Shown here one piece after another: positions 1-64,000 of a DNA stretch of 64,000 nt; the first letter of the stretch is position 1, and every line of letters begins with the position of its first letter. Location: assembly GCF_003994335.1 (NCBI RefSeq), contig NZ_PNQZ01000060.1, forward strand, positions 1-64,000, written 5' to 3'. The notes under the pieces were generated by a model, which was not told the DNA's origin, searched no databases, and saw only the letters and a program-made list of their open reading frames with translations. This DNA comes from Asaia sp. W19 (GTDB taxonomy: Bacteria; Pseudomonadota; Alphaproteobacteria; Acetobacterales; Acetobacteraceae). The position numbers and the translations under genes are program-made.

Positions 1-1
1 G

Positions 2-724
2 ATGGCCGAAATCTACGGCAAGAAAACCGGCGTCTGCGAGGGCAAGGGCGGCTCGATGCATATCGCTGATCTGTCCCTGGGCATGCTGGGTGCCAATGGG
101 ATTGTCGGCGGCGGCCCGCCACTGATCTGTGGCGCTGCCCTGTCACACAAGCTGCTGAAGGATGGAGGAGTTGCAGTCGCCTTTTATGGTGATGGTGCTT
201 CCAATGAAGGCACGACGCTGGAAAGCCTGAACCTCGCCACAGTCTGGTCACTACCAGCGGTGTTTGTGCTGGAAGATAACTGCTATGGCGAGGCGACAGC
301 GTCTTCCTATGCCTGCGCAGGGTCCCAACGCGCACGCGCTGAAGGCTTCGGCATGCCCTATATCGAATGCGACGGCTCTGATTTCTTCGCTGTACACCAG
401 GCTGCGGAAGAGGCGATCGCGCATGCCCGCTCCGGTAAGGGGCCTGTGATGATGCATGTCCATCTCGCCCGCTGGTACGGGCATTTCGAGGGGGACGCCG
501 CGAGTTATCGGCGCAGCGAAGACGTAACGCGCCTGCGCGCCGAAAAAGACTGCCTCAGAAATTTTCGCGAGCAGGTGAGCACCGTCAGCACGATCGAGGC
601 CTCGGCTTTCGATGCGATCGATAGCGCCGTACGCGAGGAGATCGATCGGGCAGTCAGCAAGGCCAAGTCCGATCCCGTGCCGCAGGCAGCCGACCTGCAT
701 GAGAATGTCTACGTCACCTACTGA
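2..724 (+). CDS. acoA: Acetoin/pyruvate dehydrogenase E1 alpha subunit (5' partial)
   Basis: ThDP-dependent E1 alpha subunit of an acetoin/pyruvate-type dehydrogenase. With the next gene it would form the E1 that cleaves the substrate and passes an acetyl group to the lipoyl arm of E2. The 240 visible residues carry the cofactor motif GDGASNEG (63-70), followed by VLEDN about 25 residues later. The family is about 320-330 residues long, so roughly the first 80 lie outside the window; the ATG at base 2 is probably an internal Met. The partner E1 beta starts 30 bases after the stop. Acetoin rather than pyruvate as substrate is inferred from the AcoC-type E2 downstream. Confidence 0.88.
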   Translation: MAEIYGKKTGVCEGKGGSMHIADLSLGMLGANGIVGGGPPLICGAALSHKLLKDGGVAVAFYGDGASNEGTTLESLNLATVWSLPAVFVLEDNCYGEATASSYACAGSQRARAEGFGMPYIECDGSDFFAVHQAAEEAIAHARSGKGPVMMHVHLARWYGHFEGDAASYRRSEDVTRLRAEKDCLRNFREQVSTVSTIEASAFDAIDSAVREEIDRAVSKAKSDPVPQAADLHENVYVTY

Positions 725-754
725 GCCACATCACGCCAGGGAGGGAGAATTATC

Positions 755-1783
755 ATGTCCAGAAAAAGCTTCAGACAGGCCATCAATGAGGCACTGCGTC
801 AGGAGATGCGGCGCGATGAGCGCGTGATCCTGATGGGGGAGGATGTTGCGGGCGGCAAGGGCGGCAGTTCAGGGGTCGATGACGCCTGGGGCGGCGTACT
901 TGGCGTCACCAAGGGGCTCTACACCGAATTCGGTCCGGATCGTGTGCTCGACACTCCAATCACCGAAGCCTCCTATATCGGCGCTGCGGCGGGGGCTGCC
1001 GCCACAGGCTTGCGGCCCGTTGCCGAGCTGATGTTTGTCGATTTCGTAGGCTGCTGTCTCGATCAGATTATGAATCAGGCAGCGAAATTCCGCTACATGT
1101 TCGGCGGCAAGGCACGCACACCGCTGGTGATACGCGCCATGTACGGCGCGGGACTCTCGGCAGCGGCCCAGCACAGCCAGGCGCTCTATCCGCTCTTCAC
1201 GCATATCCCCGGTCTCAAGGTCGTCATTCCCTCATCGCCCTATGAGGCCAAGGGGCTTCTGATCGAGGCGATCCGGGACGATGACCCGGTGATCTTCCTC
1301 GAGAACAAGCTGATGTATGACGAGGAGGAAGAGGTGCCGGACGAGCCCTATACGATCCCCTTTGGCGAGGCGAATCTGACACGTGAGGGCGATGACGTGA
1401 CCATTGTGGCTTTCGGCAGGATGGTCGGCTTTGCCAATCAGGCCGCCGACAAGCTCGAGAAACAGGGCATCTCCTGCACCGTACTCGACCCGCGCACCAC
1501 CTCACCTCTCGATACAGGCACCATCCTCGACTGCGTGGCCGAAACGGGGCGCCTCGTAATCGTGGATGAGTCGAGCCCGCGCTGCAACATGGCCACGGAT
1601 ATCGCCGCACTGGTGGCGGAGGAAGGGTTCGATACGCTCAAGGCGCCGATACGCCGTGTCACCCCGCCCCATACGCCCGTGCCGTTTTCCTCGGCGCTTG
1701 AGAAGCTCTACATGCCCGATGCCGAGAAGATCGCCGCTGCAGTGCGCTCGGTCATGGATTACCGCGCCGTGCAGGAGGCCTGA
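755..1783 (+). CDS. acoB: Acetoin/pyruvate dehydrogenase E1 beta subunit
   Basis: Transketolase-like E1 beta subunit, 342 residues, full length for the family. It pairs with the E1 alpha encoded upstream to build the ThDP site. The N-terminal MGEDVAGGKGG stretch, the RVLDTPITE segment and the C-terminal transketolase domain (DPRTTSPLD, VDESSP) are typical of AcoB/PdhB proteins. Unlike many PdhB proteins it has no N-terminal lipoyl domain. The start is well supported by the purine-rich ribosome site GGGAGGGAGA about 6 bases upstream. An AGGAGG near its 3' end can serve the E2 gene, which starts 3 bases after the stop, so the genes are probably translationally coupled. Confidence 0.93.
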   Translation: MSRKSFRQAINEALRQEMRRDERVILMGEDVAGGKGGSSGVDDAWGGVLGVTKGLYTEFGPDRVLDTPITEASYIGAAAGAAATGLRPVAELMFVDFVGCCLDQIMNQAAKFRYMFGGKARTPLVIRAMYGAGLSAAAQHSQALYPLFTHIPGLKVVIPSSPYEAKGLLIEAIRDDDPVIFLENKLMYDEEEEVPDEPYTIPFGEANLTREGDDVTIVAFGRMVGFANQAADKLEKQGISCTVLDPRTTSPLDTGTILDCVAETGRLVIVDESSPRCNMATDIAALVAEEGFDTLKAPIRRVTPPHTPVPFSSALEKLYMPDAEKIAAAVRSVMDYRAVQEA

Positions 1784-1786
1784 GCC

Positions 1787-2917
1787 ATGAGCGGGTCTAT
1801 CATCCCCATCACCATGCCGAAATTCGGTCTCGCCATGACAGAAGGCAGCGTCGTTGGTTGGCTCGCCGCGCCAGGCGACACCATCACGGCCGGGCAGGAT
1901 CTGGCGGAAATCGAGACCACCAAGATCACCAATGTCTATGAGAGTCCCGCCTCGGGCGTTCTGCGTCGGCAGCTCTCACCGGAAGGAGAGATGCGTGCAG
2001 TGGGCGCGCTCATTGGCATCCTTGCCGACCCGACAGTCTCTGATTCCGAGATTGACCAATTCATTGCCGGTTTCGAGGCCGAAGAAGGCAATGACGAAGA
2101 GAAAGCGCAGAGCATTCCTGCTTCCGGCGATCGCATGTTAACGCTTGGTGCGCTCACCCTGCGGATACAGGAAAGCGGCCTTACCGCAGGAGATCACCTG
2201 CCGATCCTTCTTATTCATGGTTTCGCCGGGTCTCTGGAAAACTGGATGCTCATTCAACCCGCTCTGGCGGAGCACACGCGGGTGATTGCCGTTGATCTGC
2301 CGGGTCATGGCGGCTCCAGCAAGCGCGTGGACGATGGCGCGACTGACACACTGGCCCTCCCCCTGGTGGAGTTGATGAACGCCCTCTCCCTCGAAAAGGC
2401 CCATCTCGTCGGGCATTCGCTCGGTGGCGCGATTGCCCTTCAACTTTCCGCCCTGGCTCCGGACCGCGTGGCCAGCCTCACACTGGTCGCCCCGGCCGGG
2501 CTGGGAGAGACTCTCAACGGGTCCTTCATCGAGGGCATCCTGACAGCTGACAGGCGCAAGACACTCGAGCCGATCCTCTCACTTCTGGTGCATGACAAGG
2601 GCCTGATCTCGCGCCAGATGGTCGAGGAGATGATCCGTTTCAAGCGCCTCGACCACGCACTCGACTGCCTGAGAACCATCGCTGCGGCGAGCTTCGACGG
2701 CGACCGGCAGAAAATCTCTCTTCTGCCGATTATGGCCGCATTCCCAGGGCCTGTGTCGGTATTCTGGGGGGAAGAGGACGAAATCCTGCCCATGCTCAGA
2801 GCAGAATCGCTCCCAGATCGGGCGGCGCTTACGCTCTTTTCCGGATGCGGCCATATGCCGCAACTGGAGAAGCCCCGTGAACTCGCCGAGCATATCGTCA
2901 GAACCGTTCTCTTCTGA
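1787..2917 (+). CDS. acoC: AcoC-type E2: lipoyl domain fused to alpha/beta hydrolase
   Basis: E2 component of the acetoin dehydrogenase system. Residues 1-80 are a lipoyl domain with the lipoylated Lys46 in ETTKITN (canonical ETDKA). A short acidic linker follows (about 90-110), then an alpha/beta hydrolase from about 135 with the nucleophile elbow GHSLGG (Ser211), Asp331 in WGEEDE and His356 in CGHMP. There is no peripheral-subunit-binding or CoA acyltransferase domain of the usual E2 kind. This arrangement is known from Pseudomonas putida AcoC. No E3 (dihydrolipoamide dehydrogenase) gene follows, so it must be encoded elsewhere or upstream of the window. Confidence 0.9.
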   Translation: MSGSIIPITMPKFGLAMTEGSVVGWLAAPGDTITAGQDLAEIETTKITNVYESPASGVLRRQLSPEGEMRAVGALIGILADPTVSDSEIDQFIAGFEAEEGNDEEKAQSIPASGDRMLTLGALTLRIQESGLTAGDHLPILLIHGFAGSLENWMLIQPALAEHTRVIAVDLPGHGGSSKRVDDGATDTLALPLVELMNALSLEKAHLVGHSLGGAIALQLSALAPDRVASLTLVAPAGLGETLNGSFIEGILTADRRKTLEPILSLLVHDKGLISRQMVEEMIRFKRLDHALDCLRTIAAASFDGDRQKISLLPIMAAFPGPVSVFWGEEDEILPMLRAESLPDRAALTLFSGCGHMPQLEKPRELAEHIVRTVLF

Positions 2918-2985
2918 AAGGCTCCCGGGGGGAGGCGCGTTTGCCCTGCCCCCGTACCGGCCCGAGACGATCCGCCAGACGCGCC

Positions 2986-3021
2986 TTGAATTGATTGATA
3001 TATCTGTTATTCTCGATATAT
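2986..3021 (+). promoter_or_regulatory. Putative arsR promoter and ArsR operator overlapping the start codon
   Basis: The inverted repeat ATATATC (2998-3004) / GATATAT (3015-3021) has a 10-base spacer and its right arm covers the arsR ATG. A plausible -35 TTGAAT (2986-2991) and -10 TATTCT (3008-3013) are 16 bases apart. If the -10 is right, transcription starts almost at the ATG, so the mRNA would be nearly leaderless; no ribosome site is visible. The AT-rich dyad fits ArsR-family operators. Inferred from sequence only. Confidence 0.55.
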
Positions 3022-3373
3022 GGATAGTTCAGACGCGCTTAGCGCCTTTTCAGCCCTTTCTCAGCCCTCGCGTCTCGCGATCTTTCGCCTTCTGATACAG
3101 TATGAGCCGGACGGGCTCCGGGCTGGAGAAATTGCGCAGGCGCTGGATCAGCCCCAGAACACCATCTCGACCCATCTGTCGATTCTTCAGCGCGCGGGTC
3201 TTCTGACATCGCTTCGACAAGGCCGGGCGATTACCTATCGGGCAGCCCTGAGCCAACTCGAAGCCCTCATGCAATTCATGCTTGCCGAATGCTGTGCAGG
3301 GCGCCCCGACCTCTCAACCCCCCTTCTCTCAGGGCTGCGACCCTGCTGCATGGGCGCGAAGCCGGAAGGGTGA
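3020..3373 (+). CDS. arsR: ArsR-family metalloid-responsive repressor
   Basis: Winged-helix repressor of 117 residues, usual family length. The helix-turn-helix spans about 36-60 (GEIAQALDQPQNTISTHL). Cys91-Cys92 (ECC) and Cys109-Cys110 near the C-terminus suggest arsenite/antimonite sensing outside the recognition helix, as in the Acidithiobacillus-type ArsR rather than the CVC type. It lies directly before arsH in the same direction, 45 bases apart, and its start codon sits in an inverted repeat, suggesting autorepression. No efflux pump or arsenate reductase follows. Confidence 0.9.
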   Translation: MDSSDALSAFSALSQPSRLAIFRLLIQYEPDGLRAGEIAQALDQPQNTISTHLSILQRAGLLTSLRQGRAITYRAALSQLEALMQFMLAECCAGRPDLSTPLLSGLRPCCMGAKPEG

Positions 3374-3418
3374 GGCAACGAGCAAACACCTCGTATCTTC
3401 TCCAAGGAAAGCGTCTCC

Positions 3419-4111
3419 ATGCAGAACACGCCCCTTTTCGACACGAATTATCTGCCGCCCGTCGATCTGCACAGACTTGAGCCGACAGAGCGCGCGGATC
3501 ACAAGCCCCGCATCCTGTTGCTCTATGGCTCGCTCCGTCCGCGCTCCTTCAGCCGGTTGCTGGTTCAGGAGGCAGAGCGCGTGTTGACCGCTCTGGGAGC
3601 AGAAACACGTGTGTTCGATCCGACCGGCCTGCCCCTGCTCGATACGGTAACCGAGGATCACCCCAAGGTTCAGGAGCTGCGTGCCCTGTCACTCTGGTCT
3701 GAGGGACAGGTCTGGTGCAGTCCTGAACGTCACGGCACGATCACTGCGATTTTCAAGAATCAGATCGACTGGCTTCCTCTCGAACTCGGCTCCATCCGTC
3801 CGACACAGGGGCGTACGCTTGCCGTCATGCAGGTTTGTGGTGGCTCACAGAGCTTCAACAGTGTGAATGCCCTGCGCATCCTGGGGCGCTGGATGAGGAT
3901 GATCACCATCCCCAACCAGTCCAGCGTGCCCATGGCCTATAAGCAATTCGACGAGGATGACCGCATGATCCCCTCACCGCTCTATGATCGCGTGGTGGAT
4001 GTCATGGAGGAGCTTTTGAAATTCACCCTCCTGACCCGCGACCGCGCTGGCTATCTGGTTGATCGTTACAGCGAGCGACGCGCCAGTTTCACGCTGCCCG
4101 CTGGACTTTAG
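3419..4111 (+). CDS. arsH: ArsH, NADPH-dependent FMN reductase of arsenic resistance
   Basis: Flavodoxin-like protein of 230 residues. ArsH proteins are NADPH:FMN oxidoreductases that oxidise trivalent organoarsenicals and relieve oxidative stress. Evidence is the FMN-phosphate loop [13 protein letters not shown] (about 34-46), the [16 protein letters not shown] segment (about 102-117), the CGGSQSFN turn and the conserved C-terminal [25 protein letters not shown] lies about 7 bases before the ATG. The gene follows arsR and its 3' end overlaps the tail of the opposite-strand TIM-barrel gene by 23 bases. Confidence 0.93.
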
Positions 4112-4964
4112 ACGCGTGATCCTTCCACGCGCGCTCGAGCCCTTGGCAGGAATGGCGAATGACGTTTTCCAGATCCTGCTCGTACAGACTGTCGGGCACG
4201 TCTGAGGAGAAGATCTCGAGAGTGCAGACGCCCCGATAGCCAGCCTCCCATGTTGCATGCAGCAAAGAGCCAAGGGGGATGGCCCCCGAGCCAGGCACGA
4301 GGCGGTCCATAGCGGAGAGCGGCGTGCGCCAGTCGCTCGCCTGAACGACGAAGATGCGGTGGCCAGCGCGACGAATGGCCCCGTCACAATCAGGTTGTTG
4401 CCAAATATTCCAGTAATCGAGGCACAGCCCACAGGAATCATGTCCAACGGCATCCAGCAGGTCGAGCGCCTGATCGACGGTCCAGATCGCCGTTTCGACA
4501 TTGATCGAGGTGGGATTCAATGGCTCGATGGCGATCTTCACCCCAAGATCGGCGGCAAGGGGGACGAGGCGGCGCAGGTGATGCACCGTTTCATCCAGGC
4601 AGCGCTGCATGTTACCATTGCTGGGGGCACCGGTATTCATGACAAAAGAGGCGCCCTCAGCGTGGGGGGCAAGCCTCTTGAGACTCTCCGCAAACGCCGC
4701 GACGCGTTGTTCCACAGCTTCCGGCTGGGGGGCCATCTTGCTGCCGAAGAAGGTACGTATACGGGGCTGGACCGCGCTAACGGCAAGACCCGACGCGCGC
4801 GCGGCCTCCATTTGCTCGACAGCGCGTTCAGGGTCGAGTTTGGCCTCGCATATCTCGATCGCCTCCACCCCAAGTGCCGCATAATGAGCGACATCTTCCT
4901 CGAAGGACCAAGGCTGGGTGGTAAACTCGTTTACGCCAAAGCGAAAAGGAAAGCCCTCGATCAT
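4089..4964 (-). CDS. Sugar phosphate isomerase/epimerase-like TIM barrel protein
   Basis: Protein of 291 residues of the xylose-isomerase-like TIM barrel superfamily (AP endonuclease family 2 fold). Features include an N-terminal [17 protein letters not shown] strand-helix, the metal-site style segments IAIEPLNP (about 145) and CLDYWNIW (about 181), and the C-terminal [10 protein letters not shown] strand. The substrate cannot be read from sequence; relatives include sugar epimerases and 3-dehydroshikimate dehydratases. It overlaps the stop of the upstream alpha/beta hydrolase by 4 bases, so the two are probably co-transcribed and may act in one small catabolic pathway. Its 3' end overlaps arsH tail to tail. 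Confidence 0.8.
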
Positions 4965-5767
4965 GCGATGAACTCCAGAACCGCGCGGTTGAATTTCTCC
5001 GTCTCGTCGATGAACAGCATGTGCGAACTCTCGGAAAAGCGCAGTTCACCGCATCCGGGCATGTTCTGTGCCACCCAGCTCGGGCCTTCCGGCACGAGAA
5101 CGGCATCTTTCTCGGCAATCATCATCAGGGCGGGCAGGTTCAGATGAGGCAGAAGATCGCGCCAGTCGTGAACCGTATGATCCGCCATCATGGCGGCGCG
5201 CGCGTGAGCCGGGCTCTTGGCCATCTCACCGAGGAGCATGGACTGCTCCTCGTCCGATAATTCTGAGGCACAGCAATCGGCCAGATTCTGCCGGTCGAAA
5301 TCCTTGGGAGCCAGGGTCAGTTTCTGGATGGTCTCCGCAAGCCCAGCCTGATCATAACAGGCGGCATGACCATGCTTCCATTCCGAGGAATAATATTGTC
5401 GCGGTGTCTGTTGCACGAAAATCGCATCGCGCAGCCGAGCCGTGCCGAACAACTCCAGATAGGACCAGATGATCGGACAGCCGATGGACCAACCGAGCAC
5501 CGTGACATCATCAAGATCAAGAGCCTGGAGAAGATCGCGCAGATCGGCTGCGAGACGCGCGATACGATAGGAATGATCGGGCTTGTCTGACTCGCCATGC
5601 CCACGCAGATCAAGCGCGATTACCCGGGCCTTTTCCGACAATACGGGAATATTGCGATGGAAGAAGCGTCCGGAAAATGTCCAGCCATGGATCATGACCA
5701 GAGGTCTTCCCCGCCCCTCCTCCCGGTAATGCAGCTTCGTGCCATCGCTGGCGGTAATGAAGGGCAT
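4961..5767 (-). CDS. Alpha/beta hydrolase (haloperoxidase/esterase type)
   Basis: Alpha/beta-fold hydrolase, 268 residues, no signal peptide. The oxyanion segment IHGWTFSG (about 26-33), the nucleophile elbow GWSIG with Ser94, an acidic residue in AEKDAV and a catalytic His in SSHMLF near the end make the triad complete. The elbow GWSxG resembles non-haem chloroperoxidase-like esterases. It is the first gene of a two-gene unit with the TIM-barrel protein (4-base overlap). The physiological ester or lactone is unknown; lactonase or carboxylesterase activity is plausible. Confidence 0.82.
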   Translation of the reverse strand: MPFITASDGTKLHYREEGRGRPLVMIHGWTFSGRFFHRNIPVLSEKARVIALDLRGHGESDKPDHSYRIARLAADLRDLLQALDLDDVTVLGWSIGCPIIWSYLELFGTARLRDAIFVQQTPRQYYSSEWKHGHAACYDQAGLAETIQKLTLAPKDFDRQNLADCCASELSDEEQSMLLGEMAKSPAHARAAMMADHTVHDWRDLLPHLNLPALMMIAEKDAVLVPEGPSWVAQNMPGCGELRFSESSHMLFIDETEKFNRAVLEFIA

Positions 5768-5975
5768 GGACGCTTCCTCGCATTTGCGTGATCAGAATGG
5801 GCGTGATCTGGCAAGCGCGTGAGCCGTGGTGAGGTTCCTTACGGAGACAAACCCGCGGGCGGCGAGGATGAAACATCCGGCGCTCCGGGCGTTGGAAACG
5901 CCAAGTTCGGATACGTATGACGCGCGGTACGGACGGCACTGTTCTTTGACGGAGCGCTGGAAAGGGCAGGACATC

Positions 5976-6158
5976 ATGGGTCGAGGCAAGGGGCGTGTGG
6001 CCCCCAGACCAAGCAAGGCCAATCTGCCTGAGAAAATCTGCCCCGTCTGCCATAGGCCCTTTTCATGGCGCCGCAAATGGGCACGGGACTGGGATCAGGT
6101 TCGTTATTGCTCCGATGCCTGTCGAACCGCAGCACGCAAGACGGGGCTCAGTGCTTGA
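5976..6158 (+). CDS. Small zinc-ribbon protein, DUF2256 family
   Basis: A 60-residue protein with four Cys in the pattern CPVC (22, 25) and YCSDAC (45, 49), separated by an aromatic/basic stretch ([17 protein letters not shown]). This matches the DUF2256 family of small zinc-ribbon proteins, often found near photolyase or nucleic-acid genes. The ATG was chosen because AAGGGCAGGA lies just upstream and the family starts here; the frame stays open further 5'. Its end overlaps the 3' end of the converging LysR gene by 11 bases. Function is unknown. Confidence 0.75.
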
Positions 6159-7188
6159 GGGATGGATCGGCGAGTATGAGTTCGGCGTCTTCCGGCATCT
6201 CCTCGGTGAACATGCGGATTGCCTCCTCGATATGCGGCGAACGCGGGCGATTTTTCATCCAGGCCAGGCCACTCTCGAGCCGCATCTCGTCCAGAAGCTC
6301 GTAGCTTGCGCGTATATGCTGATGTTTTCTGGCGATCGGCACGGCGTAGAACGGCAGAATGCCCCACCCATCGGTGCATAGAAAAAGCTCCTCGAGACCG
6401 ATCGAGGAATTATATTCGACGATGTTTTGTGGAGGTTGCAGGTCGCGCGCTGAAAGAATGGCGTCAAAACGTTCCCTCAGGGCAACGCCCTTGACCGGCA
6501 TGATCCATAAATTCTGCCGGTTCACCTCCCAGCCGCTCAGAAGTTCCGGCACAGAAAGAGACGCATTGCGCGATGCCGCGAAGCAGTTATCGCGATGCAT
6601 GATTTCCAGGTTGAGATTCTCGTTCTGGTTGAGCTGAAAAAAATCGACGAACGCGAAATCCAGTTCGCCATTCTCGAGCATCTCGAGCAGGTATGGGCGC
6701 TCGCGATAAACGATCCTGATCTTGAGAGACCCGTCTCTCTGCTTGAGTTTCGAGACGCCCTGCATGATGCGTTTCTCGAGCGCAGGCGCCTGAAATCCGA
6801 TATTGATCGCGCCTGTGCGAATCTCCTTGAACTGGTTCACCCTATGCGTCAGCTTTTCGAGCTCGGAACGAATGACACGACTGGTTTCGACAATTGAATG
6901 ACAGATCTCGGTCGGCATCATTCCTGAATTCGACCGGGTGAACAGTTTGACGCCAAGAAGATTTTCCACTTCCAGACAGGCTTTTGACACCGCTGTCGGT
7001 GTGAGGTTGAGTTTTGACGATGCACCGACCAGAGACTGCGCGTTGAATATTTCTTCAATAACCCTGAAGTATCGAAGTTTCATATTTTTCATTGCTCGAT
7101 GCGATTCAATATCGAAATCGCCATTATATGCTACGACCTTCCGTAAGGCTTCTGACGCCATTTGCATCCGGTGGCGATCATGCTTCAT
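6148..7188 (-). CDS. LysR-family transcriptional regulator
   Basis: LTTR with the N-terminal HTH ([19 protein letters not shown], about 52-70 in this reading) and a substrate-binding effector domain (about 125-330). The long form of 346 residues starts at 7188, but family proteins begin just before the HTH, so the ATG at 7092 (314 residues) is a serious alternative; neither has a strong ribosome site. It stands alone: no divergent target gene, and the giant Hint protein gene lies upstream in the same direction. A dyad at 7226-7246 could be its own control site. Effector unknown. Confidence 0.87.
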
Positions 7189-7225
7189 ATGAGGATCGAT
7201 CCAAGGAAAAATTTGTTAATGTTCT

Positions 7226-7246
7226 GTACCGATATTTTGACGGTAC
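7226..7246. promoter_or_regulatory. Candidate operator dyad upstream of the LysR gene
   Basis: Perfect inverted repeat GTACCG (7226-7231) / CGGTAC (7241-7246) with the AT-rich spacer ATATTTTGA, 38 bases before the upstream-most lysR start. Placement and AT-rich surroundings suit an autoregulatory LTTR site, though it is not a textbook T-N11-A box. Confidence 0.35.
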
Positions 7247-7274
7247 ATTCCATGCAGTTGCCCAGATACGGTTA

Positions 7275-7319
7275 AGTCCCTGCAATATCCCAGTTTAAGC
7301 ACCGGGTATTGCAGGGACT
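7275..7319 (-). terminator. Strong hairpin between the Hint-protein gene and lysR
   Basis: The arm at 7275-7291 (AGTCCCTGCAATATCCC) pairs with 7304-7319 (GGGTATTGCAGGGACT): 16 base pairs with one bulged T and a 12-base loop. It starts 39 bases beyond the stop of the Hint protein gene on the minus strand. The T-run is short (TTAACC), so it may be an RNA 3'-end stabiliser as much as an intrinsic terminator. Confidence 0.65.
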
Positions 7320-7358
7320 GACCAGATTGGAACGAGGTTTGGGAGTGTCCTGAGGTGC

Positions 7359-10300
7359 TCAGGAACCGGGGAGAACAGGACTGAGTCCCTGCGACCTGAA
7401 TTCGGCACGCAGCGCGGCGCTCGTCTCATTCGAAGCGCCCGGACCCGTCGCGAGCACCTGTATCGCCAGCACACGGCGCCCCGCCGCTGAGAGGCGGCCA
7501 AGCGGCAGGACCGCGCAGCCATTCGTCCATCGCTGGGCGCGACCTTCTGCCGCGTGCCAGCCACGGGCGTGGTACAGGAAGTCACGCACGTCGATTTCAG
7601 TCGCACCGTCGGGGGCATACAGCGTCATGGCGCCTATCAGCACACCGAGCATGCGCCGATCATCGACAAAAGGCCCGATGACCTCGCTCGGACGCGCGGC
7701 AGGCGAGCAGATATGTACCGTGGAGCAGCCTTCGGGAAGGTGGAAGACATGGCAGCCATCATTCTCTCTCACCGCCTGCAGGATCTCCCCCGCTTCCGTG
7801 CGCAGATGAAGGCGAGGCGTCGTCTTCCCGGTCAACCGGCCGATGCGCTCCACTCCGGCGCGGCGCGCCAGTCTGTTCCAGATCGGCTCGACGAATGCTC
7901 GCGAGACATCAAGAGGCGCCGCCATCACCGGCTGGCTCTGCGACACTTCTGCGGTCGCGCCGGGCGCAATCCCACCCCGCCCCGAACCGAGGCCGTCGCG
8001 GTTGCCCGTGTCCAGATAGGTTTCGCTGAGCATGCCATCGGCCATGACGGTGGCATGGGTCTGTGTCTCTATATGGTAATAGCTGTAGCGGGTGAGGCTG
8101 GTGTCATGGGTGATCGAGCGGCCATTGACCAGCATTCTGGCGGGTATGAGAGCCCCATCGAGATACAGGCAGTGTTCGGGCGTGATCAGCAGATCCTTGT
8201 AGGGTACCCCGTCTCCCAACGCGCCTGCCGAGACCCGGACCGGATAATCGGTCGGCTCGAAGCGGGCACTCTCGGTGCACTCGACCGATCGCTGACCGAC
8301 CCAGGTGACACGCTGCACTTCCTGACACCCGTTGTGATAGACATAGACAAGGTCGCCTGGCGCGATCGTTTCGACGGCGCGCTCTCCCTCGGGGGTTCTG
8401 ACCAGGGTGCCGGCAAGGAAACAAACAGCGAAAATGGTCGAATTGCCGGGGCCATCCGACAGGTCGTACCGTGCAGGCTTCTTTCCCGCGCCCGGGACAG
8501 TCATTCTCAGGCGACGATCACCCGAAAGCACAAACTCGACATGATCGTCATCGGGAAAATCCACACCGATGATCTGGGATCTCGGGATATCCCGCAGAAT
8601 GATCTGATCCGACGCCGACGGAGATTCGCCGTTGAACCCGGAGATGATCGATGTCGGGCTCGTCGTTCCGGTGAGTGTCAGCCGTGTATAGCCGTTACCC
8701 CCCAGATTGACCGTGCCTCCGGCATTGCCATCCAGTGTTGCCGAGGCACCCGGCGCAAGCGATGCCAGACCGATGAGCGACCCCCCGGCATCTATTTGCA
8801 ACGAGCCCCCCGAGGCGACTGTCAGCGCTGTCGTTGTTCCCCCGGAAACGACCTCGAGCATGCCTGTGGACTGAACCGTGCCGCCGGAAACGATACCCGC
8901 GGCGGAGATATGCCCACCATAGACGCCGCCAGCCGCAGCACTCAGGAGCCCGCCCTGCCCGATCGTCCCACCCGACAGGATACCTCCGGAAGTCACCAGA
9001 GTACGCCCCCCGGAGAGAACGATCGCATTCGAGGCAATACCCGTCGCCAGGATCGTTTGTGTTCCTGCAGCCGAAACCACGGTCTGCACCGCCGTTCCAC
9101 CACTGATGAACTGCTTGCCGCCACTGACCAGCGTGGAGCCAGAGGTCACACCGCCGCCATAAGTATTGTCGCGGGAGTTCCAGCCTACATCCTGCCAGCC
9201 ATTGCCAGTAACGAGAGCATTTTCGGAATAGGCCCCCTGCCCCTGAACAGACTGATAGCCCCCGGAGAGTGTCGCGTTGAGCGATGTCCCGCCGGAACCC
9301 ACCAGGATGGCCGCCTCTTCCGTCCCCCACCATCCGTTACCGGAGGCGGTGAGATGCGACGCGGTACCCCCCGACTGGATGCGAGCGACGGCACCGCGTG
9401 AAAGGACGGAACTCGCCATGACACCTGAAGATGAGACGAAACCGCGCGCGCCACTCAGGAGAGTGAAATTGGTGACCGTTCCGCCACTCAGGGCCAGAGC
9501 GGAGCCTCCATTCTGAACTGTCATGCCCGAGGTCTGACCATTCAGGGCCACTGCGGTGCCGCCCTGATTGACCTGGCCGACGCCACCGGAAGCGACCTGG
9601 GCGTTGAAGCTCGTGCCGCCGGCCTGAACGACGATCGATCCGCCCGACACAATGAGAGAGCCTGATGCGATTCCAGTGCCCATCACGGTCTGCGTACCAG
9701 CACTCGAGATCAGCGTATTTATGGCGGTGCCGCCGCTGAGGAACTGCTTCCCACCCCCGACCAGCGTCGACCCGGAGGCCACACCACCACCATAGGTATT
9801 GTCTCGCGAATTCCAGCCTACATCCTGCCAGCCACTGGCCGTGATGAGCGTGTTCTCGGAATAGGCACCCTGACCCTGAACAGACTGATAGCCCCCGGAC
9901 AGTGTCGCATTCAGCGATGTTCCGCCCGCACCGATAAGGATGGCCGCCTCTTCCGTGCCCCACCAGCCATTCCCCAACGCCGTGATGCCGGTGGCCGTAC
10001 CACCGGACTGGATACGGGCAACACCACCCCGTGAGAGAACGGAGTCAGCCATCACCCCCGCCGAGGATACGATAGCGCGCCCGCCACTCATCAGGGTGGC
10101 CGCGCTGAGACGCCCCCCAGACAACGCGACCGCGGAACCACCATTCTGCACGGTCAGACCCGATGCGACCCCGTTTGATGCCTGAGCGATACCCCAGACA
10201 TTTCCCTGACCGCCGGAGAGGATCGCATTGTTGATACCGGTGCCACCGGCGTCGATCTGGAACTGCCCCCCGGCAAAAACAGTGCCGCCCTGCGCCGTAC

Positions 10301-11174
10301 CGCCTGCTGCAACCTCCTGACGCCCGCCCGAAGAGACCTGCGTATCAACAGCAAGCCCGTTCTTGATGAACTGCGCCCCTCCGTTGATCAGCGTCGTGGA
10401 GGACGCGACACCGCCGCCAGTTGCCCCGTTATTGTTCGAACCGACATCCTGCCAGCCATTGGAAGTGACGTAAGCATCGCGCGAGACAGCACCATTGCCC
10501 TGGACGGACATATAGCCGCCCTCAATACGCGCATCGACGCTTGTGCCCCCTGCACTGAGGATGAGCGAGCCCTGTATGCCGGTACCGGGACCATTGAGAC
10601 CCGTTCCAAGTGTTCTGACATTCTGGGCCGTGCTTCCTGAGAGGATCGCCACCTGTCCACCGCGCGAGACGAGCGCATCCTGTACCAGACTACCCGCAAC
10701 CGCGCTGACGATACCCCCAGACTGCACTGTGCCACCCGACCAGACCACGCCGGAGAGAACGCTGAGACTCTGGCCGATCGTCAGATTATTCACGCGTGCC
10801 GAGCGATCGGCGTAGAAATCTCCGCCATTGAACTTGGTGTTGTTGATGGCGGTGCCGCCGCTATGGATCTTGTCGCCCGTATGATCGAGCATATTATTGG
10901 CCAGGACGCCGCCAGAGCTGACAACCGCCACAATGCTCTGCAGGGTCGAATTCTCGATCGTACCGCCGCTCTGGATGAAGGCGCTGGCCCATTTGGCTGT
11001 CCAAGCCGACATGGGAGATGTCAGACCCGTCACCACGGCTCCGCTGAACACATGCAGTTCCGGCGCCTGCCCAACCAGATTGACGGGGCCGTCTATGACC
11101 TGGCCATTACTCTGATAGACAGTTTTGCCATTTGCCAACACTGCGCTCCAGACGCCACTGATCGATGTAGTCAT
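7359..11174 (-). CDS. Giant AIDA-like repeat protein with C-terminal Hint domain
   Basis: A 1271-residue protein, likely extracellular or surface-associated. Residues about 65-820 are Gly/Ser/Thr-rich AIDA-type repeats (unit like SGGTxxNTxVxSGGxxxV) expected to form a beta-solenoid. Within them a larger block is repeated three times, centred on GGYxSVQGxGA near residues 219, 427 and 638, with periods of about 208 and 211 residues; the last two are nearly identical. A Hint_2-type domain starts at Cys918 (CFLAGTLVRTPEGE) and includes ITPEHCLYLDG. About 200 further residues follow. I see no Sec signal peptide and no C-terminal beta-barrel, so it is not a classical type V autotransporter. Hint_2 proteins of this kind are common in Acetobacteraceae; their role is unknown. 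Confidence 0.85.
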   Translation of the reverse strand: MTTSISGVWSAVLANGKTVYQSNGQVIDGPVNLVGQAPELHVFSGAVVTGLTSPMSAWTAKWASAFIQSGGTIENSTLQSIVAVVSSGGVLANNMLDHTGDKIHSGGTAINNTKFNGGDFYADRSARVNNLTIGQSLSVLSGVVWSGGTVQSGGIVSAVAGSLVQDALVSRGGQVAILSGSTAQNVRTLGTGLNGPGTGIQGSLILSAGGTSVDARIEGGYMSVQGNGAVSRDAYVTSNGWQDVGSNNNGATGGGVASSTTLINGGAQFIKNGLAVDTQVSSGGRQEVAAGGTAQGGTVFAGGQFQIDAGGTGINNAILSGGQGNVWGIAQASNGVASGLTVQNGGSAVALSGGRLSAATLMSGGRAIVSSAGVMADSVLSRGGVARIQSGGTATGITALGNGWWGTEEAAILIGAGGTSLNATLSGGYQSVQGQGAYSENTLITASGWQDVGWNSRDNTYGGGVASGSTLVGGGKQFLSGGTAINTLISSAGTQTVMGTGIASGSLIVSGGSIVVQAGGTSFNAQVASGGVGQVNQGGTAVALNGQTSGMTVQNGGSALALSGGTVTNFTLLSGARGFVSSSGVMASSVLSRGAVARIQSGGTASHLTASGNGWWGTEEAAILVGSGGTSLNATLSGGYQSVQGQGAYSENALVTGNGWQDVGWNSRDNTYGGGVTSGSTLVSGGKQFISGGTAVQTVVSAAGTQTILATGIASNAIVLSGGRTLVTSGGILSGGTIGQGGLLSAAAGGVYGGHISAAGIVSGGTVQSTGMLEVVSGGTTTALTVASGGSLQIDAGGSLIGLASLAPGASATLDGNAGGTVNLGGNGYTRLTLTGTTSPTSIISGFNGESPSASDQIILRDIPRSQIIGVDFPDDDHVEFVLSGDRRLRMTVPGAGKKPARYDLSDGPGNSTIFAVCFLAGTLVRTPEGERAVETIAPGDLVYVYHNGCQEVQRVTWVGQRSVECTESARFEPTDYPVRVSAGALGDGVPYKDLLITPEHCLYLDGALIPARMLVNGRSITHDTSLTRYSYYHIETQTHATVMADGMLSETYLDTGNRDGLGSGRGGIAPGATAEVSQSQPVMAAPLDVSRAFVEPIWNRLARRAGVERIGRLTGKTTPRLHLRTEAGEILQAVRENDGCHVFHLPEGCSTVHICSPAARPSEVIGPFVDDRRMLGVLIGAMTLYAPDGATEIDVRDFLYHARGWHAAEGRAQRWTNGCAVLPLGRLSAAGRRVLAIQVLATGPGASNETSAALRAEFRSQGLSPVLPGS

Positions 11175-11332
11175 AGCTCGGCTTTCCGTCCGTTGATCCG
11201 GGATAAAGTCGGGAGACCTGGGGTTTCCCGAATACTTCTCACTTTCTGACTATCAACCGGCCATCAACGATCACACCTCGACTCCACCGAGAGAAGAAGG
11301 AATTATATATTTGGCAAATAGTTCACAATCTT

Positions 11333-11354
11333 CACTAATGAATAAAAATTAGTG
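11333..11354. promoter_or_regulatory. Inverted repeat in AT-rich leader of the Hint-protein gene
   Basis: CACTAAT (11333-11339) and ATTAGTG (11348-11354) form a perfect 7-base dyad with an 8-base spacer, about 160 bases upstream of the Hint protein start. The stretch 11290-11440 is far more AT-rich than its surroundings and must hold the promoter of that gene. A binding site for an unidentified regulator is an inference. Confidence 0.4.
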
Positions 11355-11605
11355 GCGGTTAACGCAGATTTATGATGTGTCCTATAATCTGCCGAAAAAG
11401 ATGAACAATCGAAATTAGGTTCACAGCCCTGAACTTATTTTCGATACATGACCCGGATAGTCCGGATCTGCGCGATCACGGCGGTTATCCGTTCATTCCC
11501 CGGCCTAATGCGAGGAAATACTCACGATTTTGTGACGTTGTGTATTCCCATGTAACTTTATGAAACAGGCGCAGAAAGAAGCAGAAGGAATCGTCTGCGA
11601 AATGC

Positions 11606-11640
11606 AAAAAACCCCGCCCTCTTGCGAGAGCGGGGTTTTT
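11606..11640 (-). terminator. Rho-independent terminator of the rplM-rpsI operon
   Basis: ACCCCGC (11611-11617) pairs with GCGGGGT (11630-11636), extended by a further 3-base stem and a TTGC loop. On the minus strand it ends in a run of six T (11611-11606). It lies 41-75 bases after the rpsI stop. A-runs on the other side make it potentially bidirectional. Confidence 0.88.
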
Positions 11641-11656
11641 CGTAACCCTGAGGCCA

Positions 11657-11674
11657 GCGGGGCCAAAGCCCCGC
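11657..11674. repeat. GCGGGGC hairpin just after rpsI
   Basis: Perfect 7-base stem GCGGGGC / GCCCCGC with a CAAA loop, between the rpsI stop and the main terminator. The same stem recurs at 63910-63926, suggesting a dispersed intergenic hairpin element. Confidence 0.5.
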
Positions 11675-11680
11675 CAGAAA

Positions 11681-12166
11681 TCAGCGCTTGGAGAACTGGA
11701 AGGAACGACGTGCCTTGGCGCGACCGTACTTCTTACGCTCGACAACGCGGCTGTCGCGGGTCAGGAAGCCTGCAACCTTCAAAATGCCACGCAGAGCGGG
11801 GTCATAATGGGTCAGGGCGCGCGAGATGCCGTGACGCACTGCACCAGCCTGGCCAGACAGACCGCCGCCCTTGACCGTGCAATACACGTCGAACTGGTTG
11901 TAGCGATCGGTCAGCAGGAAGGGCTGCGTGATCAGCATACGCAGAACCGGACGAGCGAAATAGGTCGTGACCGGACGGCCATTAACGATGATATCGCCCT
12001 TGCCCGGCTTGACCCATACGCGTGCCGTGGCGTCCTTACGACGACCCGTTGCATAGGAACGGCCCTGTGCATCGCGCTTGACTTCGTGAACCGGAGCAGC
12101 CTGCGTGGCAGGAGCGATGCCGGCGAGGTCCTGAAGCGTACCTGTGCGCTCTTGAGTTTCAGACAT
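11681..12166 (-). CDS. rpsI: 30S ribosomal protein S9
   Basis: S9 of the small subunit, 161 residues, with the short N-terminal extension usual in alphaproteobacteria. Recognised by [18 protein letters not shown] (about 39-56), the [18 protein letters not shown] segment and the C-terminal [19 protein letters not shown] tail that reaches the P site. It follows rplM with a 5-base gap, the conserved bacterial L13-S9 operon, and is closed by a strong terminator. Confidence 0.98.
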
Positions 12167-12171
12167 ATCTC

Positions 12172-12648
12172 TCAGGCCTCGATCACATTGAGGGTGTTCT
12201 TGCGGTTCATGGACGCAACATCCAGCTTCACCGGCTGCTGGCCTTCATGCGGGTGCTTGTCACCGGCATAGACATACAGATGCTTCATCTGGGCGCGCTG
12301 CAGCGGGCCGCGCGTGATCATACGCTCGACTGCCTTCTCGATCACGCTGCCGGGGTTCTTGCCCTCGAGACGCTGCGTGATGGTGCGCTCCTTGATGCCA
12401 CCGGGATGGCCCGTGTGGTAATGGAACAGCTTCTGGCCCACCTTGTTGCCGGTCAGAACGATCTTCTCGGCGTTGATCACGACGATGTTGTCGCCGCAAT
12501 CGACATGCGGGGTGTACTGGGGCTTGTGCTTGCCGCGCAGGCGGGTCGCGATGATGGTGGCGAGGCGGCCAAGAACGAGCCCTTCGGCGTCGATCAGGGT
12601 CCAGCCTTTCGTCACCTCTGCGGGCTTCAACGAAAGTGTGGTCTTCAT
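12172..12648 (-). CDS. rplM: 50S ribosomal protein L13
   Basis: L13 of the large subunit. Conserved blocks are [15 protein letters not shown] (about 14-28), [16 protein letters not shown], the [10 protein letters not shown] loop and MLP-type region [21 protein letters not shown] start it at the ATG at 12648 (158 residues, MKTTLSLKP), which fits the family; an in-frame start at 12711 would add 21 residues unlike L13. No strong ribosome site is visible before either. First gene of the rplM-rpsI operon. Confidence 0.97.
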
Positions 12649-12778
12649 GGTTCGGACTGATCCAGCAACATGTGTTGGTATTGGGGGCGCCTTATGGGAC
12701 GCCCCCGGCATTAGGTCAAGCTTTTTCGACTCATGCCGCCCTCCTGAAAACGGCTGATTTCCGCCATTTTTCGTCTAT

Positions 12779-12794
12779 CGGTATCATGATACCG
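12779..12794. promoter_or_regulatory. Perfect 16-bp palindrome between rplM and a divergent gene
   Basis: CGGTATCATGATACCG is its own reverse complement. It lies in the 234-base divergent region between rplM (minus) and the unknown exported protein (plus), about 130 bases from the rplM start and 89 bases from the other. A dimeric regulator site is likely, identity unknown. Confidence 0.45.
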
Positions 12795-12882
12795 CATAAA
12801 TAAATCCCGAGATTGTCCCTGTTGCAAAGCCGGACTAACATGGCGACCGTCGATTGAGGCCGTTTCAAGAGGATGATCAGAC

Positions 12883-14304
12883 GTGAAAAGACCCTGGCTC
12901 GCCGCAGGACTCTGCCTTGTTGTTATCGGTCTGGGCGGAATTGGCGTACGCCACGAGTCCAAGGCCGAGCTGCAGCGCGCTCTGGCCAGTTTCAGGGCCA
13001 ATCTGCCCCCAGATGCCAGATTCGAGTACGACCGGGCCTATCCACGCTTTCTGGCGCGCGGTGCCGGTTTCGATAATGCCCGCTTCATACGCGGCGACGT
13101 CACCCTGAGCGCCCAGCACCTGACCATCAACAACCCAACGGGCTATCTGACCACCGGGCTGAGCTTTTCTCGCATTCACGCCGATCGCGTAAATATTGTC
13201 GGTCCGGTGAGCGGCACGATTGGCGAGTTGACGCTCAAGAACCTGCTCCTCCCCCCCTTCAGCCGCGAGAAGCGTGAGGTGGCCGAGCTTCCACCCGCCT
13301 CCCAAATCCATTTTCGGCATGGCCAGATCCATGACATCGCTCTGGTCTCCGAGCAGGGATGCACACTGAACATCGGCTATGCCTCACTCGACAATTACGG
13401 CCATGACGACGGTAATGCAGGGAGCCTCCATGAAGGCCATGCTTCCTGCTCGAACAAAAGCAAGCTGGCACTGGCCCTTTCCCGCGCGATCCATCAACCC
13501 GCCACAGCTCTAGCGCTCGATATCAGGGACATGCACGAGACCGGCACACGCTATGCGCGTTATGTCGGCTGGTGGGAGCAATTCGCGAGCAATCCCTCGC
13601 CGGACCATCTCGCCACACTGCAGGATGTGCAGGAAACACCCGCACGCGCCGAAACCAAAGGCGTTGCCCTGACGCTGCTTGGTGCCCGGATCAGCAGCGA
13701 GTCCAGTGAAGCGCGGCGCTGGAAGGAGGGGGCCGTCATCCAGACTCGAGGCGAGGCGCGTACAACCCTGCTCAGCCTCAGCCCGGCATCGCCTCTGGCA
13801 CTGTTCCTTCCGCCGGTCACCCATATCGACATGATGACCCAGAACATCACGACAGACACCACGACCAGGCTGAGCACAATCGTCTTTGCGGCGCTGACCC
13901 CGAAATCCTTCGCATTCGAGGGCCGGATTGCCATGGATAATCTGGAGAGCAGCGATGCCACTCATCAGCCCGCCCTGATCTCGACCGATCTGACCTATCG
14001 CGATGATGGCGGCAATCTGGACACGCTCATGACGCGTATCGCCGCGCAACGAAACCAGTCTCTCTCGGATCTCAAGCAGATGATGGCGCTTCCCGCCGCA
14101 TTGCTGGTGCAGAAAGTGCCGGGCCTCAGCGCCCTGCCCGAATTCCTGCAAGCCCCGACCGGGCGGAGCTTTACCCTCTCCTTCCATCCGCCAATCAAAC
14201 TCAACGGCGAGAACCTCAAGAACTTGAGCACACCGCTGGCGAAAGACCCGGCCATGCGCGAAGCCTGGTCTTCCCCGCCCATCCTCTCCTCCACGTTGAA
14301 CTGA
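12883..14304 (+). CDS. Hypothetical membrane-anchored exported protein
   Basis: A 473-residue protein that I do not recognise securely. The N-terminus (KRPWLAAGLCLVVIGLGGIG) is a signal anchor; the rest reads as a periplasmic beta-rich protein with no catalytic motif. The segment PDARFEYDRAYPRFLARG vaguely recalls DUF2125/DUF945-type proteins, but I would not assign it. The start is a GTG with AAGAGGA about 9 bases upstream. The next gene begins 2 bases after its stop and a lipoprotein follows with an overlap, so the three probably form an operon with an envelope role. Confidence 0.7.
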   Translation: MKRPWLAAGLCLVVIGLGGIGVRHESKAELQRALASFRANLPPDARFEYDRAYPRFLARGAGFDNARFIRGDVTLSAQHLTINNPTGYLTTGLSFSRIHADRVNIVGPVSGTIGELTLKNLLLPPFSREKREVAELPPASQIHFRHGQIHDIALVSEQGCTLNIGYASLDNYGHDDGNAGSLHEGHASCSNKSKLALALSRAIHQPATALALDIRDMHETGTRYARYVGWWEQFASNPSPDHLATLQDVQETPARAETKGVALTLLGARISSESSEARRWKEGAVIQTRGEARTTLLSLSPASPLALFLPPVTHIDMMTQNITTDTTTRLSTIVFAALTPKSFAFEGRIAMDNLESSDATHQPALISTDLTYRDDGGNLDTLMTRIAAQRNQSLSDLKQMMALPAALLVQKVPGLSALPEFLQAPTGRSFTLSFHPPIKLNGENLKNLSTPLAKDPAMREAWSSPPILSSTLN

Positions 14305-14306
14305 TC

Positions 14307-15206
14307 ATGACGTCACCGGTCCATCTCATCGGGGCAAACGGTCGATCGGGTTTGGCGATCGCCCGCGCTCTGAGCGCAGAGGGCGAGACGATCATCCCTG
14401 TCATTCGCGCGCCAGCGAAGCTGCCGGACGACCTTCGCGCATCCGCGCGCGTCGCCGATCTCGAGGATTCGCGCACGCTTGCGGCGGCTCTGACCGATGC
14501 CACACGCATCGTCTCGACGGCCCATGCGCGTTTCATACCCGCCATTCTCGATGCGGCGCCTCAGACCGCCTGTCTGATTGCGCTTGGCAGCACACGCAAA
14601 TTCACCCGCTGGCCAGATGCCCATGGCAATGGCGTGCTGAGAGGGGAGACAGCCCTGCTCGAATCGGGGCGCAAGGGCATGATCCTGCACCCCACCATGA
14701 TCTATGGCGCGCAAGGCGAGGATAATGTGCAGCGCCTGGCCGCCCTGCTGAGGCGGCTGCCAGTCCTTCCCCTGCCCAATGGGGGGCGCTCTTTGGTTCA
14801 GCCCATCTATCAGGACGATGTGACGCGTGCGGTCGTGGCGGCGCTGGCTCTTGCCACCTCCGGACAGATCACCGGGCCTGAATCCCTCGTGATCGCCGGC
14901 CCCCGAGCCGTAAGCTATCGCGACTTCATCAAGGCCATTCTCACGGCGGCCGGGCTGGGCAAACGTGTTTTCCTGCCCGTATCGGGGAAGGTGCTGGAAA
15001 TCCTCGCGCCTCTTTCGGCCCGTCTGCCCGGTCTGCCTTCGATCGGACGCGCCGAGATCAGGCGGCTCCTCGAGGACAAGGCCTTCCCAGTTACGCCCAT
15101 GACAACGAGGCTGGGCATTACCCCTATCGCGCTGGAAGACGGGCTAGCCCGTCTTTTTGTCGCATCTGCCGATACGACGCCCCTTGCCAACGGACCACGC
15201 CCATGA
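14307..15206 (+). CDS. NAD(P)-binding SDR-like protein (NDUFA9/NmrA type)
   Basis: Extended/atypical short-chain dehydrogenase family, 299 residues. The Rossmann motif is near the N-terminus (HLIGANGRSGLAIARAL, about 6-22). The segment HPTMIYGAQGEDNVQRL resembles complex I NDUFA9-like and NmrA-like proteins. The usual YxxxK catalytic pair is not evident, so a binding or chaperone role is possible. It sits in the middle of a tight three-gene unit: 2 bases after the previous stop and with an ATGA overlap to the lipoprotein gene. Substrate unknown. Confidence 0.78.
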   Translation: MTSPVHLIGANGRSGLAIARALSAEGETIIPVIRAPAKLPDDLRASARVADLEDSRTLAAALTDATRIVSTAHARFIPAILDAAPQTACLIALGSTRKFTRWPDAHGNGVLRGETALLESGRKGMILHPTMIYGAQGEDNVQRLAALLRRLPVLPLPNGGRSLVQPIYQDDVTRAVVAALALATSGQITGPESLVIAGPRAVSYRDFIKAILTAAGLGKRVFLPVSGKVLEILAPLSARLPGLPSIGRAEIRRLLEDKAFPVTPMTTRLGITPIALEDGLARLFVASADTTPLANGPRP

Positions 15207-15688
15207 CCCGCCCGTCCAGAATCCTGACCCGTCTCGCAGGCTCCCTGCTGGCGCTGACCCTGATCTCCCCCCTTGCCGGGTGCACCGATCCGACGGGACC
15301 GGTCTTTGGCGACTGGTATGGTTTCAATCCCCTGCCGACACCCCAGGGCAATATCTCGATCGAACTGGTTCTGGATGGTGCGCCTACCGCAACGTCGGGC
15401 CGCTATCGCCTGCATCGCCAGTCCTTCTGGGCAGAAGACATGATGTTCAACCGCGCCGATACGCTGGATGGGACATGGACGCTCAAGGAATACACGGTTG
15501 ACGGCAAGATCTGGCGCAACGTGTTTCTGAAGGGGCCAGAATTGCACATCGCCCATTACGTCCTTCTGCCCAATGGCTACCTGACCCCGGCTGCCGACGA
15601 CAATACTCCCGATATGGGAGAGGGCGGCTGGAAATGCTGTCGCCTTGCGCCCAGAGCGCGTGACAGCTTTGGTTACGGGCGCGTGTGA
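15203..15688 (+). CDS. Small lipoprotein of unknown function
   Basis: A 161-residue protein with an N-terminal lipoprotein signal: basic start, hydrophobic stretch (LAGSLLALTLISPL) and lipobox LAGC, with Cys27 as the likely lipidated residue. The mature part is Trp/Tyr-rich (GDWYGFNPLP, DGTWTLKEYTVDGKIWRN) and beta-like, ending in a CC pair near residue 145. No family recognised. It overlaps the upstream SDR-like gene by 4 bases and likely acts in the same envelope unit. Confidence 0.72.
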   Translation: MTRPSRILTRLAGSLLALTLISPLAGCTDPTGPVFGDWYGFNPLPTPQGNISIELVLDGAPTATSGRYRLHRQSFWAEDMMFNRADTLDGTWTLKEYTVDGKIWRNVFLKGPELHIAHYVLLPNGYLTPAADDNTPDMGEGGWKCCRLAPRARDSFGYGRV

Positions 15689-15796
15689 GCGGCTCCCACC
15701 GCTCAGCCGCCCTGGATATACCCCATAGAGAGGTCGCGCTCTGGCCGCGAAACGGGAAGCCGTGGTGCAGGCCTCGCCGGATAGAAGGAATGTCTC

Positions 15797-17266
15797 TTGC
15801 TGATCGCTGAGTGGATGTCCCGTTCCGGGGTCGGTTTTGGCACGAGCGGCGCGCGCGGTCTGGTCACCGCCATGACCGACGCGGTTTGTTTCGCCTATAC
15901 GCTCGGTTATCTTCAGCATCTCCAAAGTCTCGGTGCATTCCACCCCGGTGATGAGGTTGCCCTGGCGGGAGATCTGCGCCCCAGCACGCCACGCATCCTG
16001 CGTGCCTGTGCGGCGGCCATCCATCATGCGGGCGGGGTGCCACTTGATTGCGGCACTGTACCCACGCCGGCGCTTTGCCTTTTTGCCTATGGGCGCAGCA
16101 TCCCCTCTCTCATGGTCACCGGCAGCCATATCCCGGCCGATCGCAATGGCATCAAGTTCAACCGGCCTGAGGGAGAATTCCTCAAGGAGGACGAAACAGG
16201 GATGCGGCGGCAATCCGTCACGCTTCCCGAAGGCTGGTTTGATGCCCAAGGGACGCTCCAGCATGAGTTTGCCCCACCGGGAACCGTCGATGTCCTGCCG
16301 GATTATATCGCGCGCTATCGCGACTTCTTCGGCGTGCATGCGCTGAGGGGGCTCCGGCTTGGCGTGTACCAGCATTCTGCGGTGGGCCGCGATTGCCTCG
16401 TCACACTGCTTCAGGCCCTTGGCGCCGAGGTCACCGCGCTTGGACGATCGGCCGTTTTCATACCCGTCGATACCGAAGCGGTTCGTGCCGAGGACTGTGC
16501 GCTCGCCCGCGACTGGGCCGCCACCGGGCTCTATGATGCGATCCTGACAACCGATGGAGATTCCGATCGACCGCTCCTGGCTGATAGGAAGGGCGCGTGG
16601 CTGCGTGGAGACGTTCTGGGTATCGTAGCCGCCCGTTTCCTGGGTGCCCAAGCCGTTTCCACGCCAGTCAACAGCAATACGGCGCTGGAAAAAGCAGGCT
16701 TTGCTTCCGTGATCCGACGGACGCGTATCGGCTCGCCCTATGTCGTGGCCGCCATGACCGAAGCCGCCGGCCAGGGCCATAGCCCCTCGGTTGGATACGA
16801 GGCCAATGGCGGTTTTCTGCTGGCGACGCCGGTTTCTCGTGAGGCCCGCATATTGCGGCCCTTGCCGACACGGGATGCCGTATTGCCCATGCTCTGCGCC
16901 CTGATCGCGGCTCGTGACCATGAGAACGATCTGGTCGCTCTAGGGGCCAGCCTGCCCGCACGCTACACGATGAGTGACCGATTGGCCCCGCTTCCCACCG
17001 CACGAAGCACGCAAGAGATTGCTACGCTGCAGAAGAAATTATCGGAAACGGGCCAGTTCGCGCCATTCACTGCGCTTTGCGGCGCGGTGGCAGGATGCGA
17101 CGAAACCGATGGTTTGCGGGTGTTCTTCACGCAGGGGGATATCGTGCATTTGCGCCCCTCGGGAAATGCGCCGGAACTACGCGTCTATGCCGAGTCTGAT
17201 ACGCCGCACCGCACGGCGCAGCTTGTGGCTCTGGGCGTGGCCTATGCGCGCCCCTGGATGGACTGA
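15797..17266 (+). CDS. manB: Phosphomannomutase/phosphoglucomutase
   Basis: Alpha-D-phosphohexomutase of 489 residues; interconverts hexose 6- and 1-phosphates. The N-terminal GFGTSGARGLV (13-23), the active-site loop VTGSHIPADRNGIK with phosphoserine Ser110, the metal loop TTDGDSDRPLL (about 248-258) and the C-terminal phosphate-binding RPSGNAPELRVYAE are all present. The start is a TTG with GAAGGA 7 bases upstream; an ATG 18 bases later is an alternative. The GDP-mannose pyrophosphorylase gene follows after 154 bases, so mannose 6-phosphate is the likely substrate, feeding GDP-mannose for exopolysaccharide or LPS. Confidence 0.88.
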   Translation: MLIAEWMSRSGVGFGTSGARGLVTAMTDAVCFAYTLGYLQHLQSLGAFHPGDEVALAGDLRPSTPRILRACAAAIHHAGGVPLDCGTVPTPALCLFAYGRSIPSLMVTGSHIPADRNGIKFNRPEGEFLKEDETGMRRQSVTLPEGWFDAQGTLQHEFAPPGTVDVLPDYIARYRDFFGVHALRGLRLGVYQHSAVGRDCLVTLLQALGAEVTALGRSAVFIPVDTEAVRAEDCALARDWAATGLYDAILTTDGDSDRPLLADRKGAWLRGDVLGIVAARFLGAQAVSTPVNSNTALEKAGFASVIRRTRIGSPYVVAAMTEAAGQGHSPSVGYEANGGFLLATPVSREARILRPLPTRDAVLPMLCALIAARDHENDLVALGASLPARYTMSDRLAPLPTARSTQEIATLQKKLSETGQFAPFTALCGAVAGCDETDGLRVFFTQGDIVHLRPSGNAPELRVYAESDTPHRTAQLVALGVAYARPWMD

Positions 17267-17420
17267 GCGCACGGCTTTGTGTCACGTGATCTCCTCTGGG
17301 TGAAGCGGGTCCCGAGCGGATGTTCCGTGGATTTTTGGGCTGATCGCTTTATGATCGCCCAACCTTCCTGATCGACGGGAAGGATTTGCCTGCTCCCGGG
17401 ACATCATACTGGATCGCGCC

Positions 17421-18863
17421 TTGTCTTCAGCTGCCCTGCCCGCTTCACCCCGGATCATCCCGGTCATTCTCTCCGGCGGTTCGGGCAGTCGACTTTGGCC
17501 CGTGTCGCGCGGCAGTTTTCCCAAGCAGTTCTGGCCTCTTCTGACTGAGCGAACCCTGCTTCAGGAAACCGCATTACGCGGCAAGGCCGCAGGACTTGGA
17601 CAGCCAATCGTGGTGTGCAACGAGGCGCATCGCTTCATCATTGCCGAGCAATTGCGTGAAGCGGGTATTGAGGAGGCGCGTATCCTGCTCGAACCCTCCG
17701 CGCGCAATTCTGCCCCGGCCATCGCGGCGGCCGCCTTTCTGGTCGCTGAACAGACGCCCGATGCCATTCTCTGGGTCATGGCAGCCGATGCCGCGATTAC
17801 CGACCTGGCGGGACTTTTCGCCACGCTCGATACGGCCGTCGAAGCAGCGACGCAGGGCTATATCGCGACCTTCGGCATCCAGCCGAACAAGCCGGAAACG
17901 GGGTATGGCTATATAGAGCGGGGCGCCGCCCTTCCTGACGTCCCCGGTGCTTTTCATGTGGCGCGATTCATGGAAAAGCCGGATCTCGAGAGGGCTACGA
18001 CCCTCGTGCAGGATGCGCGCTATTCCTGGAACTCAGGCATGTTCGTTGCCCGCGCCGATATTTTGCTGCGCGAGATTGCCGCTTTCGAGCCGGACATCCA
18101 TACGCATGTTGGCCAGGCCGTGGCGCATCGACAATCAGACCTCGATTTCGAACGGCTCGATCCGGAAATGTTCAATCTCTCTCCCGATATCTCGATCGAC
18201 TATGCCGTAGCCGAGCGCACGCGCCACGCGGCTGTCGTTCCTGCCAGCTTTGGCTGGTCGGATATCGGCAGCTGGGATGCGCTCTGGGAGATCAGCCCCA
18301 AGGATGAAGAGGGCAACGTCATTTCAGGTGATGTTTTTCTGGATGCCACGCGCAATTGCTATGTGCGCTCGGACGCTGCCGTCACAGCGGTCATGGGCGT
18401 CGAGAATCTGGTCGTTGTGGTCACCGAAGACGCCGTGATGGTATCGCATCGCGATCGGGCGCAGGACGTCAAGAAAATGGTCACCCGCCTGACACAGGCC
18501 GGGCGCGCCGAAGCCAGCAGCCATAATCGCATGTATCGCCCCTGGGGTTTTTATGAGAGCCTGATCCGTGGAGACCGTTTCCAGGTCAAGCGTATTCATG
18601 TCGATCCGGGCCATGTCCTGTCCCTCCAGAAGCATTTCCATCGCGCCGAGCACTGGGTGGTCGTGGCGGGGACCGCCGTCGTCACGCGTGATGAGGCGGA
18701 AATCATCGTGCGGGAGAATGAGAGCGTCTATCTGCCCCTGGGCTGCACGCATCGTCTGGCCAATCCGGGCAAGATCGCCCTGACCCTGATCGAGGTACAG
18801 TCCGGCCCTTATCTGGGCGAAGACGATATCATCCGCCTCGATGATGTTTATGCGCGCCAATAG
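17421..18863 (+). CDS. manC: Mannose-1-phosphate guanylyltransferase / mannose-6-phosphate isomerase
   Basis: Bifunctional GMP-PMI of 480 residues, usual length. The N-terminal nucleotidyltransferase has VILSGGSGSRLWPVSR (15-30) and FPKQFWPL; the substrate loop is FMEKPD. The C-terminal cupin domain (about 365-480) carries WGFYESL, the HFHRAEHWVVVAGTA metal-binding stretch and QSGPYLGEDDIIRLDD. It makes GDP-mannose from mannose 1-phosphate and GTP. The start is a TTG (17421); no nearer ATG fits. It lies downstream of the phosphomannomutase, giving two consecutive steps of GDP-mannose supply. Confidence 0.93.
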   Translation: MSSAALPASPRIIPVILSGGSGSRLWPVSRGSFPKQFWPLLTERTLLQETALRGKAAGLGQPIVVCNEAHRFIIAEQLREAGIEEARILLEPSARNSAPAIAAAAFLVAEQTPDAILWVMAADAAITDLAGLFATLDTAVEAATQGYIATFGIQPNKPETGYGYIERGAALPDVPGAFHVARFMEKPDLERATTLVQDARYSWNSGMFVARADILLREIAAFEPDIHTHVGQAVAHRQSDLDFERLDPEMFNLSPDISIDYAVAERTRHAAVVPASFGWSDIGSWDALWEISPKDEEGNVISGDVFLDATRNCYVRSDAAVTAVMGVENLVVVVTEDAVMVSHRDRAQDVKKMVTRLTQAGRAEASSHNRMYRPWGFYESLIRGDRFQVKRIHVDPGHVLSLQKHFHRAEHWVVVAGTAVVTRDEAEIIVRENESVYLPLGCTHRLANPGKIALTLIEVQSGPYLGEDDIIRLDDVYARQ

Positions 18864-18994
18864 ATCCCTGCGTAGACGCTTTTAGCCTGCAAGAAAGATG
18901 GCGCTCTGCGCCGTCTCATGCAGCGCCCGACGCATTCCCGAGATCCTGTCCGAATGGCAGGGTCGTCGTTCAACTCTGATTTTAGGGGAAATGC

Positions 18995-19071
18995 TGGGGC
19001 GAATGACGGGACTCGAACCCGCGACCACCGGTACCACAAACCGGCGCTCTACCAACTGAGCTACATCCGCC
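18995..19071 (-). tRNA. tRNA-His (GTG anticodon)
   Basis: A 77-base cloverleaf on the minus strand. The acceptor GCGGATG pairs with CATTCGC; an extra 5' G (position -1) faces C73 and the CCA end is encoded, both hallmarks of tRNA-His. The anticodon arm is CCGGT-TTGTGGT-ACCGG with GTG at 34-36; the T arm is GCGGG-TTCGAGT-CCCGT. The D arm contains AGCTCAGTTGGTAGAGC. Confidence 0.97.
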
Positions 19072-19353
19072 ACACAGCGATGCCCGATGTAAAGAAATGC
19101 AGGGCAGGCGTCTAGCCCCCTTTGTCGAAATTCTTTTGCAAGCCCCGACCGGTTTCGCACGCCACGCCTGTCACGCCCTTTCTGGACGGGGATAACCCGG
19201 GTGATCCTTGCAAATGGTACCGTATTAAGCACTCTCCGCCAGCTTCCCCCTTGCGAACCGTTACGGCTCTTTCTACCTTTACGACGCCATTGCCACGTCG
19301 GGCCAGAATACGACGAAGAAATCTGATCGTTTTTTACCCGAAGGAGTCGTCTC

Positions 19354-20808
19354 TTGAATCTCTCGACCTATCGCGCACAGTGGGCTTTCAGCCCGCTGCG
19401 TGAGGTGCTGGCTGGCATGGTGGGCACGTTCGCGCTCATTCCTGAAGTCATTGCCTTTTCCTATATCGCAGGCGTTTCTCCGGCCGTTTCGCTCTACGCC
19501 TCTTTCGTCATCAGTGTGGCGATCGCCATCACAGGCGGCAGACCGGGCATGATCTCCGGAGCCGCCGGATCGGTCGCTCTCGTTGTGGCCGCTCTCGTGC
19601 ATAATCACGGCATTCAATACATGTTTCTGGCAACGCTTATCGCGGGGGCGATGCAGATCGTCTTCGGATTGCTGCGTCTGCATGTGCTGATGCGGTTCGT
19701 GTCGAAAGAGGTGCAGACGGGCTTCGTCAACGCCCTGGCCATCATGATCTTTTCGGCACAGGTGCCGCAAATGCTGCATGTCACCTGGCATACCTATGCG
19801 CTGATTGCCCTGGGTCTCGCCATCATCTATCTGCTGCCGCGCCTGACCACGGCCATTCCTTCACCGCTGATCTGTATCGTCGTGCTGACCCTGATCACGA
19901 TCTGGCATCCCATGCCCGTTCACACGGTGGCCGATCTCGGTGCGCTCCCCAATGGCCTGCCCTCGCTCGTTTTCCCGCATGTACCATTCACACTCGAAAC
20001 CCTCGAAATCGTCATGCCCTATGCGCTGGCGATGGCCGCTGTCGGATTGCTTGAATCTCTCATGACCGCCGGTGTGGTGGACGACCATACCGACACGCAT
20101 AGCGAACCACGCATGGAATGCACGGGTCTGGGCATTTCAAACATTGCCGTGGGCCTGTTCGGCGGCATTGCGGGCTGCGGCATGATCGGCCAGACCGTTG
20201 GCAATCTGCGTTATGGCGGACGCGGGCGCCTCTCCACCTTCACGGCGGGTGCGTTCCTCCTGGCCCTGATGGTGCTTTTGCATAACTACGTCGCCAAGGT
20301 GCCTATGGCGGCCCTCGTCGCCATCATGATCATGGTATCGGTTAGCACCTTTGCCTGGGGATCGCTGCGAGACGTCATGCGTCACCCCAAATTGTCGAGC
20401 CTCGTCATGATCGTGACCGTGATCGTGACGGTTACAACACATGATCTGGCAGCTGGCGTGGCCGTCGGCGTTCTTCTGAGTGGTGTGTTCTTTGCCTGGC
20501 GGGCAATGGGCATGCTCCGCGTCGAAACGCACAAGGCCGAAGAGAAGGATGTCTATACCGTGCATGGCCAGGTGTTCTTCGCCTCAGCTGACATGCTTTA
20601 TGACGCCGTCGATTTTCAGACCAAGGCGAAGTCTGTCGAAATCAATGTGGCCGATGCGACATTCTGGGACATCACTTCGGTCGATATTCTCGAAAAGATC
20701 GTCGGGAAATTGCAGGGGCGATCCATCGACGTCCGTGTAGAAGGGCTGCATAGCCGCCGCCACGGTCTGATTGCCGAACAATCCGACGAGCCTCTGCTCT
20801 CGATGTAG
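19354..20808 (+). CDS. SulP-family anion transporter with STAS domain
   Basis: Membrane protein of 484 residues in the SulP (SLC26-like) family. There are about 11-12 hydrophobic segments from 20 to 395, including the family stretch ALIPEVIAFSYIAGVSP (27-43) and GRPGMISGAAGSVALVV. A cytoplasmic STAS domain occupies about 400-475 (VHGQVFFASAD, INVADATFWDITSVDIL). The start is a TTG with a good ribosome site GAAGGAG 7 bases upstream. Substrate (sulfate, bicarbonate or dicarboxylate) cannot be told from sequence. It stands alone, followed by a hairpin. Confidence 0.9.
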   Translation: MNLSTYRAQWAFSPLREVLAGMVGTFALIPEVIAFSYIAGVSPAVSLYASFVISVAIAITGGRPGMISGAAGSVALVVAALVHNHGIQYMFLATLIAGAMQIVFGLLRLHVLMRFVSKEVQTGFVNALAIMIFSAQVPQMLHVTWHTYALIALGLAIIYLLPRLTTAIPSPLICIVVLTLITIWHPMPVHTVADLGALPNGLPSLVFPHVPFTLETLEIVMPYALAMAAVGLLESLMTAGVVDDHTDTHSEPRMECTGLGISNIAVGLFGGIAGCGMIGQTVGNLRYGGRGRLSTFTAGAFLLALMVLLHNYVAKVPMAALVAIMIMVSVSTFAWGSLRDVMRHPKLSSLVMIVTVIVTVTTHDLAAGVAVGVLLSGVFFAWRAMGMLRVETHKAEEKDVYTVHGQVFFASADMLYDAVDFQTKAKSVEINVADATFWDITSVDILEKIVGKLQGRSIDVRVEGLHSRRHGLIAEQSDEPLLSM

Positions 20809-20819
20809 GACCTTTTGCA

Positions 20820-20848
20820 GTCCCGCCTAAGACACACCCGGGCGGGAC
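20820..20848 (+). terminator. Hairpin after the SulP gene
   Basis: GTCCCGCC (20820-20827) pairs perfectly with GGCGGGAC (20841-20848), 13-base loop, starting 12 bases after the stop. There is no long T-run, so termination is likely but not certain. Confidence 0.55.
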
Positions 20849-21053
20849 AAACGCTTCTATTTGGACAAAGCCTGCCGATACTATGGCGATCGCCAACCCG
20901 CCTCAAGACAACAGAATCGTCGCATTCCCTTTTGTCTGATCAGAAAGAAATAAAATATTGTCTAAATCACGCAACACAAAGTAGCAATTTTATTGTTCTT
21001 TACCGAAAATAATACCATTATTAGTGCCCAAAAATCGGAATGGGGTGCTGAGA

Positions 21054-22346
21054 ATGATCGTATACGAAGGGAATGAGATTGTACTCCATCATCACAGAGG
21101 AAATTCCGCCTACACGATCATTACTTTCACCGGCTTAAACTTCGAGACTGTTGCCAGAGACTTCTTCTTGCTGAAGAATGTCGCCCGCATCAAAGATCTC
21201 GATGTCATCGGCTTCGCAACGAAAAAGCCAAACTGGTTTCTCAGCGACGAGATGGACGAGGCGATCAGGGTCATCGATCAGTTACTCGGTCCCGACAGGG
21301 TCCGTCTGGTATTCGGACAGTCCATGGGGGGATACGCTGCCCTCAAGTTTTCCAGAAAGCTCTCCGCCGATTGCGTCATGGCACTCTCGCCAAAATTCTC
21401 CATTCACCCCGATGAATGCGACATTGCGGAAGATTACGGAAAATACCTGACGGACAAGATGGTCAATATGTCCATCAAGCCGGGAGATATCGGAGGACGC
21501 CCCTTTCTTCTTTCAGATCCTAAAGACAGGGTCGACGCCTATCATACGCATCTGCTGAGTAACGTCAGCCCGGATATCATCCATGTGCCCACTTTCTATA
21601 GCGGGCATGTCGTCTATGAGAGCCTCTCTGGCTCCAAGTCCATCTCATCTATCATCAAAGCCCTCGCAAGCGGTCAGCCCACCCTTGTCAGGCGCGAGGT
21701 CAGTATTCAGCGTCGGCGCAACCCAGCCAATCTGAGAAATCGGCTTTTCCTGGCCTCACCGCGCCATGCGAGGCTCGTCGCCCTGACCCTGATTTCCGAC
21801 CAGATCGACGCGATGAAGAACAGGATGTTTATCTTCGCCCATACCGGATTCGTCACCGGGATCATCTATCAGGTTGCATTGCGCGGAGATCACGCTCTTG
21901 CTGTGCGGCTCAAACGCAAGCTCATGATCAATCTCGCAACCCAAGGACAAGGCGAAGCCTTCGATCAGGTGCTCGCTACCAACAACATCGCAGGACCAAT
22001 CTGCCTCGATTGTCATGAGCGTATCCTGTGCTACGATCCGGATGAAAAACGCCTTGTGGTGGAGCCGTTGACCCAACGCTCTTCACACCTGCTGCCAGTC
22101 TATCCGGGGGAGAATTCTCTAGCTTGCGTGACAATACTCGGAGAGCGCTTCATGCTGGTTGCAGCGGAAGACGCGATCAACTTCGTGCCCGCAGGAAAAA
22201 CGAGATCTGGTAGCGTGATATTCCAGCCAAAAGGCAGTTTTTATACAATCGGTTTCGGTCAGAAGATTGCCACCTCTGTCCATGGCGGGTCTATCGCAAT
22301 CCTGACCGATATTGAAAACGAATGGGAGCGTTTCGTTGTTGTATGA
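21054..22346 (+). CDS. Orphan alpha/beta-hydrolase-like protein with unknown C-terminal domain
   Basis: A 430-residue protein (440 if the GTG at 21024 is used). The first half looks like an alpha/beta hydrolase: strand YTIITFTGLNF, nucleophile elbow FGQSMGGYAAL with Ser90, and LSPKFSIHPDE after it; a possible catalytic His is in YSGHVVYES. Residues about 220-430 form a second region that I cannot place (RHARLVALTLIS, VLATNNIAGPICLDC). It stands alone after an AT-rich 150-base stretch and reads as less GC-rich than its neighbours, so recent acquisition is possible. Substrate and pathway unknown; no signal peptide is visible. Confidence 0.75.
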   Translation: MIVYEGNEIVLHHHRGNSAYTIITFTGLNFETVARDFFLLKNVARIKDLDVIGFATKKPNWFLSDEMDEAIRVIDQLLGPDRVRLVFGQSMGGYAALKFSRKLSADCVMALSPKFSIHPDECDIAEDYGKYLTDKMVNMSIKPGDIGGRPFLLSDPKDRVDAYHTHLLSNVSPDIIHVPTFYSGHVVYESLSGSKSISSIIKALASGQPTLVRREVSIQRRRNPANLRNRLFLASPRHARLVALTLISDQIDAMKNRMFIFAHTGFVTGIIYQVALRGDHALAVRLKRKLMINLATQGQGEAFDQVLATNNIAGPICLDCHERILCYDPDEKRLVVEPLTQRSSHLLPVYPGENSLACVTILGERFMLVAAEDAINFVPAGKTRSGSVIFQPKGSFYTIGFGQKIATSVHGGSIAILTDIENEWERFVVV

Positions 22347-22535
22347 CGTGACCCGGACTTCGTCATAATCCCAAGAGGCCGGTAATCCTCGAGCCGGGAA
22401 TCGTGCCCCAAGGGCTGCTCACGCGAAACAGATGCCCGGGGTCGAGCTGCCATCGAAAATCTACCCACCGCGCCCAGGCCTGGAGAATGCGCCTGCTCTC
22501 TTGAAGGAGAGTGGCGCACCGTCCAGAGACTGTTC

Positions 22536-22955
22536 TCAGGGTTTTGGCCATCCCGTTGCCGGGCGGTCGAAATGGGACAGGAGATCCTGATCAGGGATAT
22601 TCGTCAGATCCTTGCTCTCGCTCTTGATCAGCTTTTTGCTGGTTGCCTTGGAGAGGTGATCGCGAATGTCATGCAGCACGTGCGGGGCGGCGGCGAGGAC
22701 GACACCCTCGAGCGCTGCATTTGCCGAGAGCGCGGCATCGATTTCCTCGGCGATCTGCCGAGCAAAGCGTTCACGCACCTGGACCTTGGGATCGGAGCGC
22801 GGTTCCTTGATCGAGGCCACCTCTCCCGCTGCGTCTGTCGCCTTGTCATGGGCTCCGAAGCGCTGGACGGTACGCATCTGTTGTCCGTCATAGCGCAGGA
22901 AGCGGGCCTTCTCGGCATCACAAACTGCGTAAAGAACTGGATCCTGATTAGCCAT
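22536..22955 (-). CDS. Host attachment family protein
   Basis: A 139-residue protein resembling the proteobacterial family annotated as required for attachment to host cells (PF10116-like). Typical features are the N-terminal strand VLYAVCDAEKARFLRYDG, the central RERFARQIAEEID helix and VVLAAAPHVLHDIRDHL. No signal peptide; the fold resembles eRF1/release-factor-like domains, so the historical name may not reflect its role. Its ATG has the strong site AAGGAGAG 6 bases upstream. It is downstream of the inositol-monophosphatase-family gene on the same strand with an 80-base gap. Confidence 0.82.
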   Translation of the reverse strand: MANQDPVLYAVCDAEKARFLRYDGQQMRTVQRFGAHDKATDAAGEVASIKEPRSDPKVQVRERFARQIAEEIDAALSANAALEGVVLAAAPHVLHDIRDHLSKATSKKLIKSESKDLTNIPDQDLLSHFDRPATGWPKP

Positions 22956-23034
22956 GAGAACTCTCCTTTTTCATGTAATCAGAACGCCGCAACAAGAATT
23001 CGGTTTTCGAATACACGCCAACTTGAAAGCCAGC

Positions 23035-23886
23035 TCAACCCGCCAGTGCCAGTGCGCGATGGACCATGTCCCAGCCCTGTCGGTCGGGTGCGTAGAGCAG
23101 CCCCCGGCCCGGGATCGCCGCATGATACGCACGGCCATTAAGACGCGCACCATACCCCCCGGCCTCGTGCAGGAGAAGCCAGCCCGGACAGTGATCCCAG
23201 AGACAGGTGCGGCTATAGGCAAGCACATGACCATGCCCGGCTGCGATCATCCGGTATTCATGGGCGGCGCAACGCAGATCCCAGAGCCCTGTCATGGAGC
23301 GCAGATTGTGATCGGCCAGCGCCGTATCGCCCAGCGGCAGGGTGCGCCAGGCGATTTTCCCCGTGATATCCTCGATCCGCGTGAAGGGTGTCGCGACATG
23401 GAGCGGCTGGACCTGTCCTGTTTCATCTTCAGTCCAGGCGCCCTCCCCCTTCAGCGCAAGCGCCGCGGATCGGGTGATCGGGTCGAGAATGACGCTTGCA
23501 ACCGGGATACCGTAGTCGAGCACGGCCATCATGACGCCAAACACCGGCAGACCTGCCGCATAATTCGCCGTACCGTCTATGGGATCAATGGTGATCGAAA
23601 GCGGTACGTGCGCCGCTTCGTCGACAAGCGTCGGGTGCGCGCTGCATCGCTCCTCACCAATCATCAAGGCTTCGGGAAGAAGGCGCCTGATCGCGTTGGC
23701 TATGAATTCCTCCGCCATCACGTCGGCGACTGTCACGAGGTCGGAAGGCGATGTCTTGGTCCGGATATCGCTCTCGCTCAGGCGGCAAAAGCGCGGCATG
23801 ATGATGCGCTCGGCCGCCTCACGGGCGATGGCGCTGAGATCTTCCAGAACGCGGCGCGTCACGACCGAAGGACGCGACGACGTCAT
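23035..23886 (-). CDS. Inositol monophosphatase family phosphatase
   Basis: Mg-dependent lithium-sensitive-type phosphatase, 283 residues. Metal and catalytic motifs are in order: IGEER (about 80), IDPIDGTANYAAG (about 102-114) and the later WDHCPGWLLLHEAGG. Family members act on inositol phosphate, histidinol phosphate or PAP; the sequence does not decide, though histidinol-phosphatase-like members are common in alphaproteobacteria. I start at the ATG at 23886, preceded by AAGGATGAGGG; an in-frame GTG at 23904 would add six residues. It follows hflX on the minus strand with 91 bases between. Confidence 0.88.
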   Translation of the reverse strand: MTSSRPSVVTRRVLEDLSAIAREAAERIIMPRFCRLSESDIRTKTSPSDLVTVADVMAEEFIANAIRRLLPEALMIGEERCSAHPTLVDEAAHVPLSITIDPIDGTANYAAGLPVFGVMMAVLDYGIPVASVILDPITRSAALALKGEGAWTEDETGQVQPLHVATPFTRIEDITGKIAWRTLPLGDTALADHNLRSMTGLWDLRCAAHEYRMIAAGHGHVLAYSRTCLWDHCPGWLLLHEAGGYGARLNGRAYHAAIPGRGLLYAPDRQGWDMVHRALALAG

Positions 23887-23977
23887 GATACCCTCATCCT
23901 TCACCGCGGCTTTCCTCCCCAGAGATGCTCGCGCTCTCTATGACCCCCGTATCGTGAAATCCAGTATCAAAGTGATT

Positions 23978-25288
23978 TCAGGCAGAGACAAGGCATTCCG
24001 GATAGAGCTGCCCGAAGCGTGACCGATCCTGCTCGAACAGGCGCACATCGAGCGTGATCTCGGTCTCCTGATCGAGCCTCTCGAGCACCTCACCATGTTC
24101 GTACAGCCAGGCGAGCGCCGCACCATTGGTGATCTCGAGGCGAATGCGGGTCAACACCATCGACGCGGTCATATGCTGATCGAGCATCGAGTAGAGATTG
24201 GGCAGCCCCTCGCCCGTGATGGCTGAAATAGCCACACAGCCCGGATGGCGAGGCACCGCCTCGATTCCCCCCATGAGGTCGGCCTTGTTCAGGACCTCGA
24301 TCGTGCGCTGGGGCCAATGCGCGTCCAGCATGCCATCACGTACCATGCCATCGAGCACGTTGATTACATCCGCACGCTGAGCAGCGCTGTCGGGATGCGC
24401 CACGTCGCGGACATGCAGAATGATATCGGCCTCAGCCACTTCCTCAAGGGTCGCACGGAAGGCCGCCACGAGTTCGGTCGGCAATTCACTGATGAACCCC
24501 ACCGTGTCGGACAGGATGACGCGTCGGCCCGAGGGCAGGCGCAACCCGCGCATGGTAGGATCGAGCGTGGCGAAAAGCTGATCCTGCGCGTGCACGGCCG
24601 AGCCGGTAAGGGCATTGAACAAAGTCGATTTGCCAGCATTGGTGTAGCCGACAAGGGCCACTACGGGAAACGGCACCTTCTTGCGCGCGGAACGATGCAG
24701 GCCGCGTGTTCGGCGCACCTGATCGAGGTCCTTGCGCAGACGCACGAGACGCTCGTCGATCATGCGGCGATCGGCTTCAATCTGGGTTTCACCGGGACCG
24801 CCCAGAAAGCCGAAGCCGCCGCGCTGACGCTCAAGATGGGTCCAGAGACGCACAAGACGGGAGCGCTGATATTCCAGATGGGCAAGCTCGACCTGAAGCA
24901 CGCCCTCTCGGGTGGCCGCGCGCGCACCAAAGATGTCCAGAATCAGCCCGGTGCGATCCAGCACCTTACTGTTCAGGGCCTTTTCAAGATTGCGCTGCTG
25001 GCCCGGAGAGAGCTTGGCATCGACAATCACGACTTTGACGTCGTTTTCCTCGACGAGTTCGGCAAGCTGCTCGACCTGCCCCTTGCCGAAAAGCGTGGCG
25101 GGCCGGACAGACCTTATGGCCAGAACGGCCTGTCTGACCACCACGAGGCCAATCGAGGAGGCAAGTCCGACCGCCTCTTCAAGACGGGCTTCCGCAGCGC
25201 GGAACTCGTCATTCGGCGTCGGACGCTCCCAGGGAAGAATAACCGCAGCGCGTGTCGCGGGAGGCGTAGTACTGGTCGTCACTGACAC
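23978..25288 (-). CDS. hflX: GTPase HflX
   Basis: Ribosome-associated GTPase of 436 residues that splits stalled ribosomes under stress. The N-terminal HflX domain is followed by the glycine-rich linker GGFGFLGGPGETQIEADRR (about 163-181), G1 motif GYTNAGKST (214-222), G3 DTVGF (about 260) and G4 NKAD. The start is GTG with AGGAG 12 bases upstream. It lies 21 bases after hfq, the hfq-hflX order conserved in proteobacteria, and likely shares its transcript. Confidence 0.96.
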   Translation of the reverse strand: MSVTTSTTPPATRAAVILPWERPTPNDEFRAAEARLEEAVGLASSIGLVVVRQAVLAIRSVRPATLFGKGQVEQLAELVEENDVKVVIVDAKLSPGQQRNLEKALNSKVLDRTGLILDIFGARAATREGVLQVELAHLEYQRSRLVRLWTHLERQRGGFGFLGGPGETQIEADRRMIDERLVRLRKDLDQVRRTRGLHRSARKKVPFPVVALVGYTNAGKSTLFNALTGSAVHAQDQLFATLDPTMRGLRLPSGRRVILSDTVGFISELPTELVAAFRATLEEVAEADIILHVRDVAHPDSAAQRADVINVLDGMVRDGMLDAHWPQRTIEVLNKADLMGGIEAVPRHPGCVAISAITGEGLPNLYSMLDQHMTASMVLTRIRLEITNGAALAWLYEHGEVLERLDQETEITLDVRLFEQDRSRFGQLYPECLVSA

Positions 25289-25309
25289 GTTCCGGGAGAA
25301 CTCCTCGCC

Positions 25310-25603
25310 TTACAGGCCGATATCGCCTTCTGGCGCGAAAAGCGACAGCGGTGCGACGGGCATGATCGTGCTGACGGCGTGCTTGTACACGAGCTGCGTA
25401 TGACCATCACGACGCAGGATGATCGTCTCTTGGTCGAAGCGCGGGATCACGCCCTGAAGCTTGACGCCATTGACCAGAAACACGGTTACCGGAAGACCGT
25501 GCTGCTGGAGATGCTGCAGGAACAGCTCCTGGACCGTCTCGCCAGCGGCGAATTCGGAGTAGGGCACTGCGGGCGGCGCGGGGGTGGGGTTTGCTCTGGC
25601 CAA
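25310..25603 (-). CDS. hfq: RNA chaperone Hfq
   Basis: Sm-like hexameric RNA chaperone for small RNA pairing, 97 residues. Sm1 motif region [29 protein letters not shown] (given in parts: [23 protein letters not shown]) and Sm2 [11 protein letters not shown] are clear. The N-terminus has a short Ala/Pro extension. The only possible start is a TTG at 25603 with AAGAAGAAGAG upstream. It lies between ntrX and hflX, the usual alphaproteobacterial order. The 124-base gap before it could hold its own promoter. Confidence 0.96.
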
Positions 25604-25727
25604 GATTGCTCTTCTTCTTTTCCGGTGTGTGTGAGGTCCCCTGATCGGGGGCCAGAGGGGTAACGTGACAGATACGTCTCTGGCTTCCTACCCCTATCTT
25701 ATCTTCATTGATATCCGGTTTCCAGAC

Positions 25728-27119
25728 TCACAAGGTCCGATCTTCCGGCGTGACCCCAAGCTGCTTGAGCTTGCGGTGCAGGGCACTGCGCTCCATCCCG
25801 ACGAAATTGGCCGTACGGCTGATATTGCCGCCAAAACGCAGAAGCTGCACCTGCAGATACTGCGTCTCGAACAGATCACGCGCCTCGCGCAACGGAAGCG
25901 CCATGACGTCAGCGCCGGCATCGAGCCGCGTCATTGAGGGCGCACCCTGGCTCACTGTACTCGGCAGCATGTCCGCCCGGATCAGATCCTGCCCGTTAGG
26001 CATCATGATCAGCAGGCGCTCCATCAGATTGCGCAGCTCGCGGATATTGCCGGGCCACTCATAGGATTGCAGCGCCGCCAGCGCATCCACGGACAGCTCT
26101 CTGGGGGCGAGACCGGCATTTTCCGCATAGCGAAGCAGGAAATGCTGGGCCAAAGCCGGAATATCCTCACGTCGCTCGCGCAAGGAAGGCAGACGCAAGG
26201 GCACCACGGCCAGACGATAATACAGATCCTCCCGGAACCGACCGAGAGAGATCTCGCCCTGCAGATCGCGATTGGTCGTGGCGATCACGCGCACATCGAC
26301 CTTCACCCGCGTGGAACCGCCCAGACGCTCGAAAGTCTGGTCCTGCAAGGCGCGCACGATCTTGCCCTGTGTCTCGAGTGGCATGTCCGCCACCTCGTCC
26401 AGAAGCAGCGTTCCCTTGTGGGCGCGCTCCAGAACACCCGTGCGGCGCATGGTCCCGTCGGACTGCCCCTCGATGCCGAAAAGCTCCTCCTCGAAGCGGT
26501 TCGGTGCGAGCGTTGCACAATTGAGGGCGATGAAGGGACCTGTGCCGCGTCTTGATCGAGCATGCACCATACGGGCCGCAATTTCCTTGCCCGATCCCGC
26601 TGGCCCCGTGATCAGCACCCGCGAGTTGGTAGGCGCCACGCGTTCGATCTGGCCACGCACGGCCGCAATACCCGGCCCCTCGCCAAAGAGCATGGTCTCA
26701 TTGCCCGAACGCAGGCGCAGCTCGGCATTCTCGCGCTCCAGACGGGCTGCCTGGAGGGCACGCTGCACCACGAGGATCAGTCGATCGGTCTGGAAGGGCT
26801 TTTCAATGAAATCATACGCGCCATGCTGCAGGCTCGATACGGCAGTTTCGATCGTGCCATGACCCGAGATCATCACCACAGGAAGCCCCGGCTCCTCCGC
26901 CTTGATGGTCCTGAGCAGATCGATCCCGTCCAGGCGCGAGCCCTGAAGCCAAATATCAAGGATCACAAGCGACGGGCGACGGGCCCTGAACGCTGCCAGA
27001 GCCTGGTCAGAATTGGCCGCCACGCGCGTCTCATAGCCTTCATCGCGAAGGAGTCCCTCGATGAGCAGCCGTATATCCGGCTCGTCATCGACGATCAGGA
27101 TTTCATGCTCCATGCGCAT
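25728..27119 (-). CDS. ntrX: NtrX-type response regulator
   Basis: Response regulator of 463 residues. Receiver domain 1-125 with phosphoacceptor Asp55 (LVILDIW); AAA+ domain about 145-380 with Walker A GPAGSGKE and Walker B LLLDEVAD; Fis-type HTH at the end (NISRTANFVGMERSALHRKL). The sigma-54-contacting GAFTGA loop is replaced (LFGIEGQSDGTMRR), as is usual for NtrX, so it probably works without sigma-54. It follows ntrY with a 14-base gap and is its likely partner, controlling nitrogen and envelope/redox responses in alphaproteobacteria. Confidence 0.95.
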   Translation of the reverse strand: MRMEHEILIVDDEPDIRLLIEGLLRDEGYETRVAANSDQALAAFRARRPSLVILDIWLQGSRLDGIDLLRTIKAEEPGLPVVMISGHGTIETAVSSLQHGAYDFIEKPFQTDRLILVVQRALQAARLERENAELRLRSGNETMLFGEGPGIAAVRGQIERVAPTNSRVLITGPAGSGKEIAARMVHARSRRGTGPFIALNCATLAPNRFEEELFGIEGQSDGTMRRTGVLERAHKGTLLLDEVADMPLETQGKIVRALQDQTFERLGGSTRVKVDVRVIATTNRDLQGEISLGRFREDLYYRLAVVPLRLPSLRERREDIPALAQHFLLRYAENAGLAPRELSVDALAALQSYEWPGNIRELRNLMERLLIMMPNGQDLIRADMLPSTVSQGAPSMTRLDAGADVMALPLREARDLFETQYLQVQLLRFGGNISRTANFVGMERSALHRKLKQLGVTPEDRTL

Positions 27120-27133
27120 CCCTCATCAGCCGT

Positions 27134-29755
27134 TCATTGCTCCTTGCCCGCTTCATCCAGTTCGGGGCTGCGATCACGCACAGGAAGGGTGAGCGTCGAG
27201 ACGGTACCCCGTCCGTCCGGTCGGTCCTCCAGCCTGATGCCACCTGCATGATCCTCCATGATCTTCTTGACGATCGCGAGCCCGAGCCCCGTCCCTTTCG
27301 GTTTGTGCGTGATATAAGGTTCCGTCAAGCGGTGCCGGTCAACTGATGGCAAACCAATGCCATCATCCACCACCTGAACGGCAGCCTCCCCCGCGTGAAT
27401 AGTCAGTGAAACCTGTATCCGTCCCAGTGTCTCACGCGGCTCTCCCGACAGCAGGGTCGGGTCTTCCTCTCGTTCCGAGGCGGCGACCATTGCAATCGCA
27501 TCGGCCGCATTCTGGAGCAGGTTGGTCAGGGCCTGGCCGATCAGGCGCCGGTCACACCGCACTATAGGCCCCTGGGGCGGAAGATACGTCGTGTCGAAAA
27601 CGATCTCCGGATGGGCGTTGCGCTGCAGGACGAGGGCTTCGCGCACCAGACGCGACAGATCCTCGTCACGCAGCACGGGCTGAGGCATGCGAGCGAAGGA
27701 CGAGAACTCATCGACCATGCGGCCGATATCGCCCACATGGCGCACGATCGTATCGACGCACTGGCCGAATGTCTCGGGATCGGAACTGATCTCGCGCAGA
27801 AAGCGCCGTTTGAGACGTTCGGCCGAGAGCTGGATAGGCGTAAGGGGGTTCTTGATCTCGTGAGCGATACGGCGTGCCACATCGGCCCAGGCTGCCTTTC
27901 TCTGGGCGGCCAGCAGGGCGGTAATATCATCGAAGGTCACGACATAGCCGGCTGAGTCATCGCTGCGCTGCTCGCCCACCACGCGCACGAGAAGCGTCCG
28001 CCCCGCACTCCCGACGCTCGGCCCTTCACCCAGAACCGCGCTTTTCTCCGGCGCATCGATCTGGATTTCATCTGTATGCGCCTCACCGGGCTCTGCCCGC
28101 GCGAGATCGAGCATCGTCGCGAATTCAGGCACCATGTCCCTTAACGGCTTGCCAATGACGGCATCCAGATCGCGCTGCAAAAGGCGGGCCGCTGCACGGT
28201 TGGGCAGTTCGATCACCTGATTTGCATCGAGTCCGATCACACCGGCAGACACGCCGGACAGAACCGTCTCGGTAAACCGACGACGCTCGTCGATCTGCTC
28301 ATAGGCAACCATCAGCTCCGTACGCTGGGTCGAAAGCTGATCCGTCATGCGGTTGAAGGCGCGGGACAATGTCCCCACTTCGTCATCGCGGCGCACATCA
28401 CGGGTCCTGGCTTCGGGAACCCGTACGCTCAGATCACCCTCGCTCACCCTCCTGGCAGCGAGAATCAGCAGGCCCAGTGGCTGGGTAATCTGCTTGGCCA
28501 GCACCAGACCCGTCAGCATGCCAATGCTCAGCACGAGCAGGGCAAGAAGCGCGAAGATCAGAACGAAGCTGATCTGGATGGCCGAGCGATGGGCGTTGAG
28601 ACGCTGATATTCGGACACGACGGCATCAGTGTGACGCATATGGTCAAGAATCTTGGCGTCGACTGGTCGTGTGATGACCAGCATGAGCCCCGAGCTTGGC
28701 CCCAGACTCACCACGGCGCGCACGGTGCGCTCATCGGGGCTGTCAAGAATGGCCACATCATTGGTGCGTGCCAGCGTCGTCGCATCCTTGGGAGGAAGCG
28801 CCAGCTGCTTGCCCTGCAGAGCGGCCAGACCGCCCGAAGCCACCACCTTGTTGGTATAGGAATCGAAAACGACCGCCTCGTTCAGTCCCCGCTCGGTCGC
28901 CTCCACATCGAGCATCATACCGAGTTGGCCCGGATCGCGCATGAGATCCACGCCGTGACGATACATCTCGTCGTTATTGGCGGTGATGATGATATTGGCC
29001 AGAGCGAAGGCCTCGGTGCGTATGTTGTCGTTATGCTCCTGCAGATAGCCTGCGGCCACATCCCGTGCCTCGGTCAGAGCTGTGTTCACCCGGTTCGAGA
29101 ACCAGATCTGGATGCCAAAATGGAAAAACAGGGCGGCCAGACCGCCGACCACCACCGTGGGGGCCACGGCCACCACACCGAAAAGCGTGATCAACCGCAC
29201 ATGGAGCCGTGCCCCGGCCAGACCGGTCCGGCGCTCGGCGAGCATCCTTCCGACCCGGATGATGACAGCGGCCCCCAGAAGCAGCAGCACGACAAAGTCG
29301 AGCAGGAAGACCAGCGACTCGATTTGAGGCCGGTAGGCGAAGGTCAGCCCGCGCGCGAGCACAACAAAGGTCGTCACAAGCAGGACGAGCGCCGCGCAGG
29401 CCAAGACCATGGCCGTTTTCAATCGCGTGATGCGGCGTATCACGCGCCGAAACGCCGTTTCGTCACCCGCCGGGCCAACATGGCCATTGCCAGAGCCTGC
29501 GAGCACCCTGTCGTCGTCTTCATCAAGAGGGTCGGTCTCAGCGTGGGAAGGGCGGGTATGGGAAGGCGCGGCATGTGAGGCATCTGATGTCGGGGCTTCC
29601 GGCGATAAGTCACCCGAGGACAGATGACCCTCGCCGTGATCGGTCTGAGAATTCCGGGACATCGTCCGCTCGTCAACTGCAGCGCCGGAACGCTGATCGT
29701 CATCGGCGCTCTGATGGCCCCGGGTTCGCGCGAAAATCTCCCGGTTTCCTGTCAT
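27134..29755 (-). CDS. ntrY: NtrY-type membrane sensor histidine kinase
   Basis: Sensor kinase of 873 residues. The first 100 are a disordered acidic/His-rich stretch, longer than usual; then transmembrane segments near 112-135, 143-165 and 185-215, a periplasmic loop, a further TM near 390-415, HAMP, PAS (about 505-620), and the kinase core with AHEIKNPLTPIQLSAERL and the ATP lid KGTGLGLAIVKKI. Its ATG overlaps the stop of the degenerate NtrC gene (ATGA), indicating coupling. If the long N-terminus is not translated, an ATG at 29662 is available. Confidence 0.95.
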   Translation of the reverse strand: MTGNREIFARTRGHQSADDDQRSGAAVDERTMSRNSQTDHGEGHLSSGDLSPEAPTSDASHAAPSHTRPSHAETDPLDEDDDRVLAGSGNGHVGPAGDETAFRRVIRRITRLKTAMVLACAALVLLVTTFVVLARGLTFAYRPQIESLVFLLDFVVLLLLGAAVIIRVGRMLAERRTGLAGARLHVRLITLFGVVAVAPTVVVGGLAALFFHFGIQIWFSNRVNTALTEARDVAAGYLQEHNDNIRTEAFALANIIITANNDEMYRHGVDLMRDPGQLGMMLDVEATERGLNEAVVFDSYTNKVVASGGLAALQGKQLALPPKDATTLARTNDVAILDSPDERTVRAVVSLGPSSGLMLVITRPVDAKILDHMRHTDAVVSEYQRLNAHRSAIQISFVLIFALLALLVLSIGMLTGLVLAKQITQPLGLLILAARRVSEGDLSVRVPEARTRDVRRDDEVGTLSRAFNRMTDQLSTQRTELMVAYEQIDERRRFTETVLSGVSAGVIGLDANQVIELPNRAAARLLQRDLDAVIGKPLRDMVPEFATMLDLARAEPGEAHTDEIQIDAPEKSAVLGEGPSVGSAGRTLLVRVVGEQRSDDSAGYVVTFDDITALLAAQRKAAWADVARRIAHEIKNPLTPIQLSAERLKRRFLREISSDPETFGQCVDTIVRHVGDIGRMVDEFSSFARMPQPVLRDEDLSRLVREALVLQRNAHPEIVFDTTYLPPQGPIVRCDRRLIGQALTNLLQNAADAIAMVAASEREEDPTLLSGEPRETLGRIQVSLTIHAGEAAVQVVDDGIGLPSVDRHRLTEPYITHKPKGTGLGLAIVKKIMEDHAGGIRLEDRPDGRGTVSTLTLPVRDRSPELDEAGKEQ

Positions 29756-30720
29756 GAGCGCGACCGTCCTGCCTCTATTCCGAGGCTTTGCAAACGCTTG
29801 CGCAGCGTATTGCGGTTAATACCAAGCAGGGCCGCGGCCCGGATCTGGTTGCCATCCGTCGCCTTGAGCACCAGCCTGAACAGGGGGCGCTCCACTTCGG
29901 CCATAACACGCGCATGGAGTGAGCCCTGGATATCGGTCTCCAGATCCAGCATGGAAGGCAGATAGCGCGCCATCAATCCCTGAAATGACGCCGCATCGGG
30001 GGTCGCATCGATGCGATGCAGTTCTGCGAGCCGCGCAGCCGTAACGATATTGCCCCGCCTGTCTTCAGAGGCATGATGCAACAACTGCCTGATTTGCCGG
30101 AAATTGCCAGGCCAATCCTGCCGGGCGAGCCAGGGCACCGTATCATCGTGCAGAGCCAGACCCGTATCGACCTGCCCCACCCAGACGGCGCACAACGCGC
30201 TCAGATCCTCACGTCTTTCGCGTGCCGGGGGAACAGAAACACAATGCGGCGCCAGCATCGCCCCCAAAAGCGTACTGAGACGGCGGTCCTGCACCAGACG
30301 CGCGGGAGTCCATGAGCTCGTACAGATCAACGCAGGCCGCTCTGCAGCAGGCTTGCACTCGATGAGGTTGTGCAGCGCCGACTGGAGAGCGGGCTCGCTC
30401 ATCCCGATTTCGTTGATAAACAGGCAGGAAACGCCCTCATCCTGCAACGCCTCTTCAAGCGAGAGCCGATCAATGACCGGGACAAACCTCCCGGGACGGG
30501 ACGAATGCGTCCAGAGATACCGGGCAGCACGGGTTCTGCCACTGCCCTGCTCACCCACCAGCACATGCAGACCAAATTCAGAAAGGCTGGAATCGAGCCC
30601 GTCGCGTAATTGCCTCACGGCGTCCGACTGGCCATCGAAACCAAGACTGGCTGGCGCTCTCATCTGGGGAGCGACCGATCCGCTCTGTTCGGCGCCGGGC
30701 AGGGTCGGGGCCGCTCTCAC
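29752..30720 (-). CDS. Degenerate NtrC-like protein lacking receiver and ATPase residues
   Basis: A 322-residue relative of NtrC, against about 470-480 for the family. No receiver domain is present. The AAA+ remnant has GEQGSGRT (56-63), where the Walker A Lys is Arg62, and CLFINEIG (99-106), where the Walker B Asp is Asn103. Only about 36 residues separate the two motifs against about 70 normally, so the GAFTGA segment is missing. The later LARQDWPGNFRQIRQLLHH and a Fis-type HTH (NQIRAAALLGINRNTLRKRL) are intact. It sits where ntrC sits in relatives, between dusB and ntrY, with no ntrB. It may survive as a DNA-binding protein without activator function. Confidence 0.85.
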   Translation of the reverse strand: MRAAPTLPGAEQSGSVAPQMRAPASLGFDGQSDAVRQLRDGLDSSLSEFGLHVLVGEQGSGRTRAARYLWTHSSRPGRFVPVIDRLSLEEALQDEGVSCLFINEIGMSEPALQSALHNLIECKPAAERPALICTSSWTPARLVQDRRLSTLLGAMLAPHCVSVPPARERREDLSALCAVWVGQVDTGLALHDDTVPWLARQDWPGNFRQIRQLLHHASEDRRGNIVTAARLAELHRIDATPDAASFQGLMARYLPSMLDLETDIQGSLHARVMAEVERPLFRLVLKATDGNQIRAAALLGINRNTLRKRLQSLGIEAGRSRS

Positions 30721-30791
30721 AGGAGTGCGGCTGAGTCTGGACCAGCCTTGCCATCGGGCAGGACCGTGAAGCGAAGCGCGGATCGGATCAT

Positions 30792-31886
30792 TCAGGCGGC
30801 TTCTTCGACCGTTTCGGGACGCTGATGCGTCGACTCCCTGTCGCGTATGACACCCTGAGCGATCTGCTGATCGTAAAACGCCGTGAGATGGGCAATCACG
30901 TCCTGCGCCTGATCCATCTTGTTGATGCTGGCGCGAAACGCAGCCGATCCGGGCAGGCCGTGCGAGTACCAGGACACATGCTTGCGTGCGAGACGCAGAC
31001 CTGGGCGCTCACCGAAATGGTCGAGCATCATGCCGTAATGACGCAGCACGATCGCTTTTTCAGTTGTCAGATCGGGGTCGGGCATATTTTCGCCGGTACG
31101 CAACGACTGCGCGACCTGGGCCAGGAACCAGGGACGGCCGTAGCAGCCGCGCCCGATCATTACGCCATCGGCACCGGAAGCCGCGAGGGCATCGCGCGCA
31201 TTCTGGATCGAGACGATATCGCCATTGACGATCACAGGCAGCTTCACGCTTTCCTTGACCGTGCGCACGAAATGCCAGTCAGCCGTCCCGTTATAGAACA
31301 TCTGTCGCGTGCGCCCATGCACGGTCACCAAGCGAATTCCCACCTCTTCCGCGATACGCGCGAGGCGGGGAGCGTTCAACGACTGATGATCCCAGCCCAT
31401 GCGCATCTTGAGCGTGACGGGCACTGAAACCGCCTTGACGGTCGCCTCGAGCAGCGCTGCCGCCTTGACCTCATCCCGCATCAGGGCCGAACCAGCCGAC
31501 TGGCCGACCGCTACCTTCTTCACGGGGCAGCCGAAATTGATGTCGATGAGATCAGCGCCCTGATCGACGGCGATCCTGGCCGCCTGGGCCATGGCCTCAG
31601 GGTCGCACCCGGCGAGCTGAACGGAGTTGGGGCCGTTCTCAGCACTGCGGGCCATACGCAGCGTGTTCTCGTTCTCACGCACCATGGCCCAGGAGGCGAT
31701 CATCTCGGAAACGACCAGTCCCGCCCCGAGCTCACGGGCCAGCTGACGGAAGGGCAGATCCGTCACACCCGACATCGGCGCCAGAATGACCGGCGTCTCG
31801 ATCACCACCCCGTTGCCGAGGTCGATAGGGCGTAGGTGGAGGCCGCGGCTCGAGACAGCCTCGTCGGGAAGAGATGAATGGGTCAT
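30792..31886 (-). CDS. dusB: tRNA-dihydrouridine synthase B
   Basis: FMN-dependent TIM-barrel enzyme (NifR3/DusB) reducing uridine in tRNA D-loops. Evidence: [20 protein letters not shown], catalytic Cys in [20 protein letters not shown] (in two parts INFGCPVKK and GQSAGSAL), [11 protein letters not shown] and [16 protein letters not shown] choose the ATG at 31886 (364 residues, MTHSSLPDE); the frame extends to 31946 but those residues are unlike the family. In alphaproteobacteria dusB heads the ntrBC-ntrYX block; here only 71 bases separate it from the degenerate ntrC, with ntrB missing. Confidence 0.94.
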
Positions 31887-32011
31887 GATCGGCCAAGGAT
31901 ACCGAGGCGTCCCGGGCGAAGCAATCAGAGATCGTTGAGACCACACGCATCCCGATCGATGCGCTCATCAGGGACATGGATGGGGCCGGAATGCCCCCGA
32001 TACCCAAGCGT

Positions 32012-33088
32012 TCAGGACCGTGAACCAGGTCCTGGTCCGGCGAGGGCCCTTGCGAGTCGCGACAGGGTGGATGCTTCTCCGGGCAAACCGAAACGCAGCA
32101 AATCCCTGTCCCACTCGAAGCGACGTACGAGCAGGCCAGCCCGGGCCAGATCATCCCAGATCTGTTGCGCCTGCGGCGAGCGGAAAAGGCTGAAGAGCGT
32201 GGTGCCGCCTACGTAATCGAGCCCGGCCCGAGTGACGATACGGCGCAGCGCCGCCATCTCGGTGGCGAGGCGGCTTCCCATCTGGGTACGCCAGCGATGA
32301 TCGGACAGCGCCTCGCGCCCGATATGACAGCCCGGCGTACTCACGGGCCACGGTCCGATGGCAGCGCGCATCGCATGAAGCACTGGATGCGACCCAAGCA
32401 GGAAGCCGATCCGGATGCCCGCCAACCCGTAGGTTTTGCCAAATGACCGGCAGATCACCAATCCGGGATGGGGCAGAAGACTGGCTGCGCTCTGAGGTGC
32501 AAAATCAGCAAAAGCCTCGTCCAGCACCACGAGGCCGCCCTGTCGCTCATGGGTTGCGGCGAGCGCCGCAATCTCGTCCATCGTCAAACTGTGGCCTGTC
32601 GGATTATTGGGGGAACAGATGACGGTGACCATGTGCCTTTGCGGCAGCGCCGAGGCCACGGTGCAGGACGCGGTGAAACTAGGGACATGCTCGACCCCGA
32701 AACCGGCTTTTGCCCATGCCGTCTCGTGGCCGCTATAGGTCGGCCCCACGATCCTGACCAAAGACGGCAGGAAGAAGCGTGGCAGGAACACCGGCAGGAG
32801 GCCGATCAGCATCTGAGACCCGGCGGCCGCCAGCACATGATCGGCCGACACGCCATAGGCATCTGCGGCGGCCAGACGCAGCGCCTCCTCCTCCAGCGGG
32901 TCCGGAAGACGGTTCAGCAAGGCATGATCCATCGGGGAGATGGGGTAGGCATGAGGATTGATACCGGTAGAAAGATCGATCCAGGGCGTCGGCGCTTCGG
33001 GATAGAGCCTCGCGAGATCGCTCAGCCGCCCGCCATGCGCCGGCCAGGGCGTCATGCTATGCTCAACCCCATCATGCGACCCACTCAT
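32012..33088 (-). CDS. cobC: Threonine-phosphate decarboxylase (cobalamin side arm)
   Basis: PLP-dependent class I/II aminotransferase-fold decarboxylase making (R)-1-amino-2-propanol phosphate for the nucleotide loop. STGINPHAYPIS near the start, ICSPNNPTGHSL, VLDEAFADFAP and the PLP lysine in SFGKTYGLAGIRIG identify it. The frame is open to 33190, but that would run into cbiB on the other strand; the ATG at 33088 leaves 8 bases between the two divergent genes (358 residues), and one at 33055 is also possible. Named cobC in Pseudomonas denitrificans, cobD in Salmonella. Confidence 0.9.
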   Translation of the reverse strand: MSGSHDGVEHSMTPWPAHGGRLSDLARLYPEAPTPWIDLSTGINPHAYPISPMDHALLNRLPDPLEEEALRLAAADAYGVSADHVLAAAGSQMLIGLLPVFLPRFFLPSLVRIVGPTYSGHETAWAKAGFGVEHVPSFTASCTVASALPQRHMVTVICSPNNPTGHSLTMDEIAALAATHERQGGLVVLDEAFADFAPQSAASLLPHPGLVICRSFGKTYGLAGIRIGFLLGSHPVLHAMRAAIGPWPVSTPGCHIGREALSDHRWRTQMGSRLATEMAALRRIVTRAGLDYVGGTTLFSLFRSPQAQQIWDDLARAGLLVRRFEWDRDLLRFGLPGEASTLSRLARALAGPGPGSRS

Positions 33089-33096
33089 ACTATGCC

Positions 33097-34062
33097 ATGT
33101 TCCTTTCCCTGACCCTTTGCGCCCTTCTGATCGAGGCTGCTTGCGGGTATCCGGACGCCGTGTTCCGCCGGATTGGCCATCCGGTAACATGGATCGGCGC
33201 GTTGATCACGGCGCTCGAAAAACGGCTGAACCGGTCAGGCTCGGTCGCGACCTTGCGCGCGTGCGGTCTGGCGGCCCTGATCATGATCGTTGGTGTACCG
33301 GTTCTCCTGGCCCTCCTCGTCCAGAGCGCCCTTCGCACCCTGCTGCCTGCACCGCTTGCTTTCATGATCGAAGCTCTCCTCGCCAGCACCCTCCTCGCCC
33401 AGCGCGCGCTGTACACCCATGTCCATGCCGTTTTGCTCGGGTGGCAGCAAGAAGGGCTGGCAGGGGCACGCCAGGCCGTCTCACAGATCGTGGGTCGTGA
33501 TCCGGAGACACTCGACAGGGCGGGTGTCATACGGGCTGCGATCGAAAGCCTGGCCGAAAATTTTTCGGATGGGGTCGTGGCGCCGGTTTTCTGGATGCTC
33601 GCTTTCGGCCTGCCCGGTGCTGTGGCCTACAAGGCGATCAACACCGCTGACAGCATGATCGGTCATCTATCACCGCGCTATCGTGATTTTGGTCGGGCGG
33701 CTGCGCTTTGCGACGACTGCCTGAACATTCCTGCCTCGCGCCTCGCCGCCCTGTGGCTATGCAGCGCGGCGCTCCTTGGCCACTGCTCCGTCACCGGTGC
33801 CCTGGCTGCCATCCGGCGCGACGCGGCCATGCATCGTTCGCCCAATGCTGGCTGGCCGGAAGCAGCCATGGCAGGAGCCCTCGCTTTGCGTCTCGCCGGT
33901 CCCCGGCATTATGCTGGAACCCTTGTCGCCGATTCCTGGATGGGCAACGGAACTGAAGACGCCCAGCCCGACGACCTCGCGAAAGCGTTGGCGCTATACC
34001 GCTTGGCCTGCCTGATCCAGGCAGGTTGCGTCACGGCCCTCCTCGCTGGAGTATGGATATGA
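33097..34062 (+). CDS. cbiB: Adenosylcobinamide-phosphate synthase (CbiB/CobD)
   Basis: Integral membrane enzyme of 321 residues that attaches the aminopropanol arm to adenosylcobyric acid. Recognised by the N-terminal LIEAACGYPDAVFRRIGHPV, the SLAENFSDGVVAPVFW stretch, NTADSMIGHLSPRYRDFG and PNAGWPEAAMAGAL, with several hydrophobic segments. Only 8 bases lie between its start and the divergent cobC start. Its stop overlaps the bluB start (ATGA), so both are co-translated. Confidence 0.95.
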   Translation: MFLSLTLCALLIEAACGYPDAVFRRIGHPVTWIGALITALEKRLNRSGSVATLRACGLAALIMIVGVPVLLALLVQSALRTLLPAPLAFMIEALLASTLLAQRALYTHVHAVLLGWQQEGLAGARQAVSQIVGRDPETLDRAGVIRAAIESLAENFSDGVVAPVFWMLAFGLPGAVAYKAINTADSMIGHLSPRYRDFGRAAALCDDCLNIPASRLAALWLCSAALLGHCSVTGALAAIRRDAAMHRSPNAGWPEAAMAGALALRLAGPRHYAGTLVADSWMGNGTEDAQPDDLAKALALYRLACLIQAGCVTALLAGVWI

Positions 34063-34697
34063 CCGCCCCCGTTTTTGATCAGAGCTTTCGCGATCATCTC
34101 GACACGCTTTTCCAATGGCGGCGCGACGTCCGTCATTTCAGGCGTGACCCGGTTCCGGAACCGGTGCTCGACCATATGCTGGCCCTCACCTGCACCACGC
34201 CCTCGGTTGGTCTCAGCCAACCCTGGCGATTCATGCGCGTGGATGATCCCGTGAGGCGACAAGCCGTGAAGGAGGATTTCACGCGCTGCAACGCGCGCGC
34301 CCTTGCCGCACGTGACGAAACCGATAGTGGTGATTATGCCCGGCTCAAGCTGGCCGGGCTCGATGATGCGCCCCATCATGTGGCGGTGTTCTGCGAACCC
34401 GACCCTCTCCAGGGGCGCGGACTCGGGCGCATGACCATGCCCGAAACCGTCCAGTGGTCGGCCGTGATGGCCATTCATGGCTTCTGGCTCGCGGCACAGG
34501 CCCATAACGTCGGGCTGGGCTGGGTGTCGATCCTCGACCCGGACAGGATGAAGACGCTGCTCGACGCCGCGCCGTCATGGCGATTCATGGCGTATCTCTG
34601 CGTCGGATATCCGGAGGAGGAACATGATACGCCCGAGCTCGAAAGACGCGGCTGGGAGACACGCGCCCAGGCACGTAGGCACTGGATTCAGCGCTGA
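34059..34697 (+). CDS. bluB: 5,6-dimethylbenzimidazole synthase
   Basis: BluB cannibalises FMNH2 to make the lower ligand of cobalamin. The nitroreductase-like fold is seen in WRRDVRHFRRDPVPEPVLD, TPSVGLSQPWRFMRVDD and the C-terminal LCVGYPEEEHDTPELERRGW. I start at the ATG overlapping the cbiB stop (212 residues); an upstream ATG at 34026 would overlap cbiB by 37 bases. With it the organism can make its own dimethylbenzimidazole, used by CobT encoded 5 kb away. Confidence 0.93.
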   Translation: MTAPVFDQSFRDHLDTLFQWRRDVRHFRRDPVPEPVLDHMLALTCTTPSVGLSQPWRFMRVDDPVRRQAVKEDFTRCNARALAARDETDSGDYARLKLAGLDDAPHHVAVFCEPDPLQGRGLGRMTMPETVQWSAVMAIHGFWLAAQAHNVGLGWVSILDPDRMKTLLDAAPSWRFMAYLCVGYPEEEHDTPELERRGWETRAQARRHWIQR

Positions 34698-34766
34698 TCG
34701 TCCCCCGACAGGAAGGACTGGGCTGAGCTCAGAGAGACGCGGTAAGAGAGGGATCTGAAGAAACTG

Positions 34767-35720
34767 TCAGAGATCCAGAGGGTCGGGAAACACGACATTC
34801 GGGCCGGATCCAGGATCGGGGAACGGGACTCCCTGAGCCGCACAGGCCATCCATTCGACAAAAAGGCGCACTGCTGCCGAGCGCTGTCGGGTCGGATAGG
34901 TATAAGCCAGAATGCTGCCTGATTCCGCGGCCCACTCGGGCATCAAGCGCTTCAGCCGCGGCGCAAGTGCGGGATCTTCATAGAAGAAACTTGGCAGAAC
35001 TGAAAAGCCGCGCCCCTGCATCACACTTTCCAGCACGAGATTCATCGGCCCCAGCAGCAAGCATGGTTCGAAGGAGACATGGCGACGCTCCAGCCCACGC
35101 GTAAATTCCCATCCGGGCTGGTCCAGGTGGTTGACGTACCCGATGAAGGGGATTTTCGAGAGTTTCTCGAAACTGTCCAGCACACCACTGCGGGAAGCAA
35201 GGTCGTGACCGATCACCAGATGGCGCTGAAAACTCCCGATGCGCCGGACATGCAGGGAGGGATCTGACAGGGGGCGGGTCCTGATGGCCACATCGAACCA
35301 CGTCATCTTGAGGTCGGAAACATCATCGGCCAGCGTGAAGCTGATCTTGCACTCGGGATAACGCTCCGCAAAAGCGTGAATGACTGGCAGAACACGATAG
35401 CGGCCATAAGCGGCATTGGCGAGCACACGCAGTTCACCGCGTGGCAGGGATCCATGGTGCTCGGCGTCGAGAAAAGCTGTTTCAATCGCCTCCATCCCCG
35501 CCAGACAACGATGATAAAACGCCTCCCCGGCTCGGGTCGGCAGGAGTCCCTTGGAGGTGCGCAACAGGAGATCTGTCTGCAACGACGCCTCAAGGTCGCT
35601 GATCGCCTTGCTTATAACGCTCTTTGACACCCCTGTGATGCGTGCGGCCCCGGTCACGGAACCAGCCTCAATGACCGCTATAAAATAGGTCATCCCATTG
35701 AAATTTATTCTTTTTCTCAT
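34767..35720 (-). CDS. LysR-family transcriptional regulator
   Basis: LTTR of 317 residues: HTH near the start (GSVTGAARITGVSKSVISKAISDLE, in parts GSVTGAARITG and SKSVISKAISDLE), then the effector domain (about 95-300) with TWFDVAIRTRPLSDPSLHVRR and IGSFQRHLVIGHD typical of CrgA-like members acting on aromatic or redox signals. It is divergent from the unknown acidic protein gene, 241 AT-rich bases apart, and converges with bluB. The neighbour across the divergent region is its most likely target; effector unknown. Confidence 0.9.
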   Translation of the reverse strand: MRKRINFNGMTYFIAVIEAGSVTGAARITGVSKSVISKAISDLEASLQTDLLLRTSKGLLPTRAGEAFYHRCLAGMEAIETAFLDAEHHGSLPRGELRVLANAAYGRYRVLPVIHAFAERYPECKISFTLADDVSDLKMTWFDVAIRTRPLSDPSLHVRRIGSFQRHLVIGHDLASRSGVLDSFEKLSKIPFIGYVNHLDQPGWEFTRGLERRHVSFEPCLLLGPMNLVLESVMQGRGFSVLPSFFYEDPALAPRLKRLMPEWAAESGSILAYTYPTRQRSAAVRLFVEWMACAAQGVPFPDPGSGPNVVFPDPLDL

Positions 35721-35961
35721 GTTTTTACCTCAATGGTCGTTCCAAAAAAGCGAACATCTCGTTGCCAAAACAGCGCTTGTCTTTACGGTATGTTTCTAGA
35801 AAACTTCACTTCGTAAAAGTGGATCAATAGCCGAGGCCTCCAGAGTTCAAATTCGTTACCTATCGTTAAACAGTTTCAGCGACGTTCACAGCTAACACTG
35901 CATTTACGAATGTCTCATTAGAAAACGCGGCACGTGATTTACATCAAGACCGGAGATCGAA

Positions 35962-36477
35962 ATGCACCATTTCAACACAATGCCAGGCGAACAGAATTCG
36001 GCCGTAAATTTGTGGAATATGCCGGTTGAGAACTCAGAATTCGTCAGGAATATACCATCCTCCCATCACGATTACTATGAATCGAAGCTGGTATTCGACG
36101 GCGTTGCGTCTGATAAAGAAGTGACAATGTTCGGGGTTGACGGCGGGTTCGCGCTGGACGGCGTACATCAAGACCATGACGACCTCGCCCCTGCCGGAGA
36201 TCTTCTTGGCGATGCCGTCGCCTTCCTGGGTGCCGATACCGATCTTCTGGGCGAGTCCGAGCGCGAGCCGGTTTCAGTCCGTGTCGTATGGAACTTGCTG
36301 GAAAATGTGAGCCGGGTTTATCTGCCGAAGCTCACCCCCTCGAGCGAACGCGATACGGTCTGCCTGTCGGTGAAGGGCGATCCCTACGCTGTACGCGAGA
36401 ACGGAGTCATGCTCGACGCCCTGAATTATGTGCGCATGCTGTTCTCGGAGCAGGGTCAGGCTTTCGCTGCCATCTGA
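35962..36477 (+). CDS. Unknown acidic protein divergent from a LysR gene
   Basis: A 171-residue protein with no family that I recognise. It has no signal peptide or TM segment. The middle (about 50-105) is strongly acidic and Gly/Ala-rich (GVHQDHDDLAPAGDLLGD, FLGADTDLLGESERE); the C-terminal third looks globular (VSVRVVWNLLENVSRVYLPK, NYVRMLFSEQ). The N-terminal 30 codons are AT-rich compared with the rest, continuing the AT-rich 241-base upstream region. It interrupts the cobalamin cluster with the divergent LysR gene, which may control it. The ATG at 35962 follows GGAGATCGAA. Confidence 0.6.
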   Translation: MHHFNTMPGEQNSAVNLWNMPVENSEFVRNIPSSHHDYYESKLVFDGVASDKEVTMFGVDGGFALDGVHQDHDDLAPAGDLLGDAVAFLGADTDLLGESEREPVSVRVVWNLLENVSRVYLPKLTPSSERDTVCLSVKGDPYAVRENGVMLDALNYVRMLFSEQGQAFAAI

Positions 36478-36563
36478 GGCTGGGGCAGACAAGCATCCCG
36501 CTACAGACGCTGCTCTCTTTCAGGCGCCCCTCACGCCTTCGCGAACCTCTCTGGCAAATCTGC

Positions 36564-38015
36564 TCAGGCCAGAGAGAGCATTCCTTCAATATCGAGATAC
36601 TGTTCCAGATGGTCTGCGAGGCCATCGAGAACGGTGATGATACGGTCCCGGTTCTCGAAGCCCTGTGACGCTTTTCCAAACTGCGCGAGAAAACTCTTCC
36701 TTGATTCTGGATGGTCAAACAGACCGTGCAGATATGTGCCGCTCACACGCCCATCGCCAGAGCGCGCACCATCGTGACGCCCCCCGGCAAACCGTATCAA
36801 AGGGCGCGCCAGCCCGGCACCCGTGGTTTCCCCGGCATGGATCTCATAGCCGGATACGCAGGATAACGCCGGCAGAATCAGGCCGGTATTTTCCCGTACT
36901 GTTTTCGACGCCGCGATAACCGTCTCAATGTCGAGATAGCCCAGCCCCGCACAGGCGCCCGGTTTTCCCTCCACGCCCTCCGGATCGGCAATACGTCTCC
37001 CCAACATCTGATAGCCACCGCAAAGCCCCAGAACATGGCCTCCACGACGGTGATGGGCCTTGAGATCGATATCCCATCCCTGGGCGCGGAAGAACGCGAG
37101 ATCGCTGATCGTTGCCTTCGATCCCGGCAGGATGACGAGATCGCAGGGAGGCAGAGCCTGACCCGGCGGGGTGAAGAGCAATGTAATCTCCGGCTCGGCG
37201 CGCAGAGCGTCCAGATCGTCAAAATTCGCGATCATGGGCATCAGGGGCACGACCACGCGCAGACTCCCCTCGCCCTGCCAACCAGTAGGAAGATCGCCTG
37301 TATCCTCTGGTGGCAACGCGCGCATGGCTGGAAAGAACGGCACGAGCCCGCAATCCTTCCAACCAGTTCTTTCAGCGATGAAGTCTCTCCCGGGGCCGAA
37401 GAGAGAGGGGTCGCCGCGCATACGGTTGACGATGAATCCCCTGATCCGATCCCGGTCATTTTCGGACAATACACAGGAGGTTCCAACCAGGCTGGCGATC
37501 ACCCCACCCCGATCGATATCGCCAATGAGGATCACGGGCAGATCAGCCGCTTCGGCAAAGCCCATATTGGCGATGTCACCCTGCCTGAGATTGACCTCCG
37601 AGGCCGATCCCGCCCCCTCGACGAGCACGATATCGGCCTCAGCCTGCAGGTGTCGAAAGCTCTCGAGAACGAAAGGCATCAGCAGGGGTTTGACCTCCTG
37701 ATACCCTCGCGCCTGCCTCTGGCCCCAGAGCCTGCCCTGGAGAATGATCTGCGAGCCGCATTCGGACTGGGGCTTGAGCAGTACCGGGTTCATATGAACG
37801 CTGGGAGCTACGCCGCAGGCGAGCGCCTGGAGCGCCTGGGCTCTGCCGATCTCCCCGCCATCGGCCGTGACGGCAGCATTATTCGACATGTTCTGCGGCT
37901 TGAAGGGCCGCACGACCAGACCCCTCCGGGACAAGGCGCGGGCGAGCCCGGCGACGAGGACCGATTTCCCGACATTCGATCCCGTCCCCTGAAACATCAG
38001 GGCGCGGGATTTCAA
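36564..38015 (-). CDS. cobQ: Adenosylcobyric acid synthase
   Basis: Glutamine-dependent amidase that converts adenosylcobyrinic a,c-diamide to adenosylcobyric acid. The P-loop of the BioD-like domain is [11 protein letters not shown] near the start, followed by [11 protein letters not shown]; the C-terminal glutaminase has the nucleophile in [12 protein letters not shown] and [12 protein letters not shown] with its His. I start it at the TTG at 38015 (483 residues), which overlaps the cobO stop (TTGA) and has GGGAG 8 bases upstream; a longer frame to 38147 would lie inside cobO and is not family-like. Last gene of cobP-cobO-cobQ. Confidence 0.94.
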
Positions 38016-38620
38016 AATTCCACTCCCTGCTGGGCCTTCACGCCCTGACGGAAATGGTGCTTTACCAATGTCATCTCGGTCACCAGATCGGCCTCGTTGA
38101 GGAGCCACTCCGGGGCGTTGCGTCCGGTAATGACCACATGCTGCCATGCAGGACGGTTGCGCAACCCTGCCAGAACAGTTGCCTCGTCGAGATAACCATA
38201 GCGCAGGGCGATATTGAGCTCGTCGAGCACAACGAGCGCCACGTCCTGCTGCGCCAGGGCCTCCAGCGCCTGGTCCCAGGCACGGGCGCAGGCAGCCACA
38301 TCGCGCGCGCGGTCCTGCGTCTCCCAGGTAAAGCCCTCCCCAAGGGCATGAAACTGCGCGAGTGTGCCGAACCGCTCGAGGGCCCGACGCTCGCCCGTAT
38401 CCCAGGCCCCCTTGATGAACTGAACGATCACGACCCGGCGCTCATAGCCGAGCATCCGCAGAGCGAGGCCGAAAGCGGCAGTGGATTTTCCTTTTCCCGG
38501 CCCGGTATGGACGGCGATCAGCCCTTTTTCGATCGTCTTCTCCGCAACCTCGCGATCCTGCACTTCCTTGCGGCGCTGCATTTTGACGCGATGGCGATCA
38601 TTTTCCTCATCCGGGGTCAT
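38012..38620 (-). CDS. cobO: Cob(I)yrinic acid a,c-diamide adenosyltransferase
   Basis: CobA/CobO/BtuR-type corrinoid adenosyltransferase, 202 residues. The P-loop [19 protein letters not shown] follows VHT, then [18 protein letters not shown] and [16 protein letters not shown]; the C-terminal [16 protein letters not shown] is typical. It transfers the 5'-deoxyadenosyl group from ATP to the corrinoid cobalt. It overlaps cobP by 4 bases at its start and cobQ by 4 at its end, so the three are translationally coupled. Confidence 0.96.
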
Positions 38621-39111
38621 TTCATCTCCAATGCATGTCCGGCCACCACAAACAGGACGCGACGCGCCTCACATGCCAGCCTTTGATGCAACAGCCCTGC
38701 CTCATCCCGAAAGCGCCTGGCAAGTGCGTTCTCAGGCACGATACCGAGCCCGACCTCATTCCCAACGAGAACACTCAACGCTTTGCGTGGGCGCAGCGCT
38801 GCGAGCAGCCGCTCCGTCGCCTTGCGGATATCCTGCTCTTCGAGAATAAGATTGGTCAGCCACAAGGTCAGGCAGTCGATCAGCACAGGCCCGTCATGAG
38901 CCAGAGCTGGGGCAAGATCGAGCGGCTCCTCAACCGTTTCCCACCCTGGATCACGCTGCGCTCGGTGCAGATCGATCCGGGCGCGCATTTCCTCATCCCA
39001 GGCGCGGCCGGTAGCGATATAACGCCAAGGCCCAGGCTCGGCCGTCACCAGTTTTTCGGCATGGCGGCTCTTGCCCGATCTCACGCCACCCAGCACCAGA
39101 ATGGTGTTCAT
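38617..39111 (-). CDS. cobP: Adenosylcobinamide kinase / guanylyltransferase
   Basis: Bifunctional CobP/CobU, 164 residues; phosphorylates adenosylcobinamide and converts it to the GDP form. P-loop LGGVRSGKS (7-15), YIATGRAWDEEM, VLIDCLTLWLTNLI and LVGNEVGLGIVPENALARRF are diagnostic. It begins 48 bases from the divergent cobT start and overlaps cobO by 4 bases. That short gap must hold the promoters for both arms. Confidence 0.95.
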   Translation of the reverse strand: MNTILVLGGVRSGKSRHAEKLVTAEPGPWRYIATGRAWDEEMRARIDLHRAQRDPGWETVEEPLDLAPALAHDGPVLIDCLTLWLTNLILEEQDIRKATERLLAALRPRKALSVLVGNEVGLGIVPENALARRFRDEAGLLHQRLACEARRVLFVVAGHALEMK

Positions 39112-39159
39112 CGCCCGCTTCCCCTTGCAGAACCCTGCTTATCCCAACAGAAAGGGGCC

Positions 39160-40182
39160 ATGTCACCCTTCCCCTCCCTCAGTGCCCTGCATTCAGCCTG
39201 CCTCGCCCTGCCCGCGCCCGATGACGCAGCGCTCGCAGCCATACGGGCACGTGAGGCGGTCCTCACCAAGCCAGCGGGCAGTCTCGGCCAACTGGAAGAG
39301 ATCGTGGCCTGGTACGGTGCCTGGCGTCCACTTGTGTTGACCCAGGTCGATATCTGTATCTTTGCAGGCAATCATGGGGTTCTCGCCCAGAATGTGTCCT
39401 CCTGGCCGGCAAGCGTGACAGCGGCCATGGTCGAAAATTTCGAACAGGGTGGCGCCGCCATCAATCATCTGGCGCAGGTCGCAGGGGCCGGACTACATGT
39501 CGTCCCTGTGGGAGCGCTCGCACCCAGCGCGGACCTGACGGAGGCCCCGGCTCTCACCGTCACACAATTCCTGGAAGCGGTCTCGACAGGCTATGACGCC
39601 GTACCCCAGGGCTGCTCCCTGCTGGCCCTTGGCGAGATGGGGGTGGGCAACACCACCGCAGCCGCGGCCATGGCTGCGGCGTTTTTCGGTGAGGATGGAC
39701 GCTACTGGGCCGGGCGCGGAGCGGGCCTCGATGGTCAGGGCGTGGCGCGCAAGGCGCGTGCCATCGACAAGGCTCTGGCGCTCCACGGACGCAACCATGC
39801 CCCCCTCGATCTGGCGCGTCTCTATGGCGGCTGGGAGCTGGCCGCACTCATGGGCGCCACCCTCGCAGCGCGGCATCGGCGCATTCCCGTCCTGCTCGAC
39901 GGTTTTGTGGTCACGGCGGCTGTGGCTCCCCTGGCCGCCGTGACCGCGACGGGGCTTGCCCATACGCGACTTGCCCACAGATCGCACGAACAGGGCCATC
40001 ATCAACTGGCGTCGAGGCTCGGTCTGAACCCCCTCCTCGATCTGCAGTTGCGTCTTGGCGAGGGGTCGGGCGCTGCACTGGCCGTCCCGCTTGTGCGTGC
40101 GGCCCTCGCCTGTCACAATGGCATGGCAAGTTTCGCAGATGTCGCGATCGACGATAAGAACGAACGAATAAATAATAGCTGA
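39160..40182 (+). CDS. cobT: Nicotinate-nucleotide-dimethylbenzimidazole phosphoribosyltransferase
   Basis: Activates 5,6-dimethylbenzimidazole to alpha-ribazole phosphate; 340 residues. KPAGSLGQLEEIVAWYG near the start, FAGNHGVLAQNVSSWP, ALGEMGVGNTTAAAAM, the SxYP-like LLDGFVVTAAVAPLA and GLNPLLDLQLRLGEGSGAAL identify it. The ATG at 39160 with AAAGGGG upstream was chosen; the frame is open to 38635 but that part is antisense to cobP. cobS begins at the very next base after the stop. Confidence 0.95.
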   Translation: MSPFPSLSALHSACLALPAPDDAALAAIRAREAVLTKPAGSLGQLEEIVAWYGAWRPLVLTQVDICIFAGNHGVLAQNVSSWPASVTAAMVENFEQGGAAINHLAQVAGAGLHVVPVGALAPSADLTEAPALTVTQFLEAVSTGYDAVPQGCSLLALGEMGVGNTTAAAAMAAAFFGEDGRYWAGRGAGLDGQGVARKARAIDKALALHGRNHAPLDLARLYGGWELAALMGATLAARHRRIPVLLDGFVVTAAVAPLAAVTATGLAHTRLAHRSHEQGHHQLASRLGLNPLLDLQLRLGEGSGAALAVPLVRAALACHNGMASFADVAIDDKNERINNS

Positions 40183-40956
40183 ATGATGACTCTACGCGCA
40201 GATTTCGCTGCGGGGCTCAGCCTGCTGACACGGCTGCCGACCGGCTGGATTTTTCCCGGGTCGAAAACCATCGATCTGGCCCGATCGAGCTGGTGCTGGC
40301 CCCTCATAGGAGGCGCGATCGGTGCCGCAACCGGTACAATCCTGACCGTTGGTGTCATGCTTGGCATGCCCGCGATCGTTGCTACGGGATGGGCTGTGAT
40401 TTTCCAGCTCTTCCTGACAGGCGCTCTGCATGAGGATGGTTTTGCCGACAGCATGGATGGTCTGTTCGGCGGCCGGACCTCGGAACGGCGTCTGGAAATC
40501 ATGCGCGACAGCCGCATTGGCAGCTATGGCGCTCTCGCCCTGTGCCTCGCCATACTGCTGCGCGCCGGCACGATGAATGCCCTGGCGGGACAGCCCCTGC
40601 ATATCATCGCCATTCTGATGACCGCCGGGGCCTTCTCGCGACTGGCGCTGATGCTGCCCATTCTCTGGCTGCGCCCTGCGCGCGCTGATGGTCTGGCGCA
40701 TGAATTGCGGCATCTGCCCGCACGCTGCCTTCTCGTCGCGATGCTGTTCACGGCCCTGATTGCCAGCTCGCTTTCGATTCTGGGCGCGCTTTCCCTGTTT
40801 CTCTTCGCCTGTCTGGCCACATTGGCCCTGTGCAGCGTCGCCTATCGTCTGATCGGCGGGTACACGGGCGATATATTGGGTGCCACGGCCATTATTGTGG
40901 AGCTGACCGTATTGAGCGGTGCCAGCCTGAATGGCTTCGACAAGCTTCCTTTCTGA
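40183..40956 (+). CDS. cobS: Adenosylcobinamide-GDP ribazoletransferase
   Basis: Cobalamin (5'-phosphate) synthase, membrane protein of 257 residues with 6 or so hydrophobic segments. It joins adenosylcobinamide-GDP and alpha-ribazole, the last step of the pathway. Signature stretches are LTRLPTG, GALHEDGFADSMDGLFGG and RRLEIMRDSRIGSYGALAL; the C-terminus has GGYTGDILGATAIIVEL. It directly abuts cobT. Called cobV in Pseudomonas. Confidence 0.95.
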   Translation: MMTLRADFAAGLSLLTRLPTGWIFPGSKTIDLARSSWCWPLIGGAIGAATGTILTVGVMLGMPAIVATGWAVIFQLFLTGALHEDGFADSMDGLFGGRTSERRLEIMRDSRIGSYGALALCLAILLRAGTMNALAGQPLHIIAILMTAGAFSRLALMLPILWLRPARADGLAHELRHLPARCLLVAMLFTALIASSLSILGALSLFLFACLATLALCSVAYRLIGGYTGDILGATAIIVELTVLSGASLNGFDKLPF

Positions 40957-41050
40957 GAGTGTCTCGTCCGAAAGGGGGAGGAGAATTCCCGCCCCCGCCC
41001 TCTCAGATCGGCTCGATCCGCCTCAGCGTCGCATTTCTCTCCCGGGCGCC

Positions 41051-42085
41051 TCAGCTGGCCGAGGAGAGATCGATGGCAGCAATCACGCCATCATCCGTAC
41101 CGAACACCATGACACCACCCAGCGGGGAGAAGGCCAGACCGGTTACCTTGCCGCGCTTGCCGAGGCAGATGGGCAAAACGCGTTCTGAGCCGAGCTCGGC
41201 GAGAAGGACCGATCCGTCTTCGAAGCCTGCAGCGATGATATCGTTCTTGGGATGTGCCGCGACGGCGGAACAGAACACGCCGGGCAGCCGGGCGAGCTCG
41301 GTAGGCGGTTTGCCCATCGGGCCGCCGCCAAAGAAGGGCCAGAGCACGATGGCATCAGCGCCCGATGTGGCGAGCCAGCGCCCATTACGGGTGAAGGAAA
41401 GCGAGGTCACGCGCTTGGGATAGCCGCTCATGCGCATGTTGTGACTGTCGGACAGGCGCCAGCCATGCAGGTCATTCTCCTGCATGGCGGTAACAAGCGC
41501 CTCGCCGGCGGGATGAATGGCGAGCGTGGTGTGGCTGCCCTTCCATTCGAGCGGGCGCACCGTATCCACCTTCGCGCCTACAAACCACATCGACACGCCA
41601 TTATAATGCGAGGCCGCGACGCGCTTGCCCTTGGCATCGAAAACGATGCCGGTAACGGTCGAGGGGTGTTCGAGCGTCTTGAGCGTCGTATCACCGGACG
41701 CATTGCGGATTTCGAGCTGCTTGCCGACGGAAAAAGCGATGTGCTCGGTGGTGGTCGCCACGCACTCGACCCAGCGACGGCCCTTGTGCAATGCGGTTAC
41801 CGTGCCATCGGGCAGGGTACGGCACAGACGGTTATCCTCGCCGCCACTCACGAACCCCGCCTTGCCGGTATCGGGAGCAAGACAGAGCACAGCGCCGTCA
41901 TGGGCTTCGATACGTAGCCAGGTCTCGGGAAGCTTGAGCCCGGCCACAGGGATGAGAAAGATCTCACCCTCGACCGTACCCAGCGCGAAGGTCTGTCCGT
42001 CGCGCGCGCAGGCGACGGCTGTGACAGGGGAGCCAATGGTCTTTTCCGCGCCACGTGTGGCGAGGAGTTCAGTCATCTCGCTCAT
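41051..42085 (-). CDS. WD40 repeat protein
   Basis: A 344-residue beta-propeller made of about six to seven WD-type repeats, e.g. GSPVTAVACARDGQTFALGT, EHPSTVTGIVFDAKGKRVAA, RVTSLSFTRNGRWLATSGAD and GKVTGLAFSPLGGVMVFGTDD. No signal peptide, so cytoplasmic. Its ATG overlaps the stop of the CobW-type GTPase gene by 4 bases. CobW GTPase plus WD40 pairs recur in alphaproteobacteria; the propeller may be a docking partner or client receiving a metal from the GTPase. Function not established. Confidence 0.85.
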   Translation of the reverse strand: MSEMTELLATRGAEKTIGSPVTAVACARDGQTFALGTVEGEIFLIPVAGLKLPETWLRIEAHDGAVLCLAPDTGKAGFVSGGEDNRLCRTLPDGTVTALHKGRRWVECVATTTEHIAFSVGKQLEIRNASGDTTLKTLEHPSTVTGIVFDAKGKRVAASHYNGVSMWFVGAKVDTVRPLEWKGSHTTLAIHPAGEALVTAMQENDLHGWRLSDSHNMRMSGYPKRVTSLSFTRNGRWLATSGADAIVLWPFFGGGPMGKPPTELARLPGVFCSAVAAHPKNDIIAAGFEDGSVLLAELGSERVLPICLGKRGKVTGLAFSPLGGVMVFGTDDGVIAAIDLSSAS

Positions 42086-43044
42086 GCGCGGCAGCTCTCG
42101 AAGCCACGGCGCAGCTGCGGACGGTTCAGATTGCGGCCGATGAAGACGATGCGCGATTCCGTGCTGTCACCCTCCTTGCCCTTCCCGATGAAATCGCCAT
42201 CGGCCATCATGTGGACGGCCTGGAACGCAAAGCGCTCCTCCTTGCCTGCAAAATGCATGATGCCCTTCGAGCGCAGGATATCCGCACCCTGCTCCTGCAG
42301 GATCGCACCGATCCAGGCCTGGAAGCGCTGCTCGTCGAGCGGTTCCGCAACAGAGAAGGACATGCTGGTCACGCCTTCCTCATGCGAATGCTCATTATTC
42401 TCGAGGAAGTCGGGCATGGTTTCGAGGGCACGTTCGAGATCGAACCCGCCCTGGTCGAGCACCGTGCTGAGCGCCACGGCACTGTGCCGGGCACGATGGA
42501 TCTGCACGCTGGCATTGATCCCGCGCAGACGGGCTTCGATGGCCTCGAGCCCGGCCTCATCCACCAGATCGGTCTTGTTGAGAATGATCACATCAGCAAA
42601 CGCGACCTGACGAATGGCCTCGGGACTCTCATCAAGGGTCTGGATCACGTTATAGGCGTCCACGACGGTCACGACGGCGTCGAGACGGGACTTCTCGCGC
42701 AGGTTTTCGTCCACAAAAAAAGTCTGGGCCACCGGAGCTGGGTCAGCAAGCCCGGTGGTCTCAACAATGATACCGTCGAACTTGCCGCGCCGACGCAGCA
42801 AACTACCCAGGATACGGATCAGATCGCCGCGCACGGTGCAGCAGATGCAGCCGTTATTGGTCTCGAACACCTCTTCATCTGCGTCGACCACCAGATCGCC
42901 ATCGACCCCAAGCTCGCCGAACTCGTTCACGAGCACCGCATATTTGCGTCCATGTTCGCTTGAGAGGATGTGATTGAGCAGGGTGGTTTTCCCGGCACCG
43001 AGAAAGCCGGTGAGAACAGTGACAGGGATCTTGGTTTCGGACAT
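42082..43044 (-). CDS. CobW/COG0523-family GTPase (metallochaperone)
   Basis: G3E P-loop GTPase of 320 residues. N-terminal Walker A LTGFLGAGKTTLLNHIL, the metal-binding CxCC motif in NNGCICCTVRGDLIR, VETTGLADPAPVAQTF and the NKTDLV motif are clear; the C-terminal CobW_C domain has SMSFSVAEPLDEQRF and a His-rich stretch (NEHSHEEG) before it. Such proteins deliver zinc or other metals. The ATG at 43044 is preferred (GGAG 5 bases upstream) over the GTG at 43050. Neighbourhood of the cobalamin genes does not by itself make it CobW proper; no zinc-regulator box was found. Confidence 0.92.
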   Translation of the reverse strand: MSETKIPVTVLTGFLGAGKTTLLNHILSSEHGRKYAVLVNEFGELGVDGDLVVDADEEVFETNNGCICCTVRGDLIRILGSLLRRRGKFDGIIVETTGLADPAPVAQTFFVDENLREKSRLDAVVTVVDAYNVIQTLDESPEAIRQVAFADVIILNKTDLVDEAGLEAIEARLRGINASVQIHRARHSAVALSTVLDQGGFDLERALETMPDFLENNEHSHEEGVTSMSFSVAEPLDEQRFQAWIGAILQEQGADILRSKGIMHFAGKEERFAFQAVHMMADGDFIGKGKEGDSTESRIVFIGRNLNRPQLRRGFESCRA

Positions 43045-43139
43045 CGGCACTCCGGATCTTCGCGAAGAGTTATGGTCGGCTCAGCATATAGGGTGGCGGA
43101 GAGGCGAGGAACAGAGGCAGACTTCAGCGCGCGCGTTGC

Positions 43140-44513
43140 TCAGCCCTGACGCAGCACGATCGGGCTCCCCGCATGCGTTCCGGCCTCGGGTTCCGGAGCG
43201 TCGTCGATGCGGTGCCAGGCTTCGGCAAGCCCCACGCCCAGCAACATGAAAGCCCATCCCCCCAGAGGAAGGTTCAGGAAATCACTGGCTGAGGCGAGCG
43301 GCCATTCCTGCACGAAAAACGCGGCGAAAAGGCCGATACGCCAGGCCTGGTGGGCCCCGCGCCACGGCCAGAGGGCACGCAGACAGGCGAACACGAATCC
43401 ACTGAAGAGAAACAGCCCGGGTACGCCCGCATTGGTCAGCGCCTGCAGATAGTGATTATGGGCGTGCTGCACGCAGATGGTCCGCCCGCCGCCATCCACC
43501 TCCGTGTTGAACCATGGCAATCCGTGATGGTAGATCGGGTGGGAGCAGGCATGGCGGAAGGCGTCATAACCCAGGCCCGTCACCGGATGATACTGGGCCA
43601 TGATAATGGCGCGGGTGAAGACCTGGCCGTATTGCGACTGCCAGAAATGCGTCATCTGATCGGCCGCGAGAATGACCAGATGATGAAATGCCTGCGGCGC
43701 AAGAAAGCGGACCATCAGGACCAGAACCGGCAAGCTGCAGGCCGCCACGATGGCTGCGGGGCGCATCGGTCGATAAAAGGCCGCGCAAACGGCAATTCCC
43801 AGCACAGTAAGGACCGTCGGTATGCGTTGCCCGGCGAGCACCATCAGCGCCATGACAGCAATGGCCAGAAGACTCATTGCGACAAAACCCTGCAGACGGA
43901 TCGCGCGCGCAGGCGGGATACCCTGGCTTCGGCTGCGGGCGACGAGCCCGGCGCAACCCAGCATCATGACGGGCAGGACGAGTCGCGAGAAAGGCGCCGC
44001 AGCGCGCGGATGGGCATAAGGCCCGGTCAATGTTCCATCGATATAGCGGGGATAACCAAAGAGATTATGGCCGAACACCGCCTGGATCACGAATTGCAGG
44101 ACGAAGTAGAGGCAGCAGATCACGAGCACCCAGCGCATCGCCCCCCGCACGGAAGGGAGACGCAATGTCCAGACCTGCATGGCCGCCGCCATCAAAGGGA
44201 AGCGAATTGCCAGACAGGCCTGGGTCAGGGCCTGAGAGGACCCTAGTCCGATATGCGGCAGGGAGCAGACGATTTGCCAGACCCACCAGAGAAGGGCCAC
44301 GCGTACCCAGAATTGTCGTCCCCAGCCCCAGCCGATCCGCGCCTCTGTCGAATGACCCGAGCCCAGACCGGAGCGTATGAGCAGACCGATTGCCAGCACG
44401 TCCATCGCAATTTCGGAAAAGACCCTGCCATGGGTGAGAAACACCGGCATAAGCAGCGTCATCCCGATACCGAGGCGGTCGAGTGCCGAGATGAGACGAT
44501 CTGTTCTTGTCAT
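43140..44513 (-). CDS. O-antigen ligase/polymerase-like membrane protein
   Basis: Polytopic protein of about 457 residues with around 11 hydrophobic segments. The large periplasmic loop between about 310 and 370 contains HPVTGLGYDAFRHAC, YHHGLPWFNTEVDG and QHAHNHYLQALTNAG, the Wzy_C/WaaL-type pattern with conserved Arg/His residues. It would ligate or polymerise surface sugars in the outer leaflet of the inner membrane. No other polysaccharide gene is adjacent. The start is uncertain: ATG at 44513 is used here; ATG 44540 and TTG 44549 are in frame. Confidence 0.85.
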   Translation of the reverse strand: MTRTDRLISALDRLGIGMTLLMPVFLTHGRVFSEIAMDVLAIGLLIRSGLGSGHSTEARIGWGWGRQFWVRVALLWWVWQIVCSLPHIGLGSSQALTQACLAIRFPLMAAAMQVWTLRLPSVRGAMRWVLVICCLYFVLQFVIQAVFGHNLFGYPRYIDGTLTGPYAHPRAAAPFSRLVLPVMMLGCAGLVARSRSQGIPPARAIRLQGFVAMSLLAIAVMALMVLAGQRIPTVLTVLGIAVCAAFYRPMRPAAIVAACSLPVLVLMVRFLAPQAFHHLVILAADQMTHFWQSQYGQVFTRAIIMAQYHPVTGLGYDAFRHACSHPIYHHGLPWFNTEVDGGGRTICVQHAHNHYLQALTNAGVPGLFLFSGFVFACLRALWPWRGAHQAWRIGLFAAFFVQEWPLASASDFLNLPLGGWAFMLLGVGLAEAWHRIDDAPEPEAGTHAGSPIVLRQG

Positions 44514-45363
44514 GGTTTCGGTGATGCCTCGTCCCAGCATATGGCGCAAGAGAGCCGCTGATTACCTGTTAGGGCTCCAGAAAAAGGACACCACAACTCC
44601 TATTAGAGGCTTTTTCATGAAGCGAGGACCGGGCCCGATAGTCGCGCGTGTCTATTCCGGATCCTTCACCGTCAGATCCCGGCCCAACCCAGGATCTCTG
44701 CAACCCACGCCATACTCTCTTCTGCACCGGATCGATCCCCTCCTCCGGGAAGTGAAGAGAGCAAGCCGAGCTGCCTCCTTTGCATTCCTACGATCAGAAA
44801 AACGTGCCGCCAGAACGCTCGCAGGGCGCAGAATTGCGCGTGTATGGCCAGGCAGGGCGATGCCCTGTGGCATTCTCGAGCGAGGAGTCGCCTGATGCAG
44901 ATATTCGAGTACCGATTGGGGATCCATCGCTTCCCCGCAGGCCAGTAAGCTTTTTCGTGCACCCAGCAAACGGTGCGGGGGGACGATCCGAACCCCAGTG
45001 AAACAGGGCTTCCCGCCTTTGCCAGAGAAGCCCCGCATCGATCCCGCCCTCGCGATGGTATCGGCCTGTCCGCCTCAGTCCCCTCCTCGTGACGCAGCCA
45101 TAATAACACAAACGTGATGGCCAGTGCCGAAGGCGCGAAATGAAAATCCGGCCCTCACGCGCCTGCATCCGAATGCGGGACGCCGAGGAGGGGCTGGGAA
45201 AACGCGCCCGCACGACGAGGCATTTCTACCTCGATGGAAGGCGGCACCCTCTCACCGTCTCGCGAGCGCATCCCCCGCACGGGAACGAAAACCGGATCGG
45301 TGTGTTAACGCATCACAGTGTTAACGCTGCACAAGCCTTCCCATTCTGAGAGGATCAACAACA
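44514..45363. other. Intergenic stretch with no supported gene
   Basis: About 850 bases between the ligase-like gene and the secreted protein gene. Open frames on both strands exist, as expected at this GC content, but none has a family-like sequence or a good ribosome site. The 3' end carries the direct repeats at 45302-45327. It may hold a decayed gene or a small RNA; I see no evidence for either. Confidence 0.5.
45302..45327. promoter_or_regulatory. Direct repeats GTGTTAACGC upstream of the secreted protein gene
   Basis: GTGTTAACGC occurs at 45302-45311 and again at 45318-45327, a 16-base period, each copy containing the palindrome GTTAAC. They lie 37-62 bases before the ATG at 45364, where a promoter or operator is expected. 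Confidence 0.45.
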
Positions 45364-45831
45364 ATGCGCGCATACACCCGCCGGGCCCTCGCCGCCTCGA
45401 CATTCGCCGCTGCGGCTCTGGCCATCATGCCGGTTGCGCATGCAGCACCCAAGGCACCCGATGCACTGGGCACGCCGGTCGGCCAGATTACCCTGACCGC
45501 CAAATCGGCTGATGTCGGTATCGGTTATACCTGGGGCCAGGGCACACTGACCTTTGGTCACAAGACCTATCGTTTCAAGATCTCTGGCGGCAACATCGCC
45601 GCTGTGGGCTTCTCGAAGATCGAGGCCACGGGCGTCGTCTACAACCTCAAGAACCTGCATGATTTCGATGGTGGCTATGGCGCCCTGAACGGCGATGCCA
45701 CACTCGACCGCGGGATCGGCGGCGCCATTCTGAGCAACAGCAATGGCGTGAAGATCAAGATCACGACGGCCACGCGCGGTGCGCATCTGGCCGCTGGCGG
45801 TCAAGGTCTGTCGTTCCAGATCGAAGACTGA
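45364..45831 (+). CDS. Small secreted beta-rich protein, possibly EipA/DUF1134-like
   Basis: A 155-residue protein with a clear Sec signal (hydrophobic AAALAIMPVAHAA, cleavage after about residue 28). The mature part has VGIGYTWGQGTLTFGHKTYRFKISG-type strands (in parts VGIGYTWGQGTL and KTYRFKISG) and ATGVVYNLKNLHDFDG, which recalls envelope proteins of the EipA/DUF1134 kind (pattern GxGxxxGxGTL, VYNLxxxxD). The assignment is tentative. A purine-rich GAGAGGA precedes the ATG, direct repeats lie upstream and a terminator follows, so it is a single-gene unit. Confidence 0.78.
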   Translation: MRAYTRRALAASTFAAAALAIMPVAHAAPKAPDALGTPVGQITLTAKSADVGIGYTWGQGTLTFGHKTYRFKISGGNIAAVGFSKIEATGVVYNLKNLHDFDGGYGALNGDATLDRGIGGAILSNSNGVKIKITTATRGAHLAAGGQGLSFQIED

Positions 45832-45854
45832 GCGTCCGTCGGTCGTTCAGCGAG

Positions 45855-45882
45855 AAAGGCGGCCTTCGGGTCGCCTTTTTTT
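45855..45882 (+). terminator. Rho-independent terminator after the secreted protein gene
   Basis: AGGCGGCC pairs with GGTCGCCT around a TTCG tetraloop and is followed by seven T. It begins 24 bases after the stop codon. Confidence 0.92.
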
Positions 45883-46261
45883 ATGGCGTTCTCCAGGCCT
45901 GTGCTGCGCGCGCGCGCTGATCAGGCGCTCTTCCCTGAAAACGCACCCGATCACGCTGTGGCAGAACACGCGTATGAACTCTGAAAAGGCCTCAAAAGCA
46001 CTTTTTCCGTAGGGGCGTGGACGGTGCCAAGCGTCGCTTCTGCGCATAGAGAGCAATATTCCAGGCGTCGTGAAGAGACGCATGTCGTGTGCTGTGCAGG
46101 GCATCAGCGTCGCACCAGGAGAAGATGAGCCTGTCTTGCCGCCGGTGATGCGGGGCAGGCTGAAGCGACAAGCCGTCCTTTCCAGGCGCCCCTGCTGCAC
46201 GGAGGCAGAATTGCGACGGAAAGAGCCATTCCCCCCGCGTAGCGCGCCAGATCCCTTGGGG
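45883..46261. other. Intergenic stretch with no supported gene
   Basis: About 380 bases between the terminator and the converging end of the cytochrome b561 gene. No frame here has a recognisable product or start site, and I see no clear repeat or RNA structure. Confidence 0.5.
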
Positions 46262-46834
46262 TCAGTCCGTCGGTTGGCTGGAAGAGACTGAAGGGGCCTT
46301 CCTTTGGCCCATCATGCTCCGCAGAACAGTGTCGCGCCGGATCAGCCCATGAAAGAGCGCCGCACCGCTATGCGCGAGGATCAGACCGAAGAGCCCGAAA
46401 GCCAATATGGTATGCGCCAGTCGCAGCCAACCCCACAGTGCCGCATTTCTGGGCAGGATGGGCGGTAGCAGCACATCGCTACCAAAAAGAGGAACAGGAT
46501 AGCCCCCCGCAGAGAGCATGGCCCAGCCGATGAGAGGCAGCGCGATCATCAGCCCGTAAAGGGCCCAGTGCGACGCATGCGCAGCCAGAACGAGAACCGG
46601 GGAAAGATCTCCAGGCAAGGCGGGCGGCGGATTGAGCATGCGATTGAGCAACCGCAGAAGGGCCAGAATCAATATGGCCAGCCCCAGAGGCCGGTGAAAG
46701 GCAACGAGGGCATGATAGGCGGGCCCGACACTGGATGCCATGAAGACACCCACGAAAAGCATGATCAGAACAAGCACGGCCATGAGCCAATGCAGGAACC
46801 GTGCGCTCCGTGCGAAAACGAGAGGGGGAGTCAT
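46262..46834 (-). CDS. Cytochrome b561-family membrane protein
   Basis: Di-haem b-type cytochrome of 190 residues with four transmembrane segments (about 12-30, 42-60, 82-103, 140-160). The conserved His are in RFLHWLMAVL, ALVAFHRPLGL, AAHASHWALYG and LAHTILAFG/LILAHSGAALFH. It would pass electrons from the quinone pool to a periplasmic partner. It overlaps the catalase-like gene by 4 bases; that pairing is recurrent in proteobacteria and suggests it supplies electrons to the peroxidase. Confidence 0.92.
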   Translation of the reverse strand: MTPPLVFARSARFLHWLMAVLVLIMLFVGVFMASSVGPAYHALVAFHRPLGLAILILALLRLLNRMLNPPPALPGDLSPVLVLAAHASHWALYGLMIALPLIGWAMLSAGGYPVPLFGSDVLLPPILPRNAALWGWLRLAHTILAFGLFGLILAHSGAALFHGLIRRDTVLRSMMGQRKAPSVSSSQPTD

Positions 46835-47937
46835 GAGGCCTTCTCCGGGACCGGAACTGTCGCAGGGCTATCTGGCCGGGTCGGGGCCGAGGGCGAGAAG
46901 GACGGCACAGGACGGCCCTCGCGTGAGCGCTCGGCAAATGAGCGCATATAGGCAGCCGAGCGCGCCTGAAGCACAGGATCATCCGAAGGCGCAATGCCGG
47001 GCGGCAGGATCAGAGGATCAAAGGTGATTCCTGTGCATGCTCCGGTGGTCTCACTCTCGATCCTGTCGAGCGTCAGCGTGCCAGCCTCGATCTGCTGGTC
47101 GTTCTGGGACCATTGGCGGCTCGGATCACGCACATTTTCTCCCTTTCCCGCAAGGGTCAAAACCAAATTCCAGCGCAGCGGGTGCGAGGAAAGGGCCTCA
47201 TCTAGTTGCTGGAACAGGGAGTCCTTCCCCTGCTCCGGAGCTTCGGTAAAATGCTGCTCCTCAGGCACCATGGCAAAACGAACGGGATGGGTCTGCCCTT
47301 TCGCGTCTTGCAGGATAAAACTGTTCAGACTGCGATAGGTGTCACTCTCGAACCCCGAGGTCACCTGACGGCGCGCCAGGGCCATCCCGGCCGCTGCCAG
47401 CCAGGGATGGGCCTGGCGGAATGCGGCCACAGCGCCGGGGTCGGGCTTGCCCGTGACCGGATCAGGACGTACCGCCTTCTGAAGCGCCTGGAATTCCTGC
47501 GGCGTGCTCACCGGAAATACCGGAATGTCATTCAGCCCCATGCGCCATTCCTGTCCGTCAGGGGCCATCAGGCTCAGCGCCATGCTGCGCACTTTTCCTG
47601 GAGCATCGCCCTGATACGGCATACCGCCTGCCAGCGCGAACCGTCCGATCACGGGCACTCTCTCCGCCCGAAACGCAAAGGCGGTCGAGAGCGCCGCGGC
47701 AGCGCCTGACCCCTCATACCAACCTGCAACGCGGACGCCCTTGGCATGATTACGCCTGAAACCCGGATGCTTGCCATCCACCCCCTGAAGCGCGGAAAGG
47801 AGGGTGTTCTGCGTGACCCGATGCGGGCTGAACCATCCGCCTGCAGCCGCGAACCCGGCCAGAAGCAGGCACGGCAGGGAAACAACCCCAAGCCAGCGTA
47901 CCAACCCGGAAGACGTCCCGGGTGCGTTCTTGGCCAT
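46831..47937 (-). CDS. Periplasmic catalase-family peroxidase
   Basis: Haem protein of 368 residues related to the small catalases (SrpA/catalase-like peroxidases). An N-terminal signal anchor (about 14-34, LGVVSLPCLLLAGFAAAGG) directs it to the periplasm. The distal His is His64 in RNHAKGVRV; the proximal-side segment FDPLILPPGIAPSDDPVLQ continues into ARSAAYMRSFAERS with the likely haem-ligand Tyr. The C-terminal 30 residues are Pro/Ser-rich. It is encoded just before, and overlapping, the cytochrome b561 gene, so peroxide reduction coupled to the respiratory chain is plausible. Confidence 0.9.
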   Translation of the reverse strand: MAKNAPGTSSGLVRWLGVVSLPCLLLAGFAAAGGWFSPHRVTQNTLLSALQGVDGKHPGFRRNHAKGVRVAGWYEGSGAAAALSTAFAFRAERVPVIGRFALAGGMPYQGDAPGKVRSMALSLMAPDGQEWRMGLNDIPVFPVSTPQEFQALQKAVRPDPVTGKPDPGAVAAFRQAHPWLAAAGMALARRQVTSGFESDTYRSLNSFILQDAKGQTHPVRFAMVPEEQHFTEAPEQGKDSLFQQLDEALSSHPLRWNLVLTLAGKGENVRDPSRQWSQNDQQIEAGTLTLDRIESETTGACTGITFDPLILPPGIAPSDDPVLQARSAAYMRSFAERSREGRPVPSFSPSAPTRPDSPATVPVPEKAS

Positions 47938-48051
47938 GACGATCCATTCTCCGCAGCGATCATGCTGGCAATCGGAAGCGTCTGGCGCTTCCCTGCCCTC
48001 TCTCGACCGAACGCTATCAAAGAGCTGGGAGCGCCGTTAGAAAATTCCGTT

Positions 48052-48297
48052 TTAGGAACGAGGGTCGGAACACGCCCCTAGCACCCGCTGACCCGAAGCT
48101 GGATTTTGCGCAAGATGAATGGCAGGTCTGATCGGGCGTCGTACAAGCTCGCCTTGGCAATTCGGACAATGCCCCCCGAGACGGGTTTCTGCGCAGCGAA
48201 TGCAGAATGTGCACTCGAAGGAGCAGATCAGCGCATCCAGCGCCTCCGGCGGCAAGTCGCGATCACAGCATTCGCAGTTCGGTCTCAGAGCCAACAT
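48052..48297 (-). CDS. DUF1272 zinc-binding protein
   Basis: An 81-residue protein starting MLALRPNCECCDRDLPPE, with Cys pairs CECC, CTFC, CAET and CPNC suggesting two zinc sites; this is the DUF1272 family. The frame is open upstream to 48426, but the family begins at the ATG at 48297, which has GGAAAA about 9 bases before it. The C-terminal 30 residues extend beyond the usual family core. Function unknown; the Cys pattern resembles a rubredoxin-like or RING-like knuckle. Confidence 0.78.
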   Translation of the reverse strand: MLALRPNCECCDRDLPPEALDALICSFECTFCIRCAETRLGGHCPNCQGELVRRPIRPAIHLAQNPASGQRVLGACSDPRS

Positions 48298-48504
48298 GAA
48301 GAGTTTTCCTACGAGGTTTCGAGGGACCATGCCCTGTTTGGCTGAATCATGCGACCGAGAAGAACCGGTCGCGTTGCACAGTGCGCACATTCCAGGCCTT
48401 GCGGCAGGATTGCGAAGCCTTCTCAACTCAGGCAGTCTCGTGACGTTTTCGCACAGATTTTCCCCGGTGGCGGCTTGTCGCCCCCCAGCTCGAGGTCTCC
48501 CACC

Positions 48505-49053
48505 ATGCGTTCAGCCCTGCTCAAGGCCGTCTCTCTTTTCGCCCTTTCCGGCGCACTCGTAACGATTGCGCTTACTCAGGCCTCGTCCGCCCAAGCTGCC
48601 GATACGGCGTCTGGTGCGCTGCTCGGCAATGACGGCAAAGCCCATGGCACCGTGACCGTGACCGACGCACCGAAAGGCGTGATCCTTCGCGTGGTTGCAG
48701 AAGGTCTGGCTCCCGGGTGGCATGGCATGCATTTTCACGAGAAGGGTAGCTGTGTCCCACCGAAATTCACAAGCGCGGGCGGTCACGTCCACGCGGTTAC
48801 ACCGGTTGTGCACGGTCTGCTGACCCCGAATGCGACCGATGCCGGCGATCTGCCCAATCTCTATGTCGCGAAGGATGGCACAGCGACGGTGGAGTTCTAT
48901 TCCACCCTCGTCTCCCTTCATGGCGTCGAGGGGCGCCCGGCCCTGAAAGATGCCGATGGCTCGGCGCTGATCATCCATACCAGCCCGGACGACTATACCA
49001 CCCAGCCGATCGGTGGCGCTGGCGCCCGCGTGGCCTGCGCAGTTCTGAACTAG
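48505..49053 (+). CDS. sodC: Cu/Zn superoxide dismutase
   Basis: Periplasmic SOD of 182 residues with a Sec signal (about 1-33, ending SAQA). Copper ligands are seen in GMHFHEKGSC (two His), the bridging His in SAGGHVHA and the later IIHTSPDD; the zinc site has VVHGLL and AGDLPN. Where human SOD1 has His80 (HVGDL) this protein has Asp (TDAGDL), so one zinc ligand differs. Disulfide cysteines (GSC and VACAVLN) are kept. The ATG is at 48505. Together with the neighbouring catalase-like gene it suggests periplasmic oxidative-stress defence. Confidence 0.9.
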   Translation: MRSALLKAVSLFALSGALVTIALTQASSAQAADTASGALLGNDGKAHGTVTVTDAPKGVILRVVAEGLAPGWHGMHFHEKGSCVPPKFTSAGGHVHAVTPVVHGLLTPNATDAGDLPNLYVAKDGTATVEFYSTLVSLHGVEGRPALKDADGSALIIHTSPDDYTTQPIGGAGARVACAVLN

Positions 49054-49097
49054 GCATCGAGGCCCAACAGCCAACCGCCCCCGATGTCCTCATAAGA

Positions 49098-49122
49098 TTC
49101 CCCTTCCCCGCAGGGAGGGGAA
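49098..49122 (+). terminator. Hairpin after sodC
   Basis: TTCCCCTTCCC pairs with GGGAGGGGAA with one bulged T and a CGCA loop, 45 bases after the sodC stop. No T-run follows, so its role as a terminator is only probable. Confidence 0.42.
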
Positions 49123-49167
49123 ACCCGGCGTGATAGCGTCTTTCACCCCGACCGAAATCCGGAGATA

Positions 49168-49632
49168 TCAGAGACCCAGATCGCTCAGGCCGGGATGGTC
49201 ATCCGGTCGGGCACCTTGCGGCCAGTGAAAAAGACGATCCGCCTTTTCTATCGCCAGGTCATTGATCGACGCCATGCGACAGCACATCAGCCCCTGGCCA
49301 TCGAAGATCCAGTTCTCGTTTCCGTAGGACCGGAACCACTGCCCCGTCTGATCGTGCCATTCATAGGCAAATCGTACGGCGATACGCGCGCCCTGAAAGG
49401 CAAAAAGCTCCTTGATCAGCCTGTAGTCGCGCTCCTCCTCCCATTTCCGGGTCAGGAACGCGATAATGGCCTCTCGGCCTTGCAGGAATTGACTCCGGTT
49501 GCGCCAGACGCTGTCGGGACTATAGGCCAGGGCCACCTGCCCGGGGTTGCGACTGTTCCAGCCATCTTCGGCGCGACGCACCTTGAGACGGGCGGAGTCC
49601 AGGGTAAACGGCGGTTTGAGTGTCTGGGGCAT
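49168..49632 (-). CDS. DUF1348/SnoaL-like protein
   Basis: A 154-residue protein of the NTF2-like superfamily, DUF1348 type: [66 protein letters not shown] and [14 protein letters not shown] are close to the family pattern. It forms a cone-shaped pocket in relatives, but substrate is unknown. I start at the ATG at 49632 (MPQTLKPPF); the frame goes on to 49677, which would overlap bioA by 23 bases. It follows bioA on the same strand. Confidence 0.85.
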
Positions 49633-49654
49633 GGGGATATTTCCCTGATCGCCG

Positions 49655-50929
49655 TCACGCGATTTTCCGAAAAGCACCGTCTCTAATCACCTGGATGACC
49701 GCTCCGGTAAGAAGAGACAGATCCTCGGGCGTGATCGTGAAGGCCGGTGTCAGATAAAGAATGGTGCGATAGGGCCGTACCCAGACTCCAAGAGCGACGA
49801 GGGCAGCCTTGAGTCGCGTCATATCCTCGATCTGATCCAGCTCGACTACGCCAATGGCACCAAGCACGCGCACATCGCGCACGCCGGGCAGGGCGCGACA
49901 GGGCTCGAGTCCGGATTTCAGACCAGCGGAAAGAGCTGCGATCTGAGCCAGTCTTGGCTCGCGAGCGAACAGATCGAGCGAGGCACAAGCCGCCGTACAG
50001 GCAAGGGCATTGGCCATGAAGGTCGGGCCATGCATGAGCGCCGCGCCAGGAGCATCGGACAGGAACGCCTCGAACACATGGCGCCGCGCCACTGTGGCGG
50101 CAAGAGCGATCGTTCCGCCGGTCAGAGCCTTGGAGAGGGTAATGATATCAGGCACGATCCCGGCCTGCTCACAGGCAAACATCGTGCCGGTGCGACCGAA
50201 CCCGGTGAAGATCTCGTCGAGAATCAACAGGACATCGTGCCTGTCGGCCAGCTCTCTCAGGCGGACGAGCACCTCAGGGGCATGGAAGATCATGCCTCCC
50301 GCCCCCTGGACCAGCGGCTCGACGATAATGGCGGCAATCTGATCGCCTCTCCGGCTCAGCAGGTCGTCCAGTGAGTCGAGACCGGCCTCGTCGCGCGGCA
50401 AATCGGCAATGACCTGCTCAGGAAAAACCCCGGCAAACAGGCTGTGCATGCCTTCTTCCGGGTCACAGACCGACATCGTGGCCAAAGTGTCACCATGATA
50501 GCCATCGCGGAAAGACAAAAGCTTCGTGCGGCCTGTTACCCCGCGATTGATCCAATACTGGATGGCCATTTTCATGGCGACTTCGACCGCAACCGACCCG
50601 CTATCAGTGTAGAAACAGTGATCCAGATCTCCCGGTAGAAGGCTCGCCAGACGGGTGGAGAGCTCGCGCACGGGTTCGTGTACCAGCCCCCCCAGCATCA
50701 CATGGGGCATGAGATCGAGCTGCGTCGTCAAGCGTGCGCGAATATGCGGGTGGTTGTAGCCGTGACAGGCTGTCCACCATGAGGCGATACCATCGACCAG
50801 AACCCGCCCGTCCTCGAGATGGATTCGCGTACCCTCGGTACGCTGCGCCACCAATGGCGCGGGCGCCTCTTTCATCTGGGTATAGGGAAGCCAGATCAGG
50901 GGCAGATCTGGCGTCGTCTCATCGGTCAT
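49655..50929 (-). CDS. bioA: Adenosylmethionine-8-amino-7-oxononanoate aminotransferase
   Basis: Class III PLP aminotransferase, 424 residues, converting KAPA to DAPA with SAM as amino donor. [15 protein letters not shown] at the start, [25 protein letters not shown]-type segment ([16 protein letters not shown]) and the PLP lysine in [14 protein letters not shown] are typical of BioA rather than other class III members. It sits apart from the bioF-bioC-bioD cluster, 6 kb away on the other strand. Confidence 0.95.
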
Positions 50930-50973
50930 GACATCTCGTACAGGCCGGGATCGCCGGGTTACTGGGTTACGGG

Positions 50974-51933
50974 TTATTGGCCGCTATCGGGCTCGCGATC
51001 TGCATCGTACAGCACCTGAAGCACGGCACACCACGGATACCGCGTATCATAGAACTGGCCTTCTGCCGTCGCGAGCGCTCCGTTCGAATCGGTCGGTACA
51101 TGGGTGAGCGCCACTGTGTCATCCACATTGCCGCCGATGATGCTCAACTCATTGCCAAAGGGCGGAGCATTCTGATGCGTGGCAACGACGATGCCACAAT
51201 GCGAGGGAAAGCCGTATGACGTGGGCAGCATGGCAAAGGTCACGCTGCGACTCTTGCCTCGTCCCACACAAAGCAGATCACCCAGCTGCGGCGCATAGGT
51301 CTTGGGGTCCTGGGCGCGCAGCCCGGTGGACTGACCCGATGCGGCCGCATTGATATAGGTCGAATGGTTGGGCGAATACGGGAAGCGATCATTGGCCCCA
51401 GCCACACGCATCACATAGGAGATGAAGGCGGCCGACCAGGCATAATGTCCGTCGTTCTCAGGGCGGAAAAGCTGGCCGTCGGCGTTGTATTTACCACTCC
51501 ACGCCACTTCCGTTTCGTACGGGTCCTGACCGATCCACCAATACTCCCCGACGCGCTGCCACAACCCCGGGATACGTTCCGGCTTCAGCGAGGGCGCGCT
51601 GGGCTCGGGCCGGTCCTCGGGATCATCATCACTGACGGGGCTGCCAAACATGCGCCATTCGCGCATGGCGATGGCTACGACATCCTGACGATTGAACGGC
51701 ACAAAATTGCGCGAGGCAAAATCGGGCACATGCCCGTCATACCCATAGGCTCCGACACGTCCATTGGCGTATTGGGCCATGGGCGTCTGGGCCGGATTCT
51801 GAGCCACGGGTTGAGCGGTATTGGCCGCACAGCCCGAGAGCAGAACAGCAACACCGAGCGCGAGAATTATTCGCGCCGGTGCGCCTGCGTGACTTTGTGC
51901 AATCGGCAAGAAAGAAGACAGTCCGGCGCCCAT
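50974..51933 (-). CDS. DUF2272-domain lipoprotein
   Basis: A 319-residue protein with an N-terminal lipoprotein signal (IILALGVAVLLSGC, Cys35). The mature part has the pattern of DUF2272 proteins: WRMFGSPV, GYW-type segment LWQRVGEYWWIG, GHYAWSAAFISYVMRVAGA and PQLGDLLCVGR followed by FPSHCGIVV, which suggests an NlpC/P60-like or amidase-like cysteine fold (CHAP-like: D-L-L-C, HCG). It stands alone behind bioA. Role in cell wall turnover is an inference. Confidence 0.8.
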   Translation of the reverse strand: MGAGLSSFLPIAQSHAGAPARIILALGVAVLLSGCAANTAQPVAQNPAQTPMAQYANGRVGAYGYDGHVPDFASRNFVPFNRQDVVAIAMREWRMFGSPVSDDDPEDRPEPSAPSLKPERIPGLWQRVGEYWWIGQDPYETEVAWSGKYNADGQLFRPENDGHYAWSAAFISYVMRVAGANDRFPYSPNHSTYINAAASGQSTGLRAQDPKTYAPQLGDLLCVGRGKSRSVTFAMLPTSYGFPSHCGIVVATHQNAPPFGNELSIIGGNVDDTVALTHVPTDSNGALATAEGQFYDTRYPWCAVLQVLYDADREPDSGQ

Positions 51934-52101
51934 GATGATTCTCTACTCCCTGTATGCGCAACGAGCGCCGAACAGCGCCGGTTCATTACAGGGAGATAGG
52001 AACGAGTGCGGCGCTGCGGTCAAGTGCCGCCCCTGACCTCCAGGGGCAAGGCCTCGACCATATCCCCTCAGGATCGAGGCGCCGGTGCAAGCGCAGAAAA
52101 C

Positions 52102-53205
52102 TCAGCCGGCCTGGTCGGGGAACAGAGCGGCTAGGGCGGAAGCGCTGGCGTCGCAACGTCCGCGTTCGGTAATGAGCCCTGAGACGAGGCGCGCCGGCGT
52201 AACGTCAAAGGCCGGATTGGCAGCGCTCGTGCTCATCGGTGTGACGCGGATGCGGGCGGCCTGACCCTGCTCGTCCAGACCATGCACATAGGTCACTTCC
52301 TCGCCCGAGCGTTCCTCGATGGGAATTTCCTTCACACCATCGGTCACGCGCCAGTCGAGTGTGGAGGAGGGCAGCGCCACCCAGAAAGGCACGTTATTGT
52401 CATGAGCGGCCAGCGCCTTGAGATAGGTGCCGATCTTGTTGGCCACATCACCCTGACGAGTCACGCGATCCGTGCCGACGATCACCAGATCCACCTCACC
52501 ATGCTGCATGAGATGGCCACCCGCATTATCGGCGACGAGGGTATGCGGTACGCCATGCGCGCCCAGCTCCCATGCGGTGAGCAAGGCGCCCTGGTTGCGC
52601 GGACGGGTTTCATCCACCCAGACATGCACGGGCAGACCCGCATCATGCGCCATATAGATCGGCGCGAGTGCCGTTCCCCAATCGACGGTCGCAATCCATC
52701 CTGCATTGCAGTGGGTTAGAATATTCAGGCGTTCCTGCCCGGGGCGACGCTTTTCCCAAAGGGTGCGGAACAATTCGAGACCGTGACGGCCAATGGATTC
52801 ATTGACTTGCACATCCTCGTCGCAAATCGCATCGGCTTCGGCATAGGCCGCCGCCACACGCGCTTCCGGGGTAACGGGTTTCAGATGGGCCACCATACGC
52901 TCGATGGCCCAGCGCAGATTAATGGCGGTCGGGCGCGTCTCGACCAGACGCGCTGCAGCGTCTTCGAGCCCCTTATCCGTCGCATCCTTCTGAAGCGCGA
53001 AGGCAAGCCCATAGGCGGCGACAGCCCCAATCAGCGGCGCGCCGCGTACCTGCATGGTGCGGATGGCGTGCGCCACCTGCTCTTCCTCCCGCAGCGCCAG
53101 AATATCCAGTGTCCAGGGGAGCCTGGTCTGATCGAAGATATGAACCAGCTGCGGGTCCTGTGCGTCGCGCCAGACGCTGCGATAGGGCGTGCCGTTGATT
53201 TTCAC
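52102..53205 (-). CDS. mtnA: Methylthioribose-1-phosphate isomerase
   Basis: Aldose-ketose isomerase of the methionine salvage pathway, eIF2B-like fold. TRLPWTLDILALREEEQV, MQVRGAPLIGAVAAYGLAF, ILTHCNAGWIATVDWGTAL with the catalytic Cys, VDETRPRNQGALLTAWEL and VGTDRVTRQGDVANKIGTY with the Asp are all family motifs. I use the GTG at 53205 (367 residues, VKINGTPYRSVW), which matches MtnA proteins; the frame is open to 53274 but this part is unlike the family. No other mtn genes are near. Confidence 0.93.
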   Translation of the reverse strand: MKINGTPYRSVWRDAQDPQLVHIFDQTRLPWTLDILALREEEQVAHAIRTMQVRGAPLIGAVAAYGLAFALQKDATDKGLEDAAARLVETRPTAINLRWAIERMVAHLKPVTPEARVAAAYAEADAICDEDVQVNESIGRHGLELFRTLWEKRRPGQERLNILTHCNAGWIATVDWGTALAPIYMAHDAGLPVHVWVDETRPRNQGALLTAWELGAHGVPHTLVADNAGGHLMQHGEVDLVIVGTDRVTRQGDVANKIGTYLKALAAHDNNVPFWVALPSSTLDWRVTDGVKEIPIEERSGEEVTYVHGLDEQGQAARIRVTPMSTSAANPAFDVTPARLVSGLITERGRCDASASALAALFPDQAG

Positions 53206-53436
53206 GTGGAGTTCCGTCTTTCGGGCGTCATGAAGAGTGGCCCTCCATGTGGCAAATAAGGGCATCAGACTCAAGTTCCAGCCCCGCCCTTTCCCCGACG
53301 CGTCCGTGAGTCTTCATGCAATTGCCACAGGAATACGCCACGGGCGTGACCCATAACCACCGATATCACAAGGGGATGTGGTTTTACGCACGCGCCGTTA
53401 CACGCTAAGCTATCCCATAAGCAGAAGGACCCCATC

Positions 53437-54069
53437 ATGAGCGAACCGCAATGGCTGACCTGGGCACGCGATGTTCAGGCGATCGCCCAGAACGGGCTCA
53501 CCTTTTGCCAGAACCCCTATGACCGAGAGCGCTACGAACAGCTCAGGAAGCTTGCCTCCCAGATGATCGGGGCACTGGGGCAGGGCGATCCGGATTCCGT
53601 GCTGGGCCTTCTGGAAAACGAGAAGGGCTACGCCACCCCCAAGATCGATGTGCGCGGTGCGGTGTTCAATGACCGGGGACAGATCCTGATGGTGCGCGAG
53701 GCCATCGATCAGGATCGCTGGACCCTGCCCGGTGGCTGGGCCGATGTGAATTACACCACAGCGGAGAACACGCTCAAGGAAGTGCTGGAAGAGAGCGGTT
53801 ACACGGCTGAGATCGTGCGTCTCGCCGCGCTATGGGATCGCAACAGGCAGGGCCATCCGCCCGATATCTACAGCTGTGCCAAAGTCTTCTATCTCTGTCG
53901 CCTCACCGGCGGCAGTCCGAGCATCGACAATCTGGAAACATCGGGGATCGGCTGGTTCGACAGGGAAACCCTGCCCGACGATCTCTCCCTGACACGCCTG
54001 CTGCCGCATCAATTGCAGCGCATGTTCGACCATCACGACCAGCCGGATCTGGCAACGGATTACGACTGA
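53437..54069 (+). CDS. NUDIX hydrolase with N-terminal helical domain
   Basis: A 210-residue NUDIX hydrolase. The first 65 residues match the N-terminal helical domain found in ADP-ribose/CDP-choline pyrophosphatase-like members (TWARDVQAIAQNGLTFC, NPYDRERYEQL). The Nudix box region is GGWADVNYTTAENTLKEV then LEESGY: the catalytic EExxEE-like core EVLEES is present, with Lys for the usual Arg and Tyr for the first Glu. AAGGA precedes the ATG. A glycosyltransferase gene starts 4 bases after its stop; whether they work together is unclear. Confidence 0.88.
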   Translation: MSEPQWLTWARDVQAIAQNGLTFCQNPYDRERYEQLRKLASQMIGALGQGDPDSVLGLLENEKGYATPKIDVRGAVFNDRGQILMVREAIDQDRWTLPGGWADVNYTTAENTLKEVLEESGYTAEIVRLAALWDRNRQGHPPDIYSCAKVFYLCRLTGGSPSIDNLETSGIGWFDRETLPDDLSLTRLLPHQLQRMFDHHDQPDLATDYD

Positions 54070-54073
54070 AACC

Positions 54074-55156
54074 ATGAAGGTTCTGACCGTACTCCCCCGG
54101 CGGGAAGGCTATGCGCCCGACCGGGCTGGCGCCATCGCTCTGCTCGTGTCGCGGCTCGCTTCTCCCGAGGATATCGTGATCGGCACCGAGATCACCGGCA
54201 CACCCCTGCCCGGTGGGCAATTCGTGGCCGTGAGCGAACCAGGTGGGGTTCACCGCTGGCGGCGTGACGGTACGCGCTATCGCATCGCCTGCCAGCGCGA
54301 GATCAAGCGTCACAAGCCCGATCTGATCGAGGTCCATAACCGCCCTGCCCTGGCGCGCGCCCTGAGCCGCTGCGGCATTCCGGTGCATCTGATCCTGCAT
54401 AACGACCCACAGGACATGCATGGCGCGCGTCGCCCGCGCCAGAGACAAGAACTCATGCAGCATGTGCGTGTGTTCGTCGTGTCGCTCTGGCTGCGCCGTC
54501 GCTATCTGGAAGATCTGGATGACGGGCCGGTCACGGTCATGCCCAATTGCCTAGACCTCACAACCCTGCCCACGCCGCCTGCCGAACGGGCGAAGCTCGT
54601 GCTTTTTGCCGGGCGCATGGTGTCTGACAAGGGTGCCGATGCCTTCGTGCGGGCCTGGGCTGCCGTCAGCAAACAGGCGCCAGGCTGGCGCGCCATCATG
54701 ATCGGCGCCGATCGCTTTCGCTTCAATTCGCCCCGCACCACCTTCGTCGACCGGGTTGAAGCGAGCGCGAACGCGGCAGGAATCACGTTATGCGGCTACC
54801 AGATGCATCATCAGGTGCTTGAAGCGATGGCCGCAGCCTCTATCGTGGTGGTCCCCAGCCGCTGGCCCGAGCCCTTCGGCCTCACCGCGCTCGAAGCCAT
54901 GGCGAGCGGTGCCGCCGTGATTGCCTCGCCGCGCGGCGGATTGCCCGAGGTGGTCGGCAATGCCGCCCTTCTGGCTTTACCGGATGAGGGCGATGCCCTC
55001 GAACAGGCGCTGCTGCGCCTGATCGAAGAGCCTGCCCTGCGCGCTGCATGCGTCGAGCGCGGCTATGTGCAGGCGCGCAAATTTGATCTCTCTCCGGCAC
55101 GGGAAATGCTGCAGAAAATGCGCGAGCGTTCGGTAAAAAGCGGCAATCGCCGCTAA
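54074..55156 (+). CDS. Glycosyltransferase family 4
   Basis: GT-B fold retaining glycosyltransferase, 360 residues. Acceptor half 1-165 (EVHNRPALARAL, VHLILHNDPQDMHG); donor half from about 170 with VLFAGRMVSDKGADAFVRAW, GYQMHHQVLEAMAAASIVVVPS and the EX7E-type motif EPFGLTALEAMASG, then ASPRGGLPEVVG. No TM segment. Sugar and acceptor unknown; a surface polysaccharide role is plausible since GDP-mannose genes occur in the window. It follows the NUDIX gene by 4 bases. Confidence 0.9.
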   Translation: MKVLTVLPRREGYAPDRAGAIALLVSRLASPEDIVIGTEITGTPLPGGQFVAVSEPGGVHRWRRDGTRYRIACQREIKRHKPDLIEVHNRPALARALSRCGIPVHLILHNDPQDMHGARRPRQRQELMQHVRVFVVSLWLRRRYLEDLDDGPVTVMPNCLDLTTLPTPPAERAKLVLFAGRMVSDKGADAFVRAWAAVSKQAPGWRAIMIGADRFRFNSPRTTFVDRVEASANAAGITLCGYQMHHQVLEAMAAASIVVVPSRWPEPFGLTALEAMASGAAVIASPRGGLPEVVGNAALLALPDEGDALEQALLRLIEEPALRAACVERGYVQARKFDLSPAREMLQKMRERSVKSGNRR

Positions 55157-55234
55157 AACGCTCCAGTTTGCGCCGCATATTCGACACATTGAGATCATTG
55201 ATTGACATCGAACGGTATTTGACTGCGAGGACTC

Positions 55235-55663
55235 ATGTTCAAGACACGTTTTCTGCCCGCCCTGGCCCTGACAGCTCTTGTATCAGCGCCACTGGCCCAT
55301 GCGCAGACTTCCGGATGCAACAACAATACTTCCGGTAACGATATGATCGGTCGACTGGCCAATAAGGAAAACTGCCTGAATGACCGCGTGCAGAACTGGC
55401 AGAACAAGAATCACGAAGCTGCTGAGGCCCGTGAAAAGAAGCTGACCGACCTGCGTGACAAATACACCAACGCCCCCGAGCGCGAGCGTCAGAAGATCCA
55501 GAACAAGATCGACGACCAGAAGAACAAGCTGAACGAGATCAAGCAGGAACGGACCCAGCGTATCGATCAGTTCCGCTCTGATCAGAAAGAGCAGCATCAG
55601 CGCATGAAAGCGCTGTCTGACAAGACAAAGCAGGATTTCCGCAATCTCGGTCGCCTGAACTGA
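55235..55663 (+). CDS. Secreted coiled-coil protein, unknown function
   Basis: A 142-residue protein with a Sec signal (LPALALTALVSAPLAHA, cleavage near residue 23). The mature part has two Cys (SGCNNN, ENCLND) and then a long charged coiled coil of about 90 residues rich in Lys, Glu, Asp and Gln. No family recognised; such small periplasmic coiled-coil proteins may bind envelope components or act as chaperones. It stands alone, 78 bases after the glycosyltransferase, and is followed by a hairpin. Confidence 0.75.
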   Translation: MFKTRFLPALALTALVSAPLAHAQTSGCNNNTSGNDMIGRLANKENCLNDRVQNWQNKNHEAAEAREKKLTDLRDKYTNAPERERQKIQNKIDDQKNKLNEIKQERTQRIDQFRSDQKEQHQRMKALSDKTKQDFRNLGRLN

Positions 55664-55683
55664 GACATCTGCCGAAATGCCCC

Positions 55684-55716
55684 GCCCTGCGCCCGACAAT
55701 GGGGGTAACGCAGGGC
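55684..55716 (+). terminator. Hairpin after the coiled-coil protein gene
   Basis: GCCCTGCG (55684-55691) pairs perfectly with CGCAGGGC (55709-55716), with a further CCC/GGG inside the 17-base loop. It lies 20 bases after the stop; no T-run follows. Confidence 0.55.
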
Positions 55717-55801
55717 CACGCCTCGGAGCCTCAGATTAAAAACGCCACACCTCGCCGAATCCGCATGTCGTGCTTTGACATTCACGGGTAAGACGAAGCG
55801 C

Positions 55802-56707
55802 ATGACGGCTTCCCTTCCCCCGCATACTTCCGATGTGACGACCGGCCGCCCTGATCCGCAAACGCACGATCAGGCCTTCTCAGCGCTGCCTGGCAGGCTC
55901 GTGGTGCTGACCGGCGCCTCCGGCGGGATCGGTATCCTCACGGCGCAGCGCCTGCTGGCCGAAGGGTATCGCGTAATAGCTCTGTGCCGTTCCAGACCCG
56001 CCCTCGACGCACCGGGTCTGCGGCACCTCCCCTGCGATCTGGGCAGTACGGCATCTCTTGCCGAGGCTGCCACATGTCTCCAGCAAGAGGGATCGGCCCT
56101 CCATGCGCTCATCCATTGCGCCGGAACCATTACCCCCTCTTCCGTGGCAGAGGCGCAGGACGCCGATCTGGTGGCCCAGATTGCCCTCAATCTCACCGCC
56201 CCGATCCTGCTGACACGCCAGCTTCTGCCGCTCATGTCCCTGCAAGATCATCGACCGCACAGGCATGTGGTATTCGTCAATTCGATGGCGGCCGTCATGC
56301 CGCTGGCAGGCAGTGCGGTCTATGCCGCCTCCAAGGCAGGTCTGCGCAGCTTTGCCCTGTCTCTGGCTCAGGAGATGCGCCACAGCGGAATCACGGTCAG
56401 CACGGTGTTTCCTGGAGCGGTTCAGACCGAGATGCTGGCACGCGAGATGCAACAGGGAGGGTCGATGCTCAACTATGTCAGCACACCGCTCGACCCCGAT
56501 CATGTTGCGCGCGCCGTCACGGCACAGCTCGCCCGTCCGCACACCGAAACCTACCTGCCCGCCATGGACGGCATTTTCGGGAGGCTCTGTATGCTGGCCC
56601 CCAGGCTGCTGGGGCTGACCCTGCCATTGCTCGGCGCTCTCGGACGGCGCGGCTATCGCAGGGCCATGGCGCGAATGCCCCGTACCGGCGATCATCGCAA
56701 CAGCTGA
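55802..56707 (+). CDS. Short-chain dehydrogenase/reductase
   Basis: Classical SDR of 301 residues. NAD(P) motif VLTGASGGIGILTAQRL (about 36-52) and catalytic YAASKAGLRSFALSLAQEM with the Tyr-x3-Lys pair, with Ser from the FVNSMAAVMPL stretch. The C-terminal 60 residues (LGLTLPLLGALGRRGYRRAM) are longer and hydrophobic, similar to membrane-associated ketoreductases. I use the ATG at 55802; a TTG at 55775 is in frame. It lies 36 bases before bioF in the same direction, so it may be part of the biotin operon, perhaps acting on a pimeloyl precursor; that is speculation. Confidence 0.87.
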   Translation: MTASLPPHTSDVTTGRPDPQTHDQAFSALPGRLVVLTGASGGIGILTAQRLLAEGYRVIALCRSRPALDAPGLRHLPCDLGSTASLAEAATCLQQEGSALHALIHCAGTITPSSVAEAQDADLVAQIALNLTAPILLTRQLLPLMSLQDHRPHRHVVFVNSMAAVMPLAGSAVYAASKAGLRSFALSLAQEMRHSGITVSTVFPGAVQTEMLAREMQQGGSMLNYVSTPLDPDHVARAVTAQLARPHTETYLPAMDGIFGRLCMLAPRLLGLTLPLLGALGRRGYRRAMARMPRTGDHRNS

Positions 56708-56743
56708 TTGACAAGCCCCGGGTCCTGACGGCAGGGACAAATC

Positions 56744-57928
56744 ATGACGCGCTTTGACATGCTTTTCAGCCAGGCTCTGGACTCACTCGAGTCACGGAAA
56801 CTGCGCCGTCGGTTGCGCCCGCTGCACCGCACACCGGATCAGGTGATGCGTCAGGGACAGGCCATCCTCGATTTCTCATCGAATGACTATCTCGGCCTGT
56901 CCGGTCATCCGCTCCTGCGCGAGCGCGCGGCGGACTGGGCCATGCAGCATGGCACAGGCGCACGCGCCTCGCGCCTCGTATCGGGCACGCTCGACCTGCA
57001 TGAGCAGATCGAGCGGCGGCTTGCCAGCTTCAAGGGCACCGAAGCCGCACTGATCTTCGCGTCAGGCTGGCAGGCGAATGCGGCTGTCCTGCCGGCACTT
57101 TTTCGAATGGCCAGGGAACAGACAGGAGAAACGCCGCTGGTCTTCGCGGACCGGCTGAACCATGCCAGCATGCATCATGGCTGTGCGGCGGCGGGCGTCC
57201 GTCAGATACGCTTTCGGCATAACGATCTGGATCATCTCGACGCCCTGCTCAAACGCCATGCCGATCTGCCGGGCCTGCGCTTCATTCTGACCGAGAGCGT
57301 ATTCTCGATGGATGGCGACACAGCCGATATCGCCGCCCTTTCGGCATTGGCCCGACGGCACGACGCCTTTCTCTATCTGGACGAGGCGCATGCGACGGGC
57401 GTGCTGGGTCCGCAGGGCCGGGGCCTGTCGCATGGTCATCCGGTCGATCTGGTCATGGGCACGTTCAGCAAGGCGTTGGGAGCCATGGGCGCCTATATCG
57501 CGGGGTCACGCGCACTCTGCGACTGGATCATCACCAGCAGCTCGGGCTTCATTTACAGTACCGCCCCGTCTCCGCCGATGCTGGGCGCCATGGATGCCGC
57601 GCTCGATCTGGTGCCCGGAATGGAAGCCGAACGTCTGGGCTTGCGTCAGAAAGCGCGAAGCTTTCGGGACAGATTGACGGCGGCCGGTATCAATACCGGG
57701 GCCTCCACCACCCAGATCGTCCCCGTCATGATCGGCGATGAGACAGAGACACTGGCGCTGGCCCAGTCGCTCGAGAAGGCAGGGCTTCTGACCATCGCCA
57801 TACGTCCACCCACCGTGCCCGCCGGTTCTGCCAGACTGCGTATCGCGCTCAGCACCCAGCATGACACGGCGGCGCTCGATCATCTGGCGGAGGCAGTGAT
57901 CGGAGCCTTGGGGCAACACACGACATGA
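56744..57928 (+). CDS. bioF: 8-amino-7-oxononanoate synthase
   Basis: PLP-dependent alpha-oxoamine synthase, 394 residues, condensing pimeloyl-ACP or -CoA with L-alanine. DFSSNDYLGLSGHP, RASRLVSGTLDLHEQIE, VFADRLNHASMHHGC, FSMDGDTADIAAL, LDEAHATGVLGPQG and the PLP lysine in GTFSKALGAMGAY are the family motifs. Its stop overlaps the start of the esterase gene (ATGA), which in turn overlaps bioCD, so bioF-esterase-bioCD is one tightly coupled unit. Confidence 0.96.
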   Translation: MTRFDMLFSQALDSLESRKLRRRLRPLHRTPDQVMRQGQAILDFSSNDYLGLSGHPLLRERAADWAMQHGTGARASRLVSGTLDLHEQIERRLASFKGTEAALIFASGWQANAAVLPALFRMAREQTGETPLVFADRLNHASMHHGCAAAGVRQIRFRHNDLDHLDALLKRHADLPGLRFILTESVFSMDGDTADIAALSALARRHDAFLYLDEAHATGVLGPQGRGLSHGHPVDLVMGTFSKALGAMGAYIAGSRALCDWIITSSSGFIYSTAPSPPMLGAMDAALDLVPGMEAERLGLRQKARSFRDRLTAAGINTGASTTQIVPVMIGDETETLALAQSLEKAGLLTIAIRPPTVPAGSARLRIALSTQHDTAALDHLAEAVIGALGQHTT

Positions 57929-58557
57929 AGCTCGTCTTCATGCATGGCTGGAGCTTCGATCACAGCTTCTGGGCCCCCTTGCTGGCCGTTTTGGGACCAT
58001 GCGATGCGCTTTGCCTCGATCATGGCTATACAGGTGCGGCACAGCTCGAGGCTCTGCCTGATGAGGATTTCATTGCCATCGGGCACTCGGCGGGGGTGCT
58101 CTGGTTCCTGAACCGGGACCTGCCGCATTGTCGGGGCATGATCGCATTCAACGGGTTTGCCCGGTTCAGCCAAAGCGAGGATTTTGCACCCGGTATCCCC
58201 CGGCGCGTGCTGACGCGTATGCAGACAAAACTGCACGAGGCCCCCGCTTCGGTCGTCACGCCATTCCGCCAGCAATTCACGCCGTTTCTGCCCTGTTCTG
58301 CCACGCTCGACGGCAAAGCGCTGGAACAGGGACTGGCCGAACTGATCGATGCGGATGGCCGTCCGAATGCCCGAAACCGGGGTGAGACACTTCTCGCCGT
58401 GCAGGGAAGTCATGATCCACTCGTGTCGAGCGCGCTTCATGAAGCCAGCTTCGCCACGAACAGACGCCTGACACTGGAAGGGGGGCATCTGCTTCCCCAG
58501 ACCGCACCCCAGGCCTGCGCTGACCTCATCCATGATGCGCTACGGGGCTGGGCATGA
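57925..58557 (+). CDS. Alpha/beta hydrolase, likely pimeloyl-ACP methyl ester esterase
   Basis: A 210-residue alpha/beta hydrolase with MHGWSFDHSFW at the start (oxyanion segment), nucleophile elbow GHSAG (Ser55), Asp in GSHDPLVSS and a His in LEGGHLLPQ. Its place between bioF and bioC strongly suggests that it removes the methyl group from pimeloyl-ACP methyl ester, the role of BioH, BioG and their analogues. It is shorter than E. coli BioH (about 256) and not an obvious BioH or BioG by sequence, so it may be a divergent type. It overlaps both neighbours by 4 bases. Confidence 0.85.
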   Translation: MKLVFMHGWSFDHSFWAPLLAVLGPCDALCLDHGYTGAAQLEALPDEDFIAIGHSAGVLWFLNRDLPHCRGMIAFNGFARFSQSEDFAPGIPRRVLTRMQTKLHEAPASVVTPFRQQFTPFLPCSATLDGKALEQGLAELIDADGRPNARNRGETLLAVQGSHDPLVSSALHEASFATNRRLTLEGGHLLPQTAPQACADLIHDALRGWA

Positions 58558-59948
58558 GCATCGATCCTGCCGGAAGAGCGCGTGTCGCAGCGCGGTTCGA
58601 CGCTGCCCGGCATTACGAGGGCGCGGCACGGGTACAGGCGCTTGCAGCAAGGCAACTGGCGCAGAGGCTCGAAACACTCTACGCGCACAATCCTGCCCCG
58701 CGCCGTATTCTCGAACTGGGATGCGGCACCGGTCTTCTGACCCGCGCCTTGCGCATTCTTTTCCCCGAGGCGGCGCTGACCGCGATCGATCTGTCTCCGC
58801 AGATGGTTGCCCGCGCCCATGAAGCCGTTCCCGAAGCCACCTATCATGTGATGGACGCCGAATATCCGACACTGGACAGGTCATTCGACCTGATCTGCTC
58901 GAACTTCTGCATCCAGTGGTTCACTGATCGCGCGGCCGCCTTCACCCGTCTCTCCGGCATTCTTGCCCCCGGGGGGCGCATCGAGGTGACGACTCTGGCT
59001 CAGGGCAGCTTTACCCAGTGGCATGCGGCCTGTACCGCCTGTGCCTTGCCGAGCGGTTTTCCCGATTATCCCGATGCCTTTGCATTGGAGCAGGAATGGC
59101 CTGTCTCGATGCATGGAACGTGGCAGATCGACACCCTGCAGGACCGGGTCGGGTCGGCGCGCGCGTTCCTGCGCGACCTCAAGGCCATCGGGGCCACGAC
59201 GCCCCGACCGGGAGCGAAACCACTCTCCATCCGCGCACTCAGGGACGTGATGACGCAATTCGACAGGACAGGCGACGTAATGGATTATCAGGTAGGTTTC
59301 GGATCGGCCCAAAAACACCGGGGTTTCTTCGTGACCGGTACCGATACCGGCATTGGCAAGACGCTCGTCTCCGCCATTCTCACGAAAGCCCTGAACGCCA
59401 CATACTGGAAACCCTTCCAGACCGGCCTGGCTGAGGAAGCGGGCGATACGGCCAGCGTGACGCATCTGGCCGCGCTCCCTCCCGAGCGCCTGATCCCGCC
59501 CGCCTATGGATTTCAGGCCCCCCTCTCACCGCAAGATGCGGCAGCCCTCGAACAGGTATTGGTTAGACCCGAGACCCTGCCCCTGCCCGAAACCGATCAT
59601 CCCCTTGTGGTCGAGGGCGCAGGCGGGCTCATGGTGCCGCTCAATGACACGACACTGCTGATCGACTGGGCGGCCACTCTCGGTCTGCCCGTCATCCTCG
59701 TCTGCCGTAGCGGACTGGGCACGATCAATCATACCCTGCTCAGCCTGGAGGCGCTCAGACAGCGCGGGATGCGCGTGGCCGGAGTAATCATGAGTGGCAC
59801 GCCCAATACGGCCAATCGGGAGGCGATCGCCCGATTCGGCCAAGTCGAGATTCTGGCCGAAATTCCAGTGCTTGATGAAGTTACCCCTGAAAGCGTAGCG
59901 CGCGAGGCAGCCACTCTGGCAATTTCACTGCGCCAGCGCGGCTGGTAG
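58554..59948 (+). CDS. bioCD: Fused BioC methyltransferase - BioD dethiobiotin synthetase
   Basis: A 464-residue fusion of two biotin enzymes. Residues 1-250 are BioC, the SAM-dependent malonyl-ACP O-methyltransferase: AARFDAARHYEGAARVQ and the SAM motif ILELGCGTGLL (52-62), FDLICSNFCIQWF. Residues about 256-464 are BioD, dethiobiotin synthetase: FVTGTDTGIGKTLVS with P-loop Lys269, KPFQTGLAEEAGDT, and VEGAGGLMVPLND. Almost no linker separates them. One polypeptide thus catalyses an early step and the penultimate step of biotin synthesis. The reading frame is continuous and both halves keep their motifs. It ends the bioF-esterase-bioCD unit. Confidence 0.93.
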   Translation: MSIDPAGRARVAARFDAARHYEGAARVQALAARQLAQRLETLYAHNPAPRRILELGCGTGLLTRALRILFPEAALTAIDLSPQMVARAHEAVPEATYHVMDAEYPTLDRSFDLICSNFCIQWFTDRAAAFTRLSGILAPGGRIEVTTLAQGSFTQWHAACTACALPSGFPDYPDAFALEQEWPVSMHGTWQIDTLQDRVGSARAFLRDLKAIGATTPRPGAKPLSIRALRDVMTQFDRTGDVMDYQVGFGSAQKHRGFFVTGTDTGIGKTLVSAILTKALNATYWKPFQTGLAEEAGDTASVTHLAALPPERLIPPAYGFQAPLSPQDAAALEQVLVRPETLPLPETDHPLVVEGAGGLMVPLNDTTLLIDWAATLGLPVILVCRSGLGTINHTLLSLEALRQRGMRVAGVIMSGTPNTANREAIARFGQVEILAEIPVLDEVTPESVAREAATLAISLRQRGW

Positions 59949-59954
59949 CGCCCC

Positions 59955-60356
59955 TCAGCCGGGGAAGTAGCGCGGCAGATCCTGAAACTGCCAGCCGCAG
60001 ACGCGCCCGCGCTGCCCGGTAGCATCGGGCGGCCCCTCATAGCCCTCCACGATATTGACGCTCGTTTCATACCCCAGATGAGCAGCGAGTTCGGCCGTCT
60101 GCTGCGAACGCACGCCTGAACGACACAGGAACAGGATCGGCGTGGCCAGATCGGGCACGGCGTCCCGCAGCGCTTGGGCAAAGCCTGCAGCGTCATACGG
60201 GTCCCAGCTCAGGGCCACGACATTCTTGTCCAATGTGGTCAGGTCCGGCAGACCGACGCTCTGCCACTCGGCTGGCATGCGCACATCCACCAGAACCGCA
60301 TCCTTGTCAGCCGCGAGGCGTTCCCATCCTTCGCGCGCTGAAATACAGTCGACCAT
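59955..60356 (-). CDS. Rhodanese-domain protein
   Basis: Single-domain rhodanese of 133 residues. VLVDVRMPAEWQSVGLPD (about 20-37) and the active-site loop FLCRSGVRSQQTAELAAHLG with the catalytic Cys; C-terminal VEGYEGPPDATGQRGRV and GWQFQDLPRY resemble the family found in alphaproteobacteria. It likely transfers sulfane sulfur; substrate unknown. Divergent from cysK, with 66 bases between, and converging with bioCD 6 bases away; the cysK neighbourhood suggests sulfur metabolism. Confidence 0.92.
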   Translation of the reverse strand: MVDCISAREGWERLAADKDAVLVDVRMPAEWQSVGLPDLTTLDKNVVALSWDPYDAAGFAQALRDAVPDLATPILFLCRSGVRSQQTAELAAHLGYETSVNIVEGYEGPPDATGQRGRVCGWQFQDLPRYFPG

Positions 60357-60422
60357 CGTTTTTCCTCATTTATAGTACATGCCACAACGTTAAACTGTGA
60401 AACCGCAGACGTATAGGATGGA

Positions 60423-61484
60423 ATGCAGATGACCTCGCAGGACCAGACCCCCCTTTCGGCCCCACATGCCATCCCCGGCTGGCAGAATGTGTCGGAGGGC
60501 ATGATCGGCGCCATTGGCGGTACCCCGCTCATCCGCCTCAAACGGGCCTCCGAAGCGACGGGTTGCGAGATCTACGGCAAGGCCGAGTTCATGAATCCCG
60601 GCGGGTCGGTCAAGGATCGCGCGGCGCTCGCCATCATTCTGGATGCGGAGGCACGTGGTCTGCTCAAGCCGGGCGGGATCATTGTTGAAGGCACGGCGGG
60701 GAATACCGGCATCGGTCTGACGCTGGTGGCCAAGGCGCGCGGCTATCGCACCATCATCGTCATGCCAGAGACCCAAAGTCGGGAAAAGATCGACTTCCTG
60801 CGCATGATCGGCGCTGATCTGCGTCTGGTTCCGGCCAAGCCTTTCCGCGATCCGGGCAATTACGTGCATGTCTCACGGCGCATCGCCGAGGAAACAAAGA
60901 ATGCGGTCTGGGCCAACCAGTTCGACAATACGGCCAATCGCGAGGGTCATCGCACCACCACGGCGGTCGAGATCTGGCATCAACTCGCTGGAAGAGTCGA
61001 TGCCTTTACCTGCGCCTGCGGCACTGGCGGGACGCTTGCTGGCGTTGCACTCGGTCTTGGAGATCTGGCCGACAAGGCGGGTCGTAAACGCCCGGAAATC
61101 GTGCTTGCCGATCCGGAAGGATCAGGCCTGTATGGCTGGGTCAAATCGAACGATCTCAGCGTGTCCGGCGGATCGATCACCGAAGGGATCGGCCAGTCGC
61201 GTGTGACCGGAAATCTCGAAGGCGTGACGATCGATGATGCAGAGCGTATCCCCGACGCCGAGGCACTCGAGCAGATCTTCTCTCTTCAGGATCGCGAGGG
61301 GATATCCCTTGGCGGATCTGCCGGAATCAACGTGGCTGCAGCGATTCGCATCGCGCGACGGATGGGTCCGGGGCATCGAATTGTAACAATCCTCTGCGAT
61401 GGCGGGGCGCGCTACCAGTCCAAGATCTTCAATCCTGAATTCCTGCGGGCTAAAAACCTGCCTACCCCTCCCTGGCTCGATTGA
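60423..61484 (+). CDS. cysK: Cysteine synthase A
   Basis: PLP-dependent O-acetylserine sulfhydrylase family, 353 residues. GGTPLIRLKRASE, NPGGSVKDRAALAI with PLP lysine Lys64, VEGTAGNTGIGLTLVAKA, ACGTGGTLAGVALGLG and SLGGSAGINVAAAI are diagnostic. It is somewhat longer than E. coli CysK (about 323) and its C-terminus (FNPEFLRAKNLPTPPWL) resembles the type in alphaproteobacteria sometimes called cysteine synthase A-like; cystathionine beta-synthase activity is an alternative. Two ATGs (60423 and 60429) follow AGGATGGA. Confidence 0.92.
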   Translation: MQMTSQDQTPLSAPHAIPGWQNVSEGMIGAIGGTPLIRLKRASEATGCEIYGKAEFMNPGGSVKDRAALAIILDAEARGLLKPGGIIVEGTAGNTGIGLTLVAKARGYRTIIVMPETQSREKIDFLRMIGADLRLVPAKPFRDPGNYVHVSRRIAEETKNAVWANQFDNTANREGHRTTTAVEIWHQLAGRVDAFTCACGTGGTLAGVALGLGDLADKAGRKRPEIVLADPEGSGLYGWVKSNDLSVSGGSITEGIGQSRVTGNLEGVTIDDAERIPDAEALEQIFSLQDREGISLGGSAGINVAAAIRIARRMGPGHRIVTILCDGGARYQSKIFNPEFLRAKNLPTPPWLD

Positions 61485-61560
61485 GACGGGTTTTCGCAAG
61501 TTGTGACGGAATGAAACACCCCCTTGTGGGGCGGCTTCGATTCGGACCAATGTTACATTC

Positions 61561-62280
61561 ATGGATACGACCCCGCACCTTCTCATCGTTGATGATGACC
61601 GCGAGATACGCGAGCTGCTCTGCCGCTTTCTCGAGCGCAATCACTTCCGGGTAACGGCCGCCCGTGACGGGCGTGAAGCCCGTCGCGCCTGGGCCGCCGG
61701 TCATTATCAGCTTGTGGTGCTGGACCTGATGCTTCCCGGCGAGAGCGGGCTCGACATCGCCCGCTGGCTGCGCAGCCAGGACAATATCCCCATCATCATG
61801 CTCACCGCCATGAGTGACGAAACCGACCGCATCATCGGTCTGGAATTCGGCGCGGATGATTATGTGGCCAAGCCCTTCAACCCACGCGAATTGCTGGCCC
61901 GCATCCGGGCGGTATTGCGTCGCACGGCGGACAGCTCGGACAAGAAGCTCTCGGCTGATTCCCGGATGATCCGGTTCTCTGGCTGGACCCTCGAGCCTGC
62001 TCGTCGGCGTCTGCTGAACCCCGATGGCGCGGAAGTGCCGTTGACGGGTGGCGAATATGACATGCTGCTCGCCTTTCTGGAACGCGCCAACCGCGTTCTG
62101 ACACGTGACATGCTGCTCGAATTGCTGCGCGGACGTCAGGCGGGGCCATTTGACCGTGCCATCGACGTGGCGGTCAGCCGTCTTCGTCGCAAGCTCGAGG
62201 ACGACGGGCGCAATGCCCAGATGATCAAGACCGTGCGCGGTGGCGGCTATGTTCTTGCCGCCGATGTCGAACGCCTCTGA
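61561..62280 (+). CDS. OmpR-family response regulator
   Basis: A 239-residue response regulator. Receiver 1-120 with phosphoacceptor Asp55 (LVVLDLMLPGESGLD), the conserved Thr in MLTAMS and Lys in VAKPF; C-terminal winged helix about 140-235 (LTGGEYDMLLAFLERANRVLTRD, DVAVSRLRRKLE, IKTVRGGGYVLA). The sensor kinase gene follows with an overlap, so the two form a two-component system. The signal is not known; OmpR/EnvZ-like envelope control is an inference. Confidence 0.93.
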   Translation: MDTTPHLLIVDDDREIRELLCRFLERNHFRVTAARDGREARRAWAAGHYQLVVLDLMLPGESGLDIARWLRSQDNIPIIMLTAMSDETDRIIGLEFGADDYVAKPFNPRELLARIRAVLRRTADSSDKKLSADSRMIRFSGWTLEPARRRLLNPDGAEVPLTGGEYDMLLAFLERANRVLTRDMLLELLRGRQAGPFDRAIDVAVSRLRRKLEDDGRNAQMIKTVRGGGYVLAADVERL

Positions 62281-63811
62281 CCCCGTGATTCGCCTTCTGC
62301 CGCGCTCGCTTCGGGCGCGCACCAATCTGCTGCTCATTGCGGGGCTCTGCGTGGTTCAGGCCGCCGGCCTGACCATCCATGCGCTCGATCACCTCAATAT
62401 CGCCGACCGGGCCGAGATGCACGAGAATGAGCATCATGCCTTCTCGATCTATCATACCCTGGTCGAATTGCCGCCGGCAGATCGCGAAGCAGGGCTGGCC
62501 GCGATAGAAACACCGTCGAATTTCAAGATTGTTCTCGACGACAAGCCGGATACGCATTTCCCCAGCGCTTTCATCCCGATTCCGTTCGGTATGCCCCCCA
62601 TGGGCCGCGCTATGCCTCAGCCCGGCGGTCAGGAGGAAGGCGGCTTTCCGTTACCCGGAGAGATGGGCGGCGGTGAAAATCGGCCGCCCTTCCCGTTCGA
62701 AGGCGGGCCGCCACCGGGGAATATGGACGCAACGCCAGGCGAGGAAAGACGCCCGCCGCCGTTCATCCCCCCCTCCCTTTCCGGTATGGGCATGTTGCCC
62801 GCGCGCCTGCGCCCGCAGCGTATCGTCATGGGCCACAAGCCAGGTACGCGCCACTACGCCATGTCCTTTCAGATGCCCGATGACCATCGCTGGCTGGATA
62901 TGAGCTACACCGTGCGCCCCCCGAACCCGTTCGGTTCGCCCACCTTTATGATCTCGTTCGCGCTCATGACTATCTGCGGCGGTGGTCTCATTCTCTGGGG
63001 CTCCCACCGACTCATCGCGCCTGTCGCCACGCTCGCCAATGCCGCAACGGCATTGGGCAGGGACGTCCACGCCCAGCCTTTGCCGGAATCCGGCACGACT
63101 GAAATCCGCCAGGCCGCGCTCGCCTTCAACACCATGGCGGCGCGCATACGACGTTTTGTCACCGACCGCACTTTGATGCTGACCGCCATCGGGCATGACC
63201 TGCGCACGCCCATCACCCGACTCAAGCTGCGTGCCGAGTTCATCGACGATGATGAGTTACGCGACAAGTTTCTGGCCGATCTGGACGAGATGGAGAGCAT
63301 GGTGGCGGCCACCCTCGCCTTTGGCCGTGACAGTTCCACCCAGGAACCCATGACCGCTCTGGATCTTGGCGCGCTCTTGCAAACCATCGCCGACGAAGCC
63401 GCCGAAGCCCGGCCCGATCTGGCCGATCAGGTCAATTACCAGGAGCCGGATACGGCCATCCGTATCAAGGCGCGCTCGCTCGCGCTCAAGCGCGCTCTGA
63501 CAAATCTCGTCATGAATGCGCTCAAATATGGTGGGTCCGCCACGATCAGCGTGACCTGCACCCGCGGGCCGGGTCAGGAAAAGAATGTCTGCATCCGTAT
63601 CGACGATAAGGGCCCTGGTTTGCCCCAGGAAGATCTGGAACGCATGTTCGAACCCTTTGTCCGTGCCGAAACCAGCCGCAATCGCGAAACCGGCGGCACT
63701 GGCCTCGGTCTTGCCATCGCCCGCTCGACCGTGCGCGGCCAAGGCGGCGACGTCACTCTCGCAAACCGTCCCGATGGGGGATTAAGAGCGAGCGTCATTC
63801 TGCCATTGTGA
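62264..63811 (+). CDS. Sensor histidine kinase (EnvZ-like) with Pro/Gly/Met-rich sensor loop
   Basis: A 515-residue kinase, cognate to the preceding regulator. N-terminal TM (about 12-32), a periplasmic domain to about 218, second TM (about 222-242), HAMP, then the H-box AIGHDLRTPITRLKLRAE and ATPase motifs NALKYGG, DKGPGLP, ETGGTGLGLAIARS. The periplasmic domain has an 80-residue insert (about 105-180) very rich in Pro, Gly and Met (FGMPPMGRAMPQPGGQEEGG, PFEGGPPPGNMDATPG) that is uncommon in this family. Start chosen at the ATG at 62264, overlapping the regulator's stop; ATG 62240 and GTG 62285 are alternatives. Confidence 0.9.
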   Translation: MSNASDPVIRLLPRSLRARTNLLLIAGLCVVQAAGLTIHALDHLNIADRAEMHENEHHAFSIYHTLVELPPADREAGLAAIETPSNFKIVLDDKPDTHFPSAFIPIPFGMPPMGRAMPQPGGQEEGGFPLPGEMGGGENRPPFPFEGGPPPGNMDATPGEERRPPPFIPPSLSGMGMLPARLRPQRIVMGHKPGTRHYAMSFQMPDDHRWLDMSYTVRPPNPFGSPTFMISFALMTICGGGLILWGSHRLIAPVATLANAATALGRDVHAQPLPESGTTEIRQAALAFNTMAARIRRFVTDRTLMLTAIGHDLRTPITRLKLRAEFIDDDELRDKFLADLDEMESMVAATLAFGRDSSTQEPMTALDLGALLQTIADEAAEARPDLADQVNYQEPDTAIRIKARSLALKRALTNLVMNALKYGGSATISVTCTRGPGQEKNVCIRIDDKGPGLPQEDLERMFEPFVRAETSRNRETGGTGLGLAIARSTVRGQGGDVTLANRPDGGLRASVILPL

Positions 63812-63909
63812 AGAAGCCGGGCTCTGCACGGAACCAGCCGGGACCTGAGCCCCGCACCCCTATCCGGCGATCCTCGAAATCGGGTTCAGAGGCACGCCTC
63901 TGGCGGGGC

Positions 63910-63926
63910 GCGGGGCAGAGCCCCGC
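63910..63926. repeat. GCGGGGC hairpin, intergenic
   Basis: Perfect 7-base stem GCGGGGC / GCCCCGC with a 3-base AGA loop, about 100 bases after the kinase gene. It shares its stem with the hairpin after rpsI and could separate the kinase gene from the converging minus-strand frame at the window end. Confidence 0.5.
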
Positions 63927-63939
63927 ATCTGCCCTCTAT

Positions 63940-64000
63940 TCAGCGCCGGATAGCGCGCACCGCCAGCGCACCGACACCCTGAATCACCCCCACAAGGAGA
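63940..64000 (-). CDS. Possible 3' end of a membrane protein gene (partial)
   Basis: The minus strand reads 19 codons in from the window edge to a stop at 63940-63942, ending LLVGVIQGVGALAVRAIRR. The hydrophobic stretch followed by basic residues suits the C-terminus of a membrane protein, and the converging position after a hairpin is where a gene end is expected. Too short for any family assignment; it could be non-coding. Confidence 0.35.
   Translation of the reverse strand, partial: LLVGVIQGVGALAVRAIRR

Follow-up and report, generated by a model that had tools for sequence, protein, structure and literature searches.

A receiver-less NtrC descendant beside dusB in Asaia, a possible intermediate on the way to Fis-like proteins

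Which protein stands in the place of NtrC, between dusB and ntrYX, in the acetic acid bacterium Asaia sp. W19, and what could it do there? The locus lies in a stretch of 64,000 nucleotides (contig NZ_PNQZ01000060.1), referred to below as the window. The gene in question, here called the ntrC remnant, occupies 29752..30720 on the minus strand and has 322 codons, from a GTG start to a TGA stop. A start at the ATG of codon 20 would give 303 residues and, since residues 1-23 are poorly conserved and have mostly low pLDDT values, the translation start is unsure. The gene has the neighbours of an orthologous ntrC, all on the minus strand: upstream dusB (30792..31946; TIGR00737, 386 bits against a cut-off of 293), and downstream the sensor kinase gene ntrY (27134..29755; NtrY_N), whose start overlaps the ntrC stop in the ATGA already reported in an earlier note on this DNA, followed by the response regulator gene ntrX (25728..27119; NF051870, 691 bits against 600), with receiver and Walker motifs and without GAFTGA. 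Locus position and HTH together indicate that the remnant descends from NtrC.

The protein shares with canonical NtrC (NR(I)) its position, its operon partners and the C-terminal dimerisation/HTH unit, but it has no receiver, no NtrB and no GAFTGA, its catalytic Walker residues are changed, and it scores 76 bits on TIGR01818 versus 558.6. What the earlier note had read from the sequence, namely a missing receiver, Walker A Lys changed to Arg, Walker B Asp changed to Asn, an absent sigma-54 loop and a retained Fis-type HTH, agrees with our reading-frame, motif and Pfam checks. Pfam detects HTH_8 (44.3 bits), Sigma54_activ_2 (37.5) and AAA_lid_14 (27.1) and no Response_reg in the 322 residues; upstream of the gene the frame enters dusB, and no receiver was found there. 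The degenerate AAA+ core (residues 30-165; 30226..30633) is shortened, with the GAFTGA loop deleted relative to canonical relatives. It carries the Walker A remnant GEQGSGRT (30532..30555) and the Walker B remnant LFINEIG (30403..30423), the latter being LFIGEIG in A. bogorensis GD-01. The 36 residues counted earlier between these motifs are correct, whereas canonical relatives have 60 rather than the supposed 70 or so (50 versus 74 with both motifs included). The core is followed by a remnant of the AAA lid (AAA_lid_14; residues 166-240; 30001..30225) and by the Fis-type dimerisation helices with the HTH (residues 245-315; 29776..29988), all on the minus strand.

An ordinary NtrBC pair elsewhere was considered and, within the genomes searched, rejected. 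A search for NtrB (E 1e-20) in 24 genomes of the receiver-less clade, the window's among them, yielded none; the sole match, in G069, falls in the frame of ntrY. The other strong sigma-54-type ATPases of the window genome are NtrX without GAFTGA, a PspF that carries GAFTGA and passes its NCBIfam threshold, and an RtcR-like protein at 469 of 650 bits, so that a second NtrC was not found there. G006, an Asaia genome in a single contig, gives the same picture, its two matches being the ntrC remnant and NtrX. A search for plasmid copies of the gene gave 299 records, each below 60% identity, of which 15 were listed. Thus no intact ntrBC was found in the own genome, in G006 or in the 24-genome clade, and the view that a relative of NtrC had decayed and ntrB had gone holds. 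Asaia still has rpoN, alongside its PspF with GAFTGA.

The window assembly consists of 228 contigs with 8% contamination, which is the sole support for the idea that a sequencing or assembly error hides an ordinary full-length ntrC. This is extremely improbable: the same form stands in the same place in independent genomes, of other Asaia species and of Swaminathania, and the upstream frame runs into dusB, so the error explanation was rejected. The remnant is present in all eight other Asaia genomes searched and also in Swaminathania and Kozakia. Its reading frame is whole in seven of the nine Asaia genomes, window genome included, and broken in two drafts, G007 and A. platycodi. The A. platycodi draft has a broken dusB as well, and in A. 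prunellae dusB and ntrX are broken while the remnant is whole. Since neighbouring genes are broken too, these breaks point to draft errors, a reading that covers the neighbours in A. platycodi and A. prunellae; in G007 the remnant alone was looked at.

Selection was estimated from a single pair, A. bogorensis GD-01 and the closely related G006 (98% identity in the remnant), because dS is saturated against more distant Asaia species and the values become unreliable. This pair differs by 39 synonymous and 5 nonsynonymous changes: 15 and 2 in the AAA core, 14 and 3 in the lid, 10 and 0 in the Fis unit. The counts indicate strong purifying selection, in this one pair. A pure pseudogene was rejected on these differences, in line with the earlier opinion that this is no simple pseudogene. 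A milder version holds that the gene is nearly useless and decaying, its frame being kept chiefly by translational coupling to ntrY. The gene is indeed dispensable somewhere, as its loss from G061, G147 and G098 demonstrates, its AAA core evolves fast, and two Asaia drafts are frameshifted. Coupling, however, preserves a frame and not amino acids, so that it does not account for the excess of synonymous changes, least of all in the Fis unit; the HTH residues NRNTLRK are invariant in 40 sequences, and one of the two frameshifted drafts is the one with the broken dusB. We regard such decay as improbable.

We consider it likely, though far from certain, that the remnant is a DNA-binding descendant of NtrC that has no kinase partner, receiver, sigma-54 loop or catalytic ATPase residues and that works without phosphorylation, ATP hydrolysis or sigma-54. 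Placed on a tree of the neighbouring gene products (DusB, NtrY and NtrX), with character states scored by us, the forms of this gene make up one series of steps. It runs from full NtrBC through a pair in G080 that is full-length but dead, receiver-less proteins of 309-326 residues, some with intact Walker motifs, proteins of 247-277 residues and a Fis-like protein of 95 residues (G033) to no gene at all. Wherever the gene persists, the HTH persists. The receiver was lost once on this tree, Walker A Lys at least four times, Walker B Asp five times and GAFTGA four times. The tree corrects the earlier reading in one respect: the disappearance of receiver and ntrB dates from the origin of a larger clade of acetic acid bacteria and did not happen within Asaia. 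Of the losses, the Walker changes alone are recent, since Swaminathania, the sister of Asaia, keeps GETGTGKT and ILLDEIG. Intact Walker motifs are also found in Kozakia.

The domains were not eroded alike. From 12 chosen canonical rows to 20 eroded rows, mean pairwise identity falls from 0.90 to 0.31 in the AAA core and from 0.88 to 0.76 in the HTH. Seventeen columns are invariant in 39 sequences (a 40th row, holding the Fis unit only, was left out of this count); 15 lie inside the Fis unit and the other two are G56, in Walker A, and R169. Throughout the series, the part best preserved by selection is the Fis-type unit at the C-terminus, with its pair of dimerisation helices and the HTH.

We read the AAA remnant as a probable spacer, folded but without ATPase activity and on its way out; in relatives it has been whittled away until a protein of Fis size is left, or the gene is gone entirely. 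AlphaFold predicts the core with confidence, which the canonical NtrCs in its input alignment may have helped to raise. The nearest solved relatives of this fold include Brucella NtrX, ZraR and FleQ. With the confident core and the purifying selection seen in the usable pair, the AAA remnant may still function, binding a nucleotide or partners like NtrX or NtrY without hydrolysis, so that the protein would be a sigma-70 regulator controlled through this domain. The loop G-x-x-G-S-G-R-T retained in every Asaia row, the two invariant residues outside the Fis unit and the stop/start overlap with ntrY are in keeping with this. Yet AAA core identity between eroded genera is 0.27, not above that to canonical NtrC, Walker A was lost on four separate occasions, and G033 has lost the domain completely. 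We therefore hold a working AAA domain to be unlikely, with perhaps a minor chance of being right, and a shed spacer the better description.

FleQ and VpsR likewise have an enhancer-binding fold that does not use sigma-54 in the usual way, and, as degenerate relatives, they are said to bind a nucleotide or a partner without hydrolysis. Degenerate enhancer-binding proteins of this kind are among the fold and sequence matches of the Asaia protein, but FleQ and VpsR have other N-terminal domains, ligands and loci.

How close is the remnant to Fis? The best solved relative of its C-terminal unit is E. coli Fis, and in E. coli fis adjoins dusB. The Asaia protein thus resembles the Fis of gammaproteobacteria in its C-terminal unit and in a gene adjoining dusB, but it keeps an AAA remnant and precedes ntrYX; G033 is closer. 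The length of Fis, about 100 residues, is far exceeded by the 322 residues in Asaia and is matched by G033 and other short forms. The 95-residue protein of G033 is predicted to form four helices, and its best 31 Foldseek matches are all Fis. On the Fis family NF001659 (cut-off 99 bits) the Asaia remnant scores 53.1 bits, G033 62.7 and L188 70.6, all below the cut-off. As a control, the C-termini of a canonical relative and of the window protein were matched to wild-type E. coli Fis, with values of 8.7e-14 and 2.9e-11, respectively. Since the canonical C-terminus matches better, Fis-likeness is ancestral and was not gained, and the proposition that the Asaia HTH evolved towards Fis found no support.

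Short Fis-like ORFs adjoin dusB in further alphaproteobacterial families. The class-wide tree gives six changes between long and short forms, a best-tree figure, as 29 of the 68 internal branches are left unresolved; 8 of 79 loci had too little data and were left out, and 40 long loci were labelled from reading frames, since automatic detection overlooked the unit in some of them. Fis reportedly was proposed in 1998 to have arisen from NtrC. It is conceivable, if somewhat short of an even chance, that in Alphaproteobacteria NtrC has time and again become Fis-like at the dusB-ntrC-ntrYX locus. Decay would take kinase and receiver first, the ATPase residues next and the AAA domain last, so that a free DNA-binding dimer of Fis type is left beside dusB; Asaia would then be a frozen intermediate of that route.

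The promoter of glnK was compared as well. A sigma-54-like site scoring at least 10 of 12 is found before glnK in 12 of 12 chosen canonical genomes versus 3 of 18 eroded ones, of which six are Asaia, so that the eroded rows are not independent. This comparison leaves out a second amtB copy of G074 (8 of 12), G166 (GAFTGA, no rpoN match, 7), the full-length GAFTGA-less G105 (10), G173 (9) and G092 (8), G080 (8), and loci without glnK beside amtB, including G069, G086, G162, G061, G147, G098, G100 and G109. Within these bounds the sequences indicate loss of the sigma-54-like site from glnK promoters of the eroded clade. Perfect E. coli-type NtrC sites were absent from 22 glnK upstream regions. 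A conserved candidate element was found by eye, and its consensus was built from the very sequences which score 26 of 26 on it. Among 16 genomes, 13 contain the element, at 14 sites in total, and 13 of these sites precede glnK-amtB by coordinates; the reversed control pattern occurs once in 7 of the 16. A regulon sought through this element in the 16 genomes was not found.

If the remnant indeed works as a DNA-binding protein, it would bind sites of NtrC/Fis type as a dimer and be always on, its level following how strongly the dusB-ntrC-ntrYX operon is expressed. It might serve as a repressor, a helper or a bending factor, at sigma-70 promoters or through local DNA shape. There is a precedent for part of this. 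According to one report, Caulobacter NtrC, which has no GAFTGA, regulates sigma-70 promoters and has a Fis-related binding motif; of its 51 sites, 37 overlap with sites of GapR, a nucleoid protein (PMC10274813). The NtrCs of Caulobacter and Rhodobacter capsulatus, both without GAFTGA, resemble the Asaia protein in the loss of the sigma-54 loop within alphaproteobacterial NtrC; in the same report, however, the Caulobacter protein keeps NtrB and receiver and needs its Walker residues, and that of R. capsulatus needs ATP binding (PMC10274813), whereas Asaia has lost NtrB, receiver and catalytic residues.

GAFTGA-less NtrC and an NtrC-derived Fis are already known ideas; no description of graded intermediates at the dusB-ntrYX locus was found in the literature searched. 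Until now the conversion of a switchable ATP-driven activator into a constitutive DNA-binding or nucleoid protein has been proposed for a single ancient event, the origin of Fis from NtrC, and here living, cultured acetic acid bacteria show ordered stages on a tree at the same locus. Because these stages live at one locus on a tree, the order of domain loss and the change of promoter and function are testable. In these genera, a nitrogen response should not be assumed for genes annotated as NtrC or sigma-54 regulator. If Asaia truly holds a frozen intermediate, living relatives would allow the origin of Fis to be replayed and put to the test.

The NtrC remnant lies at 29752-30720 on the minus strand and comprises 322 aa counted from a GTG, a start codon of which we are not sure. 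Its neighbours dusB (30792-31946) and ntrY (27134-29755), with ntrX (25728-27119) beside the latter, are backed by family scans. The protein consists of a weak sigma-54-type ATPase domain, a lid and a Fis-type HTH, and a family scan found no receiver domain in its 322 residues. Arginine replaces the Walker A lysine, asparagine replaces the Walker B aspartate, and the stop codon overlaps the ntrY start (ATGA), all as the earlier note had described. The Walker motifs are also 36 residues apart, as claimed, but canonical relatives (with receiver, Walker motifs and GAFTGA) have 60 residues here, not about 70. AlphaFold predicts the AAA core, lid and HTH with confidence (mean pLDDT 85.8, pTM 0.67), from an alignment that included canonical NtrCs; Brucella NtrX, ZraR and FleQ are among the closest solved folds. 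NtrX of the window lacks GAFTGA and keeps its Walker motifs; of four genes compared within Asaia, it has evolved most slowly (omega 0.01-0.03, dS mostly about 1 or above).

Among named relatives, the window protein is closest to that of A. krungthepensis (88% identity), and the tree also places it in Asaia. All eight other Asaia genomes searched contain the gene. Its frame is broken in G007 and in A. platycodi, where a draft error is likely because dusB is broken as well; in A. prunellae the remnant is whole, yet dusB and ntrX are broken. Swaminathania salitolerans (57% identity) and Kozakia baliensis (39%) have the same short form with Walker A and B intact.

Substitution counts bear out the earlier view that this gene is not a simple pseudogene. 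Between A. bogorensis GD-01 and its near relative G006, the gene differs by 39 synonymous and 5 nonsynonymous changes (Fisher p 3.6e-19), distributed as 15/2 in the AAA core, 14/3 in the lid and 10/0 in the Fis unit (C-terminal dimerisation helices and HTH, residues 245-315 of the window protein); dS is saturated in more distant Asaia pairs. Mean pairwise identity falls from 0.90 in 12 chosen canonical rows to 0.31 in 20 eroded rows for the AAA core, and only from 0.88 to 0.76 for the HTH. Across 39 sequences, 17 columns never vary: 15 within the Fis unit, plus G56 in Walker A and R169.

The dusB-ntrX region, taken from 60 chosen genomes of the family and seven named loci (six Asaia, Swaminathania), presents a graded series. 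Full-length ntrC with GAFTGA is found in 34 of the 60. Eight others keep receiver and ATPase with GAFTGA lost or changed; in three of these the loop reads GAFSGA or GAFAGA in an otherwise intact-looking NtrC. G080 contains a pseudo two-component system, ntrB and ntrC both being full length but dead: NtrC has lost both Walker residues and GAFTGA, its receiver scores 19.8 bits (Pfam cut-off 30.2), and NtrB has RGVRNPL at the expected phospho-histidine motif position, as judged by eye. Both frames of this altered pair (L128:1628-4981) are open. Thirteen genomes have receiver-less forms, five of 319-326 aa (Kozakia, G078, G157, G111, G069) and eight of 247-277 aa (Aristophania among them); Asaia and Swaminathania (309 aa) fall into the longer group. 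NtrB is missing from all 13 loci, in agreement with the absence of ntrB noted before. G033 encodes a Fis-like protein of 95 aa at the ntrC position, and no gene stands between dusB and ntrY in three genomes (Formicincola, an ant-associated member of the Acetobacteraceae and G061).

A tree of DusB, NtrY and NtrX (45 rows, NtrC itself not used) branches first to G017, which has a full NtrC, then to G080, then to a 25-row clade that holds all receiver-less, Fis-only and absent states (SH-aLRT 94, and 100 with G080). Mapping the NtrC changes onto it, as the earlier note had proposed, places receiver loss once and the Walker and GAFTGA losses several times: with character states coded by ourselves, the fewest changes are one for the receiver, four each for GAFTGA and the Walker A lysine, five for the Walker B aspartate and seven for rpoN. 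The Walker changes of Asaia date from after its split from Swaminathania, and by the count lysine became arginine separately in G080, in G078/G157 and in Asaia.

An rpoN match is present in 123 of 150 family genomes, including Asaia, and NtrC decay there therefore did not wait for sigma-54 loss; a PspF with GAFTGA also persists and could make use of sigma-54. Seven of the eight genomes with full-length NtrC devoid of GAFTGA have no rpoN match (by elimination in G173 and in Commensalibacter, G153), the exception being G092, with GAFSGA. In G166, GAFTGA NtrC is kept and no rpoN match was found, again by elimination.

The glnK-amtB promoter has changed as well. A sigma-54-like site agreeing in at least 10 of 12 positions precedes these genes in all 12 chosen canonical genomes (11 or 12 positions in seven). 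In the eroded clade, 3 of 18 genomes have such a site, with 10 as the highest score; random 302-mers attain at least 10 in about 2-3%. In all nine examined genomes of Asaia (six), Swaminathania, Kozakia and G033 it is replaced by a 29-bp element, TTGCCAAnnTCGTTnTGAAACTGGCACGA, core TCGT-N12-ACGA (genome G000, C193:12654-12673; loci L221, L225, L227-L231, L235, L236), whose 26 fixed positions belong to a consensus built from the same nine. Most other eroded-clade genomes match 18-22 of the 26, and genomes without an rpoN match have the element too. The element's right half shares bases with the former sigma-54 -24 box. Since it occurs about once per genome, the element may represent a promoter and not an operator for the NtrC remnant.

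By sequence, E. coli Fis is the best solved relative of the C-terminal unit. A canonical relative's unit matches it even more strongly, and the Fis resemblance of eroded forms is therefore inherited; the NtrC DNA-binding domain 1ntc matches both units far more weakly than Fis does. Four helices are predicted for the 95-aa G033 protein (pLDDT 84.0). A Foldseek search with it lists Fis of E. coli or Pseudomonas in each of the first 31 rows, just one of them with E < 0.001. Morett and Bork (1998), cited in PMC7166090 and PMC7482072, proposed that Fis descends from NtrC.

Searching 241 genomes of the class with the canonical C-terminal unit gave matches in 188; in 32 of these, from 23 family codes, the unit lies within a frame below 150 aa (G307, frame 81 aa, left out). 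A dusB match lies inside the 1.5-kb flank in 22 of the 23 short loci read, and 16 loci have ntrY along with dusB. The arrangement dusB, Fis-like ORF of about 90-150 aa, ntrY recurs in several small-genome alphaproteobacterial families (L180-L184, short loci among L187-L214). The best class tree, poorly resolved, has six short/long switches; the short form is firmly of separate origin only in G033, nested inside acetic acid bacteria.

Neither NtrC erosion in acetic acid bacteria nor a dusB-fis-ntrY order in Alphaproteobacteria appeared among the literature matches listed, subscription papers being mostly outside the search. Passages of PMC5017713 list both NtrBC and NtrYX of Acetobacter pasteurianus as complete, and those of PMC12316311 treat the sigma-54 regulon in general terms. 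The nearest experimental precedent is Caulobacter NtrC, for which sections of PMC10274813 report absence of GAFTGA, regulation of sigma-70 promoters, a motif related to Fis and 37 of 51 sites common with GapR. According to these sections, Caulobacter retains NtrB, the receiver and needed Walker residues, all of which the Asaia remnant has lost. We infer that the NtrC remnant would bind DNA constitutively as a dimer, and that it would act without phosphate, ATP hydrolysis or sigma-54.
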